DNA of 63,349 nt from Gammaproteobacteria bacterium (GTDB taxonomy: Bacteria; Pseudomonadota; Gammaproteobacteria; Arenicellales; UBA868): NCBI GenBank assembly GCA_022450155.1, contig JAKUQR010000019.1, forward strand, positions 1 to 63,349. Reading direction: 5' to 3'. Made by a program: the position numbers and the translations under genes. Each line of letters starts with the position of its first letter. Positions within the stretch are counted from its first letter, which is position 1. The notes beneath the pieces were generated by a model that saw only the letters and a list, made by a program, of their open reading frames with translations, ran no database searches and was not told the origin of the DNA. Of the stretch, positions 1 to 63,349 are shown piece after piece.

Positions 1-383
1 CTCAGGCTCAATGCCCGGAGTTCCTCTACATCACGCGCCGCTCGGGTGTGGGGGACCCGGATAGCCGAAGCTTTCAGTGCCTGGTACTGACGCAACTTGC
101 TGAGTTCCAGATCGAGCGCCCGGCTCCCGTTGACTACCCGCCGACCGTGATGCTCCAACCAGCACAGCACACCCGCTGTATATTCAGGGATACTGCGATG
201 TCCTCGTGTATGCGCTGAAGCACTCATGCGGCTATAGAAGACACCTTCCGGTGGGGTGTCTTCCAGATCGAGACTTACCCTCGCCATGTGCCACTCTTCA
301 AATGGCAGTCCTTCGCTCTGGAAAGCCTCCCTAAACGGCGGCATCCAGTCATCGTTCTCGTGAATGACGTAGACCTTATTCAC
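1..383 (-). CDS. ATP-grasp (RimK-like) ligase, N-terminal part, cut by window edge
   Basis: About 127 residues read without a stop to the window edge, so the ATP-grasp catalytic core is outside the window. Visible pieces are KVYVIHEND at the start, EGVFYSRMSASAHTRGHR in the middle, then WLEHHGRRVVNGSRAL and SKLRQY. This series is what I know from RimK-type ATP-grasp proteins of proteobacteria, which join an amino acid or amine to a carboxylate using ATP; the substrate is unknown. The start is a GTG that overlaps the stop of the upstream 51-codon reductase stub in a GTGA arrangement, so translation is probably coupled. A downstream ATG exists, but the family match begins right at the GTG. Confidence 0.72.
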   Translation of the reverse strand, partial: MNKVYVIHENDDWMPPFREAFQSEGLPFEEWHMARVSLDLEDTPPEGVFYSRMSASAHTRGHRSIPEYTAGVLCWLEHHGRRVVNGSRALDLELSKLRQYQALKASAIRVPHTRAARDVEELRALSL

Positions 384-535
384 GAATATAACGACCCGTT
401 CGAAATCATGTGAATCTCGTCTTCGGGCAGTTCTTCGCGTAGAAAGCGAGTGACCTGGTCGCGAAACTGTTCGGTACGCTCCGTCAGGAGCGATCTATCT
501 TTCAGGGAATAGGTATACATCGGAATAACAATCAT
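380..535 (-). pseudogene. Sirohaem nitrite/sulfite reductase N-terminal stub
   Basis: A 51-codon frame starting ATG at 535 (a second ATG five codons in matches the family start better) reads MYTYSLKDR, then ERTEQFRDQVTRFL and REELPEDE, ending NGSLYS and a stop. This matches the first ~45 residues of CysI-like sirohaem reductases, where a conserved FRDQ-x-RF-L and a leucine/asparagine/tyrosine segment precede the substrate domain. The 500 or so residues that carry the Fe4S4 cysteines and sirohaem site are missing. The stub runs straight into the ATP-grasp start. I infer an internal deletion that kept the reductase promoter and start region in front of the downstream gene. Confidence 0.68.
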
Positions 536-1019
536 CACTGATAGCTAAAAGAGTCGATATTCTAGCAAATAATTTTTAGAAATCCCTACAATAAAGTAAA
601 TAATTATTTTATTCTTACTTTTCTCAGAACTATTAGAATATTTTTCCTATTTAGTTGATTCTCGAGAACCTTTGTTGTTGTTCTATGCGATCGATCAACT
701 CCTTTCCCAGGAGCCCCGGTTGATGGGGAACGTCAACAGGGAGGCAAATATTTCAGGAAGACAGTCGAGCCCGCAGAAGGCTGTGATTGGGGGGGAAACG
801 GGGTAGCGAATTATCTGTAGGTGATCCTGGTTCCTTAGATCGGTGCTGAACGAATTATTTTAAATCAGTGGCTTACAGTTCAATACTTACTTTCCTTCTA
901 TAGACCTCTCGCTAAGCGCTATGTTCTTTCGAACCCACTAGACCGTCCTTCACCGACAGAGATTCCGCTAGAGTTTGAATGCCACATAGATCGGTGAGAT
1001 ACTGCTTATCGAGGAATCA
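536..1019. other. Gene-free stretch between divergent genes
   Basis: No convincing open frame is visible on either strand. About 541-660 is strongly A+T rich and probably contains the promoters for the two divergent transcripts (leftward stub/ATP-grasp, rightward stress protein). I see no RNA gene or IS end. Confidence 0.5.
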
Positions 1020-1036
1020 ACCGGTGTAGTACCGGT
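1020..1036 (+). promoter_or_regulatory. 6-5-6 inverted repeat just before the Usp ribosome site
   Basis: ACCGGT, five bases, ACCGGT lie directly upstream of AGGAG (1041-1045) and the ATG at 1049. Because of its position it could be an operator or an mRNA hairpin next to the ribosome site. Its function is inferred only from placement. Confidence 0.35.
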
Positions 1037-1048
1037 CATCAGGAGTCG

Positions 1049-1897
1049 ATGTACAAGACAATTCTGCTACCGTTTTATCACTGTGTTCCTACCGCTGTTG
1101 AAATTGACGCAGCGCAGCTAATCGCTCGTCGTTACAGTAGCTACATAGAGGGCTTTTTTGTCCCACACCTGATTCGCACGGTTGTCGGCGTAGGCATTGT
1201 GGCGCACAGTGCCCAATCAATAGATACGGATAAGCAAACGGAACAACTGGCGAGTGAGGCGCGTCAATGCTTTTTCAATCTTCTTGACGAACGAGGTATT
1301 CCAGTCGGTACGATAGATGATACGGAGACCCGAGTAAGAGGGCATTGGGAGGAGAGCAATCAGGTCTCTGATACGATTATCGGGAAAAACGTACGCTTGT
1401 TTAATCTTGCAATCGTACGTCGCAATTTGGACGACAAGGGGTCATTCTGGCAGAGGGCTTCTGAAGCGGTGCTCTTCGAAGGCGGCAGACCACTGCTGCT
1501 GGTCAGTGACACCATCCTCGAGACCCTTGGGAAAAATATTGTTTTAGCCTGGAACGGCAGTATTGAAGCGGCCAGAAGCCTCACCGCAAGTGCGCCACTT
1601 CTGGAAGAAGCAGAACGGGTTGTTGTCCTGACCGTAGAAGGCGCGACCGTGCAGGGTCCCAGCGGTGCTGAGGTTACCGACCATTTACGGGCTCGGGGTA
1701 TTGCCGCCTTTGAACAAACTATTGACAGGGAAAACAACACCATCGGTCGAGCAATTCTAGATTTTGCCATAAGTGCGGATGCGGATATGCTGGTCAAAGG
1801 CGCATTCACTCATTCGAGGTTGCGACAACTGATATTTGGAGGAGCGACTCGGGAAATCATGCAACACTCGACGCTACCGGTGCTCATGTGTCATTAA
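1049..1897 (+). CDS. Universal stress protein, two tandem UspA domains
   Basis: 282 residues, about twice one Usp domain, so a tandem protein: first domain about 1-135, second about 150-282. The second domain ends with the nucleotide-site signature near residues 251-270 (GAFTHSR, then FGGATREIM), typical of ATP-binding UspA folds; the first domain lacks a clear equivalent. Such proteins are cytoplasmic and accumulate in stress or stasis. The start has AGGAG seven bases upstream. The HisA-like gene follows after 10 bases and is presumably in the same transcript, so the two products may work together, which is not a textbook pairing. Confidence 0.88.
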   Translation: MYKTILLPFYHCVPTAVEIDAAQLIARRYSSYIEGFFVPHLIRTVVGVGIVAHSAQSIDTDKQTEQLASEARQCFFNLLDERGIPVGTIDDTETRVRGHWEESNQVSDTIIGKNVRLFNLAIVRRNLDDKGSFWQRASEAVLFEGGRPLLLVSDTILETLGKNIVLAWNGSIEAARSLTASAPLLEEAERVVVLTVEGATVQGPSGAEVTDHLRARGIAAFEQTIDRENNTIGRAILDFAISADADMLVKGAFTHSRLRQLIFGGATREIMQHSTLPVLMCH

Positions 1898-1907
1898 ATA
1901 GTGGCTT

Positions 1908-2834
1908 ATGATTATCTATCCTGATATAGAAATACAAAACGGGCAATCAGTCAGTCTAGCCCGTGGCCGCAAAGAAGAGCCCACGGTTTTTGATATCTCA
2001 CCGCTTGACGCCGCAGAGGAGTTCCAGAATGCCGGTGCCGAATGGCTTCACGTGGTTGATATTGATGGCGTCTTCCGGGGCAGGGGATACAATTCGGACC
2101 TAATCTGCGAAATCATCGACAATGCAGATATACCTGTGCAGGTTGCCGGTGGTATCCGCACTGAACATCATGTCGACTGGTGGTTTGAACACGGGGCCTC
2201 CCGTATCGTACTGGGCACCGCGGCGATCAAGGATACTCAATTGCTACGACGTGTCTGCCATCAATATCCCGGCAGAATCGTTGTCAGCATTGATGTGAGA
2301 AACGGGTTTGTCTTGATCGATGGCTGGCAGACCCAGACTTCCTTTCAGCCAATTGAGCTGGGAAAAAGCTTTGAGAGTATAGGTGTAGCCGCAGTAATCT
2401 ATACAGACATTGAACGATTTGAAAATCACCCTGAGAGCAGCTTAGCCGGGACCAGCGAGATGGGGACAGCACTGGAGCTCCCAATTATATCCTCGGGTAC
2501 GGTTCATTCCCTTGATGATGTCTCCTTCTTGCGCTTCCTACCCAATATCGACGGGGTAATTACCGGCAAGGCGTTGTTTACCGGAGCAGTCAGCCTCAAA
2601 GATGCTATCGCTATTGCGGGTGGGCCTGGGGTCGATGCGTCACTGGCCGAGGAAGGTGTGAAACCACCCTCGCTGGCAGACACCACAGGTCAGAAGGAGG
2701 GCGATCATCGGAGTGATTACAAGACAATGGGCCAGGAACTGCTGGACCTACATCAGGCCTATTCCAAAGGGGCGATGACTGTTGAGGAATACGAAAGTGC
2801 GAAGCTCAGCATCTTGAGAAACTTTGGAGAATAA
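1908..2834 (+). CDS. HisA-like TIM-barrel isomerase with C-terminal SHOCT domain
   Basis: 308 residues. Residues 1-240 are a HisA-type half-barrel repeat: D6 in YPDIE, D129 in SIDVRNG and T166 in IYTDIE sit where the catalytic acid/base pair and the conserved threonine of ProFAR isomerase lie. Phosphate loops are GGIRT (81-85) and SSGTVHSLDD (195-204), where most HisA proteins have GG rather than GT. Residues 241-270 are a linker and 271-305 (MGQELLDLHQAYSKGAMT, then EEYESAK) are a SHOCT module, an oligomerisation helix pair usually found on unrelated proteins. No other his gene is near. It may be a real isomerase, or a paralogue on another phosphosugar. Cotranscribed with the Usp gene; no clear Shine-Dalgarno, so coupling is likely. 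Confidence 0.8.
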   Translation: MIIYPDIEIQNGQSVSLARGRKEEPTVFDISPLDAAEEFQNAGAEWLHVVDIDGVFRGRGYNSDLICEIIDNADIPVQVAGGIRTEHHVDWWFEHGASRIVLGTAAIKDTQLLRRVCHQYPGRIVVSIDVRNGFVLIDGWQTQTSFQPIELGKSFESIGVAAVIYTDIERFENHPESSLAGTSEMGTALELPIISSGTVHSLDDVSFLRFLPNIDGVITGKALFTGAVSLKDAIAIAGGPGVDASLAEEGVKPPSLADTTGQKEGDHRSDYKTMGQELLDLHQAYSKGAMTVEEYESAKLSILRNFGE

Positions 2835-3176
2835 TCTTTATAGGAATGATGAGGTTTGATTGAATAATGGAATTGCAGATTCGAGACCAATCTACCCTTA
2901 TCCGTCGTGCCGTTTCCCTCGATTTTCGATATAGAGTTGGCCAAATAAGAGTTGGAAAGCGCTCGCTCATCCGTACTCCAGTCAGAAACTCCGCTCATAG
3001 GAAGTTGCCTTATCTCGATACCTGTGAGTTCAATCTTTCCACCAAATTCTCCGCCCTTAAATCCATGTCATGGATCTCGCAGACCTGGCAGAAAAGGCTG
3101 CATGATCTGCGGTTTTAGGGGGCCATTGCGAGTAGGATATAGATCCGTACTTGTAAGAGTTTCTACGAGTCAGAAA
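2835..3176. other. Gene-free stretch after hisA-like gene
   Basis: Short overlapping frames occur on both strands but none has a ribosome site or recognisable sequence. Those on the minus strand run antisense into the HisA-like gene. I see no terminator of the classic kind. Confidence 0.4.
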
Positions 3177-3256
3177 GTGTGGCCCGGTAGAATCAGTGGG
3201 ACTGAAAATTCCTCGGCCAAATGGCTGTGCCGATTCGGCTCCGGTCCCGGACACCA
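3177..3256 (+). pseudogene. Degenerate tRNA-Leu (UAA-type), 5' half damaged
   Basis: The 3' two-thirds is a good tRNA-Leu: GGGACTGAAAATTCCTCGG in the anticodon region, the long type-II variable arm CGGCCAAATGGCTG, a T arm with TTCG, and CCCGGAC-ACCA with an encoded CCA. The usual loop CTTAAAA reads CTGAAAA, so the anticodon would be UGA instead of UAA. The 5' acceptor strand does not pair with CCCGGAC, and about ten bases of the D arm are gone. I read it as a dead tRNA-Leu or the leftover of an attachment site used by an integrating element. Confidence 0.65.
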
Positions 3257-3423
3257 GTCAATACACTGACAATAAATTAGAAATATAATGACTAGTCCTA
3301 ATGAAGGGGGCGAGTTCTTCACTTGTGGTGCAATATTAACAATGAGTCTACTCATTCCGACTCAAATTCACACTCACCTAACAGGTTGGTGACATCGGCA
3401 CAGCTCGTCGAGCAAGGATAAAT

Positions 3424-4824
3424 ATGAGCAAAGAATCCTTTCTTTCTTCGGTGGAGACGAATTTTGACCACGCAGCGGGCCTGCTTGGACTTTCAGACGA
3501 TCTGGCCGAAAAGATTAAGATTGCTAATTCGACCTATGTCGTGCGCTTTGGAGTGAGACTGCGGGGCGGACTGCAAAGCCTAACGGGATACCGCACTGTC
3601 CATTCTGAACATTTTGAACCGGTTAAGGGCGGTATTCGCTACGCACCTTTTGTCGATCAAAACGAGGTGGAAGCACTGGCAGCGTTGATGACTTATAAAT
3701 GCGCGCTGATGGAGATTCCTTTTGGCGGTGCGAAGGGTGCGCTTGTGATTGATCCAAGGAAATGGGAAACACAGGAATTAGAGCAGATCACCCGGCGCTT
3801 CACCCAGGAGTTGGCGAAACGTGATCTGATCAGTCCCTCCCAGAACGTGCCTGCCCCGGATGTGGGTACAGGTGAGCGTGAGATGGCCTGGATAGCGGAT
3901 GAATATAAAAGACTGAACCCCGCTGATTTGAACGCATGGGCTTGTGTTACAGGCAAGCCCCTTGGCAAGGGCGGTATCGCCGGTCGGACTGAGGCAACCG
4001 GGCGCGGCGTGCAATACACTCTGCAGGAGTTTTTTCGTCATACCGGAGATGTAAAGAAAACTGGTCTCTCTGCAGGGCTTGGCGGTAAGCGAGTGATTGT
4101 TCAAGGACTCGGAAACGTTGGTTACCATGCAGCGCTCTTTCTAAGCCAACAGGATGGCTGTCGCATCACTCATGTTTTAGAAAGAGATGGCACGATCGTG
4201 GATTCTGAAGGGATAGATATCGCTGCACTACACGAACACATGATTGAGATAGGCAGTATTGAGAGTTATCCCGGCTTTATCGATAGTGGCCCCGAAATGC
4301 TGGAGGCAGAAGCCGATATTTTAATTCCAGCTGCAATGGAAGGTGTAATTGACGAAACCAACGCCTCACGAATTCGAACGCCGCTGATTATTGAGGCGGC
4401 CAATGGTCCGATTACAGCTGGCGGCGATGCGATCTTAAGAAATAACGGTGTGGTCATCATTCCTGATTTCTGTGCCAATGCCGGGGGAGTAACGGTCAGT
4501 TATTTCGAATGGATCAAGAACCTCACCCATATTCGCTTTGGCCGAATGCAGCGACGTCAACAAGAAAGTCAGTTCGAGAGGTTGATTGCGGGAGTAGAGT
4601 CGATGACCGGCAAACCGTTCCCGGAGACTGATCGCAATGCAGTACTGAGCGGGGCCACGGAGATCAATCTCGTCCGCTCAGGATTGGAAGATACGATGCG
4701 TGGAGCCTACGACGCAATTAGTGAGACCTGGAACCATAAAGACAATGTTCCTGATCTTCGAACCGCAGCGATGATGATCGCGGTTAAGCGAATTGCCCAC
4801 AGTTATATTTCAATCGGGATTTGA
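3424..4824 (+). CDS. Glu/Leu/Phe/Val-type dehydrogenase, probably glutamate dehydrogenase
   Basis: 466 residues, slightly longer than usual hexameric GDH. Residues 66-108 hold the substrate site: PVKGGIR (K68), MTYKCA (K92) and the signature PFGGAKGAL (99-107, catalytic K104). PAPDVGTG (143-150) supplies the catalytic aspartate. The Rossmann dinucleotide motif is GLGNVG (228-233). It interconverts glutamate with 2-oxoglutarate and ammonia; whether NAD or NADP is used cannot be settled here. An AAGGAT sequence six bases before the ATG supports the start. It stands alone, preceded by the tRNA-Leu remnant. Confidence 0.88.
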   Translation: MSKESFLSSVETNFDHAAGLLGLSDDLAEKIKIANSTYVVRFGVRLRGGLQSLTGYRTVHSEHFEPVKGGIRYAPFVDQNEVEALAALMTYKCALMEIPFGGAKGALVIDPRKWETQELEQITRRFTQELAKRDLISPSQNVPAPDVGTGEREMAWIADEYKRLNPADLNAWACVTGKPLGKGGIAGRTEATGRGVQYTLQEFFRHTGDVKKTGLSAGLGGKRVIVQGLGNVGYHAALFLSQQDGCRITHVLERDGTIVDSEGIDIAALHEHMIEIGSIESYPGFIDSGPEMLEAEADILIPAAMEGVIDETNASRIRTPLIIEAANGPITAGGDAILRNNGVVIIPDFCANAGGVTVSYFEWIKNLTHIRFGRMQRRQQESQFERLIAGVESMTGKPFPETDRNAVLSGATEINLVRSGLEDTMRGAYDAISETWNHKDNVPDLRTAAMMIAVKRIAHSYISIGI

Positions 4825-5182
4825 TTGGGGAATGCAGTAGATAGCTTCAACTTTGTCCTAACACATTTCAAAATTAACTTGCTTTAATTGGCCGATGTGT
4901 AGATGTATTCGGGCATTGTTTCATGCAAGTTCGATGTATCTGTATAGCCCCTCAAGGCGTCCAGGTCGACATCACCAAAATCTAACAAGCCCATTAACTA
5001 TGGTAGCTGAAACCTTTGTCCCGTGGCCATTGACTTCTATATATGATAGTCCTGCTGTGAGTTTTGGCTAGTACATTATTTTGTAGCCGTAAAACATCTG
5101 TTAATTTGACGGCAACACGTCAATGACCATGACGAGTTTTCAGTTCACAACTAGCAAGTTGCTACTTAAAGGAGGAAGAATC
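4825..5182 (+). other. Intergenic leader before the small conserved unknown
   Basis: No gene is seen. The DNA is A+T rich near 4850-4890 and 5035-5110. The frame of the next gene stays open for 20 codons upstream to 5123, but AAAGGAGG at 5168-5174 sits eight bases before the ATG at 5183, so that part is untranslated leader. Confidence 0.5.
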
Positions 5183-5587
5183 ATGTTGGGCGAGAAAGTT
5201 GGATCTATTCAAGCGACTACGACCGTAAAGACACTACCCGCGGTGGACTCCAGACCCGTATTTGAAGTATCGGCTCAAGGCGCTGGAAAGCTGGGAGATG
5301 GTGACGTCACGATGATGGCAACATATTCGGCCAATGTGTTGGCGGATGGTAGTCTTTATGGAGAGTGTCCAAATTCGAGCGCCATAATAGCGCAAGATGG
5401 TGTTGGTACATTTCGAGCAACAGGAGCTGGTGCGTTTACTGCGGACGGTGGATCGACATTCAGAGGTATGGCTTATGTTCAATCCGCGGCACCGTCGTTA
5501 GCTGGCCTTAACGGTAAAGCGCTTGTTTACGACTGGGATGTCGATGCGAGTGGAAACGCAACGTGGGAACTTTGGGAGTGGAACTAG
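5183..5587 (+). CDS. Conserved small protein of unknown function (MLGEK family)
   Basis: 134 residues from the ATG at 5183, which has a near-perfect ribosome site (AAAGGAGG). It begins MLGEKVGSI and ends WELWEWN. The body is rich in Gly, Ala and Thr with alternating hydrophobic residues, as in a beta-sandwich. I recognise this start and the YGEC..., GTFRATG..., FRGMAY order from a widespread family of uncharacterised proteins of about 140 residues in soil and marine bacteria, but I know of no assigned function. No signal peptide or membrane segment. It is monocistronic and ends in a strong terminator. Confidence 0.75.
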   Translation: MLGEKVGSIQATTTVKTLPAVDSRPVFEVSAQGAGKLGDGDVTMMATYSANVLADGSLYGECPNSSAIIAQDGVGTFRATGAGAFTADGGSTFRGMAYVQSAAPSLAGLNGKALVYDWDVDASGNATWELWEWN

Positions 5588-5665
5588 TTCTCGACCCGTA
5601 CTACTTTGTAATAATCACCGATTAACCGTACAGGTATTTGCTACCCGGTTAATTTCCAAATAAAG

Positions 5666-5700
5666 GCGGCCGGTAGGGTGTTTCCTACTGGCCGCTTCGT
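5666..5700 (+). terminator. Rho-independent terminator
   Basis: GCGGCCGGTAGG (5666-5677), loop GTGTTT, then CCTACTGGCCGC (5684-5695) form a 12-pair stem with one G-T pair, followed by TTCGTTCT. It closes the small conserved unknown gene. Confidence 0.8.
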
Positions 5701-5756
5701 TCTATAGGCGGTCCAGGATGTCGCTAGATTACAGTGCCTAGTCCAGGTGGGTGATT

Positions 5757-5938
5757 ATGGATTGTAATGACTTAATTGCACAGATCCTGAAAAAAGAAGG
5801 CGTCGAGTGGTTGGCTTGCTTTCCGAGCAACCCTTTAATTGAGGCTGTGGCAAAGCACAACGTTTGAATCAGGAAGGCAGGACGGTTCTAATCGATGTGC
5901 ACTCGGATATGGAGAGCCGTCGTTCCCGCTGGGACTAA
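5757..5938 (+). pseudogene. Thiamine-pyrophosphate enzyme reduced to its two ends
   Basis: 5757-5867 reads 36 codons, MDCNDLIAQILKKEGVEWL then CFPSNPLIEAVAKH, the usual start of acetolactate-synthase-like TPP enzymes (the conserved glutamate of the LKxEGVE strand is there). Three bases after the stop, in another frame, 5870-5938 reads QEGRTVLIDVHSDMESRRSRWD and a stop, which is the normal C-terminus of the same family. About 500 codons with the TPP-binding GDG motif are missing. This is a clear internal-deletion remnant, not a small gene. Confidence 0.78.
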
Positions 5939-5969
5939 CGCCGAAGGGGTTTGGCTACACAGAGTCACT

Positions 5970-7004
5970 TCAAAGTATCGATTGGACAGATATCAGGACA
6001 GCAAGGCACAACATTCCCGCACAGATGGGTGTGACCAGCCAGCCTAAAACAATACCACCAACCAGATGCCAGCGAATGCTGGATGCGCCACGCAATAAAC
6101 CAATCCCTATGACAGCGCCGACTATGGCCTGAGAGCTGGATACTGGAACGAGCGGGATCTGGGGTAATCCTGCAGCATCAAGCCAGGAGGCTAAACTTTT
6201 AGAGGTAAACAAGATAAGCACGATGGCATGCGAGACGACCGCAACCCAGGCGGTTAACGGTGAAAGCTGAAATAAGTTCCTACCTACCGTGAGCATGACA
6301 CGGCGGCCATACGTAACCACGCCGACTACGATAGCCAAAGCCCCGATCAGAAACAGAACCTGAGTTGAGTCCAATAAGAGCACGGAACCAAATCCAATGG
6401 ATGGTGGTTGAACAACATGAATGAACGGACCCATTACATTTGCAATGTTGTTTGCACCCAGGCTGTATGCGCCAAACGCCCCAGCGACCAGCAAAGCCCA
6501 ACGAATAGTGGCATCCTGTACAAAAAGCCGTAAGTTCAGAATCCGCATGGTGGCAGCTAAAGGCGGCAGCAAGGCGGCAGCGATCAGCCCCGCAAGCAAG
6601 GGACAGAATATCCATGATGCGATGATTGTTTTGAGAATATCGGAGTCGGTCTCAATACCTTGAAAAATATTCCAGCCAACCAATGCGCCAACAATCGCTT
6701 GGCTTGTCGAAACAGGTAACCCGAACCGGGTCATGATGAACACCGTAAAACCAGCGGAGACTACGGCTATGAATGCATGTAACGATTGATCAATCTCAGA
6801 CAGCTTGCTGAGCGTCTCAGCAGGTCCAGCTCCACTAATTACCGAACCCAGAACTACAAACAAACTGCATACCAACGCCGCCGTGGCAAACCGTACCATT
6901 TTGGTACCGACAGCCGTGCCGAACACATTAGCTGCGTCATTCGCACCCAACGCCCAGCCCAGAAACAAACCACCGGAGAGTATTACAAATGTGGAAATGT
7001 CCAC
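5970..7004 (-). CDS. pit: PiT-family low-affinity inorganic phosphate transporter
   Basis: 344 residues, nearly all membrane: about ten hydrophobic segments. The family's duplicated signature is visible, GANDAANVFGT near residues 20-30 in the first half and GANNIANVMGP near 183-193 in the second, each carrying the Asn/Asp residues of the transport site. It moves phosphate (usually as a metal-phosphate complex) with a proton or sodium ion across the inner membrane. At 344 residues it is the short form without a large central loop. It lies 11 bases after the DUF47 gene in a two-gene operon. Confidence 0.9.
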   Translation of the reverse strand: MDISTFVILSGGLFLGWALGANDAANVFGTAVGTKMVRFATAALVCSLFVVLGSVISGAGPAETLSKLSEIDQSLHAFIAVVSAGFTVFIMTRFGLPVSTSQAIVGALVGWNIFQGIETDSDILKTIIASWIFCPLLAGLIAAALLPPLAATMRILNLRLFVQDATIRWALLVAGAFGAYSLGANNIANVMGPFIHVVQPPSIGFGSVLLLDSTQVLFLIGALAIVVGVVTYGRRVMLTVGRNLFQLSPLTAWVAVVSHAIVLILFTSKSLASWLDAAGLPQIPLVPVSSSQAIVGAVIGIGLLRGASSIRWHLVGGIVLGWLVTPICAGMLCLAVLISVQSIL

Positions 7005-7015
7005 AGGATAAGGTG

Positions 7016-7675
7016 TCAGATGCGACGTTTAATGGCGCTTATAGCCAGCTGGTCAGCGATATCCTCCGACTGATTGGCAAGTTCGTCGAAGTGTTCGACA
7101 AAATAGCGTAGTTGCATTTTCTGACTGAGATCCAGATCACTATCGAATATTCTACGTTGCAAAGGACTACTGACTTCATCGGCTTTCGTTTCCAGCAGAG
7201 CGACTTCTCTTGCAAGATCAGCTACGGATTCATGATCTTCGAAAAAGTTACGAGCTGTGAAGACCACCTTATCAACGCAATCAATGGTTATGTCGATAAG
7301 TTCAATGTAGGTTGCCCTGAGCTTATCTGGGATTTCAGGTTGTTGAATTGATAATCGAAAAAGGTTTGCTTTGCAGGTGTTAGTCAGTTTATCCATATTT
7401 TCAATCAGCCAGATTACGTCACTCCGAAGGTCAGGAATCAAGGTGCGCTCGTAAAGCTCCGTTTCAATTTGTCGGCGCAGTTCATCACCTTCGCGCTCGG
7501 TAGTCTGAATCTTATTCATAAATTCTTCGAATTGGGTATCGACGCCTTCGGCCAGGTAGACCTTAAAAGCAATCGAAAAAAGCTCTGTTGATTCGGTGAC
7601 TTTATCCAGAAACTCTTCGATCTGAATCTCCAGTCTCTTTGTTCGACTCAATAACTTTGTGTTTTTAAAAAACAT
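7016..7675 (-). CDS. DUF47 / PhoU-like partner of Pit
   Basis: 219 residues, almost wholly alpha-helical, with the PhoU-like acidic helix series EREGDELRRQI (about 63-73) and LLETKADEV near 169-177, followed by LRYFVEHFDELANQSEDIAD near 195-212. These E-x3-D patterns bind metal clusters in PhoU-fold proteins. DUF47 proteins are nearly always next to a Pit transporter and are thought to control it. It is the first gene of the operon, with a 22-base palindrome about 110 bases upstream. Cytoplasmic. Confidence 0.88.
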   Translation of the reverse strand: MFFKNTKLLSRTKRLEIQIEEFLDKVTESTELFSIAFKVYLAEGVDTQFEEFMNKIQTTEREGDELRRQIETELYERTLIPDLRSDVIWLIENMDKLTNTCKANLFRLSIQQPEIPDKLRATYIELIDITIDCVDKVVFTARNFFEDHESVADLAREVALLETKADEVSSPLQRRIFDSDLDLSQKMQLRYFVEHFDELANQSEDIADQLAISAIKRRI

Positions 7676-7785
7676 TTAATCATCAATGCCATGAATTATT
7701 TTTGTCCATCTTACCCCTGTAGTGGAAAAGTGACAGCAGTTTAGAGAAAGATCAAAGTACCTTAGGGAAAAGGAATGAGTACATC

Positions 7786-7807
7786 TTTAGTCGCTATAGC
7801 GACTAAA
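7786..7807. promoter_or_regulatory. 22-base perfect palindrome, probable operator
   Basis: The half-site TTTAGTCGCTA is followed immediately by its exact complement, TAGCGACTAAA, with no spacer. It lies between the leftward DUF47-pit operon (start codon at 7675) and the rightward LLM gene (8174). Perfect symmetry without a T-run suggests a site for a dimeric regulator (TetR or GntR style) rather than a terminator. The regulator is unknown. Confidence 0.5.
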
Positions 7808-8173
7808 TTTATGCCGACCCATTGCAGTGTCCATGTTATTGAGTCACCGCACGGGTTGGCAGAGCATGATGAATTACGGTCTATATATCGCAAACCATCG
7901 TATTCTAAGCCTTAGGGGCCGCTGTAGGCGCTCTGTAGAGTGTTTAAGTTCAGGAGGTTTATATATATTTCATGAATCGGGCTATTCGATCATACAGGAG
8001 AACCAGTGGTGGTTATCCTTTATAGATTGGTTGCGTTTTTGTAGGATTATACCGCACCATTTATACCTGACTGGATTGAACTTGTATTGGAATAGTTCCG
8101 AAGAGGCGATTAGGTGCCGTTCGCGCCACTTATCGATAGTTGGCTATTCGGGATTGTAGGGGGAGGACAGATT
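7808..8173. other. Gene-free stretch upstream of LLM gene
   Basis: No convincing coding frame is visible. The LLM reading frame is open 20 codons upstream of its true start (to 8114) but lacks a ribosome site there. The stretch presumably carries the LLM promoter. Confidence 0.4.
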
Positions 8174-9178
8174 ATGCAGTTTGGCATTACGTTCAAAGGC
8201 GAGGGTTCCCCGGAACGTACGCGTTATCTCGTAAGGCAAGCAGAAGAGGCTGGATTCGGGTACAGCTGGTTTTTTGACTCGCATATCCTCTGGCGTGACA
8301 GTTATGTAACCATCGCCATGTGTATCGAGCACACGCAGACTATGCGGTTTGGGCCGTGTGTGACCAACCCCGGGGTAAGGGACTGGTCGGTAGCAGCCAG
8401 TCTTTTCGGAAGTCTTGCCGTCCAGAGTAAAGGTCGATTTGATATCGGAGTAGGTCGCGGGGACAGTTCACTTCGGGTCATGGGCAAAAAGCCATCGAAT
8501 CTCAGCGAAGTGGTCGATTTCTGTGACAAAGTCAGATCGATGGTTCGCGGCAATCAAACACATTATGCGGACTGCCTGGCTCCAGTAGAGTTTCCATGGG
8601 CCAATGGTTACGAACTTCCAATATGGATCGCGGCTTATGGACCTAAAGCAATCAAAGTCGCCGGTGCACACGGGGATGGTGTTGTACTTCAGATCGCTGA
8701 GCCCATGATCTGCAAATGGCTGGCTGACCAGACAATCAATGCAGGCTTTGAAAAGGGTCGAGATATGGGTACTTATCAGGTCATGGCTGCTGCGCCGGCC
8801 TACATCGGTTCAATGGATCATTGCGTGGAACGAACCAAATGGTTCCCAGCTATGGTTGGGAACCATGTTGCCGATATAGTGGAGCGATACGGATCTGACA
8901 GTTCGGCAATACCCGCGAGCCTGGCCGGCTATATCGAAAAACGTCGTGGCTACGACTATCAGAAACACGGTCAGAGCGATAATCCATTCTTGGATTTTAT
9001 AACCCCAGATGTTGTCGAAGATTTCGCGGTGCTTGGTTCAGTGGAACAGCACATTGAAAAACTATACAGGCTAAAAGAAGCTGGAATCACACAATTTAAT
9101 ATTTATATCGACAACGGAGAAGAAGAAAATCTCATTGCTGAATATGGAAAGACAATAATCCCCGAACTCAGAAACTGA
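8174..9178 (+). CDS. LLM-class flavin/F420-dependent oxidoreductase
   Basis: 334 residues from the ATG at 8174, chosen because GGGGAGGA lies seven bases before it and family members begin MQFGITFKG. Luciferase-like TIM barrel: WFFDSHILWRD near 35-45, FGPCVTNPG near 63-71 and GRFDIGVGRGDSS near 93-105 are close to the CPS_4043-type subgroup as I remember it. Members bind FMN or F420; substrate is unknown, and relatives often sit with pyrimidine or hydantoin catabolism genes. Here the neighbours are a dead TPP enzyme and a dead dtd, so the gene may have lost its pathway. Confidence 0.8.
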   Translation: MQFGITFKGEGSPERTRYLVRQAEEAGFGYSWFFDSHILWRDSYVTIAMCIEHTQTMRFGPCVTNPGVRDWSVAASLFGSLAVQSKGRFDIGVGRGDSSLRVMGKKPSNLSEVVDFCDKVRSMVRGNQTHYADCLAPVEFPWANGYELPIWIAAYGPKAIKVAGAHGDGVVLQIAEPMICKWLADQTINAGFEKGRDMGTYQVMAAAPAYIGSMDHCVERTKWFPAMVGNHVADIVERYGSDSSAIPASLAGYIEKRRGYDYQKHGQSDNPFLDFITPDVVEDFAVLGSVEQHIEKLYRLKEAGITQFNIYIDNGEEENLIAEYGKTIIPELRN

Positions 9179-9191
9179 ATAGAGGTTTACT

Positions 9192-9586
9192 ATGGGTAAT
9201 CAACCCATCTTGTATTCAACCGATCGTGCAATAGCAAGAAACTTTGTAGAAAAACGATTGGTTATCGAATATTTACGGATGTTCAGGGCCGGTTCAACCT
9301 GGATGTCCGTCAGGCCAAAGGAGAAGTTCTAATCGTCTCACAGTTTACGTTGAGTGCAGACACGACGAAAGGATTACGACCGAGCTTGCGTGCGGCTGAT
9401 ACCGGAACTGCTGAACCGTTATACGAGCTTTTTGTCGAGCAAATATGTGCTGTCGGTATACCCACGCAAACAGGTGTGTTCGGAGCCCATATGGACGTGA
9501 CCCTCGTTAATGATAGTCCAACGACTATTTGTTTTGCAAAGCCAATGAAAACTACTTTTTTCGATTTTGCCACAACCAGGCGTTGA
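9192..9586 (+). pseudogene. dtd: D-aminoacyl-tRNA deacylase, N-truncated and frameshifted
   Basis: From 9260 the frame reads YRIFTDVQGRFNL, then GEVLIVSQFTLSADTTKG, LRPSL, YELFVEQ and VFGAHMDVTLVNDSPTT, which is residues ~48-145 of Dtd, the enzyme that removes D-amino acids from tRNA. Just upstream in another frame is ARNFVEKRL, the preceding Dtd segment, so one base was lost near 9255-9260. The first ~45 residues are absent. The Gly-Pro of the C-terminal NDGP motif, needed for the cross-dimer D-amino-acid pocket, is Ser-Pro. The 3' end overlaps the convergent MFS gene. Not functional as read. Confidence 0.82.
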
Positions 9587-10961
9587 GAAGAAAGCCCAAT
9601 AAGGCGACAACTGCGGCAATTGCATAGACAAATTTGAATGCTGCGATGTACGTTGCCTGAGCTTCCCGCGCATGCGGTGATGTGAGTTCTACGGATTCTT
9701 GTCCGGATGTTTTCAATGCCACGAATATTGCGCCTAGCAATACAACACTGATGACCGTCCCGAGGTTGCGTGAGAGTCCAGACAACCCACCGGCTATACC
9801 CAACTCCCGAGTACCTACGTTGCCCATAATGAGGCTGAGATTGCTGCTCTGAAAAATCCCCATACCTATTCCTAAACCGGCCATTCGCACAGCAATTGCA
9901 AAACCGGTTGAATGATTGTCAACCGTTTGGAAAGAAGTTAAAAAGGCAACGATGATAAACATACCGACAGTACTCGCAAAAGCAGGATGAGTATGGTCTG
10001 CAAAGGCGCCACCAAGTGGTGAAGAGACCAGCAGGCACGCGGCGGGTATGGTGAGCAGAACGCCAATACTGGCCGGTCCCATGCCGATAAATTCAGCTGC
10101 AAAAAACGGTAGGACAAACCAGTTCACAAAGATGGCGAAATACATTAGAAAATTACAGACCAGTCCAAGTGACACCTCACTCTGGCGTAACAGGTAGCTC
10201 GGTATAAACGGCGTTGATATCGTCATCTGTCGTCTAATCAAGCAATAGACCGCTACTATCGATATGGCAAGGTAAAGATTCGTGTTTAGTGAAAGCCATC
10301 CTGTTGCCTGCGTTTGATGGAGGTATAGCATCAGAAATAAAATACTCGCGACAATCAGCAATGCCGAGGGCGAATCCAGATCCGCTTCCGAAGCTTTCCT
10401 GATCGTGGGTAGAAACCAGATCGCCATTCCCAACGCAATAATTGTCAGTGGCACGCGCGCCAGGAATATCCAACGCCAACCGTAATGGTCGATAACGAAG
10501 CCAGCCCCCAGCGAACCGAGTATCATTCCACTCATACCAATGGCTGTCATCCATCCCAGAGCCTGACCGCGATAAGCATCGGGGGCACTTGCCGTGACTA
10601 TAGCGGGTGACAAGGCCAGAAAGACTGCGTTTCCCATGGCCTGAAGAATCCTGATCATGATTACGCTATCTAGCGTCGCTGCAATTCCAATCAATAACAC
10701 AGCAATTCCATAAGCAAGCAATCCAACGATGTAGGTTAGTTTCAGGCCATAAACATCAGCGATTCGGCCGAGGATCAACTGAACCGTGGCAGTGGCCCCC
10801 AGATAAACAGTAATAATCTGGTAGATTGCCGTAACATTGGCATCGAGGCTTCTTGCAATATCCGGCAGACCGACGTTCACGCTAAAATCCAAGCTCGCCA
10901 GAAACATGCCTGATGATGCAGTCGCGAGTATCAGCCAATACGTTTTATTTATTACGGGCAT
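9552..10961 (-). CDS. MFS drug-efflux transporter, DHA2 family (14 TM)
   Basis: 469 residues with about 14 hydrophobic segments, the EmrB/QacA layout. The loop after TM2 has GRIADVYGLKLTYIVG near residues 65-80, a form of MFS motif A, and TM5 carries GMSGMILGSLGAGFVID near 141-157, the antiporter motif C. It would export hydrophobic compounds using the proton gradient. No EmrA-type membrane fusion protein is adjacent. Its 3' end runs 35 bases into the dead dtd, implying the dtd end is no longer selected for. Divergent from chaC; start codon at 10961. Confidence 0.85.
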   Translation of the reverse strand: MPVINKTYWLILATASSGMFLASLDFSVNVGLPDIARSLDANVTAIYQIITVYLGATATVQLILGRIADVYGLKLTYIVGLLAYGIAVLLIGIAATLDSVIMIRILQAMGNAVFLALSPAIVTASAPDAYRGQALGWMTAIGMSGMILGSLGAGFVIDHYGWRWIFLARVPLTIIALGMAIWFLPTIRKASEADLDSPSALLIVASILFLMLYLHQTQATGWLSLNTNLYLAISIVAVYCLIRRQMTISTPFIPSYLLRQSEVSLGLVCNFLMYFAIFVNWFVLPFFAAEFIGMGPASIGVLLTIPAACLLVSSPLGGAFADHTHPAFASTVGMFIIVAFLTSFQTVDNHSTGFAIAVRMAGLGIGMGIFQSSNLSLIMGNVGTRELGIAGGLSGLSRNLGTVISVVLLGAIFVALKTSGQESVELTSPHAREAQATYIAAFKFVYAIAAVVALLGFLLNAWLWQNRKK

Positions 10962-11002
10962 AATTCAGTCGAATCGAAAACCTGGAGCTAGCGCCTCATA
11001 TC

Positions 11003-11548
11003 ATGTGGATTTTTGGCTATGGTTCATTAATTTGGAATCCGAGCTTTTCCTATCATCATCGTCGTTTAGCCCGAATCGACCACTGGGTACGACGTTTCTG
11101 GCAGGGATCGACCGATCATAGGGGTGTGCCTGGCTACCCTGGTCGCGTTGTAACATTGGTTCCCAAGCCAGCGGGTGATTGCTGGGGCGTTGCGTACAAA
11201 TGTGGAAAATCCGACAACGGGCAGGTTCTCAAGGGCCTGGACCACCGGGAAAAGGGGGGCTACCACCGCGAATGGGTAAAACTGAATTTCACCGACGGCA
11301 GTACTAGCCGGGGCCTGGTGTACATGGCAGGTCCGGATAATCCAGACTACCTTGGTCCAGCAGACAAAGATGATATTGCCAGCCAGATTCTTTCTGCCCG
11401 AGGACCGAGTGGTTCTAACCGCGAGTATCTCAGAAACCTGACCCGGGCTCTGCGAACCCTGGGTGTATCAGATTCACACGTGTTTTCTATCGAGTCCAAG
11501 CTTGAAACACAAATTGACAAAGAAAGATTGCCGTTAGATCCGTCGTAA
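11003..11548 (+). CDS. ChaC-like glutathione-specific gamma-glutamylcyclotransferase
   Basis: 181 residues beginning MWIFGYGSLIW, the substrate-binding YGSL loop of the family. DHREKGGYHREWV near 76-88 includes the catalytic glutamate (the REKGGY segment is diagnostic of ChaC rather than of GGCT). It splits glutathione into 5-oxoproline and Cys-Gly in the cytoplasm. Length matches bacterial ChaC proteins (180-230). It is preceded by only 41 bases from the divergent MFS start, so promoters must overlap. Glutathione turnover next to an exporter suggests a stress or detoxification role, which is inference. Confidence 0.86.
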   Translation: MWIFGYGSLIWNPSFSYHHRRLARIDHWVRRFWQGSTDHRGVPGYPGRVVTLVPKPAGDCWGVAYKCGKSDNGQVLKGLDHREKGGYHREWVKLNFTDGSTSRGLVYMAGPDNPDYLGPADKDDIASQILSARGPSGSNREYLRNLTRALRTLGVSDSHVFSIESKLETQIDKERLPLDPS

Positions 11549-11584
11549 TCGTAACCGCCCAAAACCCCTCCCGTGACCTCGATA

Positions 11585-11890
11585 TTAGGCAACTGTCAGA
11601 ACCTTCAAGGAAACACTTTCGACAGTGTCCTTTACTTTCTCGCGGTATTTCAGCATATGTGGCGCCGTTGCATGGGCATTCAGATTCGCCATGGTTTCCC
11701 ATTTTTCAACCATAGTCACAATATTTTCATCCAGTACCTGTGCGCCGAGTGAAGACTCGGTGTCTATCATGGGCTGATATTCGATACAACCTTCCTCGGC
11801 GTGCACGTTGGGCAGGTTATCTGCAATATGTTCCAATAGTGCTTCGCGCCCGCCTGCCTTGGCTTTTATCGTTGCTATAACACAAATCAT
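11585..11890 (-). CDS. ABM/YgiN-type putative quinol monooxygenase
   Basis: 101 residues from the ATG at 11890. The frame has another ATG at 11896, but AAGGAGAG is only two or three bases before that one and about eight from the second, so I prefer 11890. MICVIATIKAKAGG at the start, EEGCIEYQ near 32-39 and MVEKWETMANLNAHA near 60-74 are the antibiotic-biosynthesis-monooxygenase fold: a small ferredoxin-like dimer, cofactor-free, acting on quinols or similar aromatics. It is downstream of the SDR and amidohydrolase and probably shares their transcript. Confidence 0.8.
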   Translation of the reverse strand: MICVIATIKAKAGGREALLEHIADNLPNVHAEEGCIEYQPMIDTESSLGAQVLDENIVTMVEKWETMANLNAHATAPHMLKYREKVKDTVESVSLKVLTVA

Positions 11891-11948
11891 AATCATCTCT
11901 CCTTACCTTTGATTTAGTGGAATCCTGCAATGACAGGATCTGGAGCAC

Positions 11949-12725
11949 CTAACTGGGGGGTCCTGGAAACCAGTCCGACCCTCCCATATGTGATCGGTTC
12001 CAGGTCGGACTGATCAGTACTTCATTCAAACAGACATGTGCAGGCATCTCTGCAATGAAACGAATGGTCTCCCCTAGATCATCGGGCTGCAACATGCGGG
12101 CTCGTTCTATATCAGCTACGGGAATAGGGCGTCTATCAAGGATCTCTGTCGCAACTTCGGCAGGCTCAAGGGAGCAGCAACGGATACCATTACGTCCTTC
12201 CTCAAGATTTATGGTTGCGGTCATAGACGACATTGCATGTTTTGAGGCACCGTAGGCCGGGCCCGCGACATAGGAATCATGTCGCCCCGCCCATGAGGAA
12301 ACATTGATAATAAGGCCGTCACCCCGATCTCTCATGTGTGGCAACACCGCGTATATACAGTTATATGCCCCATTTAAATTTACGTCGATGACCATCTGCC
12401 AGTCACCTACCCCCATTTCACTATAGCGTCGTTTAGGAAGGTTAAGCCCCGCACTGTTCACGAGAATATCGATTTCACCCAATTCAGCTCGAATCTTCTC
12501 AGCAGCAGCTACAACAGCCTCGCTGTCGGCAACATTGACAGGCGCCAAAATCCCTTCGCCATTGAGAGATTGAATCGCGGCTAAGGTTTCTTTAAGTGGT
12601 TCGTGCCTGCGTCCCGATAACCCAACCTTTACGCCAGCTTTTACTAATGCAGTTACAGCAGCCCGTCCAATACCGCTTCCGGCGCCTGTGATCCACGCAG
12701 TTTTTCCTTCGAGTGAAATTTTCAT
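11949..12725 (-). CDS. Short-chain dehydrogenase/reductase
   Basis: 258 residues. Cofactor site TGAGSGIGRA near 14-23, NSAG near 89-92, catalytic Ser in NVSSWAG near 141-147 and YGASK near 158-162 make a complete classical SDR. RRHEPL after the second strand (Arg-rich) favours NADPH. C-terminal LEPAEVATEI replaces the more usual PG-x-V-x-T, and the last 25 residues, WNRSHMGG then SDWFPGPPS, are unlike FabG. It lies between the ABM protein and the amidohydrolase, all leftward, so it probably acts in the same catabolic route on an alcohol or ketone. Confidence 0.85.
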   Translation of the reverse strand: MKISLEGKTAWITGAGSGIGRAAVTALVKAGVKVGLSGRRHEPLKETLAAIQSLNGEGILAPVNVADSEAVVAAAEKIRAELGEIDILVNSAGLNLPKRRYSEMGVGDWQMVIDVNLNGAYNCIYAVLPHMRDRGDGLIINVSSWAGRHDSYVAGPAYGASKHAMSSMTATINLEEGRNGIRCCSLEPAEVATEILDRRPIPVADIERARMLQPDDLGETIRFIAEMPAHVCLNEVLISPTWNRSHMGGSDWFPGPPS

Positions 12726-12823
12726 AACCTGGAACCTCTGTTGCGATCGTGGCTGAAAGGTCAGCTGACTTCAATACACTTTCAGTTCAATCAAGTGCAA
12801 GTGAAACGTTCGTTTGTAGTCTT

Positions 12824-14266
12824 CTAGATAGATTCAACCGTTGTCAACATTAACGGCGCCAGTTCTACGGCGGAACGGTTATCCCAGTCCTTTTCGGATA
12901 CTACGTTCAACATGTTCTGTTGAGCAACCTGCAAGCGTGTCAGCTCGAGCTCAAAATCTATGTTCAACACATCCCCATTGCTGACCACCTGTTCCCCATG
13001 CACAAAAACATCTGTAACCGGTCGACTGCCCGCAACAGTGATAAGACTTCTAAGTGGTTCTCGAACGGGGCGCATACTTGGGGAGGTTAAATCGATAGTT
13101 GAAAAATCGGCCTTACAACCCACGGCTAATCTTCCAATGTCACTACGATTGAGGGCATCTGCTCCAGCGACAGTGGCCGCATTGAATACATCGATACAGT
13201 CGAGATCAGTAACACTCTGGCCGATGACTCTAGCGACCATGACTGCTGTCCGACACTCGTCCAGCATATTGTGGGGGTAGGTGTCCGTGCCGACGGACAT
13301 CCGTATGCCGTGATCTAAATACGCACCAAAAGTGTTTAGGGCGATACCACGCCGTGAAAACACGGTTGGGCAGTGCGCAACCGTTGACTCGCAATCGGCC
13401 AGCAGTTCAAGGTCTTTTCTACTCGTCCAGTGCAGCCACGGATGATGATCAAGGAATATGCAATGTGCGATCACTGACCGTTCATTTAGGACACCTAGGC
13501 TGTCAAGCCACTGAACAGAGGTCATGCCATGTCTATGTTGCATTTCTTGAAATTCAGTAACTGACTGTGCTGCATGTATCGTCCAACTGAGGTTATGATC
13601 TTGGGCGAATGCATGACTGTCCCGGAGTAAAGCTTCGGAGCAGGTGTCAACCTGGGATGGTGAAACCACAGCGGACAACCGCCCGGAGGGATGGCGTACT
13701 GCAGACTCGACTATCTCCCGAGCAGTGCTAAAAGCTCTCTGTCCAGCCTCATAATTCCAATCGTATTCAAGCGAGTGTCCGTTGGTTGTAAACCAGCGTG
13801 CGTCGCGGAAGCAAGGTGCTACAAAGGCCCGGATTCCACTGTCCAGAAGTGTTTCCTCCCAGCCCTCAAAAGGCGAAGAAAGGTCAACCAGTGTTGTGAC
13901 GCCAGACAACAATAATTCAGCCAAGGCAACCTTGAGACATGCTAAACGACCTTGGTCGTCGACAGGATCGAATACCGGCAAATGCTCGTAGAGCGAACTG
14001 TGCCAAAAACCGGGAGATACTGTCTCATCAGTAATCCCCTTTCGGATCGGTTCAGTGGTCGGGTGGGCGTGGGTGTCAACCAGGCCCGGAATTATCATAC
14101 GATCTTTGCCAGAAAGTTCGATATCGACGCAATCGACGTAGTGATCACCGACATAAATGATATCCGGGCCCTTGAATACAAAATCACTGTTGCGTAGGTA
14201 AACGTGTTGCCGGCCATCCCAGCCAACCAGCCATTCGACACCACGGATGCAGGTGGTCTGGCTCAT
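12824..14266 (-). CDS. Amidohydrolase-superfamily deaminase/hydrolase (AtzA/SsnA-like)
   Basis: 480 residues. Metal ligands of the superfamily are visible: DTHAHP (HxH) near 63-68, IHAAQS near 230-235, IAHCIFLD near 260-267 and the aspartate in VGTDTYPHNM near 314-323. The usual Glu two residues after the third histidine (H-x-x-E) is not present, replaced by HAAQS, a feature of an uncharacterised subgroup. The fold hydrolyses C-N or C-Cl bonds on rings, or amides; substrate unknown. N- and C-terminal segments form the usual small beta domain. It is divergently placed from the BKACE gene, sharing a 199-base promoter region. Confidence 0.82.
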   Translation of the reverse strand: MSQTTCIRGVEWLVGWDGRQHVYLRNSDFVFKGPDIIYVGDHYVDCVDIELSGKDRMIIPGLVDTHAHPTTEPIRKGITDETVSPGFWHSSLYEHLPVFDPVDDQGRLACLKVALAELLLSGVTTLVDLSSPFEGWEETLLDSGIRAFVAPCFRDARWFTTNGHSLEYDWNYEAGQRAFSTAREIVESAVRHPSGRLSAVVSPSQVDTCSEALLRDSHAFAQDHNLSWTIHAAQSVTEFQEMQHRHGMTSVQWLDSLGVLNERSVIAHCIFLDHHPWLHWTSRKDLELLADCESTVAHCPTVFSRRGIALNTFGAYLDHGIRMSVGTDTYPHNMLDECRTAVMVARVIGQSVTDLDCIDVFNAATVAGADALNRSDIGRLAVGCKADFSTIDLTSPSMRPVREPLRSLITVAGSRPVTDVFVHGEQVVSNGDVLNIDFELELTRLQVAQQNMLNVVSEKDWDNRSAVELAPLMLTTVESI

Positions 14267-14465
14267 TTAATCTCTTGCACGATATCTTCTGTGTCTTGGA
14301 ATAGGCCCAACTTTGCTCAGGATATTTATACCGCTCGCCAAAGGCAAGTCCTAGGATTCAACCAAATCCTGATTCTGGGTTTTCGTTACCGGTTTAAGTC
14401 GGTATTATTGGTCTTGGACTACGGAATCGGACGTCGGGATCGGAACAACACAACGGACAATTGAT

Positions 14466-15347
14466 ATGAAACCAACCATCTTGAGTTGCGCTGTAACGGG
14501 TAGCTTTACGACACGGGAACACAATCCCAATTTACCTGTTACGCCAGAGGAAATAGCCAACGAATGTTTTGCTGCGGCCCAGAGCGGTGCTGCGATCTGT
14601 CATATCCATGTTCGCGAGCCTGAAACGGGGACTCCCAGTATGAATATCGAATACTACCGGGAGGTTGTAAAACGGATTCGCGAAAGTAGTACCGACCTAA
14701 TTATCAATCTTACAACCGGCCCTGGGGGTCGTTATGTACCTTCGGAGGAGGATCCTGCAAAGGCGGCTCCAGCGACGACACTGGTTTCGCCGATTGTTAG
14801 AACAGAACATGTCGTTGAACTTAAGCCCGAGATCTGTAGTTTGGACCTCAACACCATGTGGTTCGGTGGTGGTGCAGTGATCAATCATCCGCCAGCGGTA
14901 AAAGCGATGGCAGAAAGAATTTATGCCTCTGGTGTCAAGCCTGAATTGGAAGTATTTGACACTGGCGACATTCGTCTTGCCCGAGACCTAATACACGATG
15001 GCACGCTCAAGCCGCCTATGCTTTTTCAACTGGTCATGGGTGTAAGTTATGGAATGGATGCAACTCCTCAATCGCTCACCTACGCGCGGTCAATGGTTCC
15101 GGAGGGATCCGAATGGGCTGCCTTCGGGGCAAGTCGCCACGCGTATCCAATGCTGGCACAGGCGTTTCTTTTAGGTGGCCATTGTCGGATCGGTATGGAA
15201 GATACAGTTTATCTGGCAAGGGGCGTTAAAACGCCCGGAAATGGTGCACTAGTGGAAAAAGCCGTTCAGCTAATACAAAGTCTTGGCGGACAAGTTGCGA
15301 CGGTCAGTGAGGCCCGGCAAATACTGGGACTCACATCCAGCAATTGA
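14466..15347 (+). CDS. Beta-keto acid cleavage enzyme (BKACE, DUF849)
   Basis: 293 residues, the family's usual size. Zinc ligands HIHVRE (46-51) and the glutamate in GMEDTVYL near 257-264 are present, as is the AVTGSF start. BKACE proteins take a beta-keto acid plus acetyl-CoA to a CoA thioester plus acetoacetate; the first known member cleaves 3-keto-5-aminohexanoate in lysine fermentation and another cleaves dehydrocarnitine. Which keto acid is used here cannot be read from sequence. The nearby SDRs could make the keto acid from a hydroxy acid. No CoA transferase or thiolase is in the window. Confidence 0.9.
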   Translation: MKPTILSCAVTGSFTTREHNPNLPVTPEEIANECFAAAQSGAAICHIHVREPETGTPSMNIEYYREVVKRIRESSTDLIINLTTGPGGRYVPSEEDPAKAAPATTLVSPIVRTEHVVELKPEICSLDLNTMWFGGGAVINHPPAVKAMAERIYASGVKPELEVFDTGDIRLARDLIHDGTLKPPMLFQLVMGVSYGMDATPQSLTYARSMVPEGSEWAAFGASRHAYPMLAQAFLLGGHCRIGMEDTVYLARGVKTPGNGALVEKAVQLIQSLGGQVATVSEARQILGLTSSN

Positions 15348-15416
15348 GCGTTACTTCGAACTGATTCGCCCAATCCGACTGGTCGGAATTGAAGATCAAA
15401 CTTAACACACCAGTCC

Positions 15417-15536
15417 ATGTATAAAACAATCGAAAAAGTCAAACGCTATATCAGGGAAAATATAACAGCACTACTCTGGGTGATTGTTATCGTGATGTCT
15501 ATGTACTACTACGTATCACTGATGTTCAGTGGCTAA
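15417..15536 (+). CDS. Small single-pass membrane protein (39 aa)
   Basis: MYKTIEKVKRYIREN is a basic amphipathic head, followed by ITALLWVIVIVMSMYYYVSL, one clear transmembrane segment, then MFSG and a stop. The positive-inside rule places the N-terminus in the cytoplasm. It is too short for ordinary gene calling and has only a weak ribosome site, but composition is very unlike random DNA. It starts 70 bases after the BKACE gene and could share its mRNA. I do not recognise it. Confidence 0.5.
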   Translation: MYKTIEKVKRYIRENITALLWVIVIVMSMYYYVSLMFSG

Positions 15537-15594
15537 CGCACCTGTTCTCCCATCATAAACCACCGACTTCGTACGCACTAATAGCGATTATCAG

Positions 15595-15756
15595 TCAGTC
15601 GTATTCGTCAAACCTTTCACGTAGGTCCAACCACTCCGTCTGATTTGGATCTGGAAAGGGCAATGGTATCTGCTTGTTGTAGCGATCGAAATTAAATCGC
15701 CTGCGTCTCCGGTAGACAATTAGTCGTCTACGCGTAGTCCAACGTTTGGTGTTCAT
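15595..15756 (-). CDS. Possible small Arg-rich protein (53 aa)
   Basis: The frame starts MNTKRWTTRRRLIVYRRRRR, a very basic head, and ends with an acidic tail (EWLDLRERFDEYD). It begins 20 bases after the leftward SDR stop, so it would be the second cistron of that operon. There is no clear ribosome site. The basic-then-acidic layout could fold on itself or bind nucleic acid. I do not recognise the family; it may also be chance. Confidence 0.3.
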   Translation of the reverse strand: MNTKRWTTRRRLIVYRRRRRFNFDRYNKQIPLPFPDPNQTEWLDLRERFDEYD

Positions 15757-15776
15757 GGCTGCTGGACGCCAGACAG

Positions 15777-16544
15777 TCAGGCAGCCGTGTAGCCACCGTC
15801 AACTGTCCAGGCCGCCCCTGTGACAAAGGAGGTTTCATCGGATGCTAAAAACGTTACCACACTGGCGATCTCTGCAGGTTCCCCTAAACGACCTATGGGA
15901 TGTTTAGCCACCAAAGCCGCATGCGTCTCTGGAGAATCTGTGACGGCTTTTGTCAAATTAGTGTAGACGAATCCCGGGCATACTGCGTTAACTCGAATCT
16001 TTTTGTTTGCCACTTGCAACGCGAGGTCTCGTGTCAGCTGTAATACACCCCCCTTACTTGGGGGGTAGGGGGAAAATCCATCCGACAAAAACATCGCTGG
16101 GTCGTAGCCTACAAATGACATTATTGAAGCTAGATTAACGATGGCTCCACCGCCGGATTGGAGCAGGGCTGGTACCGCGGCATGGCACATCAGCATCGTG
16201 CCCTTCAGGTTTACACTTATCACTTCGTCCCATCTCTGCTCAAAGTCAACATTGTCGCCCACTGATCTAGCACTTATACCCGCCGCGTTGACCACGATGT
16301 CAAGATGGCCAAATAGGCCTACGGCAGCCCCCACCCATCTGATGCAGTCGTTTCTAACGCGCACATCCCCTCGATCCGTTTCCAATTGATTCGGCGCATG
16401 GGAGAGTTCGGGAAAAGTAATAATTTCACGGTCGACTGCCAATACTCGGGCGCCTTCTGACATAAACCGTTCGACAGTGGATCGGCCAATTCCCGACGCA
16501 GCACCGGTAATGATTGCGACTTTGTCGTTCAGACGATTAGACAT
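15777..16544 (-). CDS. Short-chain dehydrogenase/reductase
   Basis: 255 residues. TGAASGIGRS near 14-23 binds the cofactor; VDRE after the second strand, with an acidic residue, favours NAD. NAAGIS near 90-95, Ser in NLASIMS near 138-144 and YPPSKGG near 162-168 give the catalytic Ser/Tyr/Lys set, and GGYTAA is the normal end. The insert between the catalytic Ser and Tyr (VGYDPAMFLSDGFSP) is longer than usual. It is a second SDR close to the BKACE gene and may supply or consume its keto acid; that link is inference. Confidence 0.85.
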   Translation of the reverse strand: MSNRLNDKVAIITGAASGIGRSTVERFMSEGARVLAVDREIITFPELSHAPNQLETDRGDVRVRNDCIRWVGAAVGLFGHLDIVVNAAGISARSVGDNVDFEQRWDEVISVNLKGTMLMCHAAVPALLQSGGGAIVNLASIMSFVGYDPAMFLSDGFSPYPPSKGGVLQLTRDLALQVANKKIRVNAVCPGFVYTNLTKAVTDSPETHAALVAKHPIGRLGEPAEIASVVTFLASDETSFVTGAAWTVDGGYTAA

Positions 16545-16782
16545 ATATATGAATTAATTACACTACTTACTTCACGTAGACACGTAAGTATAAATTTGAA
16601 ACCCTTCGCACTGCCGTGATTGAACCTGGGTTGGGTGAAAGAGATCTATTGTGACACATTCACCCCCGCGTTCAGTATTTCTCACTCGCTCTGATTCGGG
16701 ATATAGTTGAATGACGATACACGTAAATCCCCTGGCGCGACAAATAGTCGTCAGGCGGACATTGCCTTGAATAGCACTCGGT

Positions 16783-17724
16783 ATGCCTGTGACTTCCAAG
16801 TTAGTGGCAGTAATGGTAACTGTGAACTCGTTTCTGGCAGGGCTGGTCGCGTTACCGGTTCGCGCAGACAGTCACCTCCCATTTGATTGGGTACGAAATC
16901 TGAATAGCACGGCCTGGGGCTATAGTCAGGTTGAAGATCCCAGCGAATACGGATCAAATCGCCTGGTAGAAAGGTTTGAGCTCCGCATGGGGGATTGTGG
17001 CAAAAACGAGACCGAAAATGACTGTAAATCCAATCAGGAACGCATAGAATTAGTCGAACTTGAACGACCTGCCGTAGCCCTCAGCGGTGAAATCTGGTAC
17101 CGCTGGAAGGTGTACTTTCCTGAGGATTACAAAAACATCTATCCGGCCAAAACACATCACACCCGATTTATTGAGAAGGGCGACAAGGTAATTTGGTCAT
17201 TCGCAATCGGGAGTACCGGCGTTTTCTGGCTGGGTAGCCACGTCTCGGATGAATACACCTACTATCCGCTAATCGACGAGGAGGAACTCTTGTCTCAGTG
17301 GCATGAATTGAGTGTCCACGCGAAGTGGGCGTCGGATAGTGGATTTTTTAAGATATGGGTCAACAATGTCCAGAAAGTCGACTATAAGGGTACAACTTGC
17401 CGGGACTGTCGCCTGCGTCTCAGTTACGGAATCGTACGCACTGGACTAGATCAATTTCATAAATCGTATCCAGAAAATGATCTGCCAACACAGGTGATCT
17501 ACTATACGGGACTTGAAAGAAGTGCCACTGGCATTGACTACCCGGGTTATGTTCCACCTCAAACTACTAACACCACCACTGCAAGCGAACAGCCCCAAAC
17601 GTTTAAGCCAGTGTTGATTATCGAACCCAACAGAAAGAAGACACTGAAGGAGATCACACAGGGCGCAGACCAACTCGAACTGGATAAAGGCGCTGCAGAG
17701 ATCCCTGACAGCGATAGAGATTGA
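16783..17724 (+). CDS. Secreted polysaccharide lyase, heparin lyase I-like
   Basis: 313 residues. An N-terminal signal peptide (LVAVMVTVNSFLAGLVAL, cleavage near VRA-DS, residue ~29) sends it out of the cytoplasm. Residues 35-240 resemble the heparin-lyase-I type jelly roll (Polysacc_lyase family): RFELRMGDC, GEIWYRWKVYFPEDY, WHELSVHAKW and FFKIWVNN are successive beta strands. C-terminal 60 residues are Thr/Pro/Gln-rich then charged, probably a disordered tail. An internal CRDC could form a disulphide. Substrate (uronic-acid polymer) is inferred from family only. No ribosome site is obvious; GTG or ATG codons a few residues in are alternatives. Confidence 0.72.
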   Translation: MPVTSKLVAVMVTVNSFLAGLVALPVRADSHLPFDWVRNLNSTAWGYSQVEDPSEYGSNRLVERFELRMGDCGKNETENDCKSNQERIELVELERPAVALSGEIWYRWKVYFPEDYKNIYPAKTHHTRFIEKGDKVIWSFAIGSTGVFWLGSHVSDEYTYYPLIDEEELLSQWHELSVHAKWASDSGFFKIWVNNVQKVDYKGTTCRDCRLRLSYGIVRTGLDQFHKSYPENDLPTQVIYYTGLERSATGIDYPGYVPPQTTNTTTASEQPQTFKPVLIIEPNRKKTLKEITQGADQLELDKGAAEIPDSDRD

Positions 17725-17760
17725 CGGTCTGAAAAACAAACAAATTCCACGAAAAGGATA

Positions 17761-18342
17761 ATGAAGGACGAAAAAATATTTATTACTGCCGAAGAACTGC
17801 ACCGGGACTCATTTTTGCTGGCAAACAACATTCTTCAAAGTGGATTCCGGCCTGACTATATCGTTGGAATATGGCGTGGTGGCACGCCGGTAGGCATTGC
17901 GGTACAGGAATTTCTCGACTACTCTGGTATCGAAACCGATCACATTGCAATTCGAACGTCTCACTACACAGGCATAGACCAGACAACACCAAATGTACAG
18001 GTGCACGGACTAGGTTATCTAATACGTAAAGTAAATAAGCAGGATTCACTTCTCATTGTGGATGACGTGTTTGATACGGGAATGAGCGCTGAAACTGTAA
18101 TCGTTGAGCTTTCAAAGCGTGCTCGCCTGAATACACCCGGCGACATCCGTATTGCGACACCCTGGTATAAGCCCTCGAAGAATAAAACGGGGCGGGCGCC
18201 TGACTATTTTATTCATGAAACCGCCCAGTGGCTTGTTTTCCCTCACGAACTCACAGGACTGACACCTGAAGAGGTTTGCCGTGGAAAGCCGGAAATCGCT
18301 GATATTATTGCTTCGGTACACACACCAAAGCTCACCAGGTGA
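17761..18342 (+). CDS. Purine phosphoribosyltransferase (Hpt/Gpt-like)
   Basis: 193 residues. The PRPP-binding motif is LLIVDDVFDTGMSAE near 97-111, with the two acidic residues and the TG loop. Hood residues WRGGTPVG near 38-45 give the diphosphate loop. The family attaches ribose phosphate to a purine base (hypoxanthine, guanine or xanthine) with PRPP. The C-terminal part, RAPDYFIHETAQWLVFPHEL near 141-160, is closer to archaeal-type Hpt/xanthine PRTases than to E. coli Hpt. It starts 36 bases after the lyase gene with AAAAGGA just before the ATG, and converges on the kinase gene. Confidence 0.8.
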   Translation: MKDEKIFITAEELHRDSFLLANNILQSGFRPDYIVGIWRGGTPVGIAVQEFLDYSGIETDHIAIRTSHYTGIDQTTPNVQVHGLGYLIRKVNKQDSLLIVDDVFDTGMSAETVIVELSKRARLNTPGDIRIATPWYKPSKNKTGRAPDYFIHETAQWLVFPHELTGLTPEEVCRGKPEIADIIASVHTPKLTR

Positions 18343-18355
18343 CTAACCCTGATTC

Positions 18356-20614
18356 CTATAGCGATGGGGAACGAATCAGTGTTACCGTAACAATAACGCC
18401 AGAGAGATCCTGTCGATTCTCCGCCTTAACCGACCCGCCATGAAACTCGGCGATGAGGCGCACGACGTATAGCCCAAGTCCCAGGTGTGCCTCACGAGCG
18501 TCTTTAGCACTGGAAACCATCGGATCGAATAATCTATGTTCGATGTCCTGGGGAAGGGCGGGCCCCCGATTAAGAACAGATAGGGAAATTAGTTCATGAG
18601 CGAGGCCGATCTGAACAACAATATCGCCAATAGTGCTGAAACGTATCGCGTTATCAACGAGCTTGTCCAAAAGCTGGGCCATTCGATCGGGGACTCCTTC
18701 GGTGTGGAATGGACCAGGCAAGGCGTCGATCCTGATTGTCCGATCCGTATAAACCTGTTGATACCCCTCTACACAAGAAGTAACGAGTTGCTTGAGATCG
18801 AACCTTTCGAACTGGTCTGATTCTTGTTCCAAGGCTTCTTTTAGGCTTGCAGCCTCTGTCAAACTGGTCAGTATCGAGCGAAGTCGGTGTACACCCTTTT
18901 GTGCGCGCAGAAGATACTTGTTATCGCGAAGGTCCTGGTTGGTATATTGAAGGTTTTCGAGTGAAGAATTCACGACGTTAAGGGGGTTGTGCATCTCGTG
19001 GGCCAGTGTGTCGGGCAGTTTTTCAAGATACCTGGTGTACTGACCAAGATTCTGCAACATGGCAGAAATACTTCGCGTCAGACTGCCAAGTTCATCGGCA
19101 GCACGCGTGCCGGATCTGATGTTGTCTCGAAGCAGCCGGCCTTCGGTTGTGGTTGCCTGTTCGGTTTCTCTCTGCAGCCGTCCGACTCGGTAAGTCAGTC
19201 TACTGGCAAACACAAGGATTATGATCGTCAAAAATAGAAATACGCCAAGGAAAAGGAGCATAAAGCGCCGTAGGGTTTCATATTGAAGCGCCAGCAACCG
19301 GTTTCCGCTCTGCTTCACCAGAATAGCCCCTTGTATTTCTCCTTTTGCCCATATAGGCAGGGCACTGACTATCAGTTTGGCATCACCATGTCGCCGACGT
19401 TCACTGACCTGAGAGCCGCTGTTTATTACATTCAAAAGGATACGAAGGTCTTCCTTAGATGAATCGACTGGCATGTCTTTGAGCCCGCCTAGGGGTTGGC
19501 GCAGCACCCAGTCGTACAAGGCCAGGGTCGCGGACTCGATACGATTCAACCATGTTTTATCGGCCATACGCGTCCGCTGTATTGTCAGCCGCCCGGGATA
19601 GAGACTCCCCAACTCTGCACGTAACCGAAAATCCTTGTCCCATATCCGTATGTTGGCCTCAGAAAGGTAGATGGGTTCGACCAGCTTGGCCAGTGCGGGG
19701 GTCATCAGTCGCACCCGACCAAGATTGTGAGCAAAAGGATCGGGGTCGGTAGAAATGCGCCCAGTTATCTCACGTGCCACCGGGTCGTCCACATCAATAA
19801 TCTCAAATTTGACCCTCGCTCTTTGGCCGATAATATCTTTAGGAATTCTCACTTTAATGAAGTAACCGTCGTCGCCGGGTTGAATCACTGCAGTTATGTC
19901 TTTAAGCGCGTCGCCGGTTTCCAGCTCATGCCAGCCAGTCTTCATTGAATAGACACTCATCCGTCCTTCCTCTCTCGCAACTAAAAGGTACCGCCTGAGT
20001 TCAATCCCAAATGCCTGAATTGTGACTCGCAGCTGATCGCTGTTATCCAGGCTGACTAACTCCGGGTCTCTGAACACGACGTAATCGTCTGTAACTTCAA
20101 ACATCGCATAAACGAACGAGCCATGAGTGCCTAGAGCGTGACGAACAGACAGAGAATGCGGCCTGTAGTCTATCGTGCATTCGAAAAACCCGGTCCCCGT
20201 GTATTCACGGATATCCTGAAAAGACGATCTCCAATCGTCTGCTTTGGAATCGATCGAAAGAGAGTTACTCAGTTCAGTTGGTAATACTTCGAATGACTGT
20301 CCAAGGACTTCCGGCACACCAACATCAGGGTCGAATAAGTCTTCTCGGTTCGAAAGCAAACTTGCGATCCCTTCAGAAGTTAGTTCGAGCACCTGTTGCT
20401 GTCCCTCCAGCAAAAAGTTTTCCATTTCGCGGACCGATTTATAGCCCATCCATGGAATAGTCAACAGTGAGAGCACCAACAGCAACAACTTGGTTCTAAT
20501 CTTGAGCCCGGTTCGGATGGATTGACGCTTTGGCTTACCCTTTCCAGGTTGTCGATGGGTGAAGGACTTATCGATTGTCTGTATCGTGGTCACGGCATCT
20601 AGTCGTGGGCCCAT
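18356..20614 (-). CDS. pdsS: Sensor histidine kinase, dedicated-sortase-system (PdsS) type
   Basis: 752 residues. A cytoplasmic lead of ~35 residues, TM1 about 38-60 (TKLLLLVLSLLTIPW), a ~400-residue periplasmic region, TM2 about 440-465 (LLFLGVFLFLTIIILVF), HAMP, HisKA with LAHEMHNPLN (phospho-His in HEMHNP), then HATPase with NAIRFS and LGLGLYVVRLIAEFHGG. The periplasmic region from 180 to 290 looks like a carbohydrate-binding-like beta sandwich. TM1 plus the following VREMENFLLEGQQQ is typical of the kinase named for the proteobacterial dedicated sortase system. The start overlaps the regulator gene by 16 bases. Ligand unknown. No sortase or target protein is seen within this window. Confidence 0.78.
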   Translation of the reverse strand: MGPRLDAVTTIQTIDKSFTHRQPGKGKPKRQSIRTGLKIRTKLLLLVLSLLTIPWMGYKSVREMENFLLEGQQQVLELTSEGIASLLSNREDLFDPDVGVPEVLGQSFEVLPTELSNSLSIDSKADDWRSSFQDIREYTGTGFFECTIDYRPHSLSVRHALGTHGSFVYAMFEVTDDYVVFRDPELVSLDNSDQLRVTIQAFGIELRRYLLVAREEGRMSVYSMKTGWHELETGDALKDITAVIQPGDDGYFIKVRIPKDIIGQRARVKFEIIDVDDPVAREITGRISTDPDPFAHNLGRVRLMTPALAKLVEPIYLSEANIRIWDKDFRLRAELGSLYPGRLTIQRTRMADKTWLNRIESATLALYDWVLRQPLGGLKDMPVDSSKEDLRILLNVINSGSQVSERRRHGDAKLIVSALPIWAKGEIQGAILVKQSGNRLLALQYETLRRFMLLFLGVFLFLTIIILVFASRLTYRVGRLQRETEQATTTEGRLLRDNIRSGTRAADELGSLTRSISAMLQNLGQYTRYLEKLPDTLAHEMHNPLNVVNSSLENLQYTNQDLRDNKYLLRAQKGVHRLRSILTSLTEAASLKEALEQESDQFERFDLKQLVTSCVEGYQQVYTDRTIRIDALPGPFHTEGVPDRMAQLLDKLVDNAIRFSTIGDIVVQIGLAHELISLSVLNRGPALPQDIEHRLFDPMVSSAKDAREAHLGLGLYVVRLIAEFHGGSVKAENRQDLSGVIVTVTLIRSPSL

Positions 20615-21291
20615 TTATAGCCGGTGCCATGAACAGTTTGTATTCGATCAAAAGTGGGATCAATGAGCCTGAACTTGTTTCTGACACGACGGATATAGCC
20701 GTTGATCGTGTTTCTTTCCACCAGGCCTTGGCGCGTGACATCGTTCAGTGCCTCGTATGTCTTGACATGGCCAGGTCGACGAGCCAGTGACTCAACCAAC
20801 CAGAACTCCGTCAATGTCAGATTCACGATTTCATTTCGCCACACAACCGACATACTTCTTTCATCTATTTCTAGATGATCTACCTTTATTGACGCTTCGG
20901 AATCTACCGGTTGTTGAAGCTGTTCAGCTATTCGAAGCAGGGCATGAACTCTGGCAACCAAGAATTCAAGGCTAACCGGTTTGGTGATGTAGTCCCAGGC
21001 TGTCATCCGCTGGGACGAGATGCGATCGGCATCACTATCCCGAGCGGTCAGAAAAATAACAGGGAGGTGAGGGCTCATGTTCCTGAGTTCCATACACAAC
21101 TCAAAACCACCGTCCATATCCTCACCCAACATGATGTCCAGGATAGCAAGATCTGGAAGTGACTTTTGGAATCCAGCCTGCGCTTCTGGTTTACTGCCAT
21201 ATTCTTGGATCTCGTAGCCCTGCGCTGCGAGAACATCCGCGTAGTTTTCGCGTTGATCAGAATCGTCTTCAACAACGGCTACTATTTTCAT
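20599..21291 (-). CDS. pdsR: OmpR-type response regulator, dedicated-sortase-system (PdsR) type
   Basis: 230 residues. Receiver 1-120: acidic pocket EDD (8-10), phospho-acceptor in LAILDIMLGE (Asp52), FLTARDSD and YITKPVS (Lys ~104). Winged-helix DNA-binding domain 135-230 ending TVHGTGYKW. The run DGGFELCMELR and NMSPHLPVIFLTARDSDAD is like the regulator of the proteobacterial dedicated sortase system. TRQGLVERNTINGYIRRVRNKF is the recognition-helix region. It is the first gene of a two-gene operon with the kinase. Targets cannot be read here; the neighbouring lyase and bactofilin are candidates by position only. Confidence 0.82.
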   Translation of the reverse strand: MKIVAVVEDDSDQRENYADVLAAQGYEIQEYGSKPEAQAGFQKSLPDLAILDIMLGEDMDGGFELCMELRNMSPHLPVIFLTARDSDADRISSQRMTAWDYITKPVSLEFLVARVHALLRIAEQLQQPVDSEASIKVDHLEIDERSMSVVWRNEIVNLTLTEFWLVESLARRPGHVKTYEALNDVTRQGLVERNTINGYIRRVRNKFRLIDPTFDRIQTVHGTGYKWAHD

Positions 21292-21488
21292 GTTGTAGCT
21301 CTCAGTTGGTTGGTTGCAGCATCAAATATTCAAGATTACGTACCGATCGTCTCAGCGGTGAACTTACTCAAATGTACTCCAAAAAACAATAAAACCAGGA
21401 TTACCCTGCGATTACCATCAATCCGACGCCTGGAAACCAGTTCAAATTACTACAGTTTTGGTTGGCGAAGAACCCTGTCGAGCAAGAA

Positions 21489-21717
21489 ATGTCGAAGATA
21501 GTATTTGTACCGCTAACAGACGAAATGGTATTTGAGCACCCGGAAATGATTACGGGGCCCATCACGACCTATAAAGCGACCACTCTAACAGCGGACGATC
21601 GTTCTTTAAACACGAAGAAATCGCTTCATGCCCCTGGTGCCTACCTGAAAGGCGATATGGTCAGCGGTTTCGACGTTGTCTATCTATCCGATGAGCCAAT
21701 AAAGGGATATCAGGGGT
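21489..21717 (+). CDS. Small conserved-looking protein of unknown function (76 aa)
   Basis: From the ATG at 21489: MSKIVFVPLTDEMVFEHPE, then GPITTYKATTL and GAYLKGDMVSGFDVVYLSDEP. A TTG nine codons upstream (21462) keeps the frame open but the ATG looks better. No membrane segment, no signal. It resembles short proteins of ~75 residues I have seen unannotated in gammaproteobacteria but I can give no function. It is divergent from PdsR and followed directly by a strong terminator whose stem starts at its stop codon, which supports it being a real gene. Confidence 0.65.
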
Positions 21718-21748
21718 AAAAAACCGCGGTTAGAGCCGCGGTTTTTTG
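21718..21748. terminator. Bidirectional rho-independent terminator
   Basis: AAAAACCGCGG, loop TTAGAG, CCGCGGTTTTTT. A-run on one side and T-run on the other let it stop both the small unknown gene (rightward) and the bactofilin gene (leftward). Confidence 0.93.
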
Positions 21749-21753
21749 CTTGG

Positions 21754-22278
21754 CTAAGTATTCCGCAGGGGTGGGGGTGTATCCTGCTTTTCTCGTCCAG
21801 GTCGCACTGGACGGGTCGCACTGGGCCTGAGGCGAGGAGCCGAAGAGCGATCGCCGCCGATAGCCAATTTGTCGACAGACATATCGATAGAGCCTTTAAA
21901 TTGGCAACCATCTTCGAGAACAACTCTCGGTGCTCGAATGTCACCCGCGACCTGACCAGTGGGGGTTACCAGAACTTGTTCTGTACCGCGAAGTTCCCCT
22001 TTGACTTCGCCTTCAACTCGGATCACACGAGCATTGATGTTCGCAGTGACACGACCATTTTTACTGACAACAAGTGAGTTTTCCTTGAAATTAACAGTAC
22101 CTTCGATCGTACCATCAACAATCAGGTCCTCTTCGCCCGCAACATCACCATGGATGATGATAGAGGAGCCTATGGTTGCTGCTTTCTTGGCCGATGAACT
22201 CTGCGCCTTGGGCGCAGTAGTGGACGGCTTGGCGGTGGTGTCTGTTTTTTCGGTATCCGGTAGTTGGTTTTGACTCAT
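21754..22278 (-). CDS. Bactofilin (polymer-forming cytoskeletal protein)
   Basis: 174 residues. Residues ~1-34 are a disordered Thr/Ser/Ala-rich lead, ~35-140 are the bactofilin beta-helix: repeating GDVAGEEDLIVDG, GTIEGTV, GRVTANI, GEVKGEL, GQVAGDI, each turn about ten residues with a hydrophobic core position. The tail after 140 is Pro/Arg rich. Bactofilins polymerise without nucleotide into sheets or filaments under the membrane and often scaffold cell-wall enzymes or stalk growth. AAAGGA lies seven bases before the ATG. No M23 peptidase partner is adjacent, unlike many bactofilin loci. Confidence 0.92.
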   Translation of the reverse strand: MSQNQLPDTEKTDTTAKPSTTAPKAQSSSAKKAATIGSSIIIHGDVAGEEDLIVDGTIEGTVNFKENSLVVSKNGRVTANINARVIRVEGEVKGELRGTEQVLVTPTGQVAGDIRAPRVVLEDGCQFKGSIDMSVDKLAIGGDRSSAPRLRPSATRPVRPGREKQDTPPPLRNT

Positions 22279-22495
22279 GGTGATGTCCTTTGGGTATCAA
22301 ATAGGTAATTGCCTCATAGGCCTTAGGGGCAGTAATCAGTAAATCCCCGATAGGGGAGACATTGTCTACTGAGCGACCGTCTAGCGTCAATTGGCTGAGG
22401 TGGTAAATTCGTGCATATATCTTACTTAACATAACATACATTATGCGTAGTGACTACATCGAATACAGCTGACATTGTAACTATTTAATCCGTCA

Positions 22496-23284
22496 TCAGT
22501 GATTTTGCCGCGTGGCCAGAGGAAACAGTTGGAAAAAGTTATCTGTGGTCTGTTGTGCCAATAAATCAAGCTCAACACCTCTGAGTTCTGCCAGGAAACT
22601 CGCCGTATCCGCGACAAACGCGGGCTCGTTCGTGCGACCACGATGAGGTACAGGTGCAAGATATGGCGCGTCCGTCTCGACCAGTAGTCGGTCATCCGGT
22701 ACTTTGCGAGCGACCTCCCTGACTGAGTCAGCATTCTTGAAGGTCACAATTCCGGATATAGACACATAAAAGCCCATGTCCAGAGCTGCTTTGGCAGTCG
22801 CCCAGTCTTCGGAAAAGCAATGCATGACACCACCCGCCTCTGAAGCATTTTCTTCCCGCATTATGGAAATCGTGTCTTCGTTTGCACCTCTTGTATGGAC
22901 GACGAGTGGTTTGCCGAGTTCCCTCGAAACCGTGATATGTTTTCGGAACCGATCCGATTGCCATTTAAGATCACCCTTTGACCGGTAGTAATCCAGACCG
23001 GTTTCTCCTACGGCGACAACAATGGGGTCCGCGGCCGCTTCTCGGAGCTTCACATATTCAGGCGAGTCAAGTATTCCTGGATCGTGGTTTGGGTGTACAC
23101 CGGCAGTCGCGAACACATGGGCATATCTATGGGATATTTGTTTAATATTCTCCAGATCTTCTAGATTTACCGCTATGCAAAGCAGGTAACTTACACCGAC
23201 TGCCTTTGCCCGCTCCAGTACCCCGTCCAGATCCTCGGACAGTTCAGGAAAATCGATATGACAATGTGAATCGACCAGTATCAA
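22496..23284 (-). CDS. tatD: TatD-family metal-dependent hydrolase/DNase
   Basis: 262 residues. DSHCHID (5-11) gives the first metal histidines, GETGLDYY near 92-99 the glutamate, HTRGANED near 129-136, HCFSED near 154-159 and LVETDAPYL near 199-207 the last aspartate: a full TatD TIM-barrel set. Family members are 3'-5' DNases and also RNA or D-Tyr-tRNA processing enzymes. It is the last gene of the mltG-tmk-holB run, three bases after holB, as in E. coli (ycfH); the pilZ gene found between them in some gammaproteobacteria is absent. Confidence 0.9.
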   Translation of the reverse strand: MILVDSHCHIDFPELSEDLDGVLERAKAVGVSYLLCIAVNLEDLENIKQISHRYAHVFATAGVHPNHDPGILDSPEYVKLREAAADPIVVAVGETGLDYYRSKGDLKWQSDRFRKHITVSRELGKPLVVHTRGANEDTISIMREENASEAGGVMHCFSEDWATAKAALDMGFYVSISGIVTFKNADSVREVARKVPDDRLLVETDAPYLAPVPHRGRTNEPAFVADTASFLAELRGVELDLLAQQTTDNFFQLFPLATRQNH

Positions 23285-23287
23285 CGG

Positions 23288-24340
23288 CTAAGCCCCCGAC
23301 GGTTCGCGAAAAGACAATTTGAATGCGATGTCTTCCAGGAATAACTGCTCGTCGACTGACTTCTTGGGCCAACTGAGAAACCTGCCGATCTCGAAATAAA
23401 CTGAGAATAGTACTTCCCTAAACTCCAGGGCAACATTCGGGGAAATCAGAACCGGGACATCAGCATCATGGTCGGGTCTGACCGACTCCTTCAAGCCGCG
23501 ATATATCTCCGATTGAATCACCTTCAGGGTACACCCTATGTCGTACATGCCTCTCTGGCGCGTAAAAGCACCCGCGCTGAGCTTGCCGGAGACTAGATTA
23601 GCCAGTCCTTCGATCAACTCTTGGTGAGCATCTAACTGTTCTCTTGTATTCATTTGGAGCACTTGATAAGGGCCCAGCCCGTGTGTAATCAGTTGCTGTG
23701 CGACGCTAAAATCTACCTTATGTTCGGTCGTCAGCCATTCGATAGATTCTTCGCTAGTAGGGTCGTCAAGATCGAGTCGACTGCAGCGACTACGTATTGT
23801 CGGCGGTAAACTGCCTGGGAACGAAGACAACAACAGAAAATAGGTCCCACTAGTCGGCTCCTCTAGTGATTTTAGAAGTGCATTCGCCGCATTCAGGTTA
23901 AGCGCGTTGGCTGGATAGATCAGACAGACTTTGCTTGACCCTAAACCAGGGGTTTTGTTCAGAGCATCGGTGACTGCCCGTATTTGATCTACGGTGATGA
24001 TGCTTCTGACAGTCGTCCTTCGTGCCCTTTTTGTGGAATCCTCTTCGGCGTATCTGATCGAGTGACTTCTGAATCTAAGATCACCGGTTTCCTCCGCTTC
24101 TTCGGTTGAAACAACATGCAGATCCGGATGTGCCGCTCGTTCGAACATCTGACATGAAGTGCATGTCGTACAGGGTCCGTCACTGCCCCCCGCATCGCAT
24201 AACAACAGTCTGGCAAGTTCCATGCCAAGATTCAGTACACCCGTACCCTGTTTGCCGACAAGTAAGGTTGAAGAAGGTATACCCTGGGGTCTTAACTGCA
24301 ACGAGCGCCACAGGGCCTGATGCCACGGGCTAACCGCCAT
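23288..24340 (-). CDS. holB: DNA polymerase III delta' subunit
   Basis: 350 residues. A zinc module of four cysteines (CDAG..., GPCTTCTSCQMF, near 49-65), LEEPTSGTYFLLLSS near 143-157 and TIRSRCSRL near 165-173 (SRC motif) identify the clamp-loader delta' subunit; the P-loop is degenerate (LLVGKQGTG), as normal for delta'. It is part of the AAA+ pentamer that loads the beta clamp. Its start overlaps the tmk stop by 11 bases, so translation is coupled. Confidence 0.9.
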   Translation of the reverse strand: MAVSPWHQALWRSLQLRPQGIPSSTLLVGKQGTGVLNLGMELARLLLCDAGGSDGPCTTCTSCQMFERAAHPDLHVVSTEEAEETGDLRFRSHSIRYAEEDSTKRARRTTVRSIITVDQIRAVTDALNKTPGLGSSKVCLIYPANALNLNAANALLKSLEEPTSGTYFLLLSSFPGSLPPTIRSRCSRLDLDDPTSEESIEWLTTEHKVDFSVAQQLITHGLGPYQVLQMNTREQLDAHQELIEGLANLVSGKLSAGAFTRQRGMYDIGCTLKVIQSEIYRGLKESVRPDHDADVPVLISPNVALEFREVLFSVYFEIGRFLSWPKKSVDEQLFLEDIAFKLSFREPSGA

Positions 24341-24995
24341 TTTCCTGCTCTGAAGGGCTCATCATATTTTCAACTTCAGTCCTGATGGCCTGGTGTACCT
24401 GGGCAATAGTACCTGACGCGTCAACCAGGGCAATACGTGAACGACACTGACGATATCTTTCCAGATAAGCTTCCCGGACCCGCCGCTTAAACGCGAGATC
24501 CTGCTGTTCTATCCGGTCATGGGCTTCGCCGCGACGTGTTAACCGAAGAATGCCCTGCTCCACTGGCAAGTCCAACAAAATCGTTTTATCCGACGTAAAG
24601 TCACCCTGAACAAAAATCTGCAAGCCTTCTATATCTTTTATTGCGACCTGACGACCACCACCTTGGTAAGCAAAAGTCGCATCTGTAAATCGATCTGACA
24701 ATACCCATTGTCCGCTGGCTAAGCGTGGCTTGATCACCTCAGTGATGTGCTGTGAACGCGCCGCAAACATCAGCAACAATTCAACTTTGTCATCAATAGG
24801 GTCGGAGCTGTGAAGAATGATGTCCCTTAACGCCTCGCCGAGCCGGGTGCCACCAGGTTCGCGGGTCATGTATGCATCAATACCCCTTCCTCTCAAATAG
24901 TCTGATAACAGTTCAATCTGAGTCGTTTTGCCGGAGCCATCTCCACCTTCTAACGTAATAAAGTGCCCCTTGTTGTTACTGGCTTTTAGATTCAT
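24330..24995 (-). CDS. tmk: Thymidylate kinase
   Basis: 221 residues. P-loop GGDGSGKTTQ (17-26), REPGGTRLGEALRD near 45-58 (the DR/EPGG dTMP loop), SDRFTDATFAYQGGGR near 101-116 and LTRRGEAHDRIE in the LID near 151-162, as in E. coli-type enzymes with the LID arginines. It turns dTMP to dTDP with ATP. Its start lies 20 bases inside mltG, and GAAGGA directly abuts the ATG, so a slightly later start cannot be excluded. Confidence 0.93.
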   Translation of the reverse strand: MNLKASNNKGHFITLEGGDGSGKTTQIELLSDYLRGRGIDAYMTREPGGTRLGEALRDIILHSSDPIDDKVELLLMFAARSQHITEVIKPRLASGQWVLSDRFTDATFAYQGGGRQVAIKDIEGLQIFVQGDFTSDKTILLDLPVEQGILRLTRRGEAHDRIEQQDLAFKRRVREAYLERYRQCRSRIALVDASGTIAQVHQAIRTEVENMMSPSEQENGG

Positions 24996-25980
24996 TCCTT
25001 CGCCGGTAGGTTTTTACGGCTTGTTGATGTTCCTCAAATGTCTTTGAAAATTGGTGCGTGCCATCACCTTTGGCGACGAAATAGAAGAAGTTATGTTCTT
25101 CAGGATGCGCAGCCGCAAAGAGTGAAGCCCAACCTGGGCAGCTGATCGGTGTTGGTGGGAGTCCATTCCTTGTATAGGTATTGTAAGGGGTGTCTTTAGC
25201 CAGATGTTCTCTGGTCAGAGCACCGGTAAATTCATCGCCCAGGCCATAAATTACGGTAGGGTCGGTCTGCAATCGCATGTTTTCTCGCAGTCGATTGATG
25301 AATACCCCACTTATTCGTGGTTTCTCATGCGCAACAACTGCTTCTTTTTCTATGATCGAAGCAAGAATCAGCAGTTCATACGTGCTTTTTAGCAAAAAGC
25401 CATTCGCTTTTCCTGACCAGGCCTCCTGAAGTTTCACCGTCAAATTCTTGTTTGCGCGCTGCAAGATGCTAACAGGAGTGTCGGACCTAACGTAACGATA
25501 GGTATCTGGGAAAAACAATCCCTCGAGCACTTTATGGTCGGTGTCGATCGCTTGTTTGATCAGTTCTGATGTCAAGTCACGCTCTTCTCTGTAGAGCGAT
25601 GTGACAGAATCCAACCGGCCAATCATGTCGCTAAGTGTGAAGCCTTCCGGAAAGGTGATTGAGTGTTCGATTACTTTACCAGCGACCACCTGAGTGATGA
25701 TCTCTTCCACGCTGTCCCCTGTGCTGATCGCATATTCCCCGGCTTTCAGACTCGTTGACCGCCCAGTTGCCATTACCCAGACCATGATGGGTAAAGGCCA
25801 TTCAAGATCACTTAGCTGTGTCATCATTTCTGCAAAGTCGCGCAGACTGCTGCCGGTCTCAAGGAGAAGTACGTTGCTGCGTAAAACACGCGGTTCGTTC
25901 GCCGCCTGCTGAAGGTAGGTCATCGCAATCACAAGAATAAAAACCACACCTGCTATGCTTATGAGAACGTGTTTTGACAC
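24976..25980 (-). CDS. mltG: Endolytic murein transglycosylase MltG (YceG)
   Basis: 334 residues: an N-terminal membrane anchor (VLISIAGVVFILVIAMTYL, 4-22), a LysM-like region, and the YceG catalytic domain with ILASIIEKEAV near 205-215, whose Glu cuts the glycan strand, and QTDPTVIYGLG near 234-244, NTYTRNGLPPTPI near 262-274. It releases growing glycan strands from the inner-membrane side. The gene order fabF-mltG-tmk matches other gammaproteobacteria except that pabC is not between fabF and mltG. Confidence 0.92.
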   Translation of the reverse strand: MSKHVLISIAGVVFILVIAMTYLQQAANEPRVLRSNVLLLETGSSLRDFAEMMTQLSDLEWPLPIMVWVMATGRSTSLKAGEYAISTGDSVEEIITQVVAGKVIEHSITFPEGFTLSDMIGRLDSVTSLYREERDLTSELIKQAIDTDHKVLEGLFFPDTYRYVRSDTPVSILQRANKNLTVKLQEAWSGKANGFLLKSTYELLILASIIEKEAVVAHEKPRISGVFINRLRENMRLQTDPTVIYGLGDEFTGALTREHLAKDTPYNTYTRNGLPPTPISCPGWASLFAAAHPEEHNFFYFVAKGDGTHQFSKTFEEHQQAVKTYRRRNESKSQ

Positions 25981-26076
25981 GTTATGTCACCCTGACAGAT
26001 TCTTAGCCGTCTTTTATGCCCTGCTATAGTTCGAGCGGGTAGCCATAATCACCTAGTCCAGATCAGGCGCCATGAT

Positions 26077-27318
26077 TCAGCCTAGGTAACGCCTGAACAC
26101 GAGAGTGCCATTGGTTCCACCGAACCCAAATGAGTTGCTCAATGCCGTACTGATGCCAACTTCCCTAGCTGTACCCGGTACATAATCCAGGTCGCAGTCC
26201 GGATCGGGTGTCTCAAGATTGATTGTTGGCGGGATCACACCATGATAAAGCGATAAAACTGTCGCCACCGCTTCAACACCGCCCGCCGCACCGAGTAGAT
26301 GCCCTAGCATAGATTTGTTTGAACTGATCATCAGCTCGTAGGCGGCTGGACCGAAAGTCCTCTTTATTGCGAGAGTCTCACCCAGGTCACCCTGGGGTGT
26401 AGAAGTGCCGTGAGCATTGATGTAGTCGATTTCACTGGAATCAATGCAACCGTCGCTCAGCGCTTTTGCCATACATCTAGACGCGCCCTCCCCTCCAGTC
26501 GAAGGCTGCGTCATGTGGTGCGCATCTCCGCTCATACCAAACCCTGTCAGTTCCGCATAGATTCTCGCGCCCCTGGCTTTCGCATGCTCCAGTTCTTCCA
26601 AGACCATCGTGCCGGCACCTTCACCAAGGACGAACCCGTCTCGCTCGATGTCCCAAGGACGACTCGCCCTGGTGGGATCATGATTTCTTCGACTGAGTGC
26701 CTTAGCCGCACCAAAACCGGCCATAGACGTTGGGGTGATACTCGATTCAGTACCCCCGGCAATCATGACTGTTGCCTCACCGTATTGAATCAATCGAGCC
26801 GCCATCCCTATGCTATGAGTTCCGGTTGTACAGGCTGTTGCAATGGCCAGATTTGGACCTTGCGCATCCAGCATAATGGATAAATTTCCGGAGACCATAT
26901 TGATGATACTGCTGGGAATATAGAATGGAGAAACCCTTCTGGGTCCTTTTTCTAGCAACGTGCTCGTAGTTTTTTCAATCGTCTCCAGGCCACCTATTCC
27001 CGCCCCAATCAAGATACCAAAGCGGTCTTTATCGAGTCCACCATTCAGGCCCGCATCATCGTAGGCCTCCAGGCCCGCGACCACACCCAGTTGTACAAAT
27101 CGATCCATCTTCCGCGCATCTTTGCTAGAAAGGCGTACCAGTGGATCAAAATCCTGAGCTTCACCAGCAATGGAAGATGGATAACCGGTCGCGTCAAAAA
27201 AGCTGATAGGGGTAATACCTGCCCGACCTTCAATCAGAGCTGACCAGGTTTCCGGCATGCCACAACCTACTGGCGTGATACAACCTAGACCGGTGACCGC
27301 AACTCTGTGTCTAGCCAT
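26077..27318 (-). CDS. fabF: 3-oxoacyl-ACP synthase II (KAS II)
   Basis: 413 residues, normal length. Catalytic Cys in ATACTTGTHSIG near 160-171, histidines in NAHGTSTPQGD near 301-311 and SNKSMLGHLLGAAG near 333-346, and the GFGGTNG glycine loop near the end. It condenses malonyl-ACP with acyl-ACP and controls the cis-vaccenate step. It is separated from acpP by a terminator-like hairpin at 27341-27372, so fabF mRNA is probably far less than acpP mRNA. Confidence 0.95.
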   Translation of the reverse strand: MARHRVAVTGLGCITPVGCGMPETWSALIEGRAGITPISFFDATGYPSSIAGEAQDFDPLVRLSSKDARKMDRFVQLGVVAGLEAYDDAGLNGGLDKDRFGILIGAGIGGLETIEKTTSTLLEKGPRRVSPFYIPSSIINMVSGNLSIMLDAQGPNLAIATACTTGTHSIGMAARLIQYGEATVMIAGGTESSITPTSMAGFGAAKALSRRNHDPTRASRPWDIERDGFVLGEGAGTMVLEELEHAKARGARIYAELTGFGMSGDAHHMTQPSTGGEGASRCMAKALSDGCIDSSEIDYINAHGTSTPQGDLGETLAIKRTFGPAAYELMISSNKSMLGHLLGAAGGVEAVATVLSLYHGVIPPTINLETPDPDCDLDYVPGTAREVGISTALSNSFGFGGTNGTLVFRRYLG

Positions 27319-27340
27319 TTAATCGATGCTATAACTAGAA

Positions 27341-27372
27341 AAGCCGCGCTTAGCGTTTCGCTAAGGCGGCTT
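27341..27372 (-). terminator. Attenuator-like terminator between acpP and fabF
   Basis: On the minus strand AAGCCGC-CTTAGCG, loop AAA, CGCTAAG-GCGGCTT with one bulge, followed by TTTTCTAG. It lies after the acpP stop and 22 bases before the fabF start. Partial termination here would favour abundant acyl carrier protein. Confidence 0.75.
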
Positions 27373-27398
27373 CTTGATTCAGGTCAGTAAGTCTGCTA

Positions 27399-27638
27399 TC
27401 AACCGCTAGCGCTCGCATTAATAAAATCTATCGCCTGCTTGACCGTAGTGATCTTCTCAGCCTCGTCATCGGGTATCTCGGCGTCAAATTCTTCTTCCAA
27501 GGCCATTACAAGCTCCACTGTATCCAGGGAGTCCGCACCCAGGTCATCAACAAACGAAGCGTCAGGTGTTACCTGGTCTTCAGCTACACCAAGCTGTTCG
27601 ACGACGATTTTTTTTACTCGATCTTCTATGGTGCTCAT
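27399..27638 (-). CDS. acpP: Acyl carrier protein
   Basis: 79 residues, very acidic. [18 protein letters not shown] holds Ser37, the site of the 4'-phosphopantetheine arm. It carries all fatty-acid intermediates. The upstream 243-base gap to fabG presumably holds its own strong promoter, as in E. coli, and a terminator follows. Confidence 0.97.
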
Positions 27639-27881
27639 TGGTTTACTAGTCTCCCTAGGTATTGCAGCTGCAGGTCATGGCGACATTATGGGCCAGACTC
27701 CGATGCGACAGGGTTTCCCATTGGCGCGCATTAAACAATATTACCCAACTGAAGTCCATCACAGGGTGTGCGAAACGTTCATTGTATCAATCTTAAACAA
27801 GCCGGCTATTGAGCCCAGCCAGAGTCGATATTATAGATCAATACATGCCACTATGTGACTGAATATCATCCGATAAAATGC

Positions 27882-28616
27882 TTAACCCATATACATCCCG
27901 CCGTTGACATGTAGAACCTGTCCAGTGATGTAGGCGCCCGCATCAGAGGCCAGAAATGCCACCAGCGCGGCAACCTCATGGGGGTAGCCGAGTCGCCCCA
28001 ACGGCACGGACTCAATCAGGCGTTCACGCTGGCTTTCCGGCAACCTTGTCGTCATATCTGTATCGATAAAGCCGGGTGCGACCGTATTAACGGTGATGTT
28101 CCGGCTTGCAACTTCTCGCGCTAATGCGCGGGTGAATCCGATCATGCCGGCTTTTGCCGCTGCATAGTTCGATTGTCCCGCGTTACCGGCGCTGCCAACC
28201 ACAGAGCCAATGTTAATTATTCGGCCATGACGTGCTTTGGTCATTTTGCGTAACACAGCTTTTGAAAGTCTATATAACGACTTTAAATTCGTGTCTATGA
28301 TGTCATCCCAGTCTTGTTCCTTCATTCTGAGTAGCAGGCTATCTCCCGTTACACCGGCGTTGTTTACGAGCACGCTTACAGAGCCATACTCAGTCTCTAT
28401 TTCGCCCAGCAGTTTATCCACTGATTCTTGATCCCTGACATCTAATCGACACCCTTTGCCAGGGATTTCTATTTTTTTGAAAGATTCGGTAATGGTATGA
28501 GCACCCTCTGCAGTGGTGGCTGTTCCAACGACAAGACAACCCGCACTTCCGAGTGCTTCACATATAGCTTTGCCTATACCTCGACTACCACCCGTCACCA
28601 GGCAAATTTCAGCCAT
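27882..28616 (-). CDS. fabG: 3-oxoacyl-ACP reductase
   Basis: 244 residues. TGGSRGIGKAI (8-18) for NADPH, NNAG near 86-89, Ser in NIGSVVGSAG near 135-144, YAAAKAG near 150-156 (Tyr/Lys) and HVNGGMYM at the end: the FabG end pattern. Context is plsX-fabG-acpP-fabF. In the usual order fabH and fabD lie between plsX and fabG; here only 82 bases separate them. Confidence 0.94.
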   Translation of the reverse strand: MAEICLVTGGSRGIGKAICEALGSAGCLVVGTATTAEGAHTITESFKKIEIPGKGCRLDVRDQESVDKLLGEIETEYGSVSVLVNNAGVTGDSLLLRMKEQDWDDIIDTNLKSLYRLSKAVLRKMTKARHGRIINIGSVVGSAGNAGQSNYAAAKAGMIGFTRALAREVASRNITVNTVAPGFIDTDMTTRLPESQRERLIESVPLGRLGYPHEVAALVAFLASDAGAYITGQVLHVNGGMYMG

Positions 28617-28698
28617 GAGTTCTTTTTTTACAATGTCGAACCGAACCTACGCTCATGATCTAAAGCCTATTCAGCCAAATTTCTCAAGCTGGTCCAGA

Positions 28699-29715
28699 TT
28701 ACGCAGGGATCTGTTGTTCATTCAACTGGCCAAGATCGTCACGTATCTGAGCAACCAGGTTATTGGTGACAGCTGTTTGAGCCACCTTAATAGCGTGCGC
28801 AAACCCTACTTGATCAGTGCCTCCGTGACTCTTAACAACCGTACCACTCAAACCCACTAAAACTGCACCATCGTAGCGTCTATGATCTATTCGAGTACGA
28901 ATTGCTTTGAGTACCGGTGCGGACAAAGCCCCTAAAAACCGTGACCACAATGATCGCATATATTCCTCCCTTACGGCCTTTGTCAGCATCTGCGCCAAGC
29001 CTTCGCTGGTTTTGAGTGCAACATTGCCGGCAAAACCATCACAAACAATGATATCGACTTCACCACTGAAAATATCATCTCCTTCTACATAGCCGATAAA
29101 GTTGATCGGACTGCTCTGGAACAACTGATACGCTGCTTTGACGGTCACGTTTCCTTTGACCTGTTCAGTTCCGATATTGAGAAGCCCTACCGTGGGATGA
29201 GGGTTGTTTTCGAGTGTCCGAACTAAACTGGCACCCATCATGCCGAATTGCAGAAGGTGCTCAGGCAAACTTTCTACATTGGCGCCAAGATCCAGTATGT
29301 GTACGTGGCCATTGGCTCGTGGGAGTGCGCTAACAATAGCAGGTCGATCTATTCCAGGTAGTGTTTTCAGCACAAACCGAGCGGTAGCCATGAGAGCGCC
29401 TGTGTTCCCTGCGCTGACACACGCATCAGCTTTTCCAGCTTTTACGAGATCAATTGATATCCGTAGAGAGGAATTCTTTTTGTTCTTAAGCGCCGAGACA
29501 GGGGATTCGTCCATTTCAACGACTTCTGTCGATCCAACTATCTCCAGCCTGGGGTGAGACTTATTCGAACCCAGTGCTTTCTCAATTGAGTCGATTGCAC
29601 CCACCAGGGTGATTGAAAGATCTGGGTTTTCTTGTACCATCGAGCATGCCGCAGGTACGGTAACGGATATGCCGTAATCACCCCCCATCGTGTCGACGGC
29701 GAGAGTAGTATTCAC
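28699..29715 (-). CDS. plsX: Phosphate acyltransferase PlsX
   Basis: 338 residues. Starts with AVDTMGGDYG (5-14); GNTGALMATARFVLKTLPGIDRPAI near 103-127, LDLGANVE near 142-149 and CDGFAGNVALKTSEG near 217-231 are the standard blocks. It makes acyl-phosphate from acyl-ACP for phospholipid synthesis and attaches to the inner membrane. It follows rpmF by 70 bases, the conserved pairing in bacteria. Confidence 0.94.
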   Translation of the reverse strand: MNTTLAVDTMGGDYGISVTVPAACSMVQENPDLSITLVGAIDSIEKALGSNKSHPRLEIVGSTEVVEMDESPVSALKNKKNSSLRISIDLVKAGKADACVSAGNTGALMATARFVLKTLPGIDRPAIVSALPRANGHVHILDLGANVESLPEHLLQFGMMGASLVRTLENNPHPTVGLLNIGTEQVKGNVTVKAAYQLFQSSPINFIGYVEGDDIFSGEVDIIVCDGFAGNVALKTSEGLAQMLTKAVREEYMRSLWSRFLGALSAPVLKAIRTRIDHRRYDGAVLVGLSGTVVKSHGGTDQVGFAHAIKVAQTAVTNNLVAQIRDDLGQLNEQQIPA

Positions 29716-29785
29716 CTCAGTAGCTATCTCGCTTTTCTGCCTGTTTACGCCCGAGCTGCGCGAACCGAGTGTGGCGATTCAAACA

Positions 29786-29971
29786 CTACTCAGATACGTC
29801 TCGGTCGCTGACGACCTTTCGTCCGCAATAATAGCCGTCAGCTGTCACGTGGTGTCTACGATGCAGTTCCCCAGAAACTGGGTCAGTTGACAATGTCGTG
29901 CCGGTCAGCGCGTCATGTGATCGCCGCATACCTCTTTTCGATGGGGTTTTCCTGTTTTTTTGAACAGCCAT
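29786..29971 (-). CDS. rpmF: 50S ribosomal protein L32
   Basis: 61 residues, basic: [20 protein letters not shown] is a near-identical L32 start, followed by [16 protein letters not shown]. It begins the rpmF-plsX-fab operon. The DUF177/YceD gene that normally precedes rpmF is missing; maf lies there instead, on the other strand. Confidence 0.96.
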
Positions 29972-30083
29972 AAGTAATCTCTTGTTCTAGAATCTAATTC
30001 TTGGAGAACCCAGAATACGGGCCAAGCCACTCTGGGCAGATTGATGGATAAACGAGCACGAATTTTATTCTTTGCAGCTTAAA

Positions 30084-30704
30084 GTGTCAAAAAACTCAAA
30101 AAATCAGGAACTTGTTCTTGCGTCTTCTTCCCGATACCGGCGCGAGCTTCTAGAAATGCTATTCATGCCCTTCCGGGTTGTGCCTCCTGACATTGATGAA
30201 TCGGCGAAAAAAGGTGAGGACGCAACTACGCTTGTCGAACGACTTGCGAGTGAGAAGGCCCAAGTTGTGGGTCAACAAGAAGCGCGTGCTTTGATCATCG
30301 GGTCAGATCAGGTGGCTGTATACGCCGGTCAGATCGTCGGCAAACCAATCGACCGAGAAGATGCAATCTCCCAGCTTGAACTCATTTCTGGAGGCAAGGC
30401 AGAACTGCTGACCAGCGTAGCAGTGATAAACACACTCACGGGGCACACCCAGGTTCAAACAGTGCCAACGTTGATCCAGTTTAAAGAACTGAGTCGCACA
30501 GCAATCGAATACTATCTCGATATTGATAAGCCTTACGACTGCTGTGGAAGTGTCCGCATTGAAGGACTGGGTATCACATTACTGAAAAGTATTCGGTCCG
30601 AGGATCCTACCGCGGTGATGGGACTGCCTATGATCACGTTGGTATCGATGCTTGAAAAAGAAGGGATAGACCCATTGACGATGGGACCTGTGAAACTAGG
30701 TTGA
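30084..30704 (+). CDS. Maf-family nucleotide pyrophosphatase (YceF-like)
   Basis: 206 residues from GTG at 30084 (MSKNSKNQELVLASSSRYR); TTG at 30072 is an alternative, neither has a good ribosome site. LASSSRYRRELLEML near 11-25, DIDESA near 38-43, IIGSDQVAVY near 75-84 with the catalytic Asp, GKPI near 89-92 and GSVRIEGLG near 157-165 are Maf motifs. YceF members act on 7-methyl-GTP and similar odd nucleotides. Promoter region is shared with rpmF, divergent. Its 3' end overlaps the convergent Rieske gene by nine bases. Confidence 0.88.
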   Translation: MSKNSKNQELVLASSSRYRRELLEMLFMPFRVVPPDIDESAKKGEDATTLVERLASEKAQVVGQQEARALIIGSDQVAVYAGQIVGKPIDREDAISQLELISGGKAELLTSVAVINTLTGHTQVQTVPTLIQFKELSRTAIEYYLDIDKPYDCCGSVRIEGLGITLLKSIRSEDPTAVMGLPMITLVSMLEKEGIDPLTMGPVKLG

Positions 30705-31115
30705 GCCGATATTTGTCTCCGAACTGACCTCTAACGAGTCGCCTATCAATCGATAGGTGTCGTCCTCCAAATATATCCCCCCATCGGACTCGATGATGCT
30801 TAACGCTTGAAGCGGTTTGCCTCTGCAGGGACCGCCGGCACATGCCCCCGTTTTTGGATCATAAAGCGCACCGTGGGTCGCGCAAACCAGATACTGGCCA
30901 TCATTGTCAAAATATTCGCCCAGGCTCCAGTCCAGTTCCAGCGCCATATGTGCACATTGGTTGAGAAAACCTGTAACACCCTCAGCAGATCGAACCACAA
31001 AAGCCGGGTAAGTTCTTGCCTGATCTGTGACCTTGAAGCGAAGTCCTCTGCCCCCAGTTGTCAAAGAATCGGATCGACAAACCAGCTTATCGTTGATTGT
31101 AACGTTCGACGCCAT
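30696..31115 (-). CDS. Rieske [2Fe-2S] protein
   Basis: 139 residues. Cluster ligands NQCAHM (C53, H55) and VCATHGALYD (C77, H80), spaced as in soluble Rieske ferredoxins; GACAGGPCRG near 92-101 is the third loop. There is no membrane anchor, so it is a cytoplasmic ferredoxin-like carrier or a small dioxygenase-ferredoxin type, not the bc1 Rieske. No oxygenase is near. It is upstream of and convergent with maf. Confidence 0.88.
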   Translation of the reverse strand: MASNVTINDKLVCRSDSLTTGGRGLRFKVTDQARTYPAFVVRSAEGVTGFLNQCAHMALELDWSLGEYFDNDGQYLVCATHGALYDPKTGACAGGPCRGKPLQALSIIESDGGIYLEDDTYRLIGDSLEVSSETNIGST

Positions 31116-31189
31116 AACCTAATTTGTTAGCTCGAAACACGGTAGTTTCTTGAAAGAAGTCCGGCCTCGGGTCGTCGCAAATCCTTTTG

Positions 31190-32164
31190 TTACAACTTTG
31201 GCTTCGCCGGCATGAGTTGTTCAAAGTCATCTGGGAATGGGGCCTCTACTTTTAACAAAGCATCGGTTTCAGGATGTTGAAGTACAATTCTAGTCGCATG
31301 CAGCAGTTGTCTCTTTATTCCCAACTGCGCCAAATTCTGGTTGTGCGAAACGTTGCCATATTTACGATCAGCCGCAACCGGATATCCAACTGATGCTGCA
31401 TGGACACGTATCTGGTGCATCCGCCCTGTCATTAGCTTAACCTCGACCAGGGTATATCCATTTATGCTTCTAAGTGGTTGAAAAATCGTCCGAGCGGGGC
31501 TCCCGCTCGAAGATAGTACGACTCGATTAACTACGTTGCCTCGGGTTTTCTTTAAAGGTGCTTTAACCTCGTGAACACCACCTTCCCACTCCCCCACCAC
31601 AATAATATGATAGGTTTTGTAGACATGTGCCGATTCCTTCTGTCTGCGCAGGCTGGCATGAAGAGATCTGAGACAGTCTGGTGTTTTACACAGAATCAGA
31701 CAGCCCGATGTATCTTTATCCAGTCGGTGGGCTAACTCAAGAAAGCTGTCGGCGTAACGCTCTGCTCTTAGTAGATCGATAATACCACCGGCAAGACCTG
31801 TGCCCCCATGCACCGCAATTCCAGGGGGCTTGTTCACCACCAAAAGTGATTGATCTTCATAGAGTGTTTGGATCAGATCGACCTTTGACAAATCCAGCAC
31901 ACCAACCGAGTCACGACTCGCCGTTCTAACTGGGGGAATCCGCACCTTATCTTTGTACCGGAGCCGATAATCGGGTTTGACTCTTCCGCTATTGACCCGC
32001 ACCTGGCCATCTCTGATGATTCTATAGATGTGACTCTTGGGGACACCCTTGAGTATTTTGCGTAAATAGTTGTCCAACCGCCGGGTTGCAGACCTTTCAT
32101 CGACCTCCAAGAGTGTCGGGCGACCAGCCTGGGGACTGGCTATTTCATCTGAGCTAACCATCAC
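31190..32164 (-). CDS. rluC: 23S rRNA pseudouridine synthase, RluC type
   Basis: 324 residues. S4 RNA-binding domain ~22-85 (RRLDNYLRKILKGVPKSHIYR), then the catalytic domain with HRLDKDTSGCLIL near 143-155 (the catalytic Asp), and GRMHQIRVHAASVGYPVA near 248-265. RluC modifies U955, U2504 and U2580 of 23S rRNA in E. coli. It is divergent from rne, the same neighbourhood as in E. coli. Confidence 0.93.
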   Translation of the reverse strand: MMVSSDEIASPQAGRPTLLEVDERSATRRLDNYLRKILKGVPKSHIYRIIRDGQVRVNSGRVKPDYRLRYKDKVRIPPVRTASRDSVGVLDLSKVDLIQTLYEDQSLLVVNKPPGIAVHGGTGLAGGIIDLLRAERYADSFLELAHRLDKDTSGCLILCKTPDCLRSLHASLRRQKESAHVYKTYHIIVVGEWEGGVHEVKAPLKKTRGNVVNRVVLSSSGSPARTIFQPLRSINGYTLVEVKLMTGRMHQIRVHAASVGYPVAADRKYGNVSHNQNLAQLGIKRQLLHATRIVLQHPETDALLKVEAPFPDDFEQLMPAKPKL

Positions 32165-32724
32165 TTTGTTTGCCTGGAAAAGAGGCGAATGCTATAATCT
32201 TTTGAGTTGTAGAGGAAAAATACCGTGTAAGCGCGTGCTATAGCAAGCATTGTAAGCGCCCGGTTTGAGAGATTTTCGGCACTGTGGGAAGCATGATCGG
32301 CCCAATTTGGTCCTCCCAGAGTGCCCGGAGAGCACAGTCAGTCGCCAGGTAGTTACCTGGCAAATATCTGACTTACTGACAACAGGCAGTTCGGTAAATG
32401 ATACACTGGCGAAACGCCAGCTGGAATATGCCAAGACACAGTGTCAAAACTGCTGACCGTTTAAACAATGCATAACAGGAATTGTAGTATAGCAACCGGG
32501 GTAACATAAGCTCGCCAATCTAGCGAGTCGTTTCCCATAGTCTACACCTGAAGCACTCTTCAATCAGTTATCTCTCAGGCCATCGGCCTTACGGTTTACG
32601 GATGCCCCGTAACCGCTTAGTTTGGCTTACCACGGGTACGACTTAATAACCGTCGCCATGTTGCCGTATTGCACATGAGTGGTGCACGTCACGGGACTTG
32701 GCGACCTGAAGGTGAGAGAAAACA
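32165..32724 (+). promoter_or_regulatory. Long structured 5' leader of rne
   Basis: The 560 bases between rluC and rne include several strong hairpins: 278-325 of the 32,000 block (GGCACT with AGTGCC plus an inner five-pair stem), GCCAGGTA/TACCTGGC at 32344-32361 and CTGGCG-AAA-CGCCAG at 32406-32420. A TTACGG...CCGTAA stem lies near 32589-32612. In E. coli the rne leader folds into hairpins that RNase E binds to control its own mRNA; the same role here is inference. No other gene is visible. Confidence 0.6.
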
Positions 32725-34872
32725 ATGAAAAGAATGCTATTTAATGCAACCCACTCAGAAGAGCTCCGGGTAGCGATTGTCGATGGTCAGAAATTGCTTG
32801 ATCTAGACATCGAATCAGCCGTACGAACACAGCGCAAAGGGAATATCTACAAAAGTATTGTAACTCGCGTAGAGCCTAGCCTAGAAGCTGCCTTCGTAGA
32901 TTACGGTGCCGACAGGCAAGGGTTTTTGCCCCTGAAAGAAATCTCCCGGTCGCACTTTGAGAACTATTCTCCATCGACACCTATGGCACAAGTCAAAATA
33001 CAAGATGTTGTGTCTGTCGGTCAAGAATTCCTGGTTCAAGTGGAAAAAGACGAACGTGGTACTAAAGGCGCGGCGTTGACAACTTTTATTAGCCTGGCTG
33101 GTCGCTATCTCGTGCTCATGCCCAACAATCCTAAAGGCGGTGGAATTTCACGCCAAATTGAAGGTGATGAACGCACAGAACTCAGAGATGTAATGGCACA
33201 GTTGACTGTCCCAACTGCCCATTCGTTGATAGCCAGAACGGCCGGGATAGGCAAATCAACAGAGGAGCTTCAATGGGACCTGGACTTTCTGCTGCAGTTG
33301 TGGAATGCGATAGAAAAAGCCAGCGATGAAAAATCTGCTCCCTTTCTCGTTTATCAGGAAAGCAACTTGATCGTCCGAGCGATACGAGACTATCTGCGCG
33401 GTGACATCCAGGAAATTGTCATCGATCAGCAGGATATTTTTGAGCGTGCCAGTCGATTTATGCAGCAGGTTATGCCGCACAACATGGTTCGTCTCAAGCA
33501 CTACCAGGACACCATTCCTCTGTTTTCGAGATTTCAGATAGAGCATCAAATCGAAAGTGCCTATTCTCGAAAAGTAACCCTAACTTCGGGTGGTTCATTA
33601 GTTATAGATCACACTGAGGCACTGGTGAGCATCGACGTCAACTCAGCACGCGCGACCAAGGGCTCAGATATTGAGGAGACAGCCCTACAGACTAATCTGG
33701 AAGCTGTGGACGAACTCGCCCGTCAGTTGAGAATACGTGATCTTGGTGGATTGATTGTAATCGACCTGATAGATATGACGTCGTCCTATAACAAGAAAAC
33801 GGTAGAAGCAAGGTTGCATGATGCTGTTAAGAACGATCGCGCAAGGATTCAGCTGGGACATATTTCGCGCTTTGGCTTGCTTGAAATGTCAAGACAGCGC
33901 CTCAGATCTTCGATTAGCGAATCAAATTATAAATCCTGTGTGCTGTGCAAAGGTACTGGACAAATCCGAAATGTGACTTCATCGGCATTGAGCCTGCTTC
34001 GTATACTCGAGGAAGAAGCGCTAAAGGAAAATACAGAAGCGATCATAGCTGAGCTGCCCATTGATACAGCAACTTTTCTGATGAATGAAAAGCGTTACGA
34101 AGTCAGCCAGATCGAGAATAGACTGGGCACCCGTCTCGTTATAATACCTTCAGCACATCTGCAAGGGCCGCAACTGAACATCAGAAGATTGCGTAGTGAG
34201 GATATTGATGAGATGGGCTACCAGGCGAGCCACGAGCTTAAATCAGACCATACTTCCAATGACTCTCTGGAACAGTATTCTCCAGAGCAAAGACCACCCG
34301 AAGCAGCCGTTAAGCTGGAGCAACTCTCAACCAAGCCGCCCCCTATATCTCCGGCCGTTGCAAAACCATCCAAGGAACCATCCGCCAGTGGATTCTTTGC
34401 CAGGATACGCAATCTATTCTCCAAATCGATCGCATTATTGGAAGAAGAACCAGATACAACTGAAAAGTCGAAAACTCACTCTCGCAATCGTCGCCGTAAT
34501 TCAGGACAGCATCGAGGGGGGTCGAACCGTCGCAGCCAGAAAAGCCGTGCTAATGCTGATAAAGGTTCAAGAGCTCCCGATTCCGATAATCCCAGGGGCC
34601 AAAACAGACAGGCCCGGGGCGGCTCACAACCTAATCGCCACCGCAGACCCCGTAATGATCGAAAAACAACGGACCAGGGAAACAGTCAACCCGCCAACCC
34701 AAATAGGTCCTCAAGCACTGCGACAAGTCAAAAGCCCAGTGCTCAGCAGGAAAGCAAGACGGGCACGGACCAGGGAAACAGTCAACCCGCCAACCCAAAT
34801 AGGCCCTCAAGCACTGCGACAAGTCAAAAGCCCAGTGCTCAGCAGGAAAGCAAGACGGGCACGGAGGGCTAA
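32725..34872 (+). CDS. rne: Ribonuclease E, short C-terminal scaffold
   Basis: 715 residues (E. coli 1061). S1/RNA-binding part 1-~215 (AFVDYGADRQGFLPL), DNase I-like catalytic core with Asp in VSIDVNSARATKGS near 302-315 and GLIVIDLIDM near 344-353, and the zinc link CVLC near 405-408. After ~515 the chain is disordered. SGFFARIRNLFSK near 555-567 is an amphipathic helix likely to hold the enzyme to the inner membrane. The rest is Arg/Asn/Gln-rich with a 32-residue tandem repeat at the end. I see no clear enolase or PNPase sites. AAGGTGAGAG precedes the ATG. Confidence 0.94.
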   Translation: MKRMLFNATHSEELRVAIVDGQKLLDLDIESAVRTQRKGNIYKSIVTRVEPSLEAAFVDYGADRQGFLPLKEISRSHFENYSPSTPMAQVKIQDVVSVGQEFLVQVEKDERGTKGAALTTFISLAGRYLVLMPNNPKGGGISRQIEGDERTELRDVMAQLTVPTAHSLIARTAGIGKSTEELQWDLDFLLQLWNAIEKASDEKSAPFLVYQESNLIVRAIRDYLRGDIQEIVIDQQDIFERASRFMQQVMPHNMVRLKHYQDTIPLFSRFQIEHQIESAYSRKVTLTSGGSLVIDHTEALVSIDVNSARATKGSDIEETALQTNLEAVDELARQLRIRDLGGLIVIDLIDMTSSYNKKTVEARLHDAVKNDRARIQLGHISRFGLLEMSRQRLRSSISESNYKSCVLCKGTGQIRNVTSSALSLLRILEEEALKENTEAIIAELPIDTATFLMNEKRYEVSQIENRLGTRLVIIPSAHLQGPQLNIRRLRSEDIDEMGYQASHELKSDHTSNDSLEQYSPEQRPPEAAVKLEQLSTKPPPISPAVAKPSKEPSASGFFARIRNLFSKSIALLEEEPDTTEKSKTHSRNRRRNSGQHRGGSNRRSQKSRANADKGSRAPDSDNPRGQNRQARGGSQPNRHRRPRNDRKTTDQGNSQPANPNRSSSTATSQKPSAQQESKTGTDQGNSQPANPNRPSSTATSQKPSAQQESKTGTEG
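34671..34862 (+). repeat. Two 96-base tandem copies in the rne tail
   Basis: 34671-34766 and 34767-34862 are nearly identical; I see one change (AGGTCC against AGGCCC, Ser to Pro). The unit codes 32 residues rich in Gln, Ser, Asn and Pro. The copy number could vary between strains. Confidence 0.9.
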
Positions 34873-34901
34873 CGCCACTATGTCTTCTCGTTTGCCTTTA
34901 G

Positions 34902-36203
34902 TTAGCTGAGCTCAAGCTCGGCGATGCTCTCGATATGTGGCGTCTGAGGAAACATGTCGATGAGCCCGATGCGTTTCAGTATATAGCCATGTTCATTAAC
35001 GAGGAGATTAAGATCCCTTGCCAAGGTCGCTGGATTACAAGATATATATATGACCCGTTCGGGTTTAAGCGATCCAACCAGCCACTTGCACACATTTAAA
35101 GCACCGGAGCGTGGAGGATCGATCAGTACCTTATTGAATGGGCCCGGGTCCCAGGTTTCTATGGAATCGGAATAGAGGTCAAAGTGCTCTACTTTGGCAT
35201 TGCCAATCTTGTTCAACCGAACATTAGACCGTGCTCTTTGTACAAGACCGGGGTCCCCTTCTACGCCCAGTACACTACTGGCCGCACTGGCTAACGTTAA
35301 CGTCAAATTTCCGACACCACAGAACAAGTCCAGAACGTTGTCCGCCGGTTTAAGTTCAAGCAATTCGACAGCCCGCTGAACCATCAACTCGTTTGTTGAT
35401 GAATTTACTTGAATAAAATCGGTTGGAGAAAACTGAACTCTTATGCCGTTTTTAGAGAACCGATACTCAAGCATTGGTGGTTCCTCAGGGTATAGTGGTT
35501 TTACAGTACCTACCCCACCTGATTGCAGATAGACACAAGCATCGTGTGATCGTGCAAATTCTTCCAGCAATGTGCAATCATTGCCGCTAAGCGCCTCCAA
35601 ATGTCGGAAGACCAGCGCAATTTGATTATCCCCCGCCGCAACCTCAACTTGTGGAATTCGATCGGGGCGGCTTAATTGAGTAATCAGTCTCTTGAGTGAG
35701 GGCAATAAATGTGAGATACGCTGATCCAGGGTCAGGCACCTGTCCAGATTGGTAACGTAGTTTTTATTCTTTTCTCGAAACCCAACCAAAACCCCACCCT
35801 TTTTCGGCACCAGTCTGACACCAAGGCGAGCTTTGCGTCTATAACCCCACGGGGATCCCCCAAGCGGCGGTAAAACTTGTTGGGGCACTATCCCCGAATC
35901 ACGCTCCAACTGATCGAGCAATACTTGTTGTTTGATGACGTTCTGGTAACTGGCTTCAATGTGCTGCAGGGCGCAACCTCCGCAGATGCCGAAATATTCA
36001 CAGTGCGGTTCGGTCCTCGATGGGCTCCTCTTGAGCACCTCTTCCACAACACCGAAACCATGAGAGTTCTTATTTTTGATCACGCGAAATCGCACCACTT
36101 CGGTAGGGAGAGCGAAATCTACAAACCAGACCTTGCCGTCCTGCCTGGCGATGCCCCGACAGTCACTGGATAATGAAAGTATTTCTGCCTCGATGACTTT
36201 CAC
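34902..36203 (-). CDS. rlmD: 23S rRNA (uracil1939-C5)-methyltransferase
   Basis: 433 residues. N-terminal TRAM-like strand region, Fe4S4 cysteines CEYFGICGGC near 68-77 plus CLTL near 155, SAM site LDLFCGVGNLTL near 289-300, and catalytic Cys in YISCNPATLARD near 385-396 with Glu in HIESIAELE at the end. It methylates U1939 of 23S rRNA; RlmC is close but the length and CxxGGC spacing fit RlmD. Its start overlaps the exonuclease stop by four bases (ATGA). Confidence 0.92.
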   Translation of the reverse strand: MKVIEAEILSLSSDCRGIARQDGKVWFVDFALPTEVVRFRVIKNKNSHGFGVVEEVLKRSPSRTEPHCEYFGICGGCALQHIEASYQNVIKQQVLLDQLERDSGIVPQQVLPPLGGSPWGYRRKARLGVRLVPKKGGVLVGFREKNKNYVTNLDRCLTLDQRISHLLPSLKRLITQLSRPDRIPQVEVAAGDNQIALVFRHLEALSGNDCTLLEEFARSHDACVYLQSGGVGTVKPLYPEEPPMLEYRFSKNGIRVQFSPTDFIQVNSSTNELMVQRAVELLELKPADNVLDLFCGVGNLTLTLASAASSVLGVEGDPGLVQRARSNVRLNKIGNAKVEHFDLYSDSIETWDPGPFNKVLIDPPRSGALNVCKWLVGSLKPERVIYISCNPATLARDLNLLVNEHGYILKRIGLIDMFPQTPHIESIAELELS

Positions 36204-37006
36204 GATTGTGAAGGCTTATCGTGTGGAAGGCTCCATTCCGATAGGAAATCAGCTATGTGAGGGCGTCCATCCTGAACCAAAGTAGACCGGACTCTGTCGA
36301 TTTCCAGCTCATAGCTATCGGGTGTCAGATGACCTCGGATGTATTGGAAACGAAGGTAGATCAGATAAGTATTTAGCACATCCGTCTCACAATAATTGCG
36401 AATCGTTTCGATATGGCCCGCGTTGTATTGACGCCATACATCAGCGCCACTCATGCCCATTTTTCCAGGCAGCCCCAAAAGTTGCGCAATCTCGTCTAGG
36501 GGCGCTGTCGCTCTGGCCTGGAAACCCGACAGAACATCCATAAGATCAATATGACGCCAGTGATAACGGTTTACATAATTATTCCATCTGAATTCCCTGT
36601 CAGTATCGCCGGTTTCCCAGTAACGTGTTGAGATGGCACCGTTATACAGAGCCCGATAATGTATAACAGGGAGATCGAATCCCGAGCCATTCCAGGAAAC
36701 AAGGATTGGATCGTATCGCTCAACACCACTGAAAAACCGCTCCAACAGCTCTTTTTCAGTTGAATCTGCGCTACCCAAACTCCAGACGCGGAAACCGTCA
36801 TCCTCCTTCAGAGCAACAGCGATCGCGACTATACGATGGTAGTGAAGAGCCAGAAAATCGGAACCGCCAGTTTTTTGTCGTCGTCGGTGTGACATTGCAC
36901 GAACGACCTCTTGATCATCAATGCCGTCTAACTCCAGCGCCTTCCTTCCAGATACGACGTCTGGTACTGTTTCTACATCAAAGACAAGGACTGGTGAGTT
37001 AAACAC
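36200..37006 (-). CDS. PolB-like 3'-5' exonuclease (DEDDy)
   Basis: 268 residues. Exo I VFDVETVPD (8-16: Asp10, Glu12), exo II SWNGSGFDLPVI near 103-114 and exo III YCETDVLNTY near 205-214 (Tyr four before Asp) make a DEDDy active site. This is the stand-alone family 'predicted 3'-5' exonuclease related to PolB', common in proteobacteria, with no polymerase domain. It probably trims DNA ends in repair. It is translationally coupled to rlmD. Confidence 0.85.
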   Translation of the reverse strand: MFNSPVLVFDVETVPDVVSGRKALELDGIDDQEVVRAMSHRRRQKTGGSDFLALHYHRIVAIAVALKEDDGFRVWSLGSADSTEKELLERFFSGVERYDPILVSWNGSGFDLPVIHYRALYNGAISTRYWETGDTDREFRWNNYVNRYHWRHIDLMDVLSGFQARATAPLDEIAQLLGLPGKMGMSGADVWRQYNAGHIETIRNYCETDVLNTYLIYLRFQYIRGHLTPDSYELEIDRVRSTLVQDGRPHIADFLSEWSLPHDKPSQS

Positions 37007-37073
37007 TGCTTCTCTTAGACAGTCTCAACTTCTATATCAACAGCATTACGGTATTGCTTTGGATGCCACATCG

Positions 37074-38147
37074 TCAATCTATCGACGACAAAATCAAATC
37101 TCTCAAGCCCTCGCCCCCTTTGGGTATAGATATCGGTTCAGGTGATTGTCTGATCGCGACATCCGGATCTTTCAATCCATGCCCGGTCAGAGTACAGACC
37201 ACGACTGAGTTATCTTGAATATTTCCTTTTTCCATCTCGTCACAGAAACCCGCTATTGCAACCGCGGATGCCGGTTCACAAAAAACACCACTACGATCCG
37301 CTAGCGTTTTCTGAGCTCCGAGAATGTTCGCATCATCGGAACTCCTGAACCACCCGTTTGATTCAATCACGGCGGTTTTAGCTAGATTCCATGACTGTGG
37401 ATTACCGATACGGATGGCAGTGGCGATTGTCTCTGGCTCCTCGATCGGACTACCAGACAAAAATGGCGCAGCTCCGGCGGCCTGACAACCAACCATACGC
37501 GGCCTGGCTGCAATGATTCCTGCTTCTGCATACTCGACATACCCCATCCAGTATGCGCTGATATTCCCAGCATTACCGACCGGAAGAAAATGATAATCCG
37601 GTGCGGAACCGAGTTCATCCACCACCTCAAAAGCAGCTGTTTTTTGGCCCTGCAGGCGGAAAGGATTGACTGAGTTGACCAGTGTGACGTCTGCTTCCTC
37701 GGGCATTCGTTTGACGATTTCCATCGCATCGTCGAAATTCCCTCCGATCTGGACGACCGTGGCACCGTGCATCATAGCCTGGGCAAGTTTGCCCACTGAA
37801 ATCTTACCCGTTGGAATAACTACAAAGGCTTGAATGCCGGCGCGCGCAGCGTATGCTGCAGCGGATGCCGAAGTATTACCAGTCGACGCACAGATGACTG
37901 CCTTACTGCCGCTGTGTAATGCCATCGATAAGGCGACCGTCATCCCACGATCTTTAAAAGAACCTGTGGGATTAAGGCCTTCGCATTTGGCATATACCTC
38001 AATATTCCGTTTCCGATCTGACACAGCTGGCAGATGAACCAGCGGGGTACCACCCTCGTTGATATGTACTGCTTCAACATCAGGGGGGATCGGTAACCTA
38101 TCTCGATAGGCTGCAACAATACCGCCATTAAGTTTTGGAATCGTCAA
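37074..38147 (-). CDS. thrC: Threonine synthase (short type)
   Basis: 357 residues. PLP lysine in NPTGSFKDRGM near 59-69, GNAGNISAYWMGY near 192-204 binding the cofactor phosphate, EPASAVAIAGF near 290-300 and TGHGLKDP near 320-327. It turns phosphohomoserine to threonine. Start overlaps the hom stop by four bases, so hom-thrC is a coupled operon. No thrB homologue is in the window. Confidence 0.93.
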   Translation of the reverse strand: MTIPKLNGGIVAAYRDRLPIPPDVEAVHINEGGTPLVHLPAVSDRKRNIEVYAKCEGLNPTGSFKDRGMTVALSMALHSGSKAVICASTGNTSASAAAYAARAGIQAFVVIPTGKISVGKLAQAMMHGATVVQIGGNFDDAMEIVKRMPEEADVTLVNSVNPFRLQGQKTAAFEVVDELGSAPDYHFLPVGNAGNISAYWMGYVEYAEAGIIAARPRMVGCQAAGAAPFLSGSPIEEPETIATAIRIGNPQSWNLAKTAVIESNGWFRSSDDANILGAQKTLADRSGVFCEPASAVAIAGFCDEMEKGNIQDNSVVVCTLTGHGLKDPDVAIRQSPEPISIPKGGEGLRDLILSSID

Positions 38148-39472
38148 CTCGACCGCACCTCGCTATCCATTGCTTCGATTCGAATTCGAACGACCTTTTC
38201 CTTGATCGTCTTCAAGTTCTCCAGTTCCGGTATGGCATGTGACATTCGGTTTTCGATCGTTTTGTGCGTGAGAATAACAATAGATACCGGTTTATCTCCA
38301 GAACTGGTCCCCTTCTGCCTTATAGATTCAATACTAATTTGATGCTCGCCAAGAATTCTGGCGATGTCTGCCAGAACCCCCGGTCTGTCCAGCGCCAGCA
38401 AACGAAGATAATAAGCAGTTTCAATATCTCCGATCGAACCACATTTAATTTGAGAAAGCTGCTCCGGTTGAAATGCCAGATGAGGCACCCTGTTCTCTGG
38501 ATCTGTAGTCAAGGTTCTAACGACGTCAACAATATCTGCCACTACAGATGAAGCGGTTGGCTTAGCTCCCGCACCGGCGCCATAATGCAGCGTCGGGCCA
38601 ACTGCATCACCATAAACAAGAATTGCGTTCATTACGCCATCAACGTTTGCCAGCAGGTGATCCGCCGGTACCAGACAGGGGTGGACTCTGAGTTCTATTT
38701 TTCCTTTGTGTTGCTTTGCTATTCCAAGATGTTTGATGCTATATCCGAATTCCTTGGCGTATGCTATGTCTTGCTGATGTATATCTGTTATCCCCTCAAC
38801 GAAAACTGAATCAAAGTCTAGCGGGATGCCGAAGGCAACAGAGGACAATATAGTCAATTTATGTGCCGCGTCGATCCCCTCGACATCAAAAGAAGGGTCC
38901 GATTCAGCATATCCCAGTCGCTGAGCCTCTACCAGTACCCCACTGAAGGGAGTCGCTTTCTTATGCATTTCTGAGAGTATGAAGTTTGTCGTGCCATTTA
39001 TGATTCCGATGACTCGCTCAATTCGATTGCCAGCAAGTCCTTCCCGCAGAACCTTGATGATAGAAATGCCGCCCGCAACCGCGGCTTCGAATGCGACCAC
39101 CAACCCCTTTCCCAGAGCAACATCAAAAATCTCATTGCCATGAATGGCAATAAGAGCCTTGTTGGCCGTAACTACATGCTTGCCATGTTCCAGGGCTCTT
39201 AGAACAACTTCTCTTGCTGTTGATTCACCGCCCACTAACTCAACAATAAGGTCGATCTGCGGATCGTCAGTCACCTCGAACGGGTCATCAGTCAGTTGAA
39301 ATTCACTGATTTCGCAAGCTCGTTGTTTGGCTATATCATTAACTGCCACGGCCCTGATATTGATCTGGCGACCTGCTCTACGAGTGATTTCCTCAGCATT
39401 TTCTTTGAGCAAATTGACCGTTCCAGCACCAACTGTGCCTAGGCCAATAATGCCGATTTGTACAGGTTTCAT
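38144..39472 (-). CDS. hom: Homoserine dehydrogenase
   Basis: 442 residues. NAD(P) site GLGTVGAGTVNLL (11-23), VTANKALI near 99-106, GIINGTTNFIL near 152-162 (substrate loop), EGIDAAHKLTIL near 199-210 (Lys), and a C-terminal ACT domain from ~350 (LLALDRPGVLADIARIL) for threonine feedback. Not fused to aspartokinase. In the 170-base upstream region TCGACT and AGTCGA form a stem-loop near 39496-39520, of unknown role. Confidence 0.93.
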   Translation of the reverse strand: MKPVQIGIIGLGTVGAGTVNLLKENAEEITRRAGRQINIRAVAVNDIAKQRACEISEFQLTDDPFEVTDDPQIDLIVELVGGESTAREVVLRALEHGKHVVTANKALIAIHGNEIFDVALGKGLVVAFEAAVAGGISIIKVLREGLAGNRIERVIGIINGTTNFILSEMHKKATPFSGVLVEAQRLGYAESDPSFDVEGIDAAHKLTILSSVAFGIPLDFDSVFVEGITDIHQQDIAYAKEFGYSIKHLGIAKQHKGKIELRVHPCLVPADHLLANVDGVMNAILVYGDAVGPTLHYGAGAGAKPTASSVVADIVDVVRTLTTDPENRVPHLAFQPEQLSQIKCGSIGDIETAYYLRLLALDRPGVLADIARILGEHQISIESIRQKGTSSGDKPVSIVILTHKTIENRMSHAIPELENLKTIKEKVVRIRIEAMDSEVRSS

Positions 39473-39642
39473 GTAGTAAGTGTAATGAACTCAGAGGTCG
39501 ACTAAGAAACGTAGAGTCGAAGCTAAGCGCCCCTAATCGAGTTGGATTATCTGGCTATTTTATCGTATGTTGTGGAGATCTACGTAGTTGGTATCGACAA
39601 TTTGTCGCCAAAACAACTGCCAAATGCTCGGCCACGAATAGT

Positions 39643-40020
39643 ATGTCCCCAAGAATGGACAACGAACCCACCACAAATATGATCCGTGAATTCTCCCGCT
39701 CCCGCGTGATGATAGGGTCACGATCGTTTGATACCAGTTTCATCGTGACGCCGGACACGGTTATATCCCCGTGGCTAAGAAAGAATAGACAGACACTCAG
39801 TAGCTCTGATCTTCTTCCACTGCTTGCCCTTGACGTTGATATTCTGCTGGTGGGTACCGGACCGACCCAGGAAATTCCGAACCCTTCTGTTTACAGAGCT
39901 TTTGTAGACCAAGGAATATCCATCGAGTTTATGGATTCGGTGGCTGCGTGCAGGACCTATAATATACTTGCTGGGGAACAACGGCGAGTCGGCGCAGGCA
40001 TTACGCTACCCGTTGAATAG
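39643..40020 (+). CDS. Mth938/Xcc1710-like protein (DUF498)
   Basis: 125 residues; a second ATG four codons in (39655) may be the true start. SFIVTPD near 33-39, LLVGTGPTQEIPN near 68-80 and EFMDSVAACRTYNILAGEQRRVGAGITLP near 95-123 follow the Mth938-like fold, a beta-alpha-beta domain of unknown biochemical role whose mitochondrial relative NDUFAF3 helps assemble complex I. It is convergent with nlpD. Confidence 0.82.
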   Translation: MSPRMDNEPTTNMIREFSRSRVMIGSRSFDTSFIVTPDTVISPWLRKNRQTLSSSDLLPLLALDVDILLVGTGPTQEIPNPSVYRAFVDQGISIEFMDSVAACRTYNILAGEQRRVGAGITLPVE

Positions 40021-40038
40021 CAGACAGAGCACAACTTA

Positions 40039-40815
40039 TTATTTTCTTTCGGGCAGATACTTTAGCGGATCTACTGGTTTCCCATCTAAACGGATCTCGA
40101 AGTGCAGCCTAACCGTTTCTGCACCGGTACTGCCCATGTGTGCAATCAACTGCTCCGCCTGCACTGAATCCCCTTCATCGACCAATAACCGATTGTTGTG
40201 AGCATAAGCACTGAGGAAATGTTCGTCGTGCTTGAGTATCAGCAGAAGGCCATAACCCCTTAGACCGGATCCGGCGTAGACTATCTTCCCAGCCGCTGCT
40301 GCCAGCACTGGGCTCCCCTCGCTACCCAGTATGTCTATGCCGTTGTCACCGTCTGCCGCTGAAAACCCGCTGATCACACGCCCCGTATTTGGCCATGACC
40401 AGGCCTGTACCTGACTTGCGATAGCGCTAGATGAACGTTTTTTGATCGAACTGCCTGAGACTTTCTGGCCTTTCTCGGTAAGCGGCTGTGCACGTATTTC
40501 AGAGCTCACCAGCGCTTTGGCGACCGTCTGTGAGCTGTTTCCGTTAGAGCGTCCCTCCCTGTCAGGACCTAGTCGAATCTTCTGGCCAGGGCTCACCTGG
40601 TATGGGGATCTTAGCCCGTTCCAAAGCGCGACTTCACGATAGTCGAGTCCGAACTCCCATGAAATGGTATACAGCGAATCTCCTTCAGCCACTATACCTA
40701 CTGGGTATCCTGATTTTTCCGGTGTCAGGTCACTGACCGGAATCACTGGGTTACCACTACAGGCGCACAGCAACAAGGTCATTGACACAGCAGTGGTTAG
40801 TTTGGTCAGCTTCAC
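40039..40815 (-). CDS. nlpD: NlpD-like lipoprotein: LysM plus inactive M23 domain
   Basis: 258 residues. Lipobox LLLCAC (Cys19 lipidated), LysM ~40-85 (EGDSLYTISWEFGLDYREVALWN), linker, and a LytM/M23 domain ~140-258. The metal ligands are lost: DNGIDI has Asn where active enzymes have His, and RLHFE lacks the first His of HxH. Such degenerate proteins switch on the amidase AmiC at the division septum rather than cutting murein. rpoS, usually downstream, is not here. Confidence 0.9.
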   Translation of the reverse strand: MKLTKLTTAVSMTLLLCACSGNPVIPVSDLTPEKSGYPVGIVAEGDSLYTISWEFGLDYREVALWNGLRSPYQVSPGQKIRLGPDREGRSNGNSSQTVAKALVSSEIRAQPLTEKGQKVSGSSIKKRSSSAIASQVQAWSWPNTGRVISGFSAADGDNGIDILGSEGSPVLAAAAGKIVYAGSGLRGYGLLLILKHDEHFLSAYAHNNRLLVDEGDSVQAEQLIAHMGSTGAETVRLHFEIRLDGKPVDPLKYLPERK

Positions 40816-40822
40816 GATCTGG

Positions 40823-41398
40823 TCAACGCAGCAGAATAAATAACGTGACCAGCAGAGCGATAATTATCCACCCCAAAAGGTCGATATAGCGCCGGATAGT
40901 AATGATTAAATCTTCGTCAGTCGTAAAAAACGTACCTGCAAAGTAGATAAATCCCGCAACAAGAAAAAACCGAGCGCCTCGGCCGATAATTGAAGCTATT
41001 ACAAACGTGGCCAACGACATCCCCATCATACCCGCACTAATCGTGAAGATTTTATACGGTACGGGTGTAAACCCGGCCACAAGAATTATCCAGATACCAT
41101 AGTCCGTAAACCACTGCTGTACTTGTGCCAGGGCCGATTGCGCGCCATAAAATATGACCAACCATTCTCCGAACCCTCCTAGGTAATACCCGAAAATACC
41201 ACCTGCGACCGACGCGACCGTAGTCAAACCCGCCAGACGCCATGCACGTTTACGGTTGCCGAGCACCATAGGTGCCAGCATGACATCAGGAGGAACAGGG
41301 AAGAAAGAAGATTCAGCAAAGGAAACAATGGCCAGATATTTTGGTGCGTGGCGATGTCGAGACAACCTGACGACCGAATCGTACAGACCCTTAAACAT
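40823..41398 (-). CDS. YqaA/DedA-like membrane protein
   Basis: 191 residues with five or so hydrophobic segments. FPVPPDVMLAPMVL near 33-46 and VAGFTPVPYKIFTISAGMMGM near 107-127 with the re-entrant proline-glycine region, then RGARFFLVA, are the SNARE-associated/VTT core seen in YqaA. The family is linked to lipid flipping or proton-dependent transport; the exact role is not known. It sits between surE and nlpD where pcm is usually found. Confidence 0.85.
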   Translation of the reverse strand: MFKGLYDSVVRLSRHRHAPKYLAIVSFAESSFFPVPPDVMLAPMVLGNRKRAWRLAGLTTVASVAGGIFGYYLGGFGEWLVIFYGAQSALAQVQQWFTDYGIWIILVAGFTPVPYKIFTISAGMMGMSLATFVIASIIGRGARFFLVAGFIYFAGTFFTTDEDLIITIRRYIDLLGWIIIALLVTLFILLR

Positions 41399-41411
41399 GG
41401 CGAGGCCGAAT

Positions 41412-42170
41412 CTAACTCTTAAGCTTAAGGCTTAGGGCCCAGTCGGCTAAATGCTCACGCTGACTATGGTCCGTACCATCAATACGCAACGGTGTTATGG
41501 AGACGTAGCCATCATTTACCGCTGAAAAATCCGTCCCGGGTCCGCCATCAGCTGCTTTACCAATTTTTCCGATACGGTACTGTCTGCAATCCCCGCTAGC
41601 GCTAATCCTGACCACAGGGTGGGATTGCTTTCGATAACCAAGCCGGGTGATTTTGTATCCATTAAGATCACCCAGTGCTCTATCCGGCACGTTAACATTC
41701 AGGATTGATCGAGCGGGCAAAGGATTGAGCTTGAGTTCAGATATGATTTCAGAGACAACCTGCCCTGCCGTCCAATAGTGCTCAGGCTCACTACCAGCCA
41801 GTGAAACCGCCACCCCGGGATATGCCAACCGCCGCCCCTCCAGCGCTGCCGCTACGGTCCCCGAATAAAGTACATCATCACCCAAATTAGCGCCAGAGTT
41901 GATTCCAGAAATAACCATATCCGGTTCACTGTCGAGTAACCCGTTTAGTGCCACGTGAACGCAATCAACTGGAGTCCCGTCTACAACAAAGCATCTTTTC
42001 CCTGACACCTTGACAGTCAATGGTTGAGTCAAAGTCAAAGAGCCGCTTGCACCGCTTCGGTTTTCGTTAGGTGCAACAATGGTAATCTCGCCATGCGCTT
42101 TTACGCTGTCAAAAAGGACCTTGAGACCTGGGGCGTTATGACCATCGTCATTACTCAGCAATATATGCAT
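41412..42170 (-). CDS. surE: 5'/3'-nucleotidase SurE
   Basis: 252 residues. LLSNDDG (4-10) gives the metal aspartates, PNENRSGASGSLT near 35-47 and VISGINSGANLGDDVLYSGTVAAALEG near 84-110 complete the site. It removes phosphate from nucleoside monophosphates and is stress-linked. First gene of a leftward surE-yqaA-nlpD operon. Confidence 0.93.
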   Translation of the reverse strand: MHILLSNDDGHNAPGLKVLFDSVKAHGEITIVAPNENRSGASGSLTLTQPLTVKVSGKRCFVVDGTPVDCVHVALNGLLDSEPDMVISGINSGANLGDDVLYSGTVAAALEGRRLAYPGVAVSLAGSEPEHYWTAGQVVSEIISELKLNPLPARSILNVNVPDRALGDLNGYKITRLGYRKQSHPVVRISASGDCRQYRIGKIGKAADGGPGTDFSAVNDGYVSITPLRIDGTDHSQREHLADWALSLKLKS

Positions 42171-42323
42171 TCACACGTCTACTTGATCGAGGTTGTGGCT
42201 AACTGACGCTAAAACAAAGTCATATGCCAAAGGTGTATTATCTCAACTTCTGGTATCCCTGTGAATAAGGCCTATCCGTGCACTCAATGTCATAGCGAGC
42301 CCCATATATAATTCGGCTATCAA

Positions 42324-43508
42324 GTGAAACCGTTCGAGAATCAAGATCACTATTCCGAGATCCGGCGACTGACACTGATTGGTAGCGTACTTGATCTGTT
42401 TCTTGGGTCAATCAAGGTGCTGGTCGGATATATCAGCAACTCACAGGCACTTATCGCAGATGGTATACATTCTTTATCTGACCTGATAACCGACGTCCTG
42501 GTACTTGTCGCAGCAAAGCACAGTGCCCAGGAAGCTGACGAGGGACACCCGTATGGGCACGACCGGATCCAGACTCTGGTCAGCCTGGCACTAGCCGGTT
42601 CGTTAAGCATCATAGCGATCGCTATTGCCTGGGATGCCGTGACCAGGATCCTGTCTCCTGAATCACTGTTGCAACCGGGATTTTTACCACTGGTGATCGC
42701 CGCTATCTCCGTTGTTTCAAAAGAGGGGTATTTTCAGTACATCGTACGACATCCCTCCACTGCCGCTTCGCGGATGTTGTATGCGAACGCATGGCACAGT
42801 CGATCAGATGCACTATCCTCACTCGCAGTTATTGTCGGGGTCGGCGGTGTACTGGCCGGATTCCCCTGGGCCGACGCGCTAGCAGCGACCGCGGTCGCGG
42901 GCCTGCTACTTGTAGTAGCTTACAGAATCGGCCGGGAAGGCGCTGAGGAGCTCATAGACTCAGCAGCATCTCCGCTTTTGAACGCTAATATGCGAAAGAC
43001 CATCTTAACAATAGAAGGCGTACGAGATACGCATGAGTTGAGGACCCGTCGGATGGCTGACAAAGTACTGGCCGATGTGCATATACGAGTAGATCCCCTG
43101 ATCAGTGTTTCTGAGGGTCACCGTATCGGTGACGAGGTGATGGATACCCTGAAGGCACAATTCGTAGAGGTTGGGGACGTAATCGTACACATTGACCCGG
43201 AAGACGATATTACAGACGACGATTACTCTAAACTACCTTTGCGATCTGTCATCGAAGCGGAAATCAACACGTGCCTTCAAAATCTGAAACAACATTTGGA
43301 TAACCGATTTTCCCTACAGCCAAAAAACATAGTCGTACACTACCTTGACGACGGATATCAGGTCGAAATCTGGATGAGCATGCCTGATGAGGCAACTACC
43401 AGAGACTGCAGTCTTGTTTCATCCAGAATAAGGGATGAACTCATGAGGATCGATAATATTGGGCACGTCAGCGTCTTGTTTTCCTCAAATCAGTCCGCGT
43501 CGAATTAG
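42324..43508 (+). CDS. Cation diffusion facilitator transporter with doubled C-terminal domain
   Basis: 394 residues, longer than the usual ~300. Six TM segments in 15-210 with the metal motifs ADGIHSLSD (His/Asp of TM2) and HSRSDALSSLAV (TM5). One cytoplasmic CDF domain follows at ~215-290 (VHIRVDPLISVSEGH), and a second, similar one at ~315-390 (IVVHYLDDGYQVEIWMSM). It exports Zn, Fe, Co or Ni; the doubled sensor domain occurs in some iron-type members. The start has no good ribosome site. Upstream 150 bases hold the divergent surE promoter. Confidence 0.88.
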   Translation: MKPFENQDHYSEIRRLTLIGSVLDLFLGSIKVLVGYISNSQALIADGIHSLSDLITDVLVLVAAKHSAQEADEGHPYGHDRIQTLVSLALAGSLSIIAIAIAWDAVTRILSPESLLQPGFLPLVIAAISVVSKEGYFQYIVRHPSTAASRMLYANAWHSRSDALSSLAVIVGVGGVLAGFPWADALAATAVAGLLLVVAYRIGREGAEELIDSAASPLLNANMRKTILTIEGVRDTHELRTRRMADKVLADVHIRVDPLISVSEGHRIGDEVMDTLKAQFVEVGDVIVHIDPEDDITDDDYSKLPLRSVIEAEINTCLQNLKQHLDNRFSLQPKNIVVHYLDDGYQVEIWMSMPDEATTRDCSLVSSRIRDELMRIDNIGHVSVLFSSNQSASN

Positions 43509-43556
43509 AACCAAGCCGATAAGAGTCGTGGGTTACCGCACTGCGGTACTGAGTGG

Positions 43557-44813
43557 TTACATGTCTAATAGGCTCGGACCATGTCCAAGTCGCTCAATTG
43601 TGACCTCATGAATTCTTCGCCTGGATGCACTTTTTACCAACACTTCGAAATCATCTAGAGCAAAGGTCTCGCCCGTTATCGGAATTCGCTCTGTGTGGTC
43701 AAGAATCCATCGATTGATCGTATCCGTGGATTTACCGGGCAGTTCGGTACCAAAATACTCTTCAATCAGCCTGACTTCCACCGCGCCATCTACGCTTATC
43801 TTGTTCAGGCCTAACTCAACAAGCTCAACAGGTTTTTGGTCACTTTCGTCATAGATCTCACCAACGAGTTCCTCGAGAAGATCTTCAAAGGTGACGACAC
43901 CCTCCATGGTGCCATGTTCATCAACAACAATAGCCATGTGTTGCTGTTCCTTTCTGAATCCACTGATAGTATCGGTTACAGGTTGAGTATCGGGAACAAA
44001 CTTCGCCTCTCGGCCGATTTCGCCCACTTGCACCTGTGTCTGTTCATCGATTACTGCGACCATCAGGTCCCTCATATAAAGGACCGTCTGTATTTCATCG
44101 GGATCTTCAGAGAACAACGGGATCCGACTGTAGGGGGTTTCTTTGAGATCTTCTAAGGCCTTGGAAACAGGTGTCCGGCCATCATAAGTAAAAACCTTAT
44201 GTCGTGGTGTCATTACATCTGCAACGGTGAGGTCAGATAAAGCAAAAGCCCTCTCGATCAGCACTCTTTCACCCTGGTCAATCGTTCCCTCCTCCTCACC
44301 ATAGCCGATCATGCTAATAAGCTCCGATTCAGTCACCGTAGGATCGTCTTCACTCGAAATGGCAGCTTTTCCCACAACCTCTGCAATGACTTCAAATAAG
44401 CTTATCACGGGGTAAATCGTACGTTGAAACCAGAGCACTATGGGTGAAACGACCAGTGATATTCTTTCCGAATAACGCGTTGCAAGACTCTTCGGCGTGA
44501 CCTCTCCAAATATCAGCACCAGTACGGTAAGCACGCCAACCGCGACTCCAGGACCAATGCTTCCAAGCATTCGAGTAGCGATCACCGTTGCTATCGCAGA
44601 TGCACCAATATTAACCAAGTTATTACCGATCAGGATAGCGATCAGCATTTTCTGGGGCTTACTTTTCAATATGAATAACGACCTGGCGCCTCGTCTTCGC
44701 TCTTTTAGCAGCGCCTTTGCTCTCCCTTTGGACAGGGCGATCAGAGCCGTTTCCGATGCCGAAAAAAATGCCGAACAAATTAACAGAAGTACCAAACATA
44801 CCCCGCCTAACAT
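43557..44813 (-). CDS. CNNM/CorC-family magnesium/cobalt transporter
   Basis: 418 residues. DUF21 membrane domain ~1-180 with SAFFSASETALIALSKGRA near 13-31, two CBS domains ~200-315 (VMTPRHKV, EHGTMEGVVTFEDLLEELVGEI) and a CorC_HlyC domain ~330-410. CNNM proteins move magnesium or divalent cations with ATP sensed by the CBS pair. Convergent with the CDF gene, with which it could share metal homeostasis. Confidence 0.88.
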   Translation of the reverse strand: MLGGVCLVLLLICSAFFSASETALIALSKGRAKALLKERRRGARSLFILKSKPQKMLIAILIGNNLVNIGASAIATVIATRMLGSIGPGVAVGVLTVLVLIFGEVTPKSLATRYSERISLVVSPIVLWFQRTIYPVISLFEVIAEVVGKAAISSEDDPTVTESELISMIGYGEEEGTIDQGERVLIERAFALSDLTVADVMTPRHKVFTYDGRTPVSKALEDLKETPYSRIPLFSEDPDEIQTVLYMRDLMVAVIDEQTQVQVGEIGREAKFVPDTQPVTDTISGFRKEQQHMAIVVDEHGTMEGVVTFEDLLEELVGEIYDESDQKPVELVELGLNKISVDGAVEVRLIEEYFGTELPGKSTDTINRWILDHTERIPITGETFALDDFEVLVKSASRRRIHEVTIERLGHGPSLLDM

Positions 44814-44975
44814 AATACTTGGTCCAAGACAGTACGGAGATATCTCAAAGACGGAGGTTCAGATTCTTCGTTTGCCAATGGTGATGTTTTCATTACGAGT
44901 CAAACAACAGAAAATAACTGGTAGTACCACCGTCACCGTGCTCAATAAGTAATGACTGTAACACTACTGTGATTT

Positions 44976-45350
44976 TTAAGCTAAGAATGCAGCATAGGTC
45001 ACAATGCGTTCAATTTCCATCAATGTCAACTCAAAAGGCGGGTAATAAGGGTTACTCTCGGACCATTTCTTGTACCCTTACAAACACTGGATACGGTCTG
45101 CGGGAGAAAACGAAGAAAACCGTTCCTGCCAGTCAGCATTTTTAACCATGTAAGGAAAAGACGGAGTGTTGCCTATCCCTCCCAGCCGGTTAAATTCACC
45201 GATAACATGGCATCTCGCACAGTACTTTTTCGCGAGTTCGAATCCTGCGGCTGCGTTGGTATCGAGTGCTTTAGTTTTGATTGGAGCAAATAGTACAAGC
45301 CACAGTCCTACACAGGGTATGAGCCGAAGAATGAATGGCAGGTTTGTCAT
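44976..45350 (-). pseudogene. Periplasmic mono-haem cytochrome c, frameshifted
   Basis: A signal peptide (PFILRLIPCVGLWLVLFAP) is followed by KKYCARCHVIG (CxxCH haem site, ~residues 43-53) and GIGNTPSFPYM with the likely Met ligand. The frame then hits TAA at 45078. Past it the same frame resumes with GYKKWSESNPYYPPFELT and a C-terminal helix to 44976. In between, the expected family segment PYPVFVRV appears in another frame, so two opposite one-base shifts flank it. As read, only 90 residues can be made, without the last helix. Likely dead. Confidence 0.75.
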
Positions 45351-45448
45351 CTTGACTCATCGCTATATTCAGTAGTAACGGCCACACTTTTTGGCACCAG
45401 CCTGCACCCCTATGATCAGTTAACAAGCCTGTTCCATCCCCTGCAGTT

Positions 45449-46510
45449 TCACTCCAACGGCATCATCCAGTAATGGCGATCCTCGAGTTCACCGTGCTGT
45501 ATACCGAGAATCTTATTGTATAGTTCCGGACACAAGTTACCTTGTTGCTCATCAGGGAAACGCAGATCACTGTCGTGGTAGCGAATTCGTCCAATGGGAA
45601 CGACCACCGATGCTGTACCGGCCCCAAAAGCTTCATAGAGTTCGCCATTGGCTTGGGCTAGAAATAATTCGTCCATAGACAAACGACGTTCAGTAGCCGT
45701 GACGCCCATATCGTCCAGTAGAGTTAGAACACTTTCACGTGTTACGCCAGGTAGTATCGTGCCACTCAGATCTGGAGTGACTACCGAATCACCCAGTCGG
45801 AAAAATATATTCATCTGACCGGCCTCTTCCACATACTTGTGTTCTTGTCCGTCAAGCCACAGGATCTGGTCAAAACCATCCTCAACGCTGTCATTCATCG
45901 GTCTCAGTGTCACCGAGTAGTTACTCGCGGTTTTCGCGTAACCCGTACCGCCATGGGGTGCTCTGGTGTACCTTTCCTCTGCTTTGAGATAAAGCGGCGA
46001 CTTTACCTGTGCAAAATATTCACATACTGGCGACGTGAATATAAGTAATCGATACCGCGATGCCGGTCGCACAGCCAGATGGGGCTCCGTTGCAATGAGC
46101 ACGGGTCTAACATATAACGCCTCGCCTCTGCGAGATGGGGCCCAGCCCTGATCCAACATTACAAGCTGCTTGATCGAATCTATGACGAGAGATTCATCTG
46201 GCGCGGGTATACACAATCTAGTACACGAAGCCGTTAAGCGTGCAGCATTTCGATCAACCCTGAAAAGTCTTATCTTGCGATCATCCGTTCCCCGGAATGC
46301 CTTTAATCCTTCAAAAACTGTTTGGCCGTAATGCAGCGCCAACGCAGCCGGGCTCATTTCAATTGGAGAGAACGGCACAATCGAAGGTTCCCCCCACATG
46401 CCCCCTGAAAACTCACAGGTAACCATATGATCTGAAAAATAATCGCCAAACCCCAAATTTGCATAATCGACTTCCGCCAGGCGACTTTTTTTAACAGACT
46501 CGATCTTCAT
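45449..46510 (-). CDS. ilvE: Branched-chain amino acid aminotransferase (type II)
   Basis: 353 residues from the ATG at 46510, which has GGAG six bases upstream. An in-frame ATG at 46558 overlaps the ytfJ-like stop in ATGA fashion and is an alternative (369 residues). FSDHMVTCEF near 27-36, LHYGQTVFEGLKAFRG near 61-76, the PLP lysine in GYAKTASNYS, and EEAGQMNIFF and EAFGAGTASVV follow the eukaryote-like BCAT. It makes Val, Leu and Ile from their keto acids with glutamate. Confidence 0.92.
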   Translation of the reverse strand: MKIESVKKSRLAEVDYANLGFGDYFSDHMVTCEFSGGMWGEPSIVPFSPIEMSPAALALHYGQTVFEGLKAFRGTDDRKIRLFRVDRNAARLTASCTRLCIPAPDESLVIDSIKQLVMLDQGWAPSRRGEALYVRPVLIATEPHLAVRPASRYRLLIFTSPVCEYFAQVKSPLYLKAEERYTRAPHGGTGYAKTASNYSVTLRPMNDSVEDGFDQILWLDGQEHKYVEEAGQMNIFFRLGDSVVTPDLSGTILPGVTRESVLTLLDDMGVTATERRLSMDELFLAQANGELYEAFGAGTASVVVPIGRIRYHDSDLRFPDEQQGNLCPELYNKILGIQHGELEDRHYWMMPLE

Positions 46511-46554
46511 CGTTTCTCCAGACTCTGCCAGTGCTCCATCTGATTCTCTAATCT

Positions 46555-47094
46555 TCAATTAGATATTGCTGACCAGACCATGGCTGTCAGATTCTCTACA
46601 TCTGCCGCCGACAGCGCACCGCTTTTATTGAATAACAAATTCCCACTGGGGCCAAACACCAACACATTATAGCTATGATCAGCCAGTCCCCACTGTTCAA
46701 CCAGTACCTTACCTTTGTCTGTAACATTGATCGTGCGGGAATATTTCTTTTGTTTTCCTTTAAGAATGTTTTGGATTAGGAACTTTGGTTTCCAGGTTAC
46801 CGCCAAGTTCGTAATCGCTACGGATCTGATTTGTTCGGTCGGATATTGTTCTTTGGCCAATGCCTCTTCGACATGTTCGTTGATCTTGACTTTGTCAGGA
46901 TCAACATACATCAGTATGTGCACTACCCCTTTCAGCTCAGAACTGCTCCAGGCAGTACCATCGAGCCTGCCTCCAACTTCGCCTATCAACTTAACTGGCG
47001 GCGGTTCCTGATTCAGCTCCAGCCCGGCCTCAACCAGATTACTGGCAACAAACAGTACGACCATTGTTACGAATGTCAGCTTGCGTTTGTGTGT
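46555..47094 (-). CDS. ytfJ: YtfJ-family periplasmic protein
   Basis: 179 residues from the ATG at 47094; a TTG at 47127 lengthens the frame but has nothing to favour it. Signal peptide (LTFVTMVVLFVASNLVEA). PPVKLIGEVGGRLDG, WSSSELKGVVHILMYVDPD and QWGLADHSYNVLVFGPSGNLLF are the YtfJ thioredoxin-like fold without the CxxC pair. Exported, function not known in E. coli either. It is just upstream of ilvE, overlapping by four bases only if ilvE starts at 46558. Confidence 0.86.
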   Translation of the reverse strand, partial: THKRKLTFVTMVVLFVASNLVEAGLELNQEPPPVKLIGEVGGRLDGTAWSSSELKGVVHILMYVDPDKVKINEHVEEALAKEQYPTEQIRSVAITNLAVTWKPKFLIQNILKGKQKKYSRTINVTDKGKVLVEQWGLADHSYNVLVFGPSGNLLFNKSGALSAADVENLTAMVWSAISN

Positions 47095-47151
47095 CATTAA
47101 ACTTGAAAGAGAGGCTGCAATGCCCAATATCTTTTCAATCGCATCGAATGG

Positions 47152-47541
47152 TCATGCCAATTTATTGTTCTCCGGAAGAATCCGGAATGAGCCTAACGAG
47201 CAGAATTCTTTGACCTGGCTGACTATATCCTGGTTCAGCGTAGAGAATTCATTTTCTAACAAACTTTTAGAGTCGACATAGTATTGTAGGGCTGACGCTA
47301 GACAATCGGATAGTGCATAGGCGTCACCTTCGGTAGCCTTTTGAAAACTTGGGCAATCGTAACCACCCATCCAGCCCCTCTTTTCAAAGTTCTTTAACTC
47401 TTCTAGGCCGAGCCCTGGATCGATCGTCCCACAGGGTTTCCAGCCATGTTGGATGGCGAGGGCTCTTAACTCAATCCACTGATCTTTAGTGACTGCTACA
47501 AACCGACCGCGTTGAGAGCGAGACATACTCTTAAGTATCAC
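47152..47541 (-). CDS. Hypothetical protein, about 124-129 aa
   Basis: Starts at 47541 or, more likely, at the ATG five codons later (MSRSQRGRFVAVTKDQW, 47526). The chain is soluble and mixed helical; RALAIQHGWKPCGTID and KRGWMGGYDCPSFQKATEGDAYAL are its most distinctive stretches, with four cysteines (CG, DC, DCL, FC). No signal or membrane part. I do not recognise the family. It lies between the ytfJ gene and tRNA-Pro, leftward like both. Confidence 0.65.
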   Translation of the reverse strand: MILKSMSRSQRGRFVAVTKDQWIELRALAIQHGWKPCGTIDPGLGLEELKNFEKRGWMGGYDCPSFQKATEGDAYALSDCLASALQYYVDSKSLLENEFSTLNQDIVSQVKEFCSLGSFRILPENNKLA

Positions 47542-47622
47542 GATGGGAGTCTGCGGGGAGACCGTTGCTATAAATAAAGGTCAGCCATCGGCACATTCCA
47601 CCTATTGCTTACCTTCAAAAAA

Positions 47623-47699
<77 letters not shown>

Positions 47700-47719
47700 T
47701 ACAATAATATACGACCAAG

Positions 47720-48079
47720 TTACGATCGCAGGAGATCCGAAATATCTGTGAGTTCCTCAATTACCTGATCGTAAAGCTTCTTGTTGAGCCTTTTGCCACT
47801 CTTTTGTTTTTCTTCTCTAAGTCGATTACCAGCACCACTTATCGTATAGCCCTCAATATAGAGTAGACGTCGGATCGTTCTAATCAACTCGACCTCATGG
47901 CGTTGGTAATAGCGGCGATTACCTCGACGCTTTACAGGCTGCAATTGCTGAAACTCCTGTTCCCAATACCTTAGAACATGAGGTTTCACAGAACAGAGTT
48001 CGCTTACCTCACCAATAGTGAAGTATCTTTTTGCAGGTATCGGTGGGAGTTCCCCCGACGAGGGATCGAGCATCATCAT
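47720..48079 (-). CDS. MerR-family transcription regulator (ihfA-linked)
   Basis: 119 residues. Winged-helix start [24 protein letters not shown] near 21-44, [20 protein letters not shown] near 54-73, then a helix ([16 protein letters not shown]) and a short end with no ligand-binding domain. This ihfA-linked MerR is found in most gammaproteobacteria; its target is not known. Overlaps the ihfA stop by four bases. Confidence 0.9.
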
Positions 48080-48411
48080 AGATCGTTAGTCTCGGGACCA
48101 ACAACTGGTGCGGACACATTGTTTTTGGCTATCCGATCCTTGACTTTCTGACTCGCCTTGTAGGTGACCACCCGCCGAGGTGTTACAGCCACCTCTTCAC
48201 CTGTCTTAGGATTACGTCCTGGGCGACTTCGTTTGTCTCGAACACTGAAGCCGCCGAACCCGGAAAGCTTTACAGATTCACCATTTTCTAACGATTCTCG
48301 AATTTTCTCGAAGAATAACTCGATAAATTCCTTAGCTTCTCGCTTGTTCAAGCCAAGTTGCTCAAACAATGTATTCGCGAGATCTGCCTTAGTGACAGTC
48401 ATCGTTTTCAC
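48076..48411 (-). CDS. ihfA: Integration host factor alpha subunit
   Basis: 111 residues. Starts [20 protein letters not shown], beta-arm with [12 protein letters not shown] near 66-77 (the Pro that wedges into DNA), ending in a short acidic tail. It bends DNA with IhfB. It follows pheT by 15 bases as in E. coli. Confidence 0.95.
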
Positions 48412-48426
48412 CCTTCCTCTGGCGGT

Positions 48427-50817
48427 TTATTTATCTCTGAGCTCGCAACCCAGTTTTTTCTTTAGGCTGTCAAGAATCTCCTCCATAACCTTCTCGACAT
48501 CCTGTTCCGTAAGATTGCGTGAAGTTCCTTTCAACGTCAACCCATAAGACAAAGATTTTTTGCTTTTTTTTATCCCAGCGCCCTGATATAGGTCAAAGAG
48601 CTCGATTGAGTTCAGTATCGACCCACCGGCTTCGACGATAACTTCCCTGACCTTATCTGCTGGCGTAGCTATGTCCACTGTAACTGAGAGATCCCGATTA
48701 ACAGAGGGAAATTTTGACATCGGACTATAAGCCGGCAGGTCACGCGCCGATATGCACTGGGCATCTAATTCGAAAATAAATGCAGCTTGTTCCAGGTCAA
48801 ACGTTTTCACAATATCTGGGTGCAGTCGTCCAAGCCATCCGACTACTTGTTTGCCGTGGGTTATTCTCGTGCTCTGGCCGGGGTGAAGTGCCGGATGAAG
48901 AGCAAGCTTAAATTCCGTTTTTGCAGCCTTAGCAGAAAGTTTCAACATGCCTTCAACATCGCCCTTGATATCATAAAAGTCTACCTCGCGGACATGGCTG
49001 TCCCAGCTCCGGCGAGAAGCTGCACCGGTTACCAGCCCGGCAATACGTTTGATCTCAGTCCGATTGTTGACACTACCATGAAATACATTACCGACTTCAA
49101 ACAATCGGATTCGTCGCCACTGTCGCCGGTAGTTAACAGAAAGCGCCTGCAGCAACCCCGGCCAGAGGCTTGTGCGCATGACCGACATATTTGACGCAAT
49201 CGGATTTTCCAATGTGATGGCACGCGAGTCTGGATCGATTAGTTCTTGAATCAGAGGATCTCCAAAACTGTACGTCATAATCTCCTGATAATCATTGTCA
49301 ATCAGAAAATCAGTCAGCCGATCAGTGGTCAGGATCGACTCCCGGTCTGGCGTATAGGCGATAACACTTTTAGGGTCGCGGGTTGGTACATTGTCATAAC
49401 CATATATCCGAACGACCTCCTCCACCAGATCGTGCTCTTCTTCGACATCTGTTCTCCAACTGGGCGGCAGAACTTTCCAGCCTGATTTTAGATTCCTGAC
49501 TCTCATCCCCAGGGATTCAAGGGTGGACTTGACCTGCTTGTCCGGTATCGTGTGCCCCAACACCCTGATCAGACGCGATCGGCGTAGTGTGATCGGGTTC
49601 TTGGTGGTTATATGGGATTCACTGACTTTCTGGAACACTGGACCTGGTTGCCCTCCCACAGAAGCAGTGATCATCTGAGTTGCGCGTTCTATGGCGGTTC
49701 GCTGAAGGCCAGGGTCGACTTTCCTTTCAAACCGAAATGAGGCTTCCGACTGAATCCCGTACGTCCGTGCCTTACGAGCGATAGCGCCAGGTCGGAAATA
49801 AGCTGCCTCGAGCATAATAGAAGTAGTCTGCCCATCGATACTCGAGTTCATACCGCCCATGATCCCAGCCATGCCGATGGCTTTGTCGGCATCTGCAATC
49901 ACCAATGTTTCTGGTGTTAATTGGATAGATTTTCCATCAAGAAGATCAAGATTTTCACCTTTCTCGGAATGTCTGACGACTATCTTTTCTTTTATTTCTT
50001 TCAGGTCGAACGCATGCAACGGTTGCCCGAGCTCTAGCATCACATAGTTGGTAATATCGACAATGGCACCGATGCTTCTAAGACCACACCGCCTTAGCCG
50101 TTCGCGCATCCAATCTGGTGTCTTTGATTGGGAGACGACACCGTCTATTACTCTTCCGACATATCGTGGCGCATCTCGTGGTGCCTGTATTTCTAATTGA
50201 ACAATATGCTTACTGGTCGCCCTTACCGGCTTGAGGGAAGGTCCCGCGAGTTTTTCCCCAGTCAAGGCATGCAGCTCCCGCGCTATGCCCTGGATGCTGA
50301 GGCAGTCACCCCGATTCGGGGTAAGATCTATATCAATTATATGGTCATCGACCTGCAGGTAGTCGTTGAGTGAGTTACCCACTGGGGCGTTTGAATCGAG
50401 AACGAGCAGGCCCGCGGAATTGTCAGTGCTGTAATCCAGTCTCAGATCATCTGCTGAACACAACATTCCTCGTGATTTCTGGCCACCAAAGTCAGCGACA
50501 CGTATTGTTTTTCCACCTGGCAGGGAACTGCCCGGCATCGCCGCGACTACCCGATGCCCAACTTCAACATTGGCCGCTCCACAAACTATGCCGACGTGTC
50601 GGCGTTGACCAACGTCAACCTGACAGATCTTTAAACTGCTGTTTCCAGGAAGGTCGGTAGTAGACACGACTTCAGCAACCCGGATCTTGTTGGAAAACTC
50701 CTGGACCCGGGAGATAGAACTGACTTCAAGACCCGCCGTTGTCAGCAGATCGGAAAGATACGGTAGATCGACATCTACCTTGATCCATTCCTTTAACCAG
50801 TTGAGGCTGATAATCAT
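48427..50817 (-). CDS. pheT: Phenylalanyl-tRNA synthetase beta subunit
   Basis: 796 residues, E. coli length 795. N-terminal B1 (MIISLNWLKEWIKVDV), EMAP-like tRNA-binding domain ~39-148 (VGHRVVAAMPG, SRGMLCS), B5 and the B3/B4 editing domain near 210-400 (DLTPNRGDCLS; EASFRFERKVDP), and the anticodon-like ferredoxin fold at 700-796 (SMSKFPSVNRDLSVTV). It works as alpha2-beta2 with PheS. Confidence 0.96.
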   Translation of the reverse strand: MIISLNWLKEWIKVDVDLPYLSDLLTTAGLEVSSISRVQEFSNKIRVAEVVSTTDLPGNSSLKICQVDVGQRRHVGIVCGAANVEVGHRVVAAMPGSSLPGGKTIRVADFGGQKSRGMLCSADDLRLDYSTDNSAGLLVLDSNAPVGNSLNDYLQVDDHIIDIDLTPNRGDCLSIQGIARELHALTGEKLAGPSLKPVRATSKHIVQLEIQAPRDAPRYVGRVIDGVVSQSKTPDWMRERLRRCGLRSIGAIVDITNYVMLELGQPLHAFDLKEIKEKIVVRHSEKGENLDLLDGKSIQLTPETLVIADADKAIGMAGIMGGMNSSIDGQTTSIMLEAAYFRPGAIARKARTYGIQSEASFRFERKVDPGLQRTAIERATQMITASVGGQPGPVFQKVSESHITTKNPITLRRSRLIRVLGHTIPDKQVKSTLESLGMRVRNLKSGWKVLPPSWRTDVEEEHDLVEEVVRIYGYDNVPTRDPKSVIAYTPDRESILTTDRLTDFLIDNDYQEIMTYSFGDPLIQELIDPDSRAITLENPIASNMSVMRTSLWPGLLQALSVNYRRQWRRIRLFEVGNVFHGSVNNRTEIKRIAGLVTGAASRRSWDSHVREVDFYDIKGDVEGMLKLSAKAAKTEFKLALHPALHPGQSTRITHGKQVVGWLGRLHPDIVKTFDLEQAAFIFELDAQCISARDLPAYSPMSKFPSVNRDLSVTVDIATPADKVREVIVEAGGSILNSIELFDLYQGAGIKKSKKSLSYGLTLKGTSRNLTEQDVEKVMEEILDSLKKKLGCELRDK

Positions 50818-50836
50818 AGGACATTCATGGGCAGTA

Positions 50837-51871
50837 CTAACCGAACTGGTTTAAAAACGAAAGTTCGTTATCAAAAAACAACCTAAGATCATCGACACCA
50901 TATCGAAGCATCGTGACCCGTTCTATACCCATACCAAATGCGTAACCCGTGTATTTCTCGTTATCGATGCCAACCTGGCGAAACACTTCTGGGTGAACCA
51001 TTCCACAACCAAGTATTTCGAGCCAGCCAGTATGCTGACACACTCTACAGCCAGCACCGGCACAAAAAACGCACCCCATATCGACTTCAGCCGAAGGTTC
51101 GGTGAATGGAAAATAAGAAGGTCTGAATCTTACTGGCAAGTCTTGTTCAAAAAATTCCCGAACAAAATGAATCAAGATACCCTTGAGATCGGAAAAGGTT
51201 ATGTCTAGATCAACTGCTAATCCTTCCACCTGGTTGAACATGGGTGTATGGGTAACATCAGAATCGCACCGGTACACCCTACCCGGAGCTATGACCCTGA
51301 TTGGGAGTTCTTGATTTTCCATATACCGCACCTGCACAGGCGATGTATGGGTTCGGAGCACCACTCCCGGAGACACATAAAAGGTATCGTGCATAGCCCG
51401 AGCTGGGTGATCCTCAGGGATATTCAGCGCACCGAAGTTATGGAAATCGTCTTCGATTTCAGGTCCGTCGGCGACATCAAATCCGAGCCGTCGAAATATG
51501 GCTGTAATTCTCCGAATAGAACGGCTTATTGGATGTAATGTGCCATGTTGTACGGCGCGACCAGGCAGTGACACATCAATTACGTCTCGATCTAACGCGT
51601 TAGCTTGCGCTTGCTGCTCTAGAAGCTCGGCCTTTTTATCGATGGCGTCTGCCAGCTTTTGTTTTGCGGTATTTAGCGCTTTTCCATACGCTTTTCTTTC
51701 ATCAACCGGCAGGCTACCGATCTGTTTAAGCTGGAGTGTCAGGTAACCCTTGCGACCGAGGTGAACAACCCGTAGCGACTCCAGGGCAGAGAGCGTCGTT
51801 GTGCCCGATACCGCTTCGATCGCTTCAGTGATCTTGATGGATAACTCATCGCCTGCAGATTGTTGACTCAC
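50837..51871 (-). CDS. pheS: Phenylalanyl-tRNA synthetase alpha subunit
   Basis: 344 residues. Coiled-coil N-terminus 1-90, then class II core: [21 protein letters not shown], motif 2 [22 protein letters not shown] near 190-213, and motif 3 [18 protein letters not shown] near 310-327. The upstream gap (51872-51958) holds a terminator-like hairpin that may attenuate pheST. Confidence 0.96.
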
Positions 51872-51887
51872 TATAGTGCCTGCCTAC

Positions 51888-51917
51888 AAAAAAAAGGAAA
51901 GGCCATAGACCTTTCCT
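51888..51917 (-). terminator. Terminator/attenuator between rplT and pheS
   Basis: On the minus strand AGGAAAGG, loop TCTATGG, CCTTTCCT then TTTTTTT. In E. coli pheST is attenuated by a Phe-rich leader peptide; a short frame starting near 51943 exists here, but its Phe codons lie in the T-run itself, so that mechanism is not demonstrated. Confidence 0.85.
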
Positions 51918-51958
51918 GTTGTCTCCTAACGAATGCCATGGCATTGCCACGGGCTACG

Positions 51959-52318
51959 TTAAGCTGCCAGTGCTGCCTTGGCTCGTTCTGCCAAAGACTC
52001 GAAACCTGGTTTGTCGTTGACAGCCATGTCAGCAAGTACTTTTCGATCTATTTCAACTGCCGCCTTCGAAAGACCATTAATCATCTGACTATAATTGATC
52101 CCGCTTAGTCGGGCTGCCGCGTTGATCCTCACAATCCACAGCGCTCGAAATTGACGCTTACGCTGTCTACGGTCTCTGTAGGCATATTGCCCTGCTTTCA
52201 TCACAGCTTGTTTTGCGACTCGATAGACGTTTTTCCGGGCACCACGATACCCCTTAGCATTCGCCAACACTTTGCGATGTCTGGCTCTTGCTGTTACGCT
52301 TCGTTTTACCCTGGGCAT
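51959..52318 (-). CDS. rplT: 50S ribosomal protein L20
   Basis: 119 residues: [29 protein letters not shown] is the standard L20 start; very basic. Essential for early 50S assembly and in E. coli the repressor of its own rpmI-rplT message. It ends before the terminator-like hairpin. Confidence 0.97.
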
Positions 52319-52342
52319 CGGTCTACTCCGAAATCTGATGTA

Positions 52343-52540
52343 TTAACTGTAAGGAAGCATCCGCTTCAGTGCGGATTCATTTGACGAGTGAACAATTAAC
52401 TGGGACCGTAACTGCCGTTTTCGTTTGGTCGATTTTTTTGTCAGGATGTGGTTCATGTATGCTTGCGAACGCTTAAAACGACCACTAGCAGTCGTCTTGA
52501 ACCGCTTCGCCGCACCCCTATTCGTCTTCATCTTGGGCAT
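52343..52540 (-). CDS. rpmI: 50S ribosomal protein L35
   Basis: 65 residues, basic: [21 protein letters not shown] is the standard start. Lies between infC and rplT, in the universal order. Confidence 0.97.
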
Positions 52541-52567
52541 CTTGTTTGTCTCTCGAATGACTCTAGT

Positions 52568-53083
52568 TTATTTCTTGGGTGCAAGGACCATGACCATCTG
52601 CCGGCCTTCCATTTTCGGCATTTGCTCGACTACTCCCAATTCATCCAGATCCGCTTCAACCCGTTTTAGCATTTTCATTCCCAGTTCCTGATGGGCCATC
52701 TCTCTACCACGGAACCGTAACGTCACCTTAACTTTGTTTCCGGCATCCAGGAACCGCACCAAGTTCCGCACCTTTATGTCATAGTCGCCGATATCGGTCC
52801 CAGGCCGGAATTTCACTTCTTTAACGATTATCTGTTTTTGCTTCTTTTTCGATTCCTGCTTTTTCTTTGCGGCTGAATATAAGAATTTGCCGTAGTCCAT
52901 CAACCGACAAACAGGTGGTTCTGCATAGGGCGAGATCTCAACAAGATCAAGCTGTTTCTCTTCGGCAATCTGGTGGGCTTCAGTAACTGAAACAATACCC
53001 AGTTGTTCGCCGCCTTCTCCGATTAGCCGGATATCTCCGGCTGTAATCTCATCGTTGATGCGCTGCTGCTTTGCTGCAACTAT
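52568..53083 (-). CDS. infC: Translation initiation factor IF-3, apparent AUA start
   Basis: 171 residues if read from ATA at 53083. AAGGAG lies seven bases upstream and the homology ([17 protein letters not shown], then [12 protein letters not shown]) begins right there, whereas the first ATG (52903) would remove the whole N-terminal domain. infC normally uses a rare start (AUU in E. coli), which IF-3 itself discriminates against to control its level; AUA would serve the same purpose. C-domain: [35 protein letters not shown]. Confidence 0.93.
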
Positions 53084-53111
53084 GTCGCTACTCCTTAACC
53101 TGAATAGATAT

Positions 53112-55016
53112 TTAGTGCTTTAACGAAAGACCCGGTAGCGCTGTTGCTACTCTGTCGAGGTCGATTGACCCCAGATCGGTCCCGTCTTGTGTACGCACGG
53201 AAACACTCTCCGCGCCTTTTTCTTTGTCTCCAACAACCAGAATAAAAGGAATTCGGCGCAGAGTCGCTTGGCGAATTTTATAGCCGATCTTCTCGTTTCT
53301 CAAGTCACATTGTACTCTCAAGTTATGATTTTTTAGATGTTTTTGCACCGAGAGAGCATATTCACGTTGATTAGGGCCAATGTTGCACACAATCAACTGT
53401 ACCGGTGAAAGCCAGGCAGGCAATTTTCCTTCAGTATCTTCAATCAAAATTCCAATAAAACGTTCGAGCGAACCCAGTATTGCCCTATGAATCATGACCG
53501 GCACCCTTTTTGTTCCGTCTGCAGCGACGTATTCGGCCCCCAGTCGCCCCGGCATCGAGAAATCCAGTTGTATGGTTCCGCATTGCCAGCGTCTGCCTAT
53601 AGAATCACGGAGTACGAATTCGTGCTTGGGTCCGTAAAATGCACCCTCGCCCGCCTGCACTGTAAAGGGTATCGACTTTTCTTCAAGCGCAGCCGCCAGC
53701 GCTTTCTCTGAACGATCCCACAGCAGGTCATCTCCCACCCGATTTTCAGGTCGAGTCGATAGTACGACCTCAATATCTTCGAACCCAAAATCGTTATACA
53801 TACGATAGGTCAGGTCGATCAATGTCGACACCTCACTGCCTATCTGCTCTTCTGTGCAGAAAACATGGGCGTCATCCTGGGTAAAACGCCGACCGCGCAG
53901 CAGCCCATGCAAGGTGCCTGAAGGTTCATTTCTGTGACAGATGCCGAATTCCGATATTCTCAGCGGCAGGTCCCGATAACTCTTAAGCCCTTGATTAAAA
54001 ATCATGACATGACCGGGACAGTTCATGGGTTTAATGGCGTAGTCCTGATCCTCGACATGCGTCGTAAACATGTTTTCTCTGAACTTTTCCCAGTGCCCCG
54101 AACGCTCCCACAATCGCCTATTAAGCACTTGCGGTGTGTGTACCTCCTGATAGTCATATTCCTCCAGCAACGTTCGAACATAGGTCTCTATCAGTCGGAA
54201 CAATGTCCATCCCTGCTCATGCCAGAAAGCCATACCCGGTGCTTCTTCCTGAAAATGAAAATAGTCCAGCTGTCTCCCCAACTTTCTGTGGTCTCTTTTT
54301 TCAGCTTCTACCAAGCGGGTTAGATAGGCTCCGAGCTGCTTTTTGTCTGGCCACGCCGTACCATAAATTCGCTGCAGCATTTCGTTCGTCGAATCCCCAC
54401 GCCAATACGCACCAGCCAGTTTTGTTAGCTTGAAAGCTTTCAGATGGCCTGTAGATGGAACGTGAGGCCCACGACACAGATCGGTAAATTCTCCTTGTGT
54501 ATACAACGAAATCATCTCATCTTCCGGTATGCCGCCGATAATTTCCGCTTTGTAGTTCTCGCCACTGGCTGTGAATAACGCGACCGCTGCATCGCGTGGC
54601 ATAGTTGAACGACTGATTGGCAGGTTCGCTTTGGCAAGCTCATGCATTTTCTTTTCGATTTTCTCCAGATCAGCTTCTCCAAAACCTGAGGCATAGGAAA
54701 AATCGTAGTAAAACCCGTCTTCAATAACAGGGCCAATCGTTACCTGGGCTGTCGGATACAGAGTCTTAACGGCATGTGCCATAAGGTGTGCACAGGAATG
54801 CCGCAGGATCTCCACTCCACTGGGGTCTTCAGACGTAACAATGCGCACAGCTTGATCACTGTCGATACGGTAATCTATATCGACCAAATTGCCGCCAACC
54901 TCACCTGCCAAAGCCCGTTTCGCAAGTTTTGGGTGTATATCGGCTGCAATTTCCATAACCGAAACGGGCCGTTCATAAGTACGGATAGCACCGTCAGGTA
55001 GTTGGATTTCGGGCAC
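53112..55016 (-). CDS. thrS: Threonyl-tRNA synthetase
   Basis: 634 residues from GTG at 55016 ([11 protein letters not shown]); AGGGA is eight bases upstream. The frame is open beyond, to 55145, but that would run into tRNA-Val. TGS domain 1-62, editing/SAD domain with [12 protein letters not shown] and later CRGPHV, class II core with [10 protein letters not shown] (zinc Cys) and [24 protein letters not shown], and anticodon-binding end ([19 protein letters not shown]). A hairpin at 55075-55103 precedes it. Confidence 0.95.
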
Positions 55017-55074
55017 TTTGAGTTTCCCTGGAAGCTGTCGAGTCTGGCATCTAGGCCATAGATGTTTTAAGCGA

Positions 55075-55103
55075 GAATGCCACATGGACTCAATGTGGCA
55101 TTC
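55075..55103 (-). promoter_or_regulatory. Perfect 11-pair hairpin in the thrS leader
   Basis: GAATGCCACAT, loop of seven, ATGTGGCATTC, lying between tRNA-Val and thrS with no T-run, so not a typical terminator. In E. coli ThrRS binds a tRNA-like leader in its own message; a similar role here is possible, or it may be a processing stem after the tRNA. Confidence 0.55.
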
Positions 55104-55118
55104 GATTGATTCGGTATC

Positions 55119-55193
55119 TGGTAGGCGCGAGTGGGATCGAACCACCGACCACTTGCGTGTCGAGCAAGTGCTCTACCGCTGAGCTACGCGCCT
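55119..55193 (-). tRNA. tRNA-Val(GAC) with C33
   Basis: A complete cloverleaf with encoded CCA: AGGCGCG/CGCGCCT, D stem GCTC/GAGC, anticodon stem CTTGC/GCAAG, T stem GGTGG/CCACT with one G-U, A73. The anticodon loop reads TCGACAC, so position 33 is C, not the near-universal U, with GAC at 34-36. All else is normal. Confidence 0.93.
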
Positions 55194-55251
55194 TTATAAC
55201 TGCAATACCGCTATTCTACATCCAATTATCAGCAATGGGCAGGCTGGGCAA

Positions 55252-57303
55252 TTAGCTGACTACCGACGCGGGGTCAGTCATGAAACCGGCTGTGAAGTGC
55301 CTCTTTTTTAATTCACTGATGCTGTCCCGCAGCTGTGCCGCCTGCTCAAATTCAAGTGCACGTGCGTGATCGTACATCTGCTTTTCCAGTCCATCAATCA
55401 GGCGTCCCAGGTCGCCTGCTGATTTGATTTCAATGTCTGCAGTAATGTGTCCAATTGTGCCAGCTCTATCGAATCTGGTTCGGCCGGCTTTTTGCGGTTT
55501 CTCATAAACACCATCAATGAATTCTGTAATTCGTTTTTCTATAGTCGCCGGCAAAATACCATGGCGAATATTGTGGGCCTCCTGTTTTTCCCTTCTCCTT
55601 TCCGTCTCGTCGATCGCCCTCTGCATTGATTGCGTCACATTGTCGGCATAAAGAACCGCTTTTCCGTTAATATTTCGAGCAGCGCGGCCAATTGTCTGAA
55701 TCAAAGCGCGTGTGGATCGAAGAAACCCCTCTTTGTCGGCATCCAGAATAGCCACCAGAGACACTTCCGGGAGATCAAGGCCTTCACGCAATAAATTGAT
55801 ACCCACCAGTACGTCGAAAACACCCAGACGCAGATCCCGGAGAATCTCAACTCGTTCGACAGTATCTATATCGGAGTGAAGGTATCTTACTCGAACTCCA
55901 TGATCTGCCAGATAATCGCAGAGATCTTCAGACATTCGCTTGGTCAGTGTGGTTACCAATACCCTTTCAGACGCATTTGCCCGAAGTTGTATCTCAGACA
56001 TCAAGTCATCCACCTGAGTAGCGGCCGGCCTGATCTCAAGCACAGGGTCTACCAGTCCTGTCGGTCGCACAACCTGATCTACGGTACTTGAACTGTGTTC
56101 CGCCTCGTAAGGCCCTGGCGTTGCCGATACGAACACGGTCTGAGGTATCTTTCGTTCAAACTCATCGAATCTCAACGGCCGGTTGTCCAACGCCGACGGC
56201 AGTCGAAATCCATATTCAACCAGTGTTTCTTTTCTCGAACGATCGCCTCGATACATCGCACCCAGTTGGGGTACCGTCACATGACTTTCGTCTATAAAAA
56301 GCAACGCTTTGTCCGGCAGATAGTCGATCAGTGTTGGGGGTGATTCACCCACCTTGCGACCAGAGAGAAATCTCGAATAGTTTTCGATCCCGTTGCAGTA
56401 ACCCAGTTCCTCAATCATTTCAAGATCATAGTGGGTCCGCTGTTCAAGCCGCTGCGCCTCCAATAATCGCTCCTGGCTTCGCAGAACCGAAAGTCGATCG
56501 GTCAATTCGTCTCTGATAGCGCCTGTTGCCGCCAACAGAGTCTCGCGTGGGGTCACGTAGTGACTCTTAGGATAGATAGTAAAACGGGTCAACCTTTCAT
56601 CGACTTCGCCGGTCAGCGGATCAAATCGCGCCAGGCGTTCGATCTGGTCACCGAACAGTTCGATACGTACGGCAAAACGATCCGATTCTGCCGGATAAAT
56701 ATCAATTACATCACCCCGAACTCGGAAAGTACCTCGTCGAAGATCCATTTCGTTGCGGGTATATTGAAGCTCAGAAAGGCGCCGCAGAATGTCACGTTGT
56801 TCTGCCAGCCCGCCCTGCCTCAGATGAAGGATCATCCCATGATAAGCTGCCGGATCTCCAAGACCATAAATTGCGGAAACCGTGGCAACAATGATTGTGT
56901 CTTCACGTTCCAGAAGGGCCTTTGTGGCCGACAGACGCATCTGGTCAATGTGATCGTTGATAGACGCATCTTTTTCAATATAGGTATCACTGCTCGGTAC
57001 ATATGCTTCGGGCTGGTAGTAATCGTAGTAGGACACGAAATATTCAACCGCATTGCTCGGGAAAAAGTCACGCATTTCCGCATAGAGCTGCGCAGCAAGT
57101 GTTTTGTTCGGAGCAAGGATCAACGTCGTTCTGCCCGTCCTGGCGATCAGATGGGCCATTGTGAATGTCTTGCCGGACCCCGTAACACCGAGGAGAGTCT
57201 GGTACAACTCCCCGACCTCAATGCCGTTCAGCAATGCCTCGATCGCTTCAGGCTGGTCTCCAGCGGGATGGAATTCACTTTCTAACTGAAACTGACGCAT
57301 CAT
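55252..57303 (-). CDS. uvrB: Excinuclease ABC subunit B
   Basis: 683 residues. Walker A GVTGSGKT near 40-47, beta-hairpin [21 protein letters not shown] near 93-113, DEXX box [10 protein letters not shown], motif [11 protein letters not shown], and a UVR coiled coil at 635-670 ([21 protein letters not shown]). It verifies DNA damage in nucleotide excision repair. MMRQ: either Met may start. Monocistronic. Confidence 0.96.
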
Positions 57304-57447
57304 TTCTAGTTATGTTAAGTGACCCAATCGTTCTAGATATCTTATCGTCATCTGACCCGCGACCTCGGTGCAGAGAACTACTCAGCCAAACGGATCTGTG
57401 AACTGCGACACAGCCTGACCCGCACAAAACGCCTACCGTTCACAGGT

Positions 57448-58020
57448 ATGGTGCAAGTTCTTTATCAATTCTACAACCATGCAACACCAATTCCGGCATT
57501 CAATCGACCCCACCAAACCGGTGTAAGTCTGATTGAACTCCTTGTCGCCTGTTTGGTTATTGCCGTCCTTTCCGGATTGGCCATACCCAGTTATCAAGCG
57601 CTTGCAGAGCGATCGCAACGGAATGCAACAGCGCGATTGCTTATTGCAGATCTTAATTGGTCCCGGACCGAAGCACTCGCAATCGGTACCAGACTATACC
57701 TGTGTCCGAGCCAAAACTCAGATCGTTGCCGGTCGAGTACCGACTGGAGTCAAGGATGGTCGGTCTTTGCTGATCAAAACCGAAACGGGCACCTGGAACC
57801 CAACGAGTTACTGCTATTACGTACCCCGTCCCTGAACAATAAAACCTCTGTACGCTTTCGCAAGCCTGGATATCTTTTCTACAAAAGCGATGGCAGCGCG
57901 TGGCCAAACGGTACATTTAGAATCTGTTCTGCCGACTCCAAGGCTCCACCACTATTGGTGATCGTCTATCGTACGGGACGCGTGCGAACATCGTCAGAGA
58001 CGGGACTGGAGTGCATGTAG
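57448..58020 (+). CDS. Type IV pseudopilin, FimT/GspH-like
   Basis: 190 residues. Prepilin site TG|VSLIELLVAC with Glu5 of the mature protein, then a hydrophobic helix (LVIAVLSGLAIPSY). Long leader (~24 residues). After it: LLIADLNWSRTEALA, CPSQ, WSQGWSVFADQNRNGHLEPNE, and two paired cysteines near the end, which match GspH/FimT. Minor pseudopilins prime type IV pilus or type II secretion assembly and FimT-like forms bind DNA for uptake. No other pilus gene is in the window. Confidence 0.87.
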   Translation: MVQVLYQFYNHATPIPAFNRPHQTGVSLIELLVACLVIAVLSGLAIPSYQALAERSQRNATARLLIADLNWSRTEALAIGTRLYLCPSQNSDRCRSSTDWSQGWSVFADQNRNGHLEPNELLLLRTPSLNNKTSVRFRKPGYLFYKSDGSAWPNGTFRICSADSKAPPLLVIVYRTGRVRTSSETGLECM

Positions 58021-58286
58021 CAGAAGATTTAGGTGCAAGCTATAGTGGTTTCTCTTGACCCTCGACTCTACCATTGACATCAGCAATAGCGGGTGACGCT
58101 CTTATCTCCTACCGATTTGTAGATTTCTTGCAATCATGTCATCGATCTCATATAGGTTTTCTCGCAATTGTGCCTTTCCAGATAACTTGACAAATTCTGG
58201 CTTTCGAAACTCGACCCAAAAGCCATCAACCTCTGGCTATTAGAATGGGCATTACGATTTGTTTTGGTCACGTTTATATTCCCTCT
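58021..58286. other. Intergenic stretch with a short coding-like piece
   Basis: On the minus strand, 58102-58236 is open for 44 codons and has a protein-like character (VDGFWVEFRKPEF, then LYEIDDMIARNL) but no start codon before its middle and no partner. It may be a scrap of a lost gene. No clear terminator is seen. Confidence 0.3.
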
Positions 58287-59588
58287 TCATATAAACTTCG
58301 CCATGAGCATCTTTGGCAATGCCAGGATGAGTTCCGGGAAGAAAATTACAATTAACAGAACCACAAGCATTGGGCACAGGACAATGGCGACGTCGCGCAA
58401 TGCTTTCCTAACCTCAATGTCTCCGATCTTACAGGCAATCAATAAACATAAACCATAGGGAGGAGTTACCAGTCCGAAAGCCAAAGAAATAACGCCGATA
58501 ATTGCAAAATGGATCGGGTGCATATTCGAGACTTCGGCCAGCGGCCAAAGAACGGTTCCAAGAATAATGATCGCCGGGATGGCATCGATAAACATACCGA
58601 TCAAAAGAAAGGAGCCAGCGACGATCAAGCCCGTACTGGTCGGACCAACGCCGTAGGGCGCCAGAAACTGTACAATAGCCAGCGGAACTTTGAAATAGGC
58701 CAACAGCCACCCGAACGCCGACGCCGTGCCTATACAAAACAGGGACATAGCGGCGAACGCTGCAGAGTTGTAGAGGATCGACGGGAGGTTATGAAAACCA
58801 ATGGTTCTGTAAAAAAGCCCCCCCAGAATAACAGAATATAGTACGGCGATTACTGAAGCTTCGGTTGGCGTAAAAAACCCACCGACAATTCCGCCGACAA
58901 TGATCAAGGGGGTCATGAGAGGCGGTATCGCTTGGAAAACCGCAACAAAGAATTCCTTAAATGAAGATCGCGCATACATCGGGTAATTGTAGATTTTGGC
59001 AAACACGTAGACCGCTATCATTTGCGACACGGCGATCAGAATTCCAGGGATAACGCCGGCCAAAAACAAGCCACCAATAGATACGGACATCAGTCCGCCC
59101 CACACGACCATCAAGATACTTGGCGGGATAACAACGCCCATGACCGAGGAGCACGCCGTGATGGCGACGGAAAAACTTGATGAGTAACCCAGCTTTTTCA
59201 TTTGCGGAATTAGCAGCGACCCGATGCCCGCGGCATCCGCTGTGGACGAACCGGATATACCCGCAAATAGCATACTGACCACCACGTTAACGTGTCCCAA
59301 TCCGCCCGGCAAATGTCCAACCATTGCACGCGATAGCCGCACCAACCGGTCAGTGATTCCCGCAGCGTTCATAATGTTTGCGGCCAAAAGGAAGAACGGA
59401 ACGGCAAGTAATATGAAGGCGTTATAGGACTTGAACATTTCATTCATGAGCAGGAACGGCGTTAATCGCTCTTCCAACAAAAACACCGGAATGCATGCCA
59501 AACCGAGCGCAATCGCAACGGGGACGCGAAAGATAACAAGAATTATAAAAAGCGGGAATAATATCGCCGAGACCTCCACAGGTGTCAT
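58287..59588 (-). CDS. dctM: TRAP transporter large permease (DctM)
   Basis: 433 residues with about 12 TM segments. SGSSTADAAGIGSLLIPQMKKLGY near 111-134 and TPTEASVIAVLYSVI near 240-254 are the conserved DctM loops holding the sodium sites. It works with DctP and DctQ. Start overlaps the dctQ stop by four bases. Confidence 0.93.
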   Translation of the reverse strand: MTPVEVSAILFPLFIILVIFRVPVAIALGLACIPVFLLEERLTPFLLMNEMFKSYNAFILLAVPFFLLAANIMNAAGITDRLVRLSRAMVGHLPGGLGHVNVVVSMLFAGISGSSTADAAGIGSLLIPQMKKLGYSSSFSVAITACSSVMGVVIPPSILMVVWGGLMSVSIGGLFLAGVIPGILIAVSQMIAVYVFAKIYNYPMYARSSFKEFFVAVFQAIPPLMTPLIIVGGIVGGFFTPTEASVIAVLYSVILGGLFYRTIGFHNLPSILYNSAAFAAMSLFCIGTASAFGWLLAYFKVPLAIVQFLAPYGVGPTSTGLIVAGSFLLIGMFIDAIPAIIILGTVLWPLAEVSNMHPIHFAIIGVISLAFGLVTPPYGLCLLIACKIGDIEVRKALRDVAIVLCPMLVVLLIVIFFPELILALPKMLMAKFI

Positions 59589-60067
59589 GGGGCGACACTC
59601 CGAAATAATTTGATATGATCAACAACACGTTCTGACAAAAATAACATCCACGTAATCCCCGTTATCGGCCAAGCTACGTAAATAAACACCATTGGCAGAT
59701 CAGCCATTTCGGAAGTTTGCAGTAATCCGAACTTAATCAGCGGCCAGCCCCAGACAACAAAAATAACCGCCATGCCAAATGCCATGAGATCAACAAACAT
59801 CAGGGATATCGCTTTGCCTTTGTTGGTTTTTGGGGGCGGCAACAGATCAACTGCAAAATGTTCGTTTTTCCGTAAAGCAATCATTGCCCCAACAAGGATG
59901 ATCCAGATGAAGCAAAATCGTGACAGCTCTTCGGTCCAGATATAGCGTGGGATAAAATCGCTATAGCGGGCAAATATTTGCATGGTTACAGGAATGATGA
60001 GAATTCCCATCAACATCGTCAGGACGATTTTGAGAAACGAAAAATAACCATCTATTATTTTTTTCAT
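59585..60067 (-). CDS. dctQ: TRAP transporter small permease (DctQ)
   Basis: 160 residues from the ATG at 60067; an earlier in-frame ATG at 60115 lies inside a terminator-like hairpin and is unlikely. Four TM segments; YIWTEELSRFCFIWIILVGA near 43-62 is the DctQ signature. Confidence 0.9.
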   Translation of the reverse strand: MKKIIDGYFSFLKIVLTMLMGILIIPVTMQIFARYSDFIPRYIWTEELSRFCFIWIILVGAMIALRKNEHFAVDLLPPPKTNKGKAISLMFVDLMAFGMAVIFVVWGWPLIKFGLLQTSEMADLPMVFIYVAWPITGITWMLFLSERVVDHIKLFRSVAP

Positions 60068-60100
60068 TCGTGCCCGCCTGTCCACACAAGGTTCATAAAA

Positions 60101-60132
60101 AAGGGCCGATGGCACTTAAGCCATCGACCCTT
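60101..60132 (-). terminator. Attenuator-like hairpin between dctP and dctQ
   Basis: On the minus strand AAGGGTCGATGGC, loop TTAAGT, GCCATCGGCCCTT (one G-U pair) then TTTTAT. Placed after the dctP stop it would lower permease message relative to the abundant binding protein. Confidence 0.85.
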
Positions 60133-60164
60133 AATACCTTTATATCACGCAGGGACGTTCGAGA

Positions 60165-61172
60165 TTATTTCACGGCCTGAATGGCGTTATATAAAGCGCT
60201 CTGCCCCAGGTCTTTAAAGTACTCTATCAATACGGGCGTCGCGGCCGCAATCAATTTTTCCCGCTCTGTGAAGTTGATTGTTTTCAGTTTACCCTGAGAT
60301 TCCATTTCCGCCATAATTCCCGAGCCTTCAGTAAGTTCGGTGACTCGGCCATAGGTTCCGGCATCTTTACCGGCCTGGACAATTGCAGATTGCAAATCTT
60401 TCGGTAAACTACGAAGTGTTTTGCCACTGAACGCCAATGGGCGAACCGTGATGGAGTGTGCAGTCAGAGAAATGTTTGGCCCAACTTCGTAGAATTTCAT
60501 CTGGCGGATGCCAGCCGCTTCGTTTTCGGCCGCATCAATAACGCCGGTTTGAATGGCGTTGTAGACTTCTGCATAGGCGATGACATTCGGCGACATACCG
60601 AAGGCATAGAAAAGTTTTGTTTGAATTGGCGCACCCATCACACGGATCGGAACATTCTTGATTTCAGCCATGTTCGTTACTGGCTTGTTGACGATCAGGT
60701 GACGGACGCCACCTCCACCGTATCCCAGCACCAGGATGTCGGCACGCTTGTAAATGTCGTCGACGATCGGCTGCAACACGTCGCTGGAAAGAACCTTACT
60801 CCAATGGCCAGCATCTCGGTAAAGCATCGGTGGATCGAGCAAAGTCGCCAACTTCGAAAAGGTGGACATGTGCGACGGAGCTGCCACAGCGTAGTCAACC
60901 GACAAGCCCTGGTTCATGTAGGCGACATAGTCTTTTTCAAGACCAAGCTCGCTATTTAGGTGCATAACGAACTCAAGCTCATGCTCGCCACTGTAATATT
61001 GTTTCGTGAGTTGTTCGAATTTACGCATCAAACGCGTAAACGCATGTTTTTCATCAAACTGGCTCGCACCATGCAACGTGATCTTGTCGGCTTGAGCAGC
61101 ACTAACAAACGTAAAGCTGGAAAAAACGACCGCCAGCGCCGGAAGCAACAGTTTTGATACAGTAAATTTCAT
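60165..61172 (-). CDS. dctP: TRAP transporter substrate-binding protein (DctP)
   Basis: 335 residues. Signal peptide ending SAAQA-DK. NVPIRVMGAPIQTKLFYAFGMSP near 178-200 has the Arg that binds the ligand carboxylate; EVYNAIQTGVIDAAENE near 206-222 is the family's standard. The ligand is therefore some organic acid; gentisate-pathway wreckage next door suggests an aromatic acid, as inference. GAGGAGGAG precedes the start, and a 12-base palindrome (AATTCGCGAATT) lies at 61193-61204. Confidence 0.92.
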   Translation of the reverse strand: MKFTVSKLLLPALAVVFSSFTFVSAAQADKITLHGASQFDEKHAFTRLMRKFEQLTKQYYSGEHELEFVMHLNSELGLEKDYVAYMNQGLSVDYAVAAPSHMSTFSKLATLLDPPMLYRDAGHWSKVLSSDVLQPIVDDIYKRADILVLGYGGGGVRHLIVNKPVTNMAEIKNVPIRVMGAPIQTKLFYAFGMSPNVIAYAEVYNAIQTGVIDAAENEAAGIRQMKFYEVGPNISLTAHSITVRPLAFSGKTLRSLPKDLQSAIVQAGKDAGTYGRVTELTEGSGIMAEMESQGKLKTINFTEREKLIAAATPVLIEYFKDLGQSALYNAIQAVK

Positions 61173-61354
61173 ATTAGCTCCTCCTCAGGATTAATTCGCG
61201 AATTCATTTTTCTGAATTCAGTTTCATTCCTATTGGCAGATACAACTGCCACCCAGGTACGACTATACGACTACGGGAAGAATTGTTCCTCCCGATTATT
61301 TGCCACCACAGCACAGATCCTGACCAGCCCCCACTGACTGGTCCAGTTTGAATG

Positions 61355-61446
61355 TTAGTGCATGACCGGCCTTTGGTCCATCTGGACGATGGTTTCCGGG
61401 GCTGGCGGGCGGTAGCCCAATGCGCTGTGTGGTCTGATAGTCGGAA
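61355..61446 (-). mobile_element. C-terminal scrap of an IS3-type transposase
   Basis: In one minus-strand frame: TIRPHSALGYRPPAPETIV then QMDQRPVMH and a stop at 61355-61357. PHSALGYRPPAPE is the well-known end of IS3-type integrase-core transposases. Only about 30 codons remain; the rest of the DDE domain is absent on the side towards 61446. Downstream to about 61300 may be IS end sequence. Confidence 0.82.
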
Positions 61447-61480
61447 AAAATCCTGTGACAAACCACTCCACTGGTTCCAT

Positions 61481-62685
61481 ATGAGTCTGGGGGTGTCAAA
61501 ACAATTGGGGCATTCTGATTGCCGGTGATGGTCTGGGTGGCCTGACTGCAGCAATCTGCCTGCTTCAGGCCGGCCATCGGGTCCGTGTCTTCGAACAGGC
61601 GCCGGAACTGAACGAGATCGGTGCCGAGATTCAAACCAGTGCTAACGCAAGTCGTGTACTGCTGAACCTGGGGCTTAGGGATCAACTTGAGAGGGTAGCG
61701 GTGAAACCAGAGTATTATCGCTTGCAGCTGTACAGCAGTGCCGAGGTTTTGAACGAGATTTCCCTAGCAGAACAGCACGAAACAGCATTCGGCGCTCCCT
61801 ACTATCACATCCACCAGGCCGATCTGCTCGACATTCTTCTGAATAAAATCGACCAGTTGGATCCTGATGTCATTCATCTGGACTGTGGAGGCACGAGCTA
61901 CGCCGAGACTGACGATGGCGTCACGCTGAATCTCACCGGTGGGCGCAACGTTTCCGGAGATCTGCTGATCGGGGCAGACAGTATCAATTCAGCGGTACGT
62001 GCACAGATGCTAGGCAATGCACCTGCGACATATGCCAACCAGATTGCCTGGCGTTCGACTGTACCAGTAGAACGACTTCCCGAAGGGTTTATGGACCTCA
62101 GTTGCACGATTTGGTGTGGTCCACAGAGTCACATGGTGGTGTACTACATTCGTGGCGGCGAACTGATCAACTTTGTGGCGTGCGTCGACAGCGATGACTG
62201 GGTAAGTGAATCCTGGGCCCAGAAGGCTGATTGGGAGGAACTTAGAGCTGACTTCGACGGCTGGCACGACGATATCGTGACTCTGATCAGTGCGGTGGAC
62301 CGGGACCAGTGTTTTCCCTGGGCGCTGTACAATCGCCCGCCGCGGCCGGACTGGAGCACAGAACGCGTGACCTTGATGGGAGATGCCATCCATCCAACCA
62401 ACCATCCCGTATATGGCCCAGGGGGCAGCAATGGCGATCGAAGATGCAGCCGTGCTCGCTCGCGCACTTGCTGAATCTTCAATCCTGGCCGATGCACTGC
62501 AGCTTTACCAGCGGAATCGACATGACAGAACGGCCCGTGTAGTCCATGAATCGAGCGACAATGCCGAGCTCTTTCATCTCGATTCGGAAGCGGCGTTGCG
62601 CGAGGCCTTCAGCAAACGGGTCCTCGGCGGAGAACGCGGGGCCTGGCTGTTCAATTATGATCCGATGACTGTGCCGCTGGTCTAG
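61481..62685 (+). pseudogene. FAD-dependent aromatic monooxygenase, twice frameshifted
   Basis: From ATG at 61481 a run of five G at 61489-61493 is one base too long; correcting it gives GILIAGDGLGGLTAAICLLQ, the FAD site. The main frame then reads to 62400 with GDLLIGADSINSAVR, WCGPQSHMVVYYIRGG and TLMGDAIHPT. There AACC is duplicated (62396-62403), and the protein resumes in another frame as IPYMAQGAAMAIEDAAVL to 62685. The parts make a normal ~400-residue salicylate/3-hydroxybenzoate hydroxylase-type enzyme. A slippage-type 4-base duplication points to true inactivation. Confidence 0.85.
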
Positions 62686-62787
62686 TACAGTGATGGGCTT
62701 GGCTCAGATCAGACGGCCTGTACCGCGGTACTTTGATCGCATAAATTCATTCAGACCAAGCGCTTTTGCCGCTCAAGAGTGACCAAA

Positions 62788-63081
62788 ATGAGCGATCTCC
62801 AGTCCGCTGCTGAACTGCCGTGTGAGACAAGTGCCCTGAGACTGGGCCACAGGGGCTGAAGGTTAATCGAGCTTAATGCTGACAGGTATTCGCCCGGCGA
62901 CCCGACCCGCAGCTCCGTGCCGGTACACTGGCGTTATCCACAGGTGCGTGAACTGCTGATGCAGGCCGCCAACCTGACGCCGATTGAAAAGGCGGAACGG
63001 CGGGTACTGGTTCTATGTAACCCCGGACTGGGCATCGACAACCTAGATACGTTATGTATCTATCGCTCCCCTGCCCTTTGA
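62788..63081 (+). pseudogene. Gentisate 1,2-dioxygenase N-terminal remnant
   Basis: 62860-63081 reads [14 protein letters not shown], then [17 protein letters not shown] and [19 protein letters not shown], which follows the start of gentisate 1,2-dioxygenase-like cupins; it then diverges and stops, before the metal-binding cupin motifs. An ATG-led scrap (MSDLQSAAELPCETSALRL, 62788-62859) before it may be the original N-terminus. Gentisate dioxygenase is the enzyme after 3-hydroxybenzoate 6-hydroxylase, the likely identity of the dead neighbour, which supports the call. Confidence 0.62.
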
Positions 63082-63193
63082 GTGCTAGAATCCGCGCTCG
63101 ATTTAGGTCGTTTTTCAGCACTCCGAGTGCACCTGGAGTGCACCGTGTTTGTAATAAAGAATAACCAGAAATAAACTCTTATAAATCAAATAC

Positions 63194-63269
63194 TCCCCGG
63201 TAGTTCAGTTGGTAGAACGGTGGACTGTTAATCCATATGTCGCAAGTTCGAGTCTTGCCCGGGGAGCCA
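63194..63269 (+). tRNA. tRNA-Asn(GUU)
   Basis: Complete cloverleaf with encoded CCA: TCCCCGG/CCGGGGA, D stem GTTC/GAAC, anticodon stem GTGGA/TCCAT around CTGTTAA (T33, anticodon GTT), T stem GCAAG/CTTGC, G73. A small repeat (GAGTGCACC, GGAGTGCACC) is just upstream at ~63125-63144. Confidence 0.97.
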
Positions 63270-63349
63270 GTTTTCTCGATGTTTTTGCACATACCTACCA
63301 CGTTCAATTCTCAAACGTTGCTAACTTTTGGTAAGTTTGCCACTGTTGC

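Follow-up and report, generated by a model that had tools for sequence, protein, structure and literature searches.

The stretch of DNA analysed here, a window of 63,349 nucleotides that constitutes contig C19 of the gammaproteobacterial genome G000 (3.2 Mb, 95.5% complete, 2.34% contamination), carries a gene for a HisA-like (beta-alpha)8 barrel that is not the biosynthetic hisA of its genome. We give an even chance to the reading that the protein is a paralogue derived from HisA that has ceased to act as the isomerase of the histidine pathway and would bind a nucleotide resembling the AICAR half of ProFAR, with a different acid-base step; in more general terms, the rewired barrel probably handles a related sugar-phosphate nucleotide rather than making histidine. 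A repurposed isomerase was one of the options raised in the original prediction, and the separate hisA, the distinct clade and the changed catalytic residues described below all speak in its favour.

Locus, family and the separate hisA

The barrel gene (positions 1908–2834, on the forward strand, as are all parts of the two genes given below) encodes 308 amino acids and matches PF00977 (His_biosynth) with 197.9 bits against a cut-off of 23.6 (E = 2e-58). It lies on the same strand as, and 10 bases downstream of, an ORF of 282 amino acids (1049–1897) for a universal stress protein (Usp), one of two such proteins in the genome, with a paralogue (44% identity) at G000:C3:195914. The Usp had been described as tandem, and PF00582 (40 bits, cut-off 24) indeed matches the C-terminal part (residues 205–282), but the N-terminal domain is assigned by reading of the sequence. 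The two genes are likely cotranscribed, as had been proposed, judging from the 10-base gap and from the terminator-like sites, of which there are none within 600–3450 (mean of 2.0 in shuffled sequence); the proposal is weakened, however, by one of the three promoter-like sites in the same interval, a number at chance level, which falls inside the Usp gene (1764–1791). Short stretches of the window (3140–3256 and 79–362) and of a second contig of the genome, C18 (L118, 7084–7526), recur at other sites in genomes belonging to the genus or family and are probably dispersed repeats.

No his genes were noticed among the ORFs surrounding the barrel. The canonical HisA of the genome is encoded at G000:C4:164134-164853 (37% identity to the window protein, E = 9e-47) and is followed by a HisF-like match, the ORFs around it reading hisB, hisH, hisA and hisF, with hisB and hisH named by reading. 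The claim that a HisA-type protein resides here outside any his operon is thus upheld, and so is the expectation of a separate hisA, found on C4 beside hisF: the window barrel is not the biosynthetic hisA. A second HisA match is present in 15 of the 17 named carriers of the paralogue and absent in G428 and G431; G428 appears to be the same genome as G004 (86% complete), with identical coordinates and score. G427 carries the same paralogue match as G003, and its second HisA has diverged strongly (66 bits). Genome G003 itself encodes a very diverged HisA-like protein (L148, G003:C209), unlike the HisA of G000, which adjoins a HisF-like match and sits on an end branch of 3.04; low-scoring HisA-like matches akin to it are seen in G002, G006, G024 and G032.

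Relatives of the window protein (35–72% identity) occur in gamma- and alphaproteobacteria, with carriers including Marivibrio halodurans, Pelagibius marinus, an Afifella MAG and Candidatus Spongiihabitans thiooxidans. The paralogue was found in 9 of the 61 related genomes (E ≤ 4e-78); G047 adds a tenth case, which is a fusion and more diverged. Class-wide, at least 5 of 370 genomes carry it (G000, G387, G260, G306 and G392), as do at least 6 of 386 alphaproteobacterial genomes (G433, G512, G784, G581, G676 and G741), the latter among the 30 loci listed; both counts are lower bounds, the E-value limit having also admitted canonical HisA, from which carriers were told by score gap, motif and tree. 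The family is thus rare and thinly scattered in both classes. One pattern-based scan revealed no viral copies, and a plasmid search returned 29 records, all below 60% identity, with 20 among the matches listed resembling ordinary HisA by organism and identity.

Maximum-likelihood analysis of 29 members together with 40 canonical HisA, with one HisF included, united all 29 members in a single, fast-diverged clade (support 100/100), whose stem measures 1.04 changes per site and which stands next to alphaproteobacterial HisA with an outer join supported at 93/80. The window protein scores 196.9 against the TIGR00007 equivalog cut-off of 228.95, and all six members scored fall below it (185.7–215.7), with all four canonical HisA above (253.2–265.8); PRK13585 separates the groups less cleanly, with one of the four canonical HisA (L025) below its cut-off. 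We refer to the clade as the E8 family, because the name HisA2 is already in use for a quarter of the barrel, as the consulted part of PMC1963479 indicates. An AlphaFold model of the window protein, built on 28 rows, folds residues 1–247 (1908–2648) into the barrel (pLDDT 86, pTM 0.76), and the first Foldseek matches were PriA and HisA, led by 2vep and 3zs4, so that modelling, suggested at the outset as a check, returned a HisA/PriA barrel.

Active-site residues and proposed chemistry

Residues were compared between 27 unfused members and 39 canonical HisA sequences. L148 was excluded from the canonical set; its inclusion would give 39 of 40 for R16 and D171, and 40 of 40 for D8, D129, T166, W140 and R84. 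The fused protein L114 was counted separately, and a third fused lineage (L117, in G047) lies outside both this comparison and the tree. According to the available portions of two studies (PMC13055916, PMC9088769), the catalytic residues of PriA are D11 and D175, and D130 is likewise conserved in the active site; substitutions of R19 hinder the recruitment of D175, the site for the N-terminal phosphate consists of R85 and T105, and W145 makes the stacking contact with ProFAR. Because PRA, the smaller substrate, has no second phosphate, the R85/T105 site would belong to the AICAR side of ProFAR.

The catalytic Asp pair (D7/D176 in Salmonella HisA, D11/D175 in PriA) is absent from the window protein. 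In alignments with PDB structures the first Asp corresponds to E8 (1929–1931), a position occupied by Asp in 39/39 canonical sequences and by Glu in 26 of the 27 unfused members (Gln in the other), and the loop-6 Asp corresponds to F171 at the end of T166-D167-I168-E169-R170-F171 (2403–2420), Asp being found there in 39/39 canonical sequences and 11/27 members. The original prediction had placed the first catalytic residue at D6, two positions earlier, which proved a misassignment, since this position is Ala in all 39 canonical HisA, and it had missed the loss of the loop-6 Asp; its reading of D129 (2292–2294) and T166 as kept was correct, each being conserved in 26 of the 27 members, alongside D167 in all 27. 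Equally borne out is the replacement of GG by GT in a phosphate loop: in S196-G197-T198 (loop 7, 2493–2501), position 198 is Thr in 16 members, Val in 10 and Cys in one, against GG in 39/39 canonical HisA.

Two further changes affect the substrate and loop-6 positions. The substrate-binding Arg (R19 of PriA), invariant in the canonical set (39/39), is S16 in the window protein (1953–1955) and gone in all 27 unfused members (Asn 17, Ser 3, Thr 2, His 2, Gln 2, Ile 1), and the family has gained an acid in loop 6, E176 (2433–2435; Glu in 21 and Asp in 4 of 27), at a position that is Gly in 39/39 canonical sequences. The counterparts of the ProFAR-binding residues R85, T105 and W145 are present as the distal-phosphate grippers R84 (2157–2159; 23/27) and T104 (2217–2219; Thr 25, Ser 2 of 27) and the substrate-stacking W140 (2325–2327; 27/27). 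The paralogue thus appears to keep the residues of the AICAR half-site and to be changed in the ring-opening half. Overall, the window barrel resembles HisA (TIGR00007/PF00977) in fold, length, the GGIR and GT loops, D129, T166 and GW140, but differs from it in the Asp-to-E8, Arg-to-S16, loop-6 Asp-to-F171 and loop-7 GG-to-GT changes, in its own clade, in its location away from his genes and in its score below the TIGR00007 cut-off.

In the paralogue, residues that HisA requires at the site of ribosyl-amine ring opening are thus swapped or lost, and residues holding the distal phosphate and the ProFAR imidazole are retained. In the mechanism we favour, the predicted ligand would be a nucleotide like the AICAR half of ProFAR, either a phosphoribosyl-imidazole or a similar N-ribotide, and E8 together with the new loop-6 acid E176 would replace the HisA Asp pair, beside D129 and T166. 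The C-terminal tail and the Usp would be local additions of the lineage that lie outside the core function and may serve stress-linked expression or docking.

Fusions, the C-terminal tail and the Usp partner

In three other lineages (G260, the genus g228 and G047), the same barrel continues into a nucleoside 2-deoxyribosyltransferase-like domain (PF05014/PF15891), which the window protein lacks; PF05014 scored above its cut-off in all six fused proteins scanned. The fused loci are L114 (2096–3397), L115 (5711–6931), L117 (from 1983) and L162–L175. The fused barrel was matched in 24 of 31 g228 genomes and in none of the 10 genomes of two sister genera, with 22 of the 24 matches reaching residue 396 or beyond and those in G834 and G855 stopping at 305 and 339, respectively. 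Among 15 g228 fusions, position 8 is Gln in 14 and His in one, position 129 is Ala in 12 and Asp in none, position 166 is Lys in 14 and Arg in one, and position 171 is Leu or Met in 14 and Asn in one, with R84 and T104 kept in 14 and W140 in 13. As judged from these alignments, the HisA catalytic residues are mostly lost in the g228 branch and the putative ligand-holding residues kept. The G260 fusion (L114) keeps E8, D129 and T166. Genes around the g228 fusions read as housekeeping and gave no functional clue; near the G260 fused gene, a group II intron domain was matched (L053, 714–828; RF01999, 102 bits).

These fusions bear on the main rival to a repurposed enzyme, namely a pure sensor: a pseudoenzyme whose barrel would only bind a phosphoribosyl nucleotide, such as ZMP/AICAR or ProFAR, and signal through the tail, the Usp or the fused domain. 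We regard this as possible, if somewhat unlikely. Retention of the grippers and of the Trp while catalytic residues change is what such a protein would display, all 15 g228 fusions lack D8, D129, D171 and T166, and in the window a Usp adjoins the barrel. Against it, E8, D129, T166 (26/27 each) and D167 (27/27) are near-invariant in unfused members, a pattern that resembles a working active site. Searches for a regulatory context also argue against a sensor: no ZTP riboswitch was matched at the gathering cut-off at the 29 loci, and no regulator was noticed as a common neighbour in 27 neighbourhoods. Over whole genomes, none of the 14 carriers had a ZTP riboswitch above the cut-off among at most 150 candidates scored per genome (non-exhaustive in 12 of the 14), with one sub-threshold match in G440 (29.4 bits, cut-off 39). 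Clustering of neighbouring genes at 27 loci yielded a largest neighbour cluster of four loci and no pointer to a pathway, which, like the riboswitch searches, also speaks against the favoured mechanism.

Behind the barrel, a low-confidence linker (residues 248–269, 2649–2714; pLDDT below 50) leads to a SHOCT-like two-helix tail (residues 274–307, 2727–2828), modelled by AlphaFold as helices 274–286 and 292–307. The tail is found in 3 of the 27 unfused members (the window protein, L034 and L035), which measure 304–308 amino acids against 238–248 in the others. It resembles SHOCT (PF09851), as presented in the consulted part of PMC3581485, in comprising about 30 C-terminal residues with two short helices and, by reading, a conserved Gly and Glu, but all three tailed proteins score below the Pfam cut-off of 27 (12.3 bits for the window protein, 17.4 for L035, with L034 unlisted at E ≤ 0.5). 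The HisA-SHOCT combination is thus seen in three of the unfused proteins, but at no point with the strength required by Pfam. The description of the tail as a SHOCT oligomerisation module was not sustained: its score is sub-threshold, it is confined to three unfused relatives, and the experiments described in the accessible sections of the SHOCT paper did not support oligomerisation (PMC3581485).

The pairing with Usp proved similarly local. Apart from a remnant in the sister genome G003, the other 26 neighbourhoods contained no ORF that grouped with the window Usp (BLASTP at E < 1e-10 across half the length), which contradicts a general HisA-SHOCT/Usp pairing. In G003, a Usp 70% identical to that of the window is followed by the same 10-base spacing and the first 36 nt of the barrel gene, and then by unrelated sequence; this 5' stump lies in L145 (G003:C227), starting at base 1715 on the minus strand. 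The full-length barrel gene of G003 is located elsewhere in the genome, facing a cyclase gene (PF04199), and so the pairing is common to two genomes of the genus but broken in G003. No paralogue was found in G001 and G002 (86% and 81% complete), where Usp reaches only 42–43% identity. In G000, a 3' stump of a second paralogue copy (about 147 nt, with one in-frame stop) lies on C18 (L118, ~6949–7095) next to the same cyclase stretch as in G003. The cyclase stretch is 93% identical to G003, against 70–72% between the window copy and the G003 gene; because other long C18 stretches match G001–G003 at about 84–90%, a shared island is as likely as mis-binning to account for the 93% match.

Other candidate functions and significance

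A redundant second ProFAR isomerase that has drifted in sequence would account for the HisA/PriA fold and for the retention of D129, T166, W140, R84 and T104. Two points count against the favoured reading: some activity can survive the replacement of Asp by Glu, and Asp is retained at position 171 in 11 of the 27 members. Moreover, the diverged L148, a HisA-like protein beside a HisF-like match, keeps D8 but has Gln at 16 and Glu at 171, so that a new function may not follow from the loss of R16 and D171 alone. We nevertheless consider such an isozyme unlikely, given the catalytic Asp-to-Glu change in 26/27 members, the loss of the substrate Arg in 27/27, the long stem, the scores of all six members under the TIGR00007 cut-off and the presence of a separate hisA.

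An enzyme of one-carbon or methylamine metabolism, suggested by serine-cycle and MttB neighbours, appears quite improbable. Genes read as fhs-mcl-mtkA-mtkB lie upstream in L123 and L124, and 4 of 27 loci have MttB-like genes, also named by reading, at distances of 79 to 7027 bases; yet L123 and L124 are close kin and may represent one event, and such genes were not noticed at other loci. The MttB link was discarded as uninformative, since genes for MttB-type methyltransferases are present in 56 of the 61 relatives (G000–G060), mostly in multiple copies (up to 15), with or without the paralogue.

Substitution for TrpF (phosphoribosylanthranilate isomerase), as in PriA or SubTrpF2, has a precedent in PriA barrels turned TrpF-only in an actinomycete family, as reported in the available text of PMC13055916, but was rejected as very improbable, because trpF (PF00697) is already present in 27 of the 29 carrier genomes, including G000 (missed in G004 and G429), the catalytic Asp common to TrpF (D126, in the consulted part of PMC9088769) is lost in the window barrel, and R84, T104, W140 and T166 are kept, though SubTrpF2 changes them. 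A decaying copy devoid of function is just as poorly credible, for although truncated copies exist (the 3' stump on C18 and the 36-nt stump in G003), the window copy is intact across 308 codons, its dN of 0.18 relative to the G003 gene is far below a saturated dS of 2.7 (NG86), and the active-site columns are conserved family-wide.

The closest precedents for a repurposed HisA paralogue are PriA, SubTrpF2 and AdeK of Actinomycetota, which, as described in the accessible part of PMC13055916, likewise represent HisA-fold isomerases beside a biosynthetic one with a shifted function, but which belong to another phylum and carry other residue changes; AdeK retains HisA activity and is part of nucleoside-antibiotic clusters, whereas no such cluster was noticed at the window locus. 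Our literature search found no paper combining HisA and SHOCT, and a search on HisA paralogues or a second hisA returned, among the matches listed and as far as their accessible text goes, PriA/AdeK expansions, his-gene evolution and unrelated papers. The E8 family would be a naturally occurring example, from outside Actinomycetota, of the duplication and rewiring of a histidine enzyme. Its fused branch, with the isomerase residues nearly all gone and the ligand grip apparently kept, may serve as a model for the conversion of an enzyme fold. A bolder and doubtful proposal is that the family as a whole acts on an AICAR/ZMP-type nucleotide as its protein receptor or processing enzyme, with the HisA grip on the AICAR half of ProFAR kept, the isomerase half dismantled and output delivered via add-ons, which would be the deoxyribosyltransferase-like domain in some lineages and the SHOCT-like tail and Usp in the window genus; if true, the ZMP/ZTP riboswitch would have a counterpart made of protein, which would link folate and purine state to stress. 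For annotation, a PF00977 match alone would pass a member of the E8 family as HisA, from which the family is set apart by the signature P-[DT]-I-E (in most members), SG[TV] and P-E-S-S (in most), together with the TIGR00007 gap.
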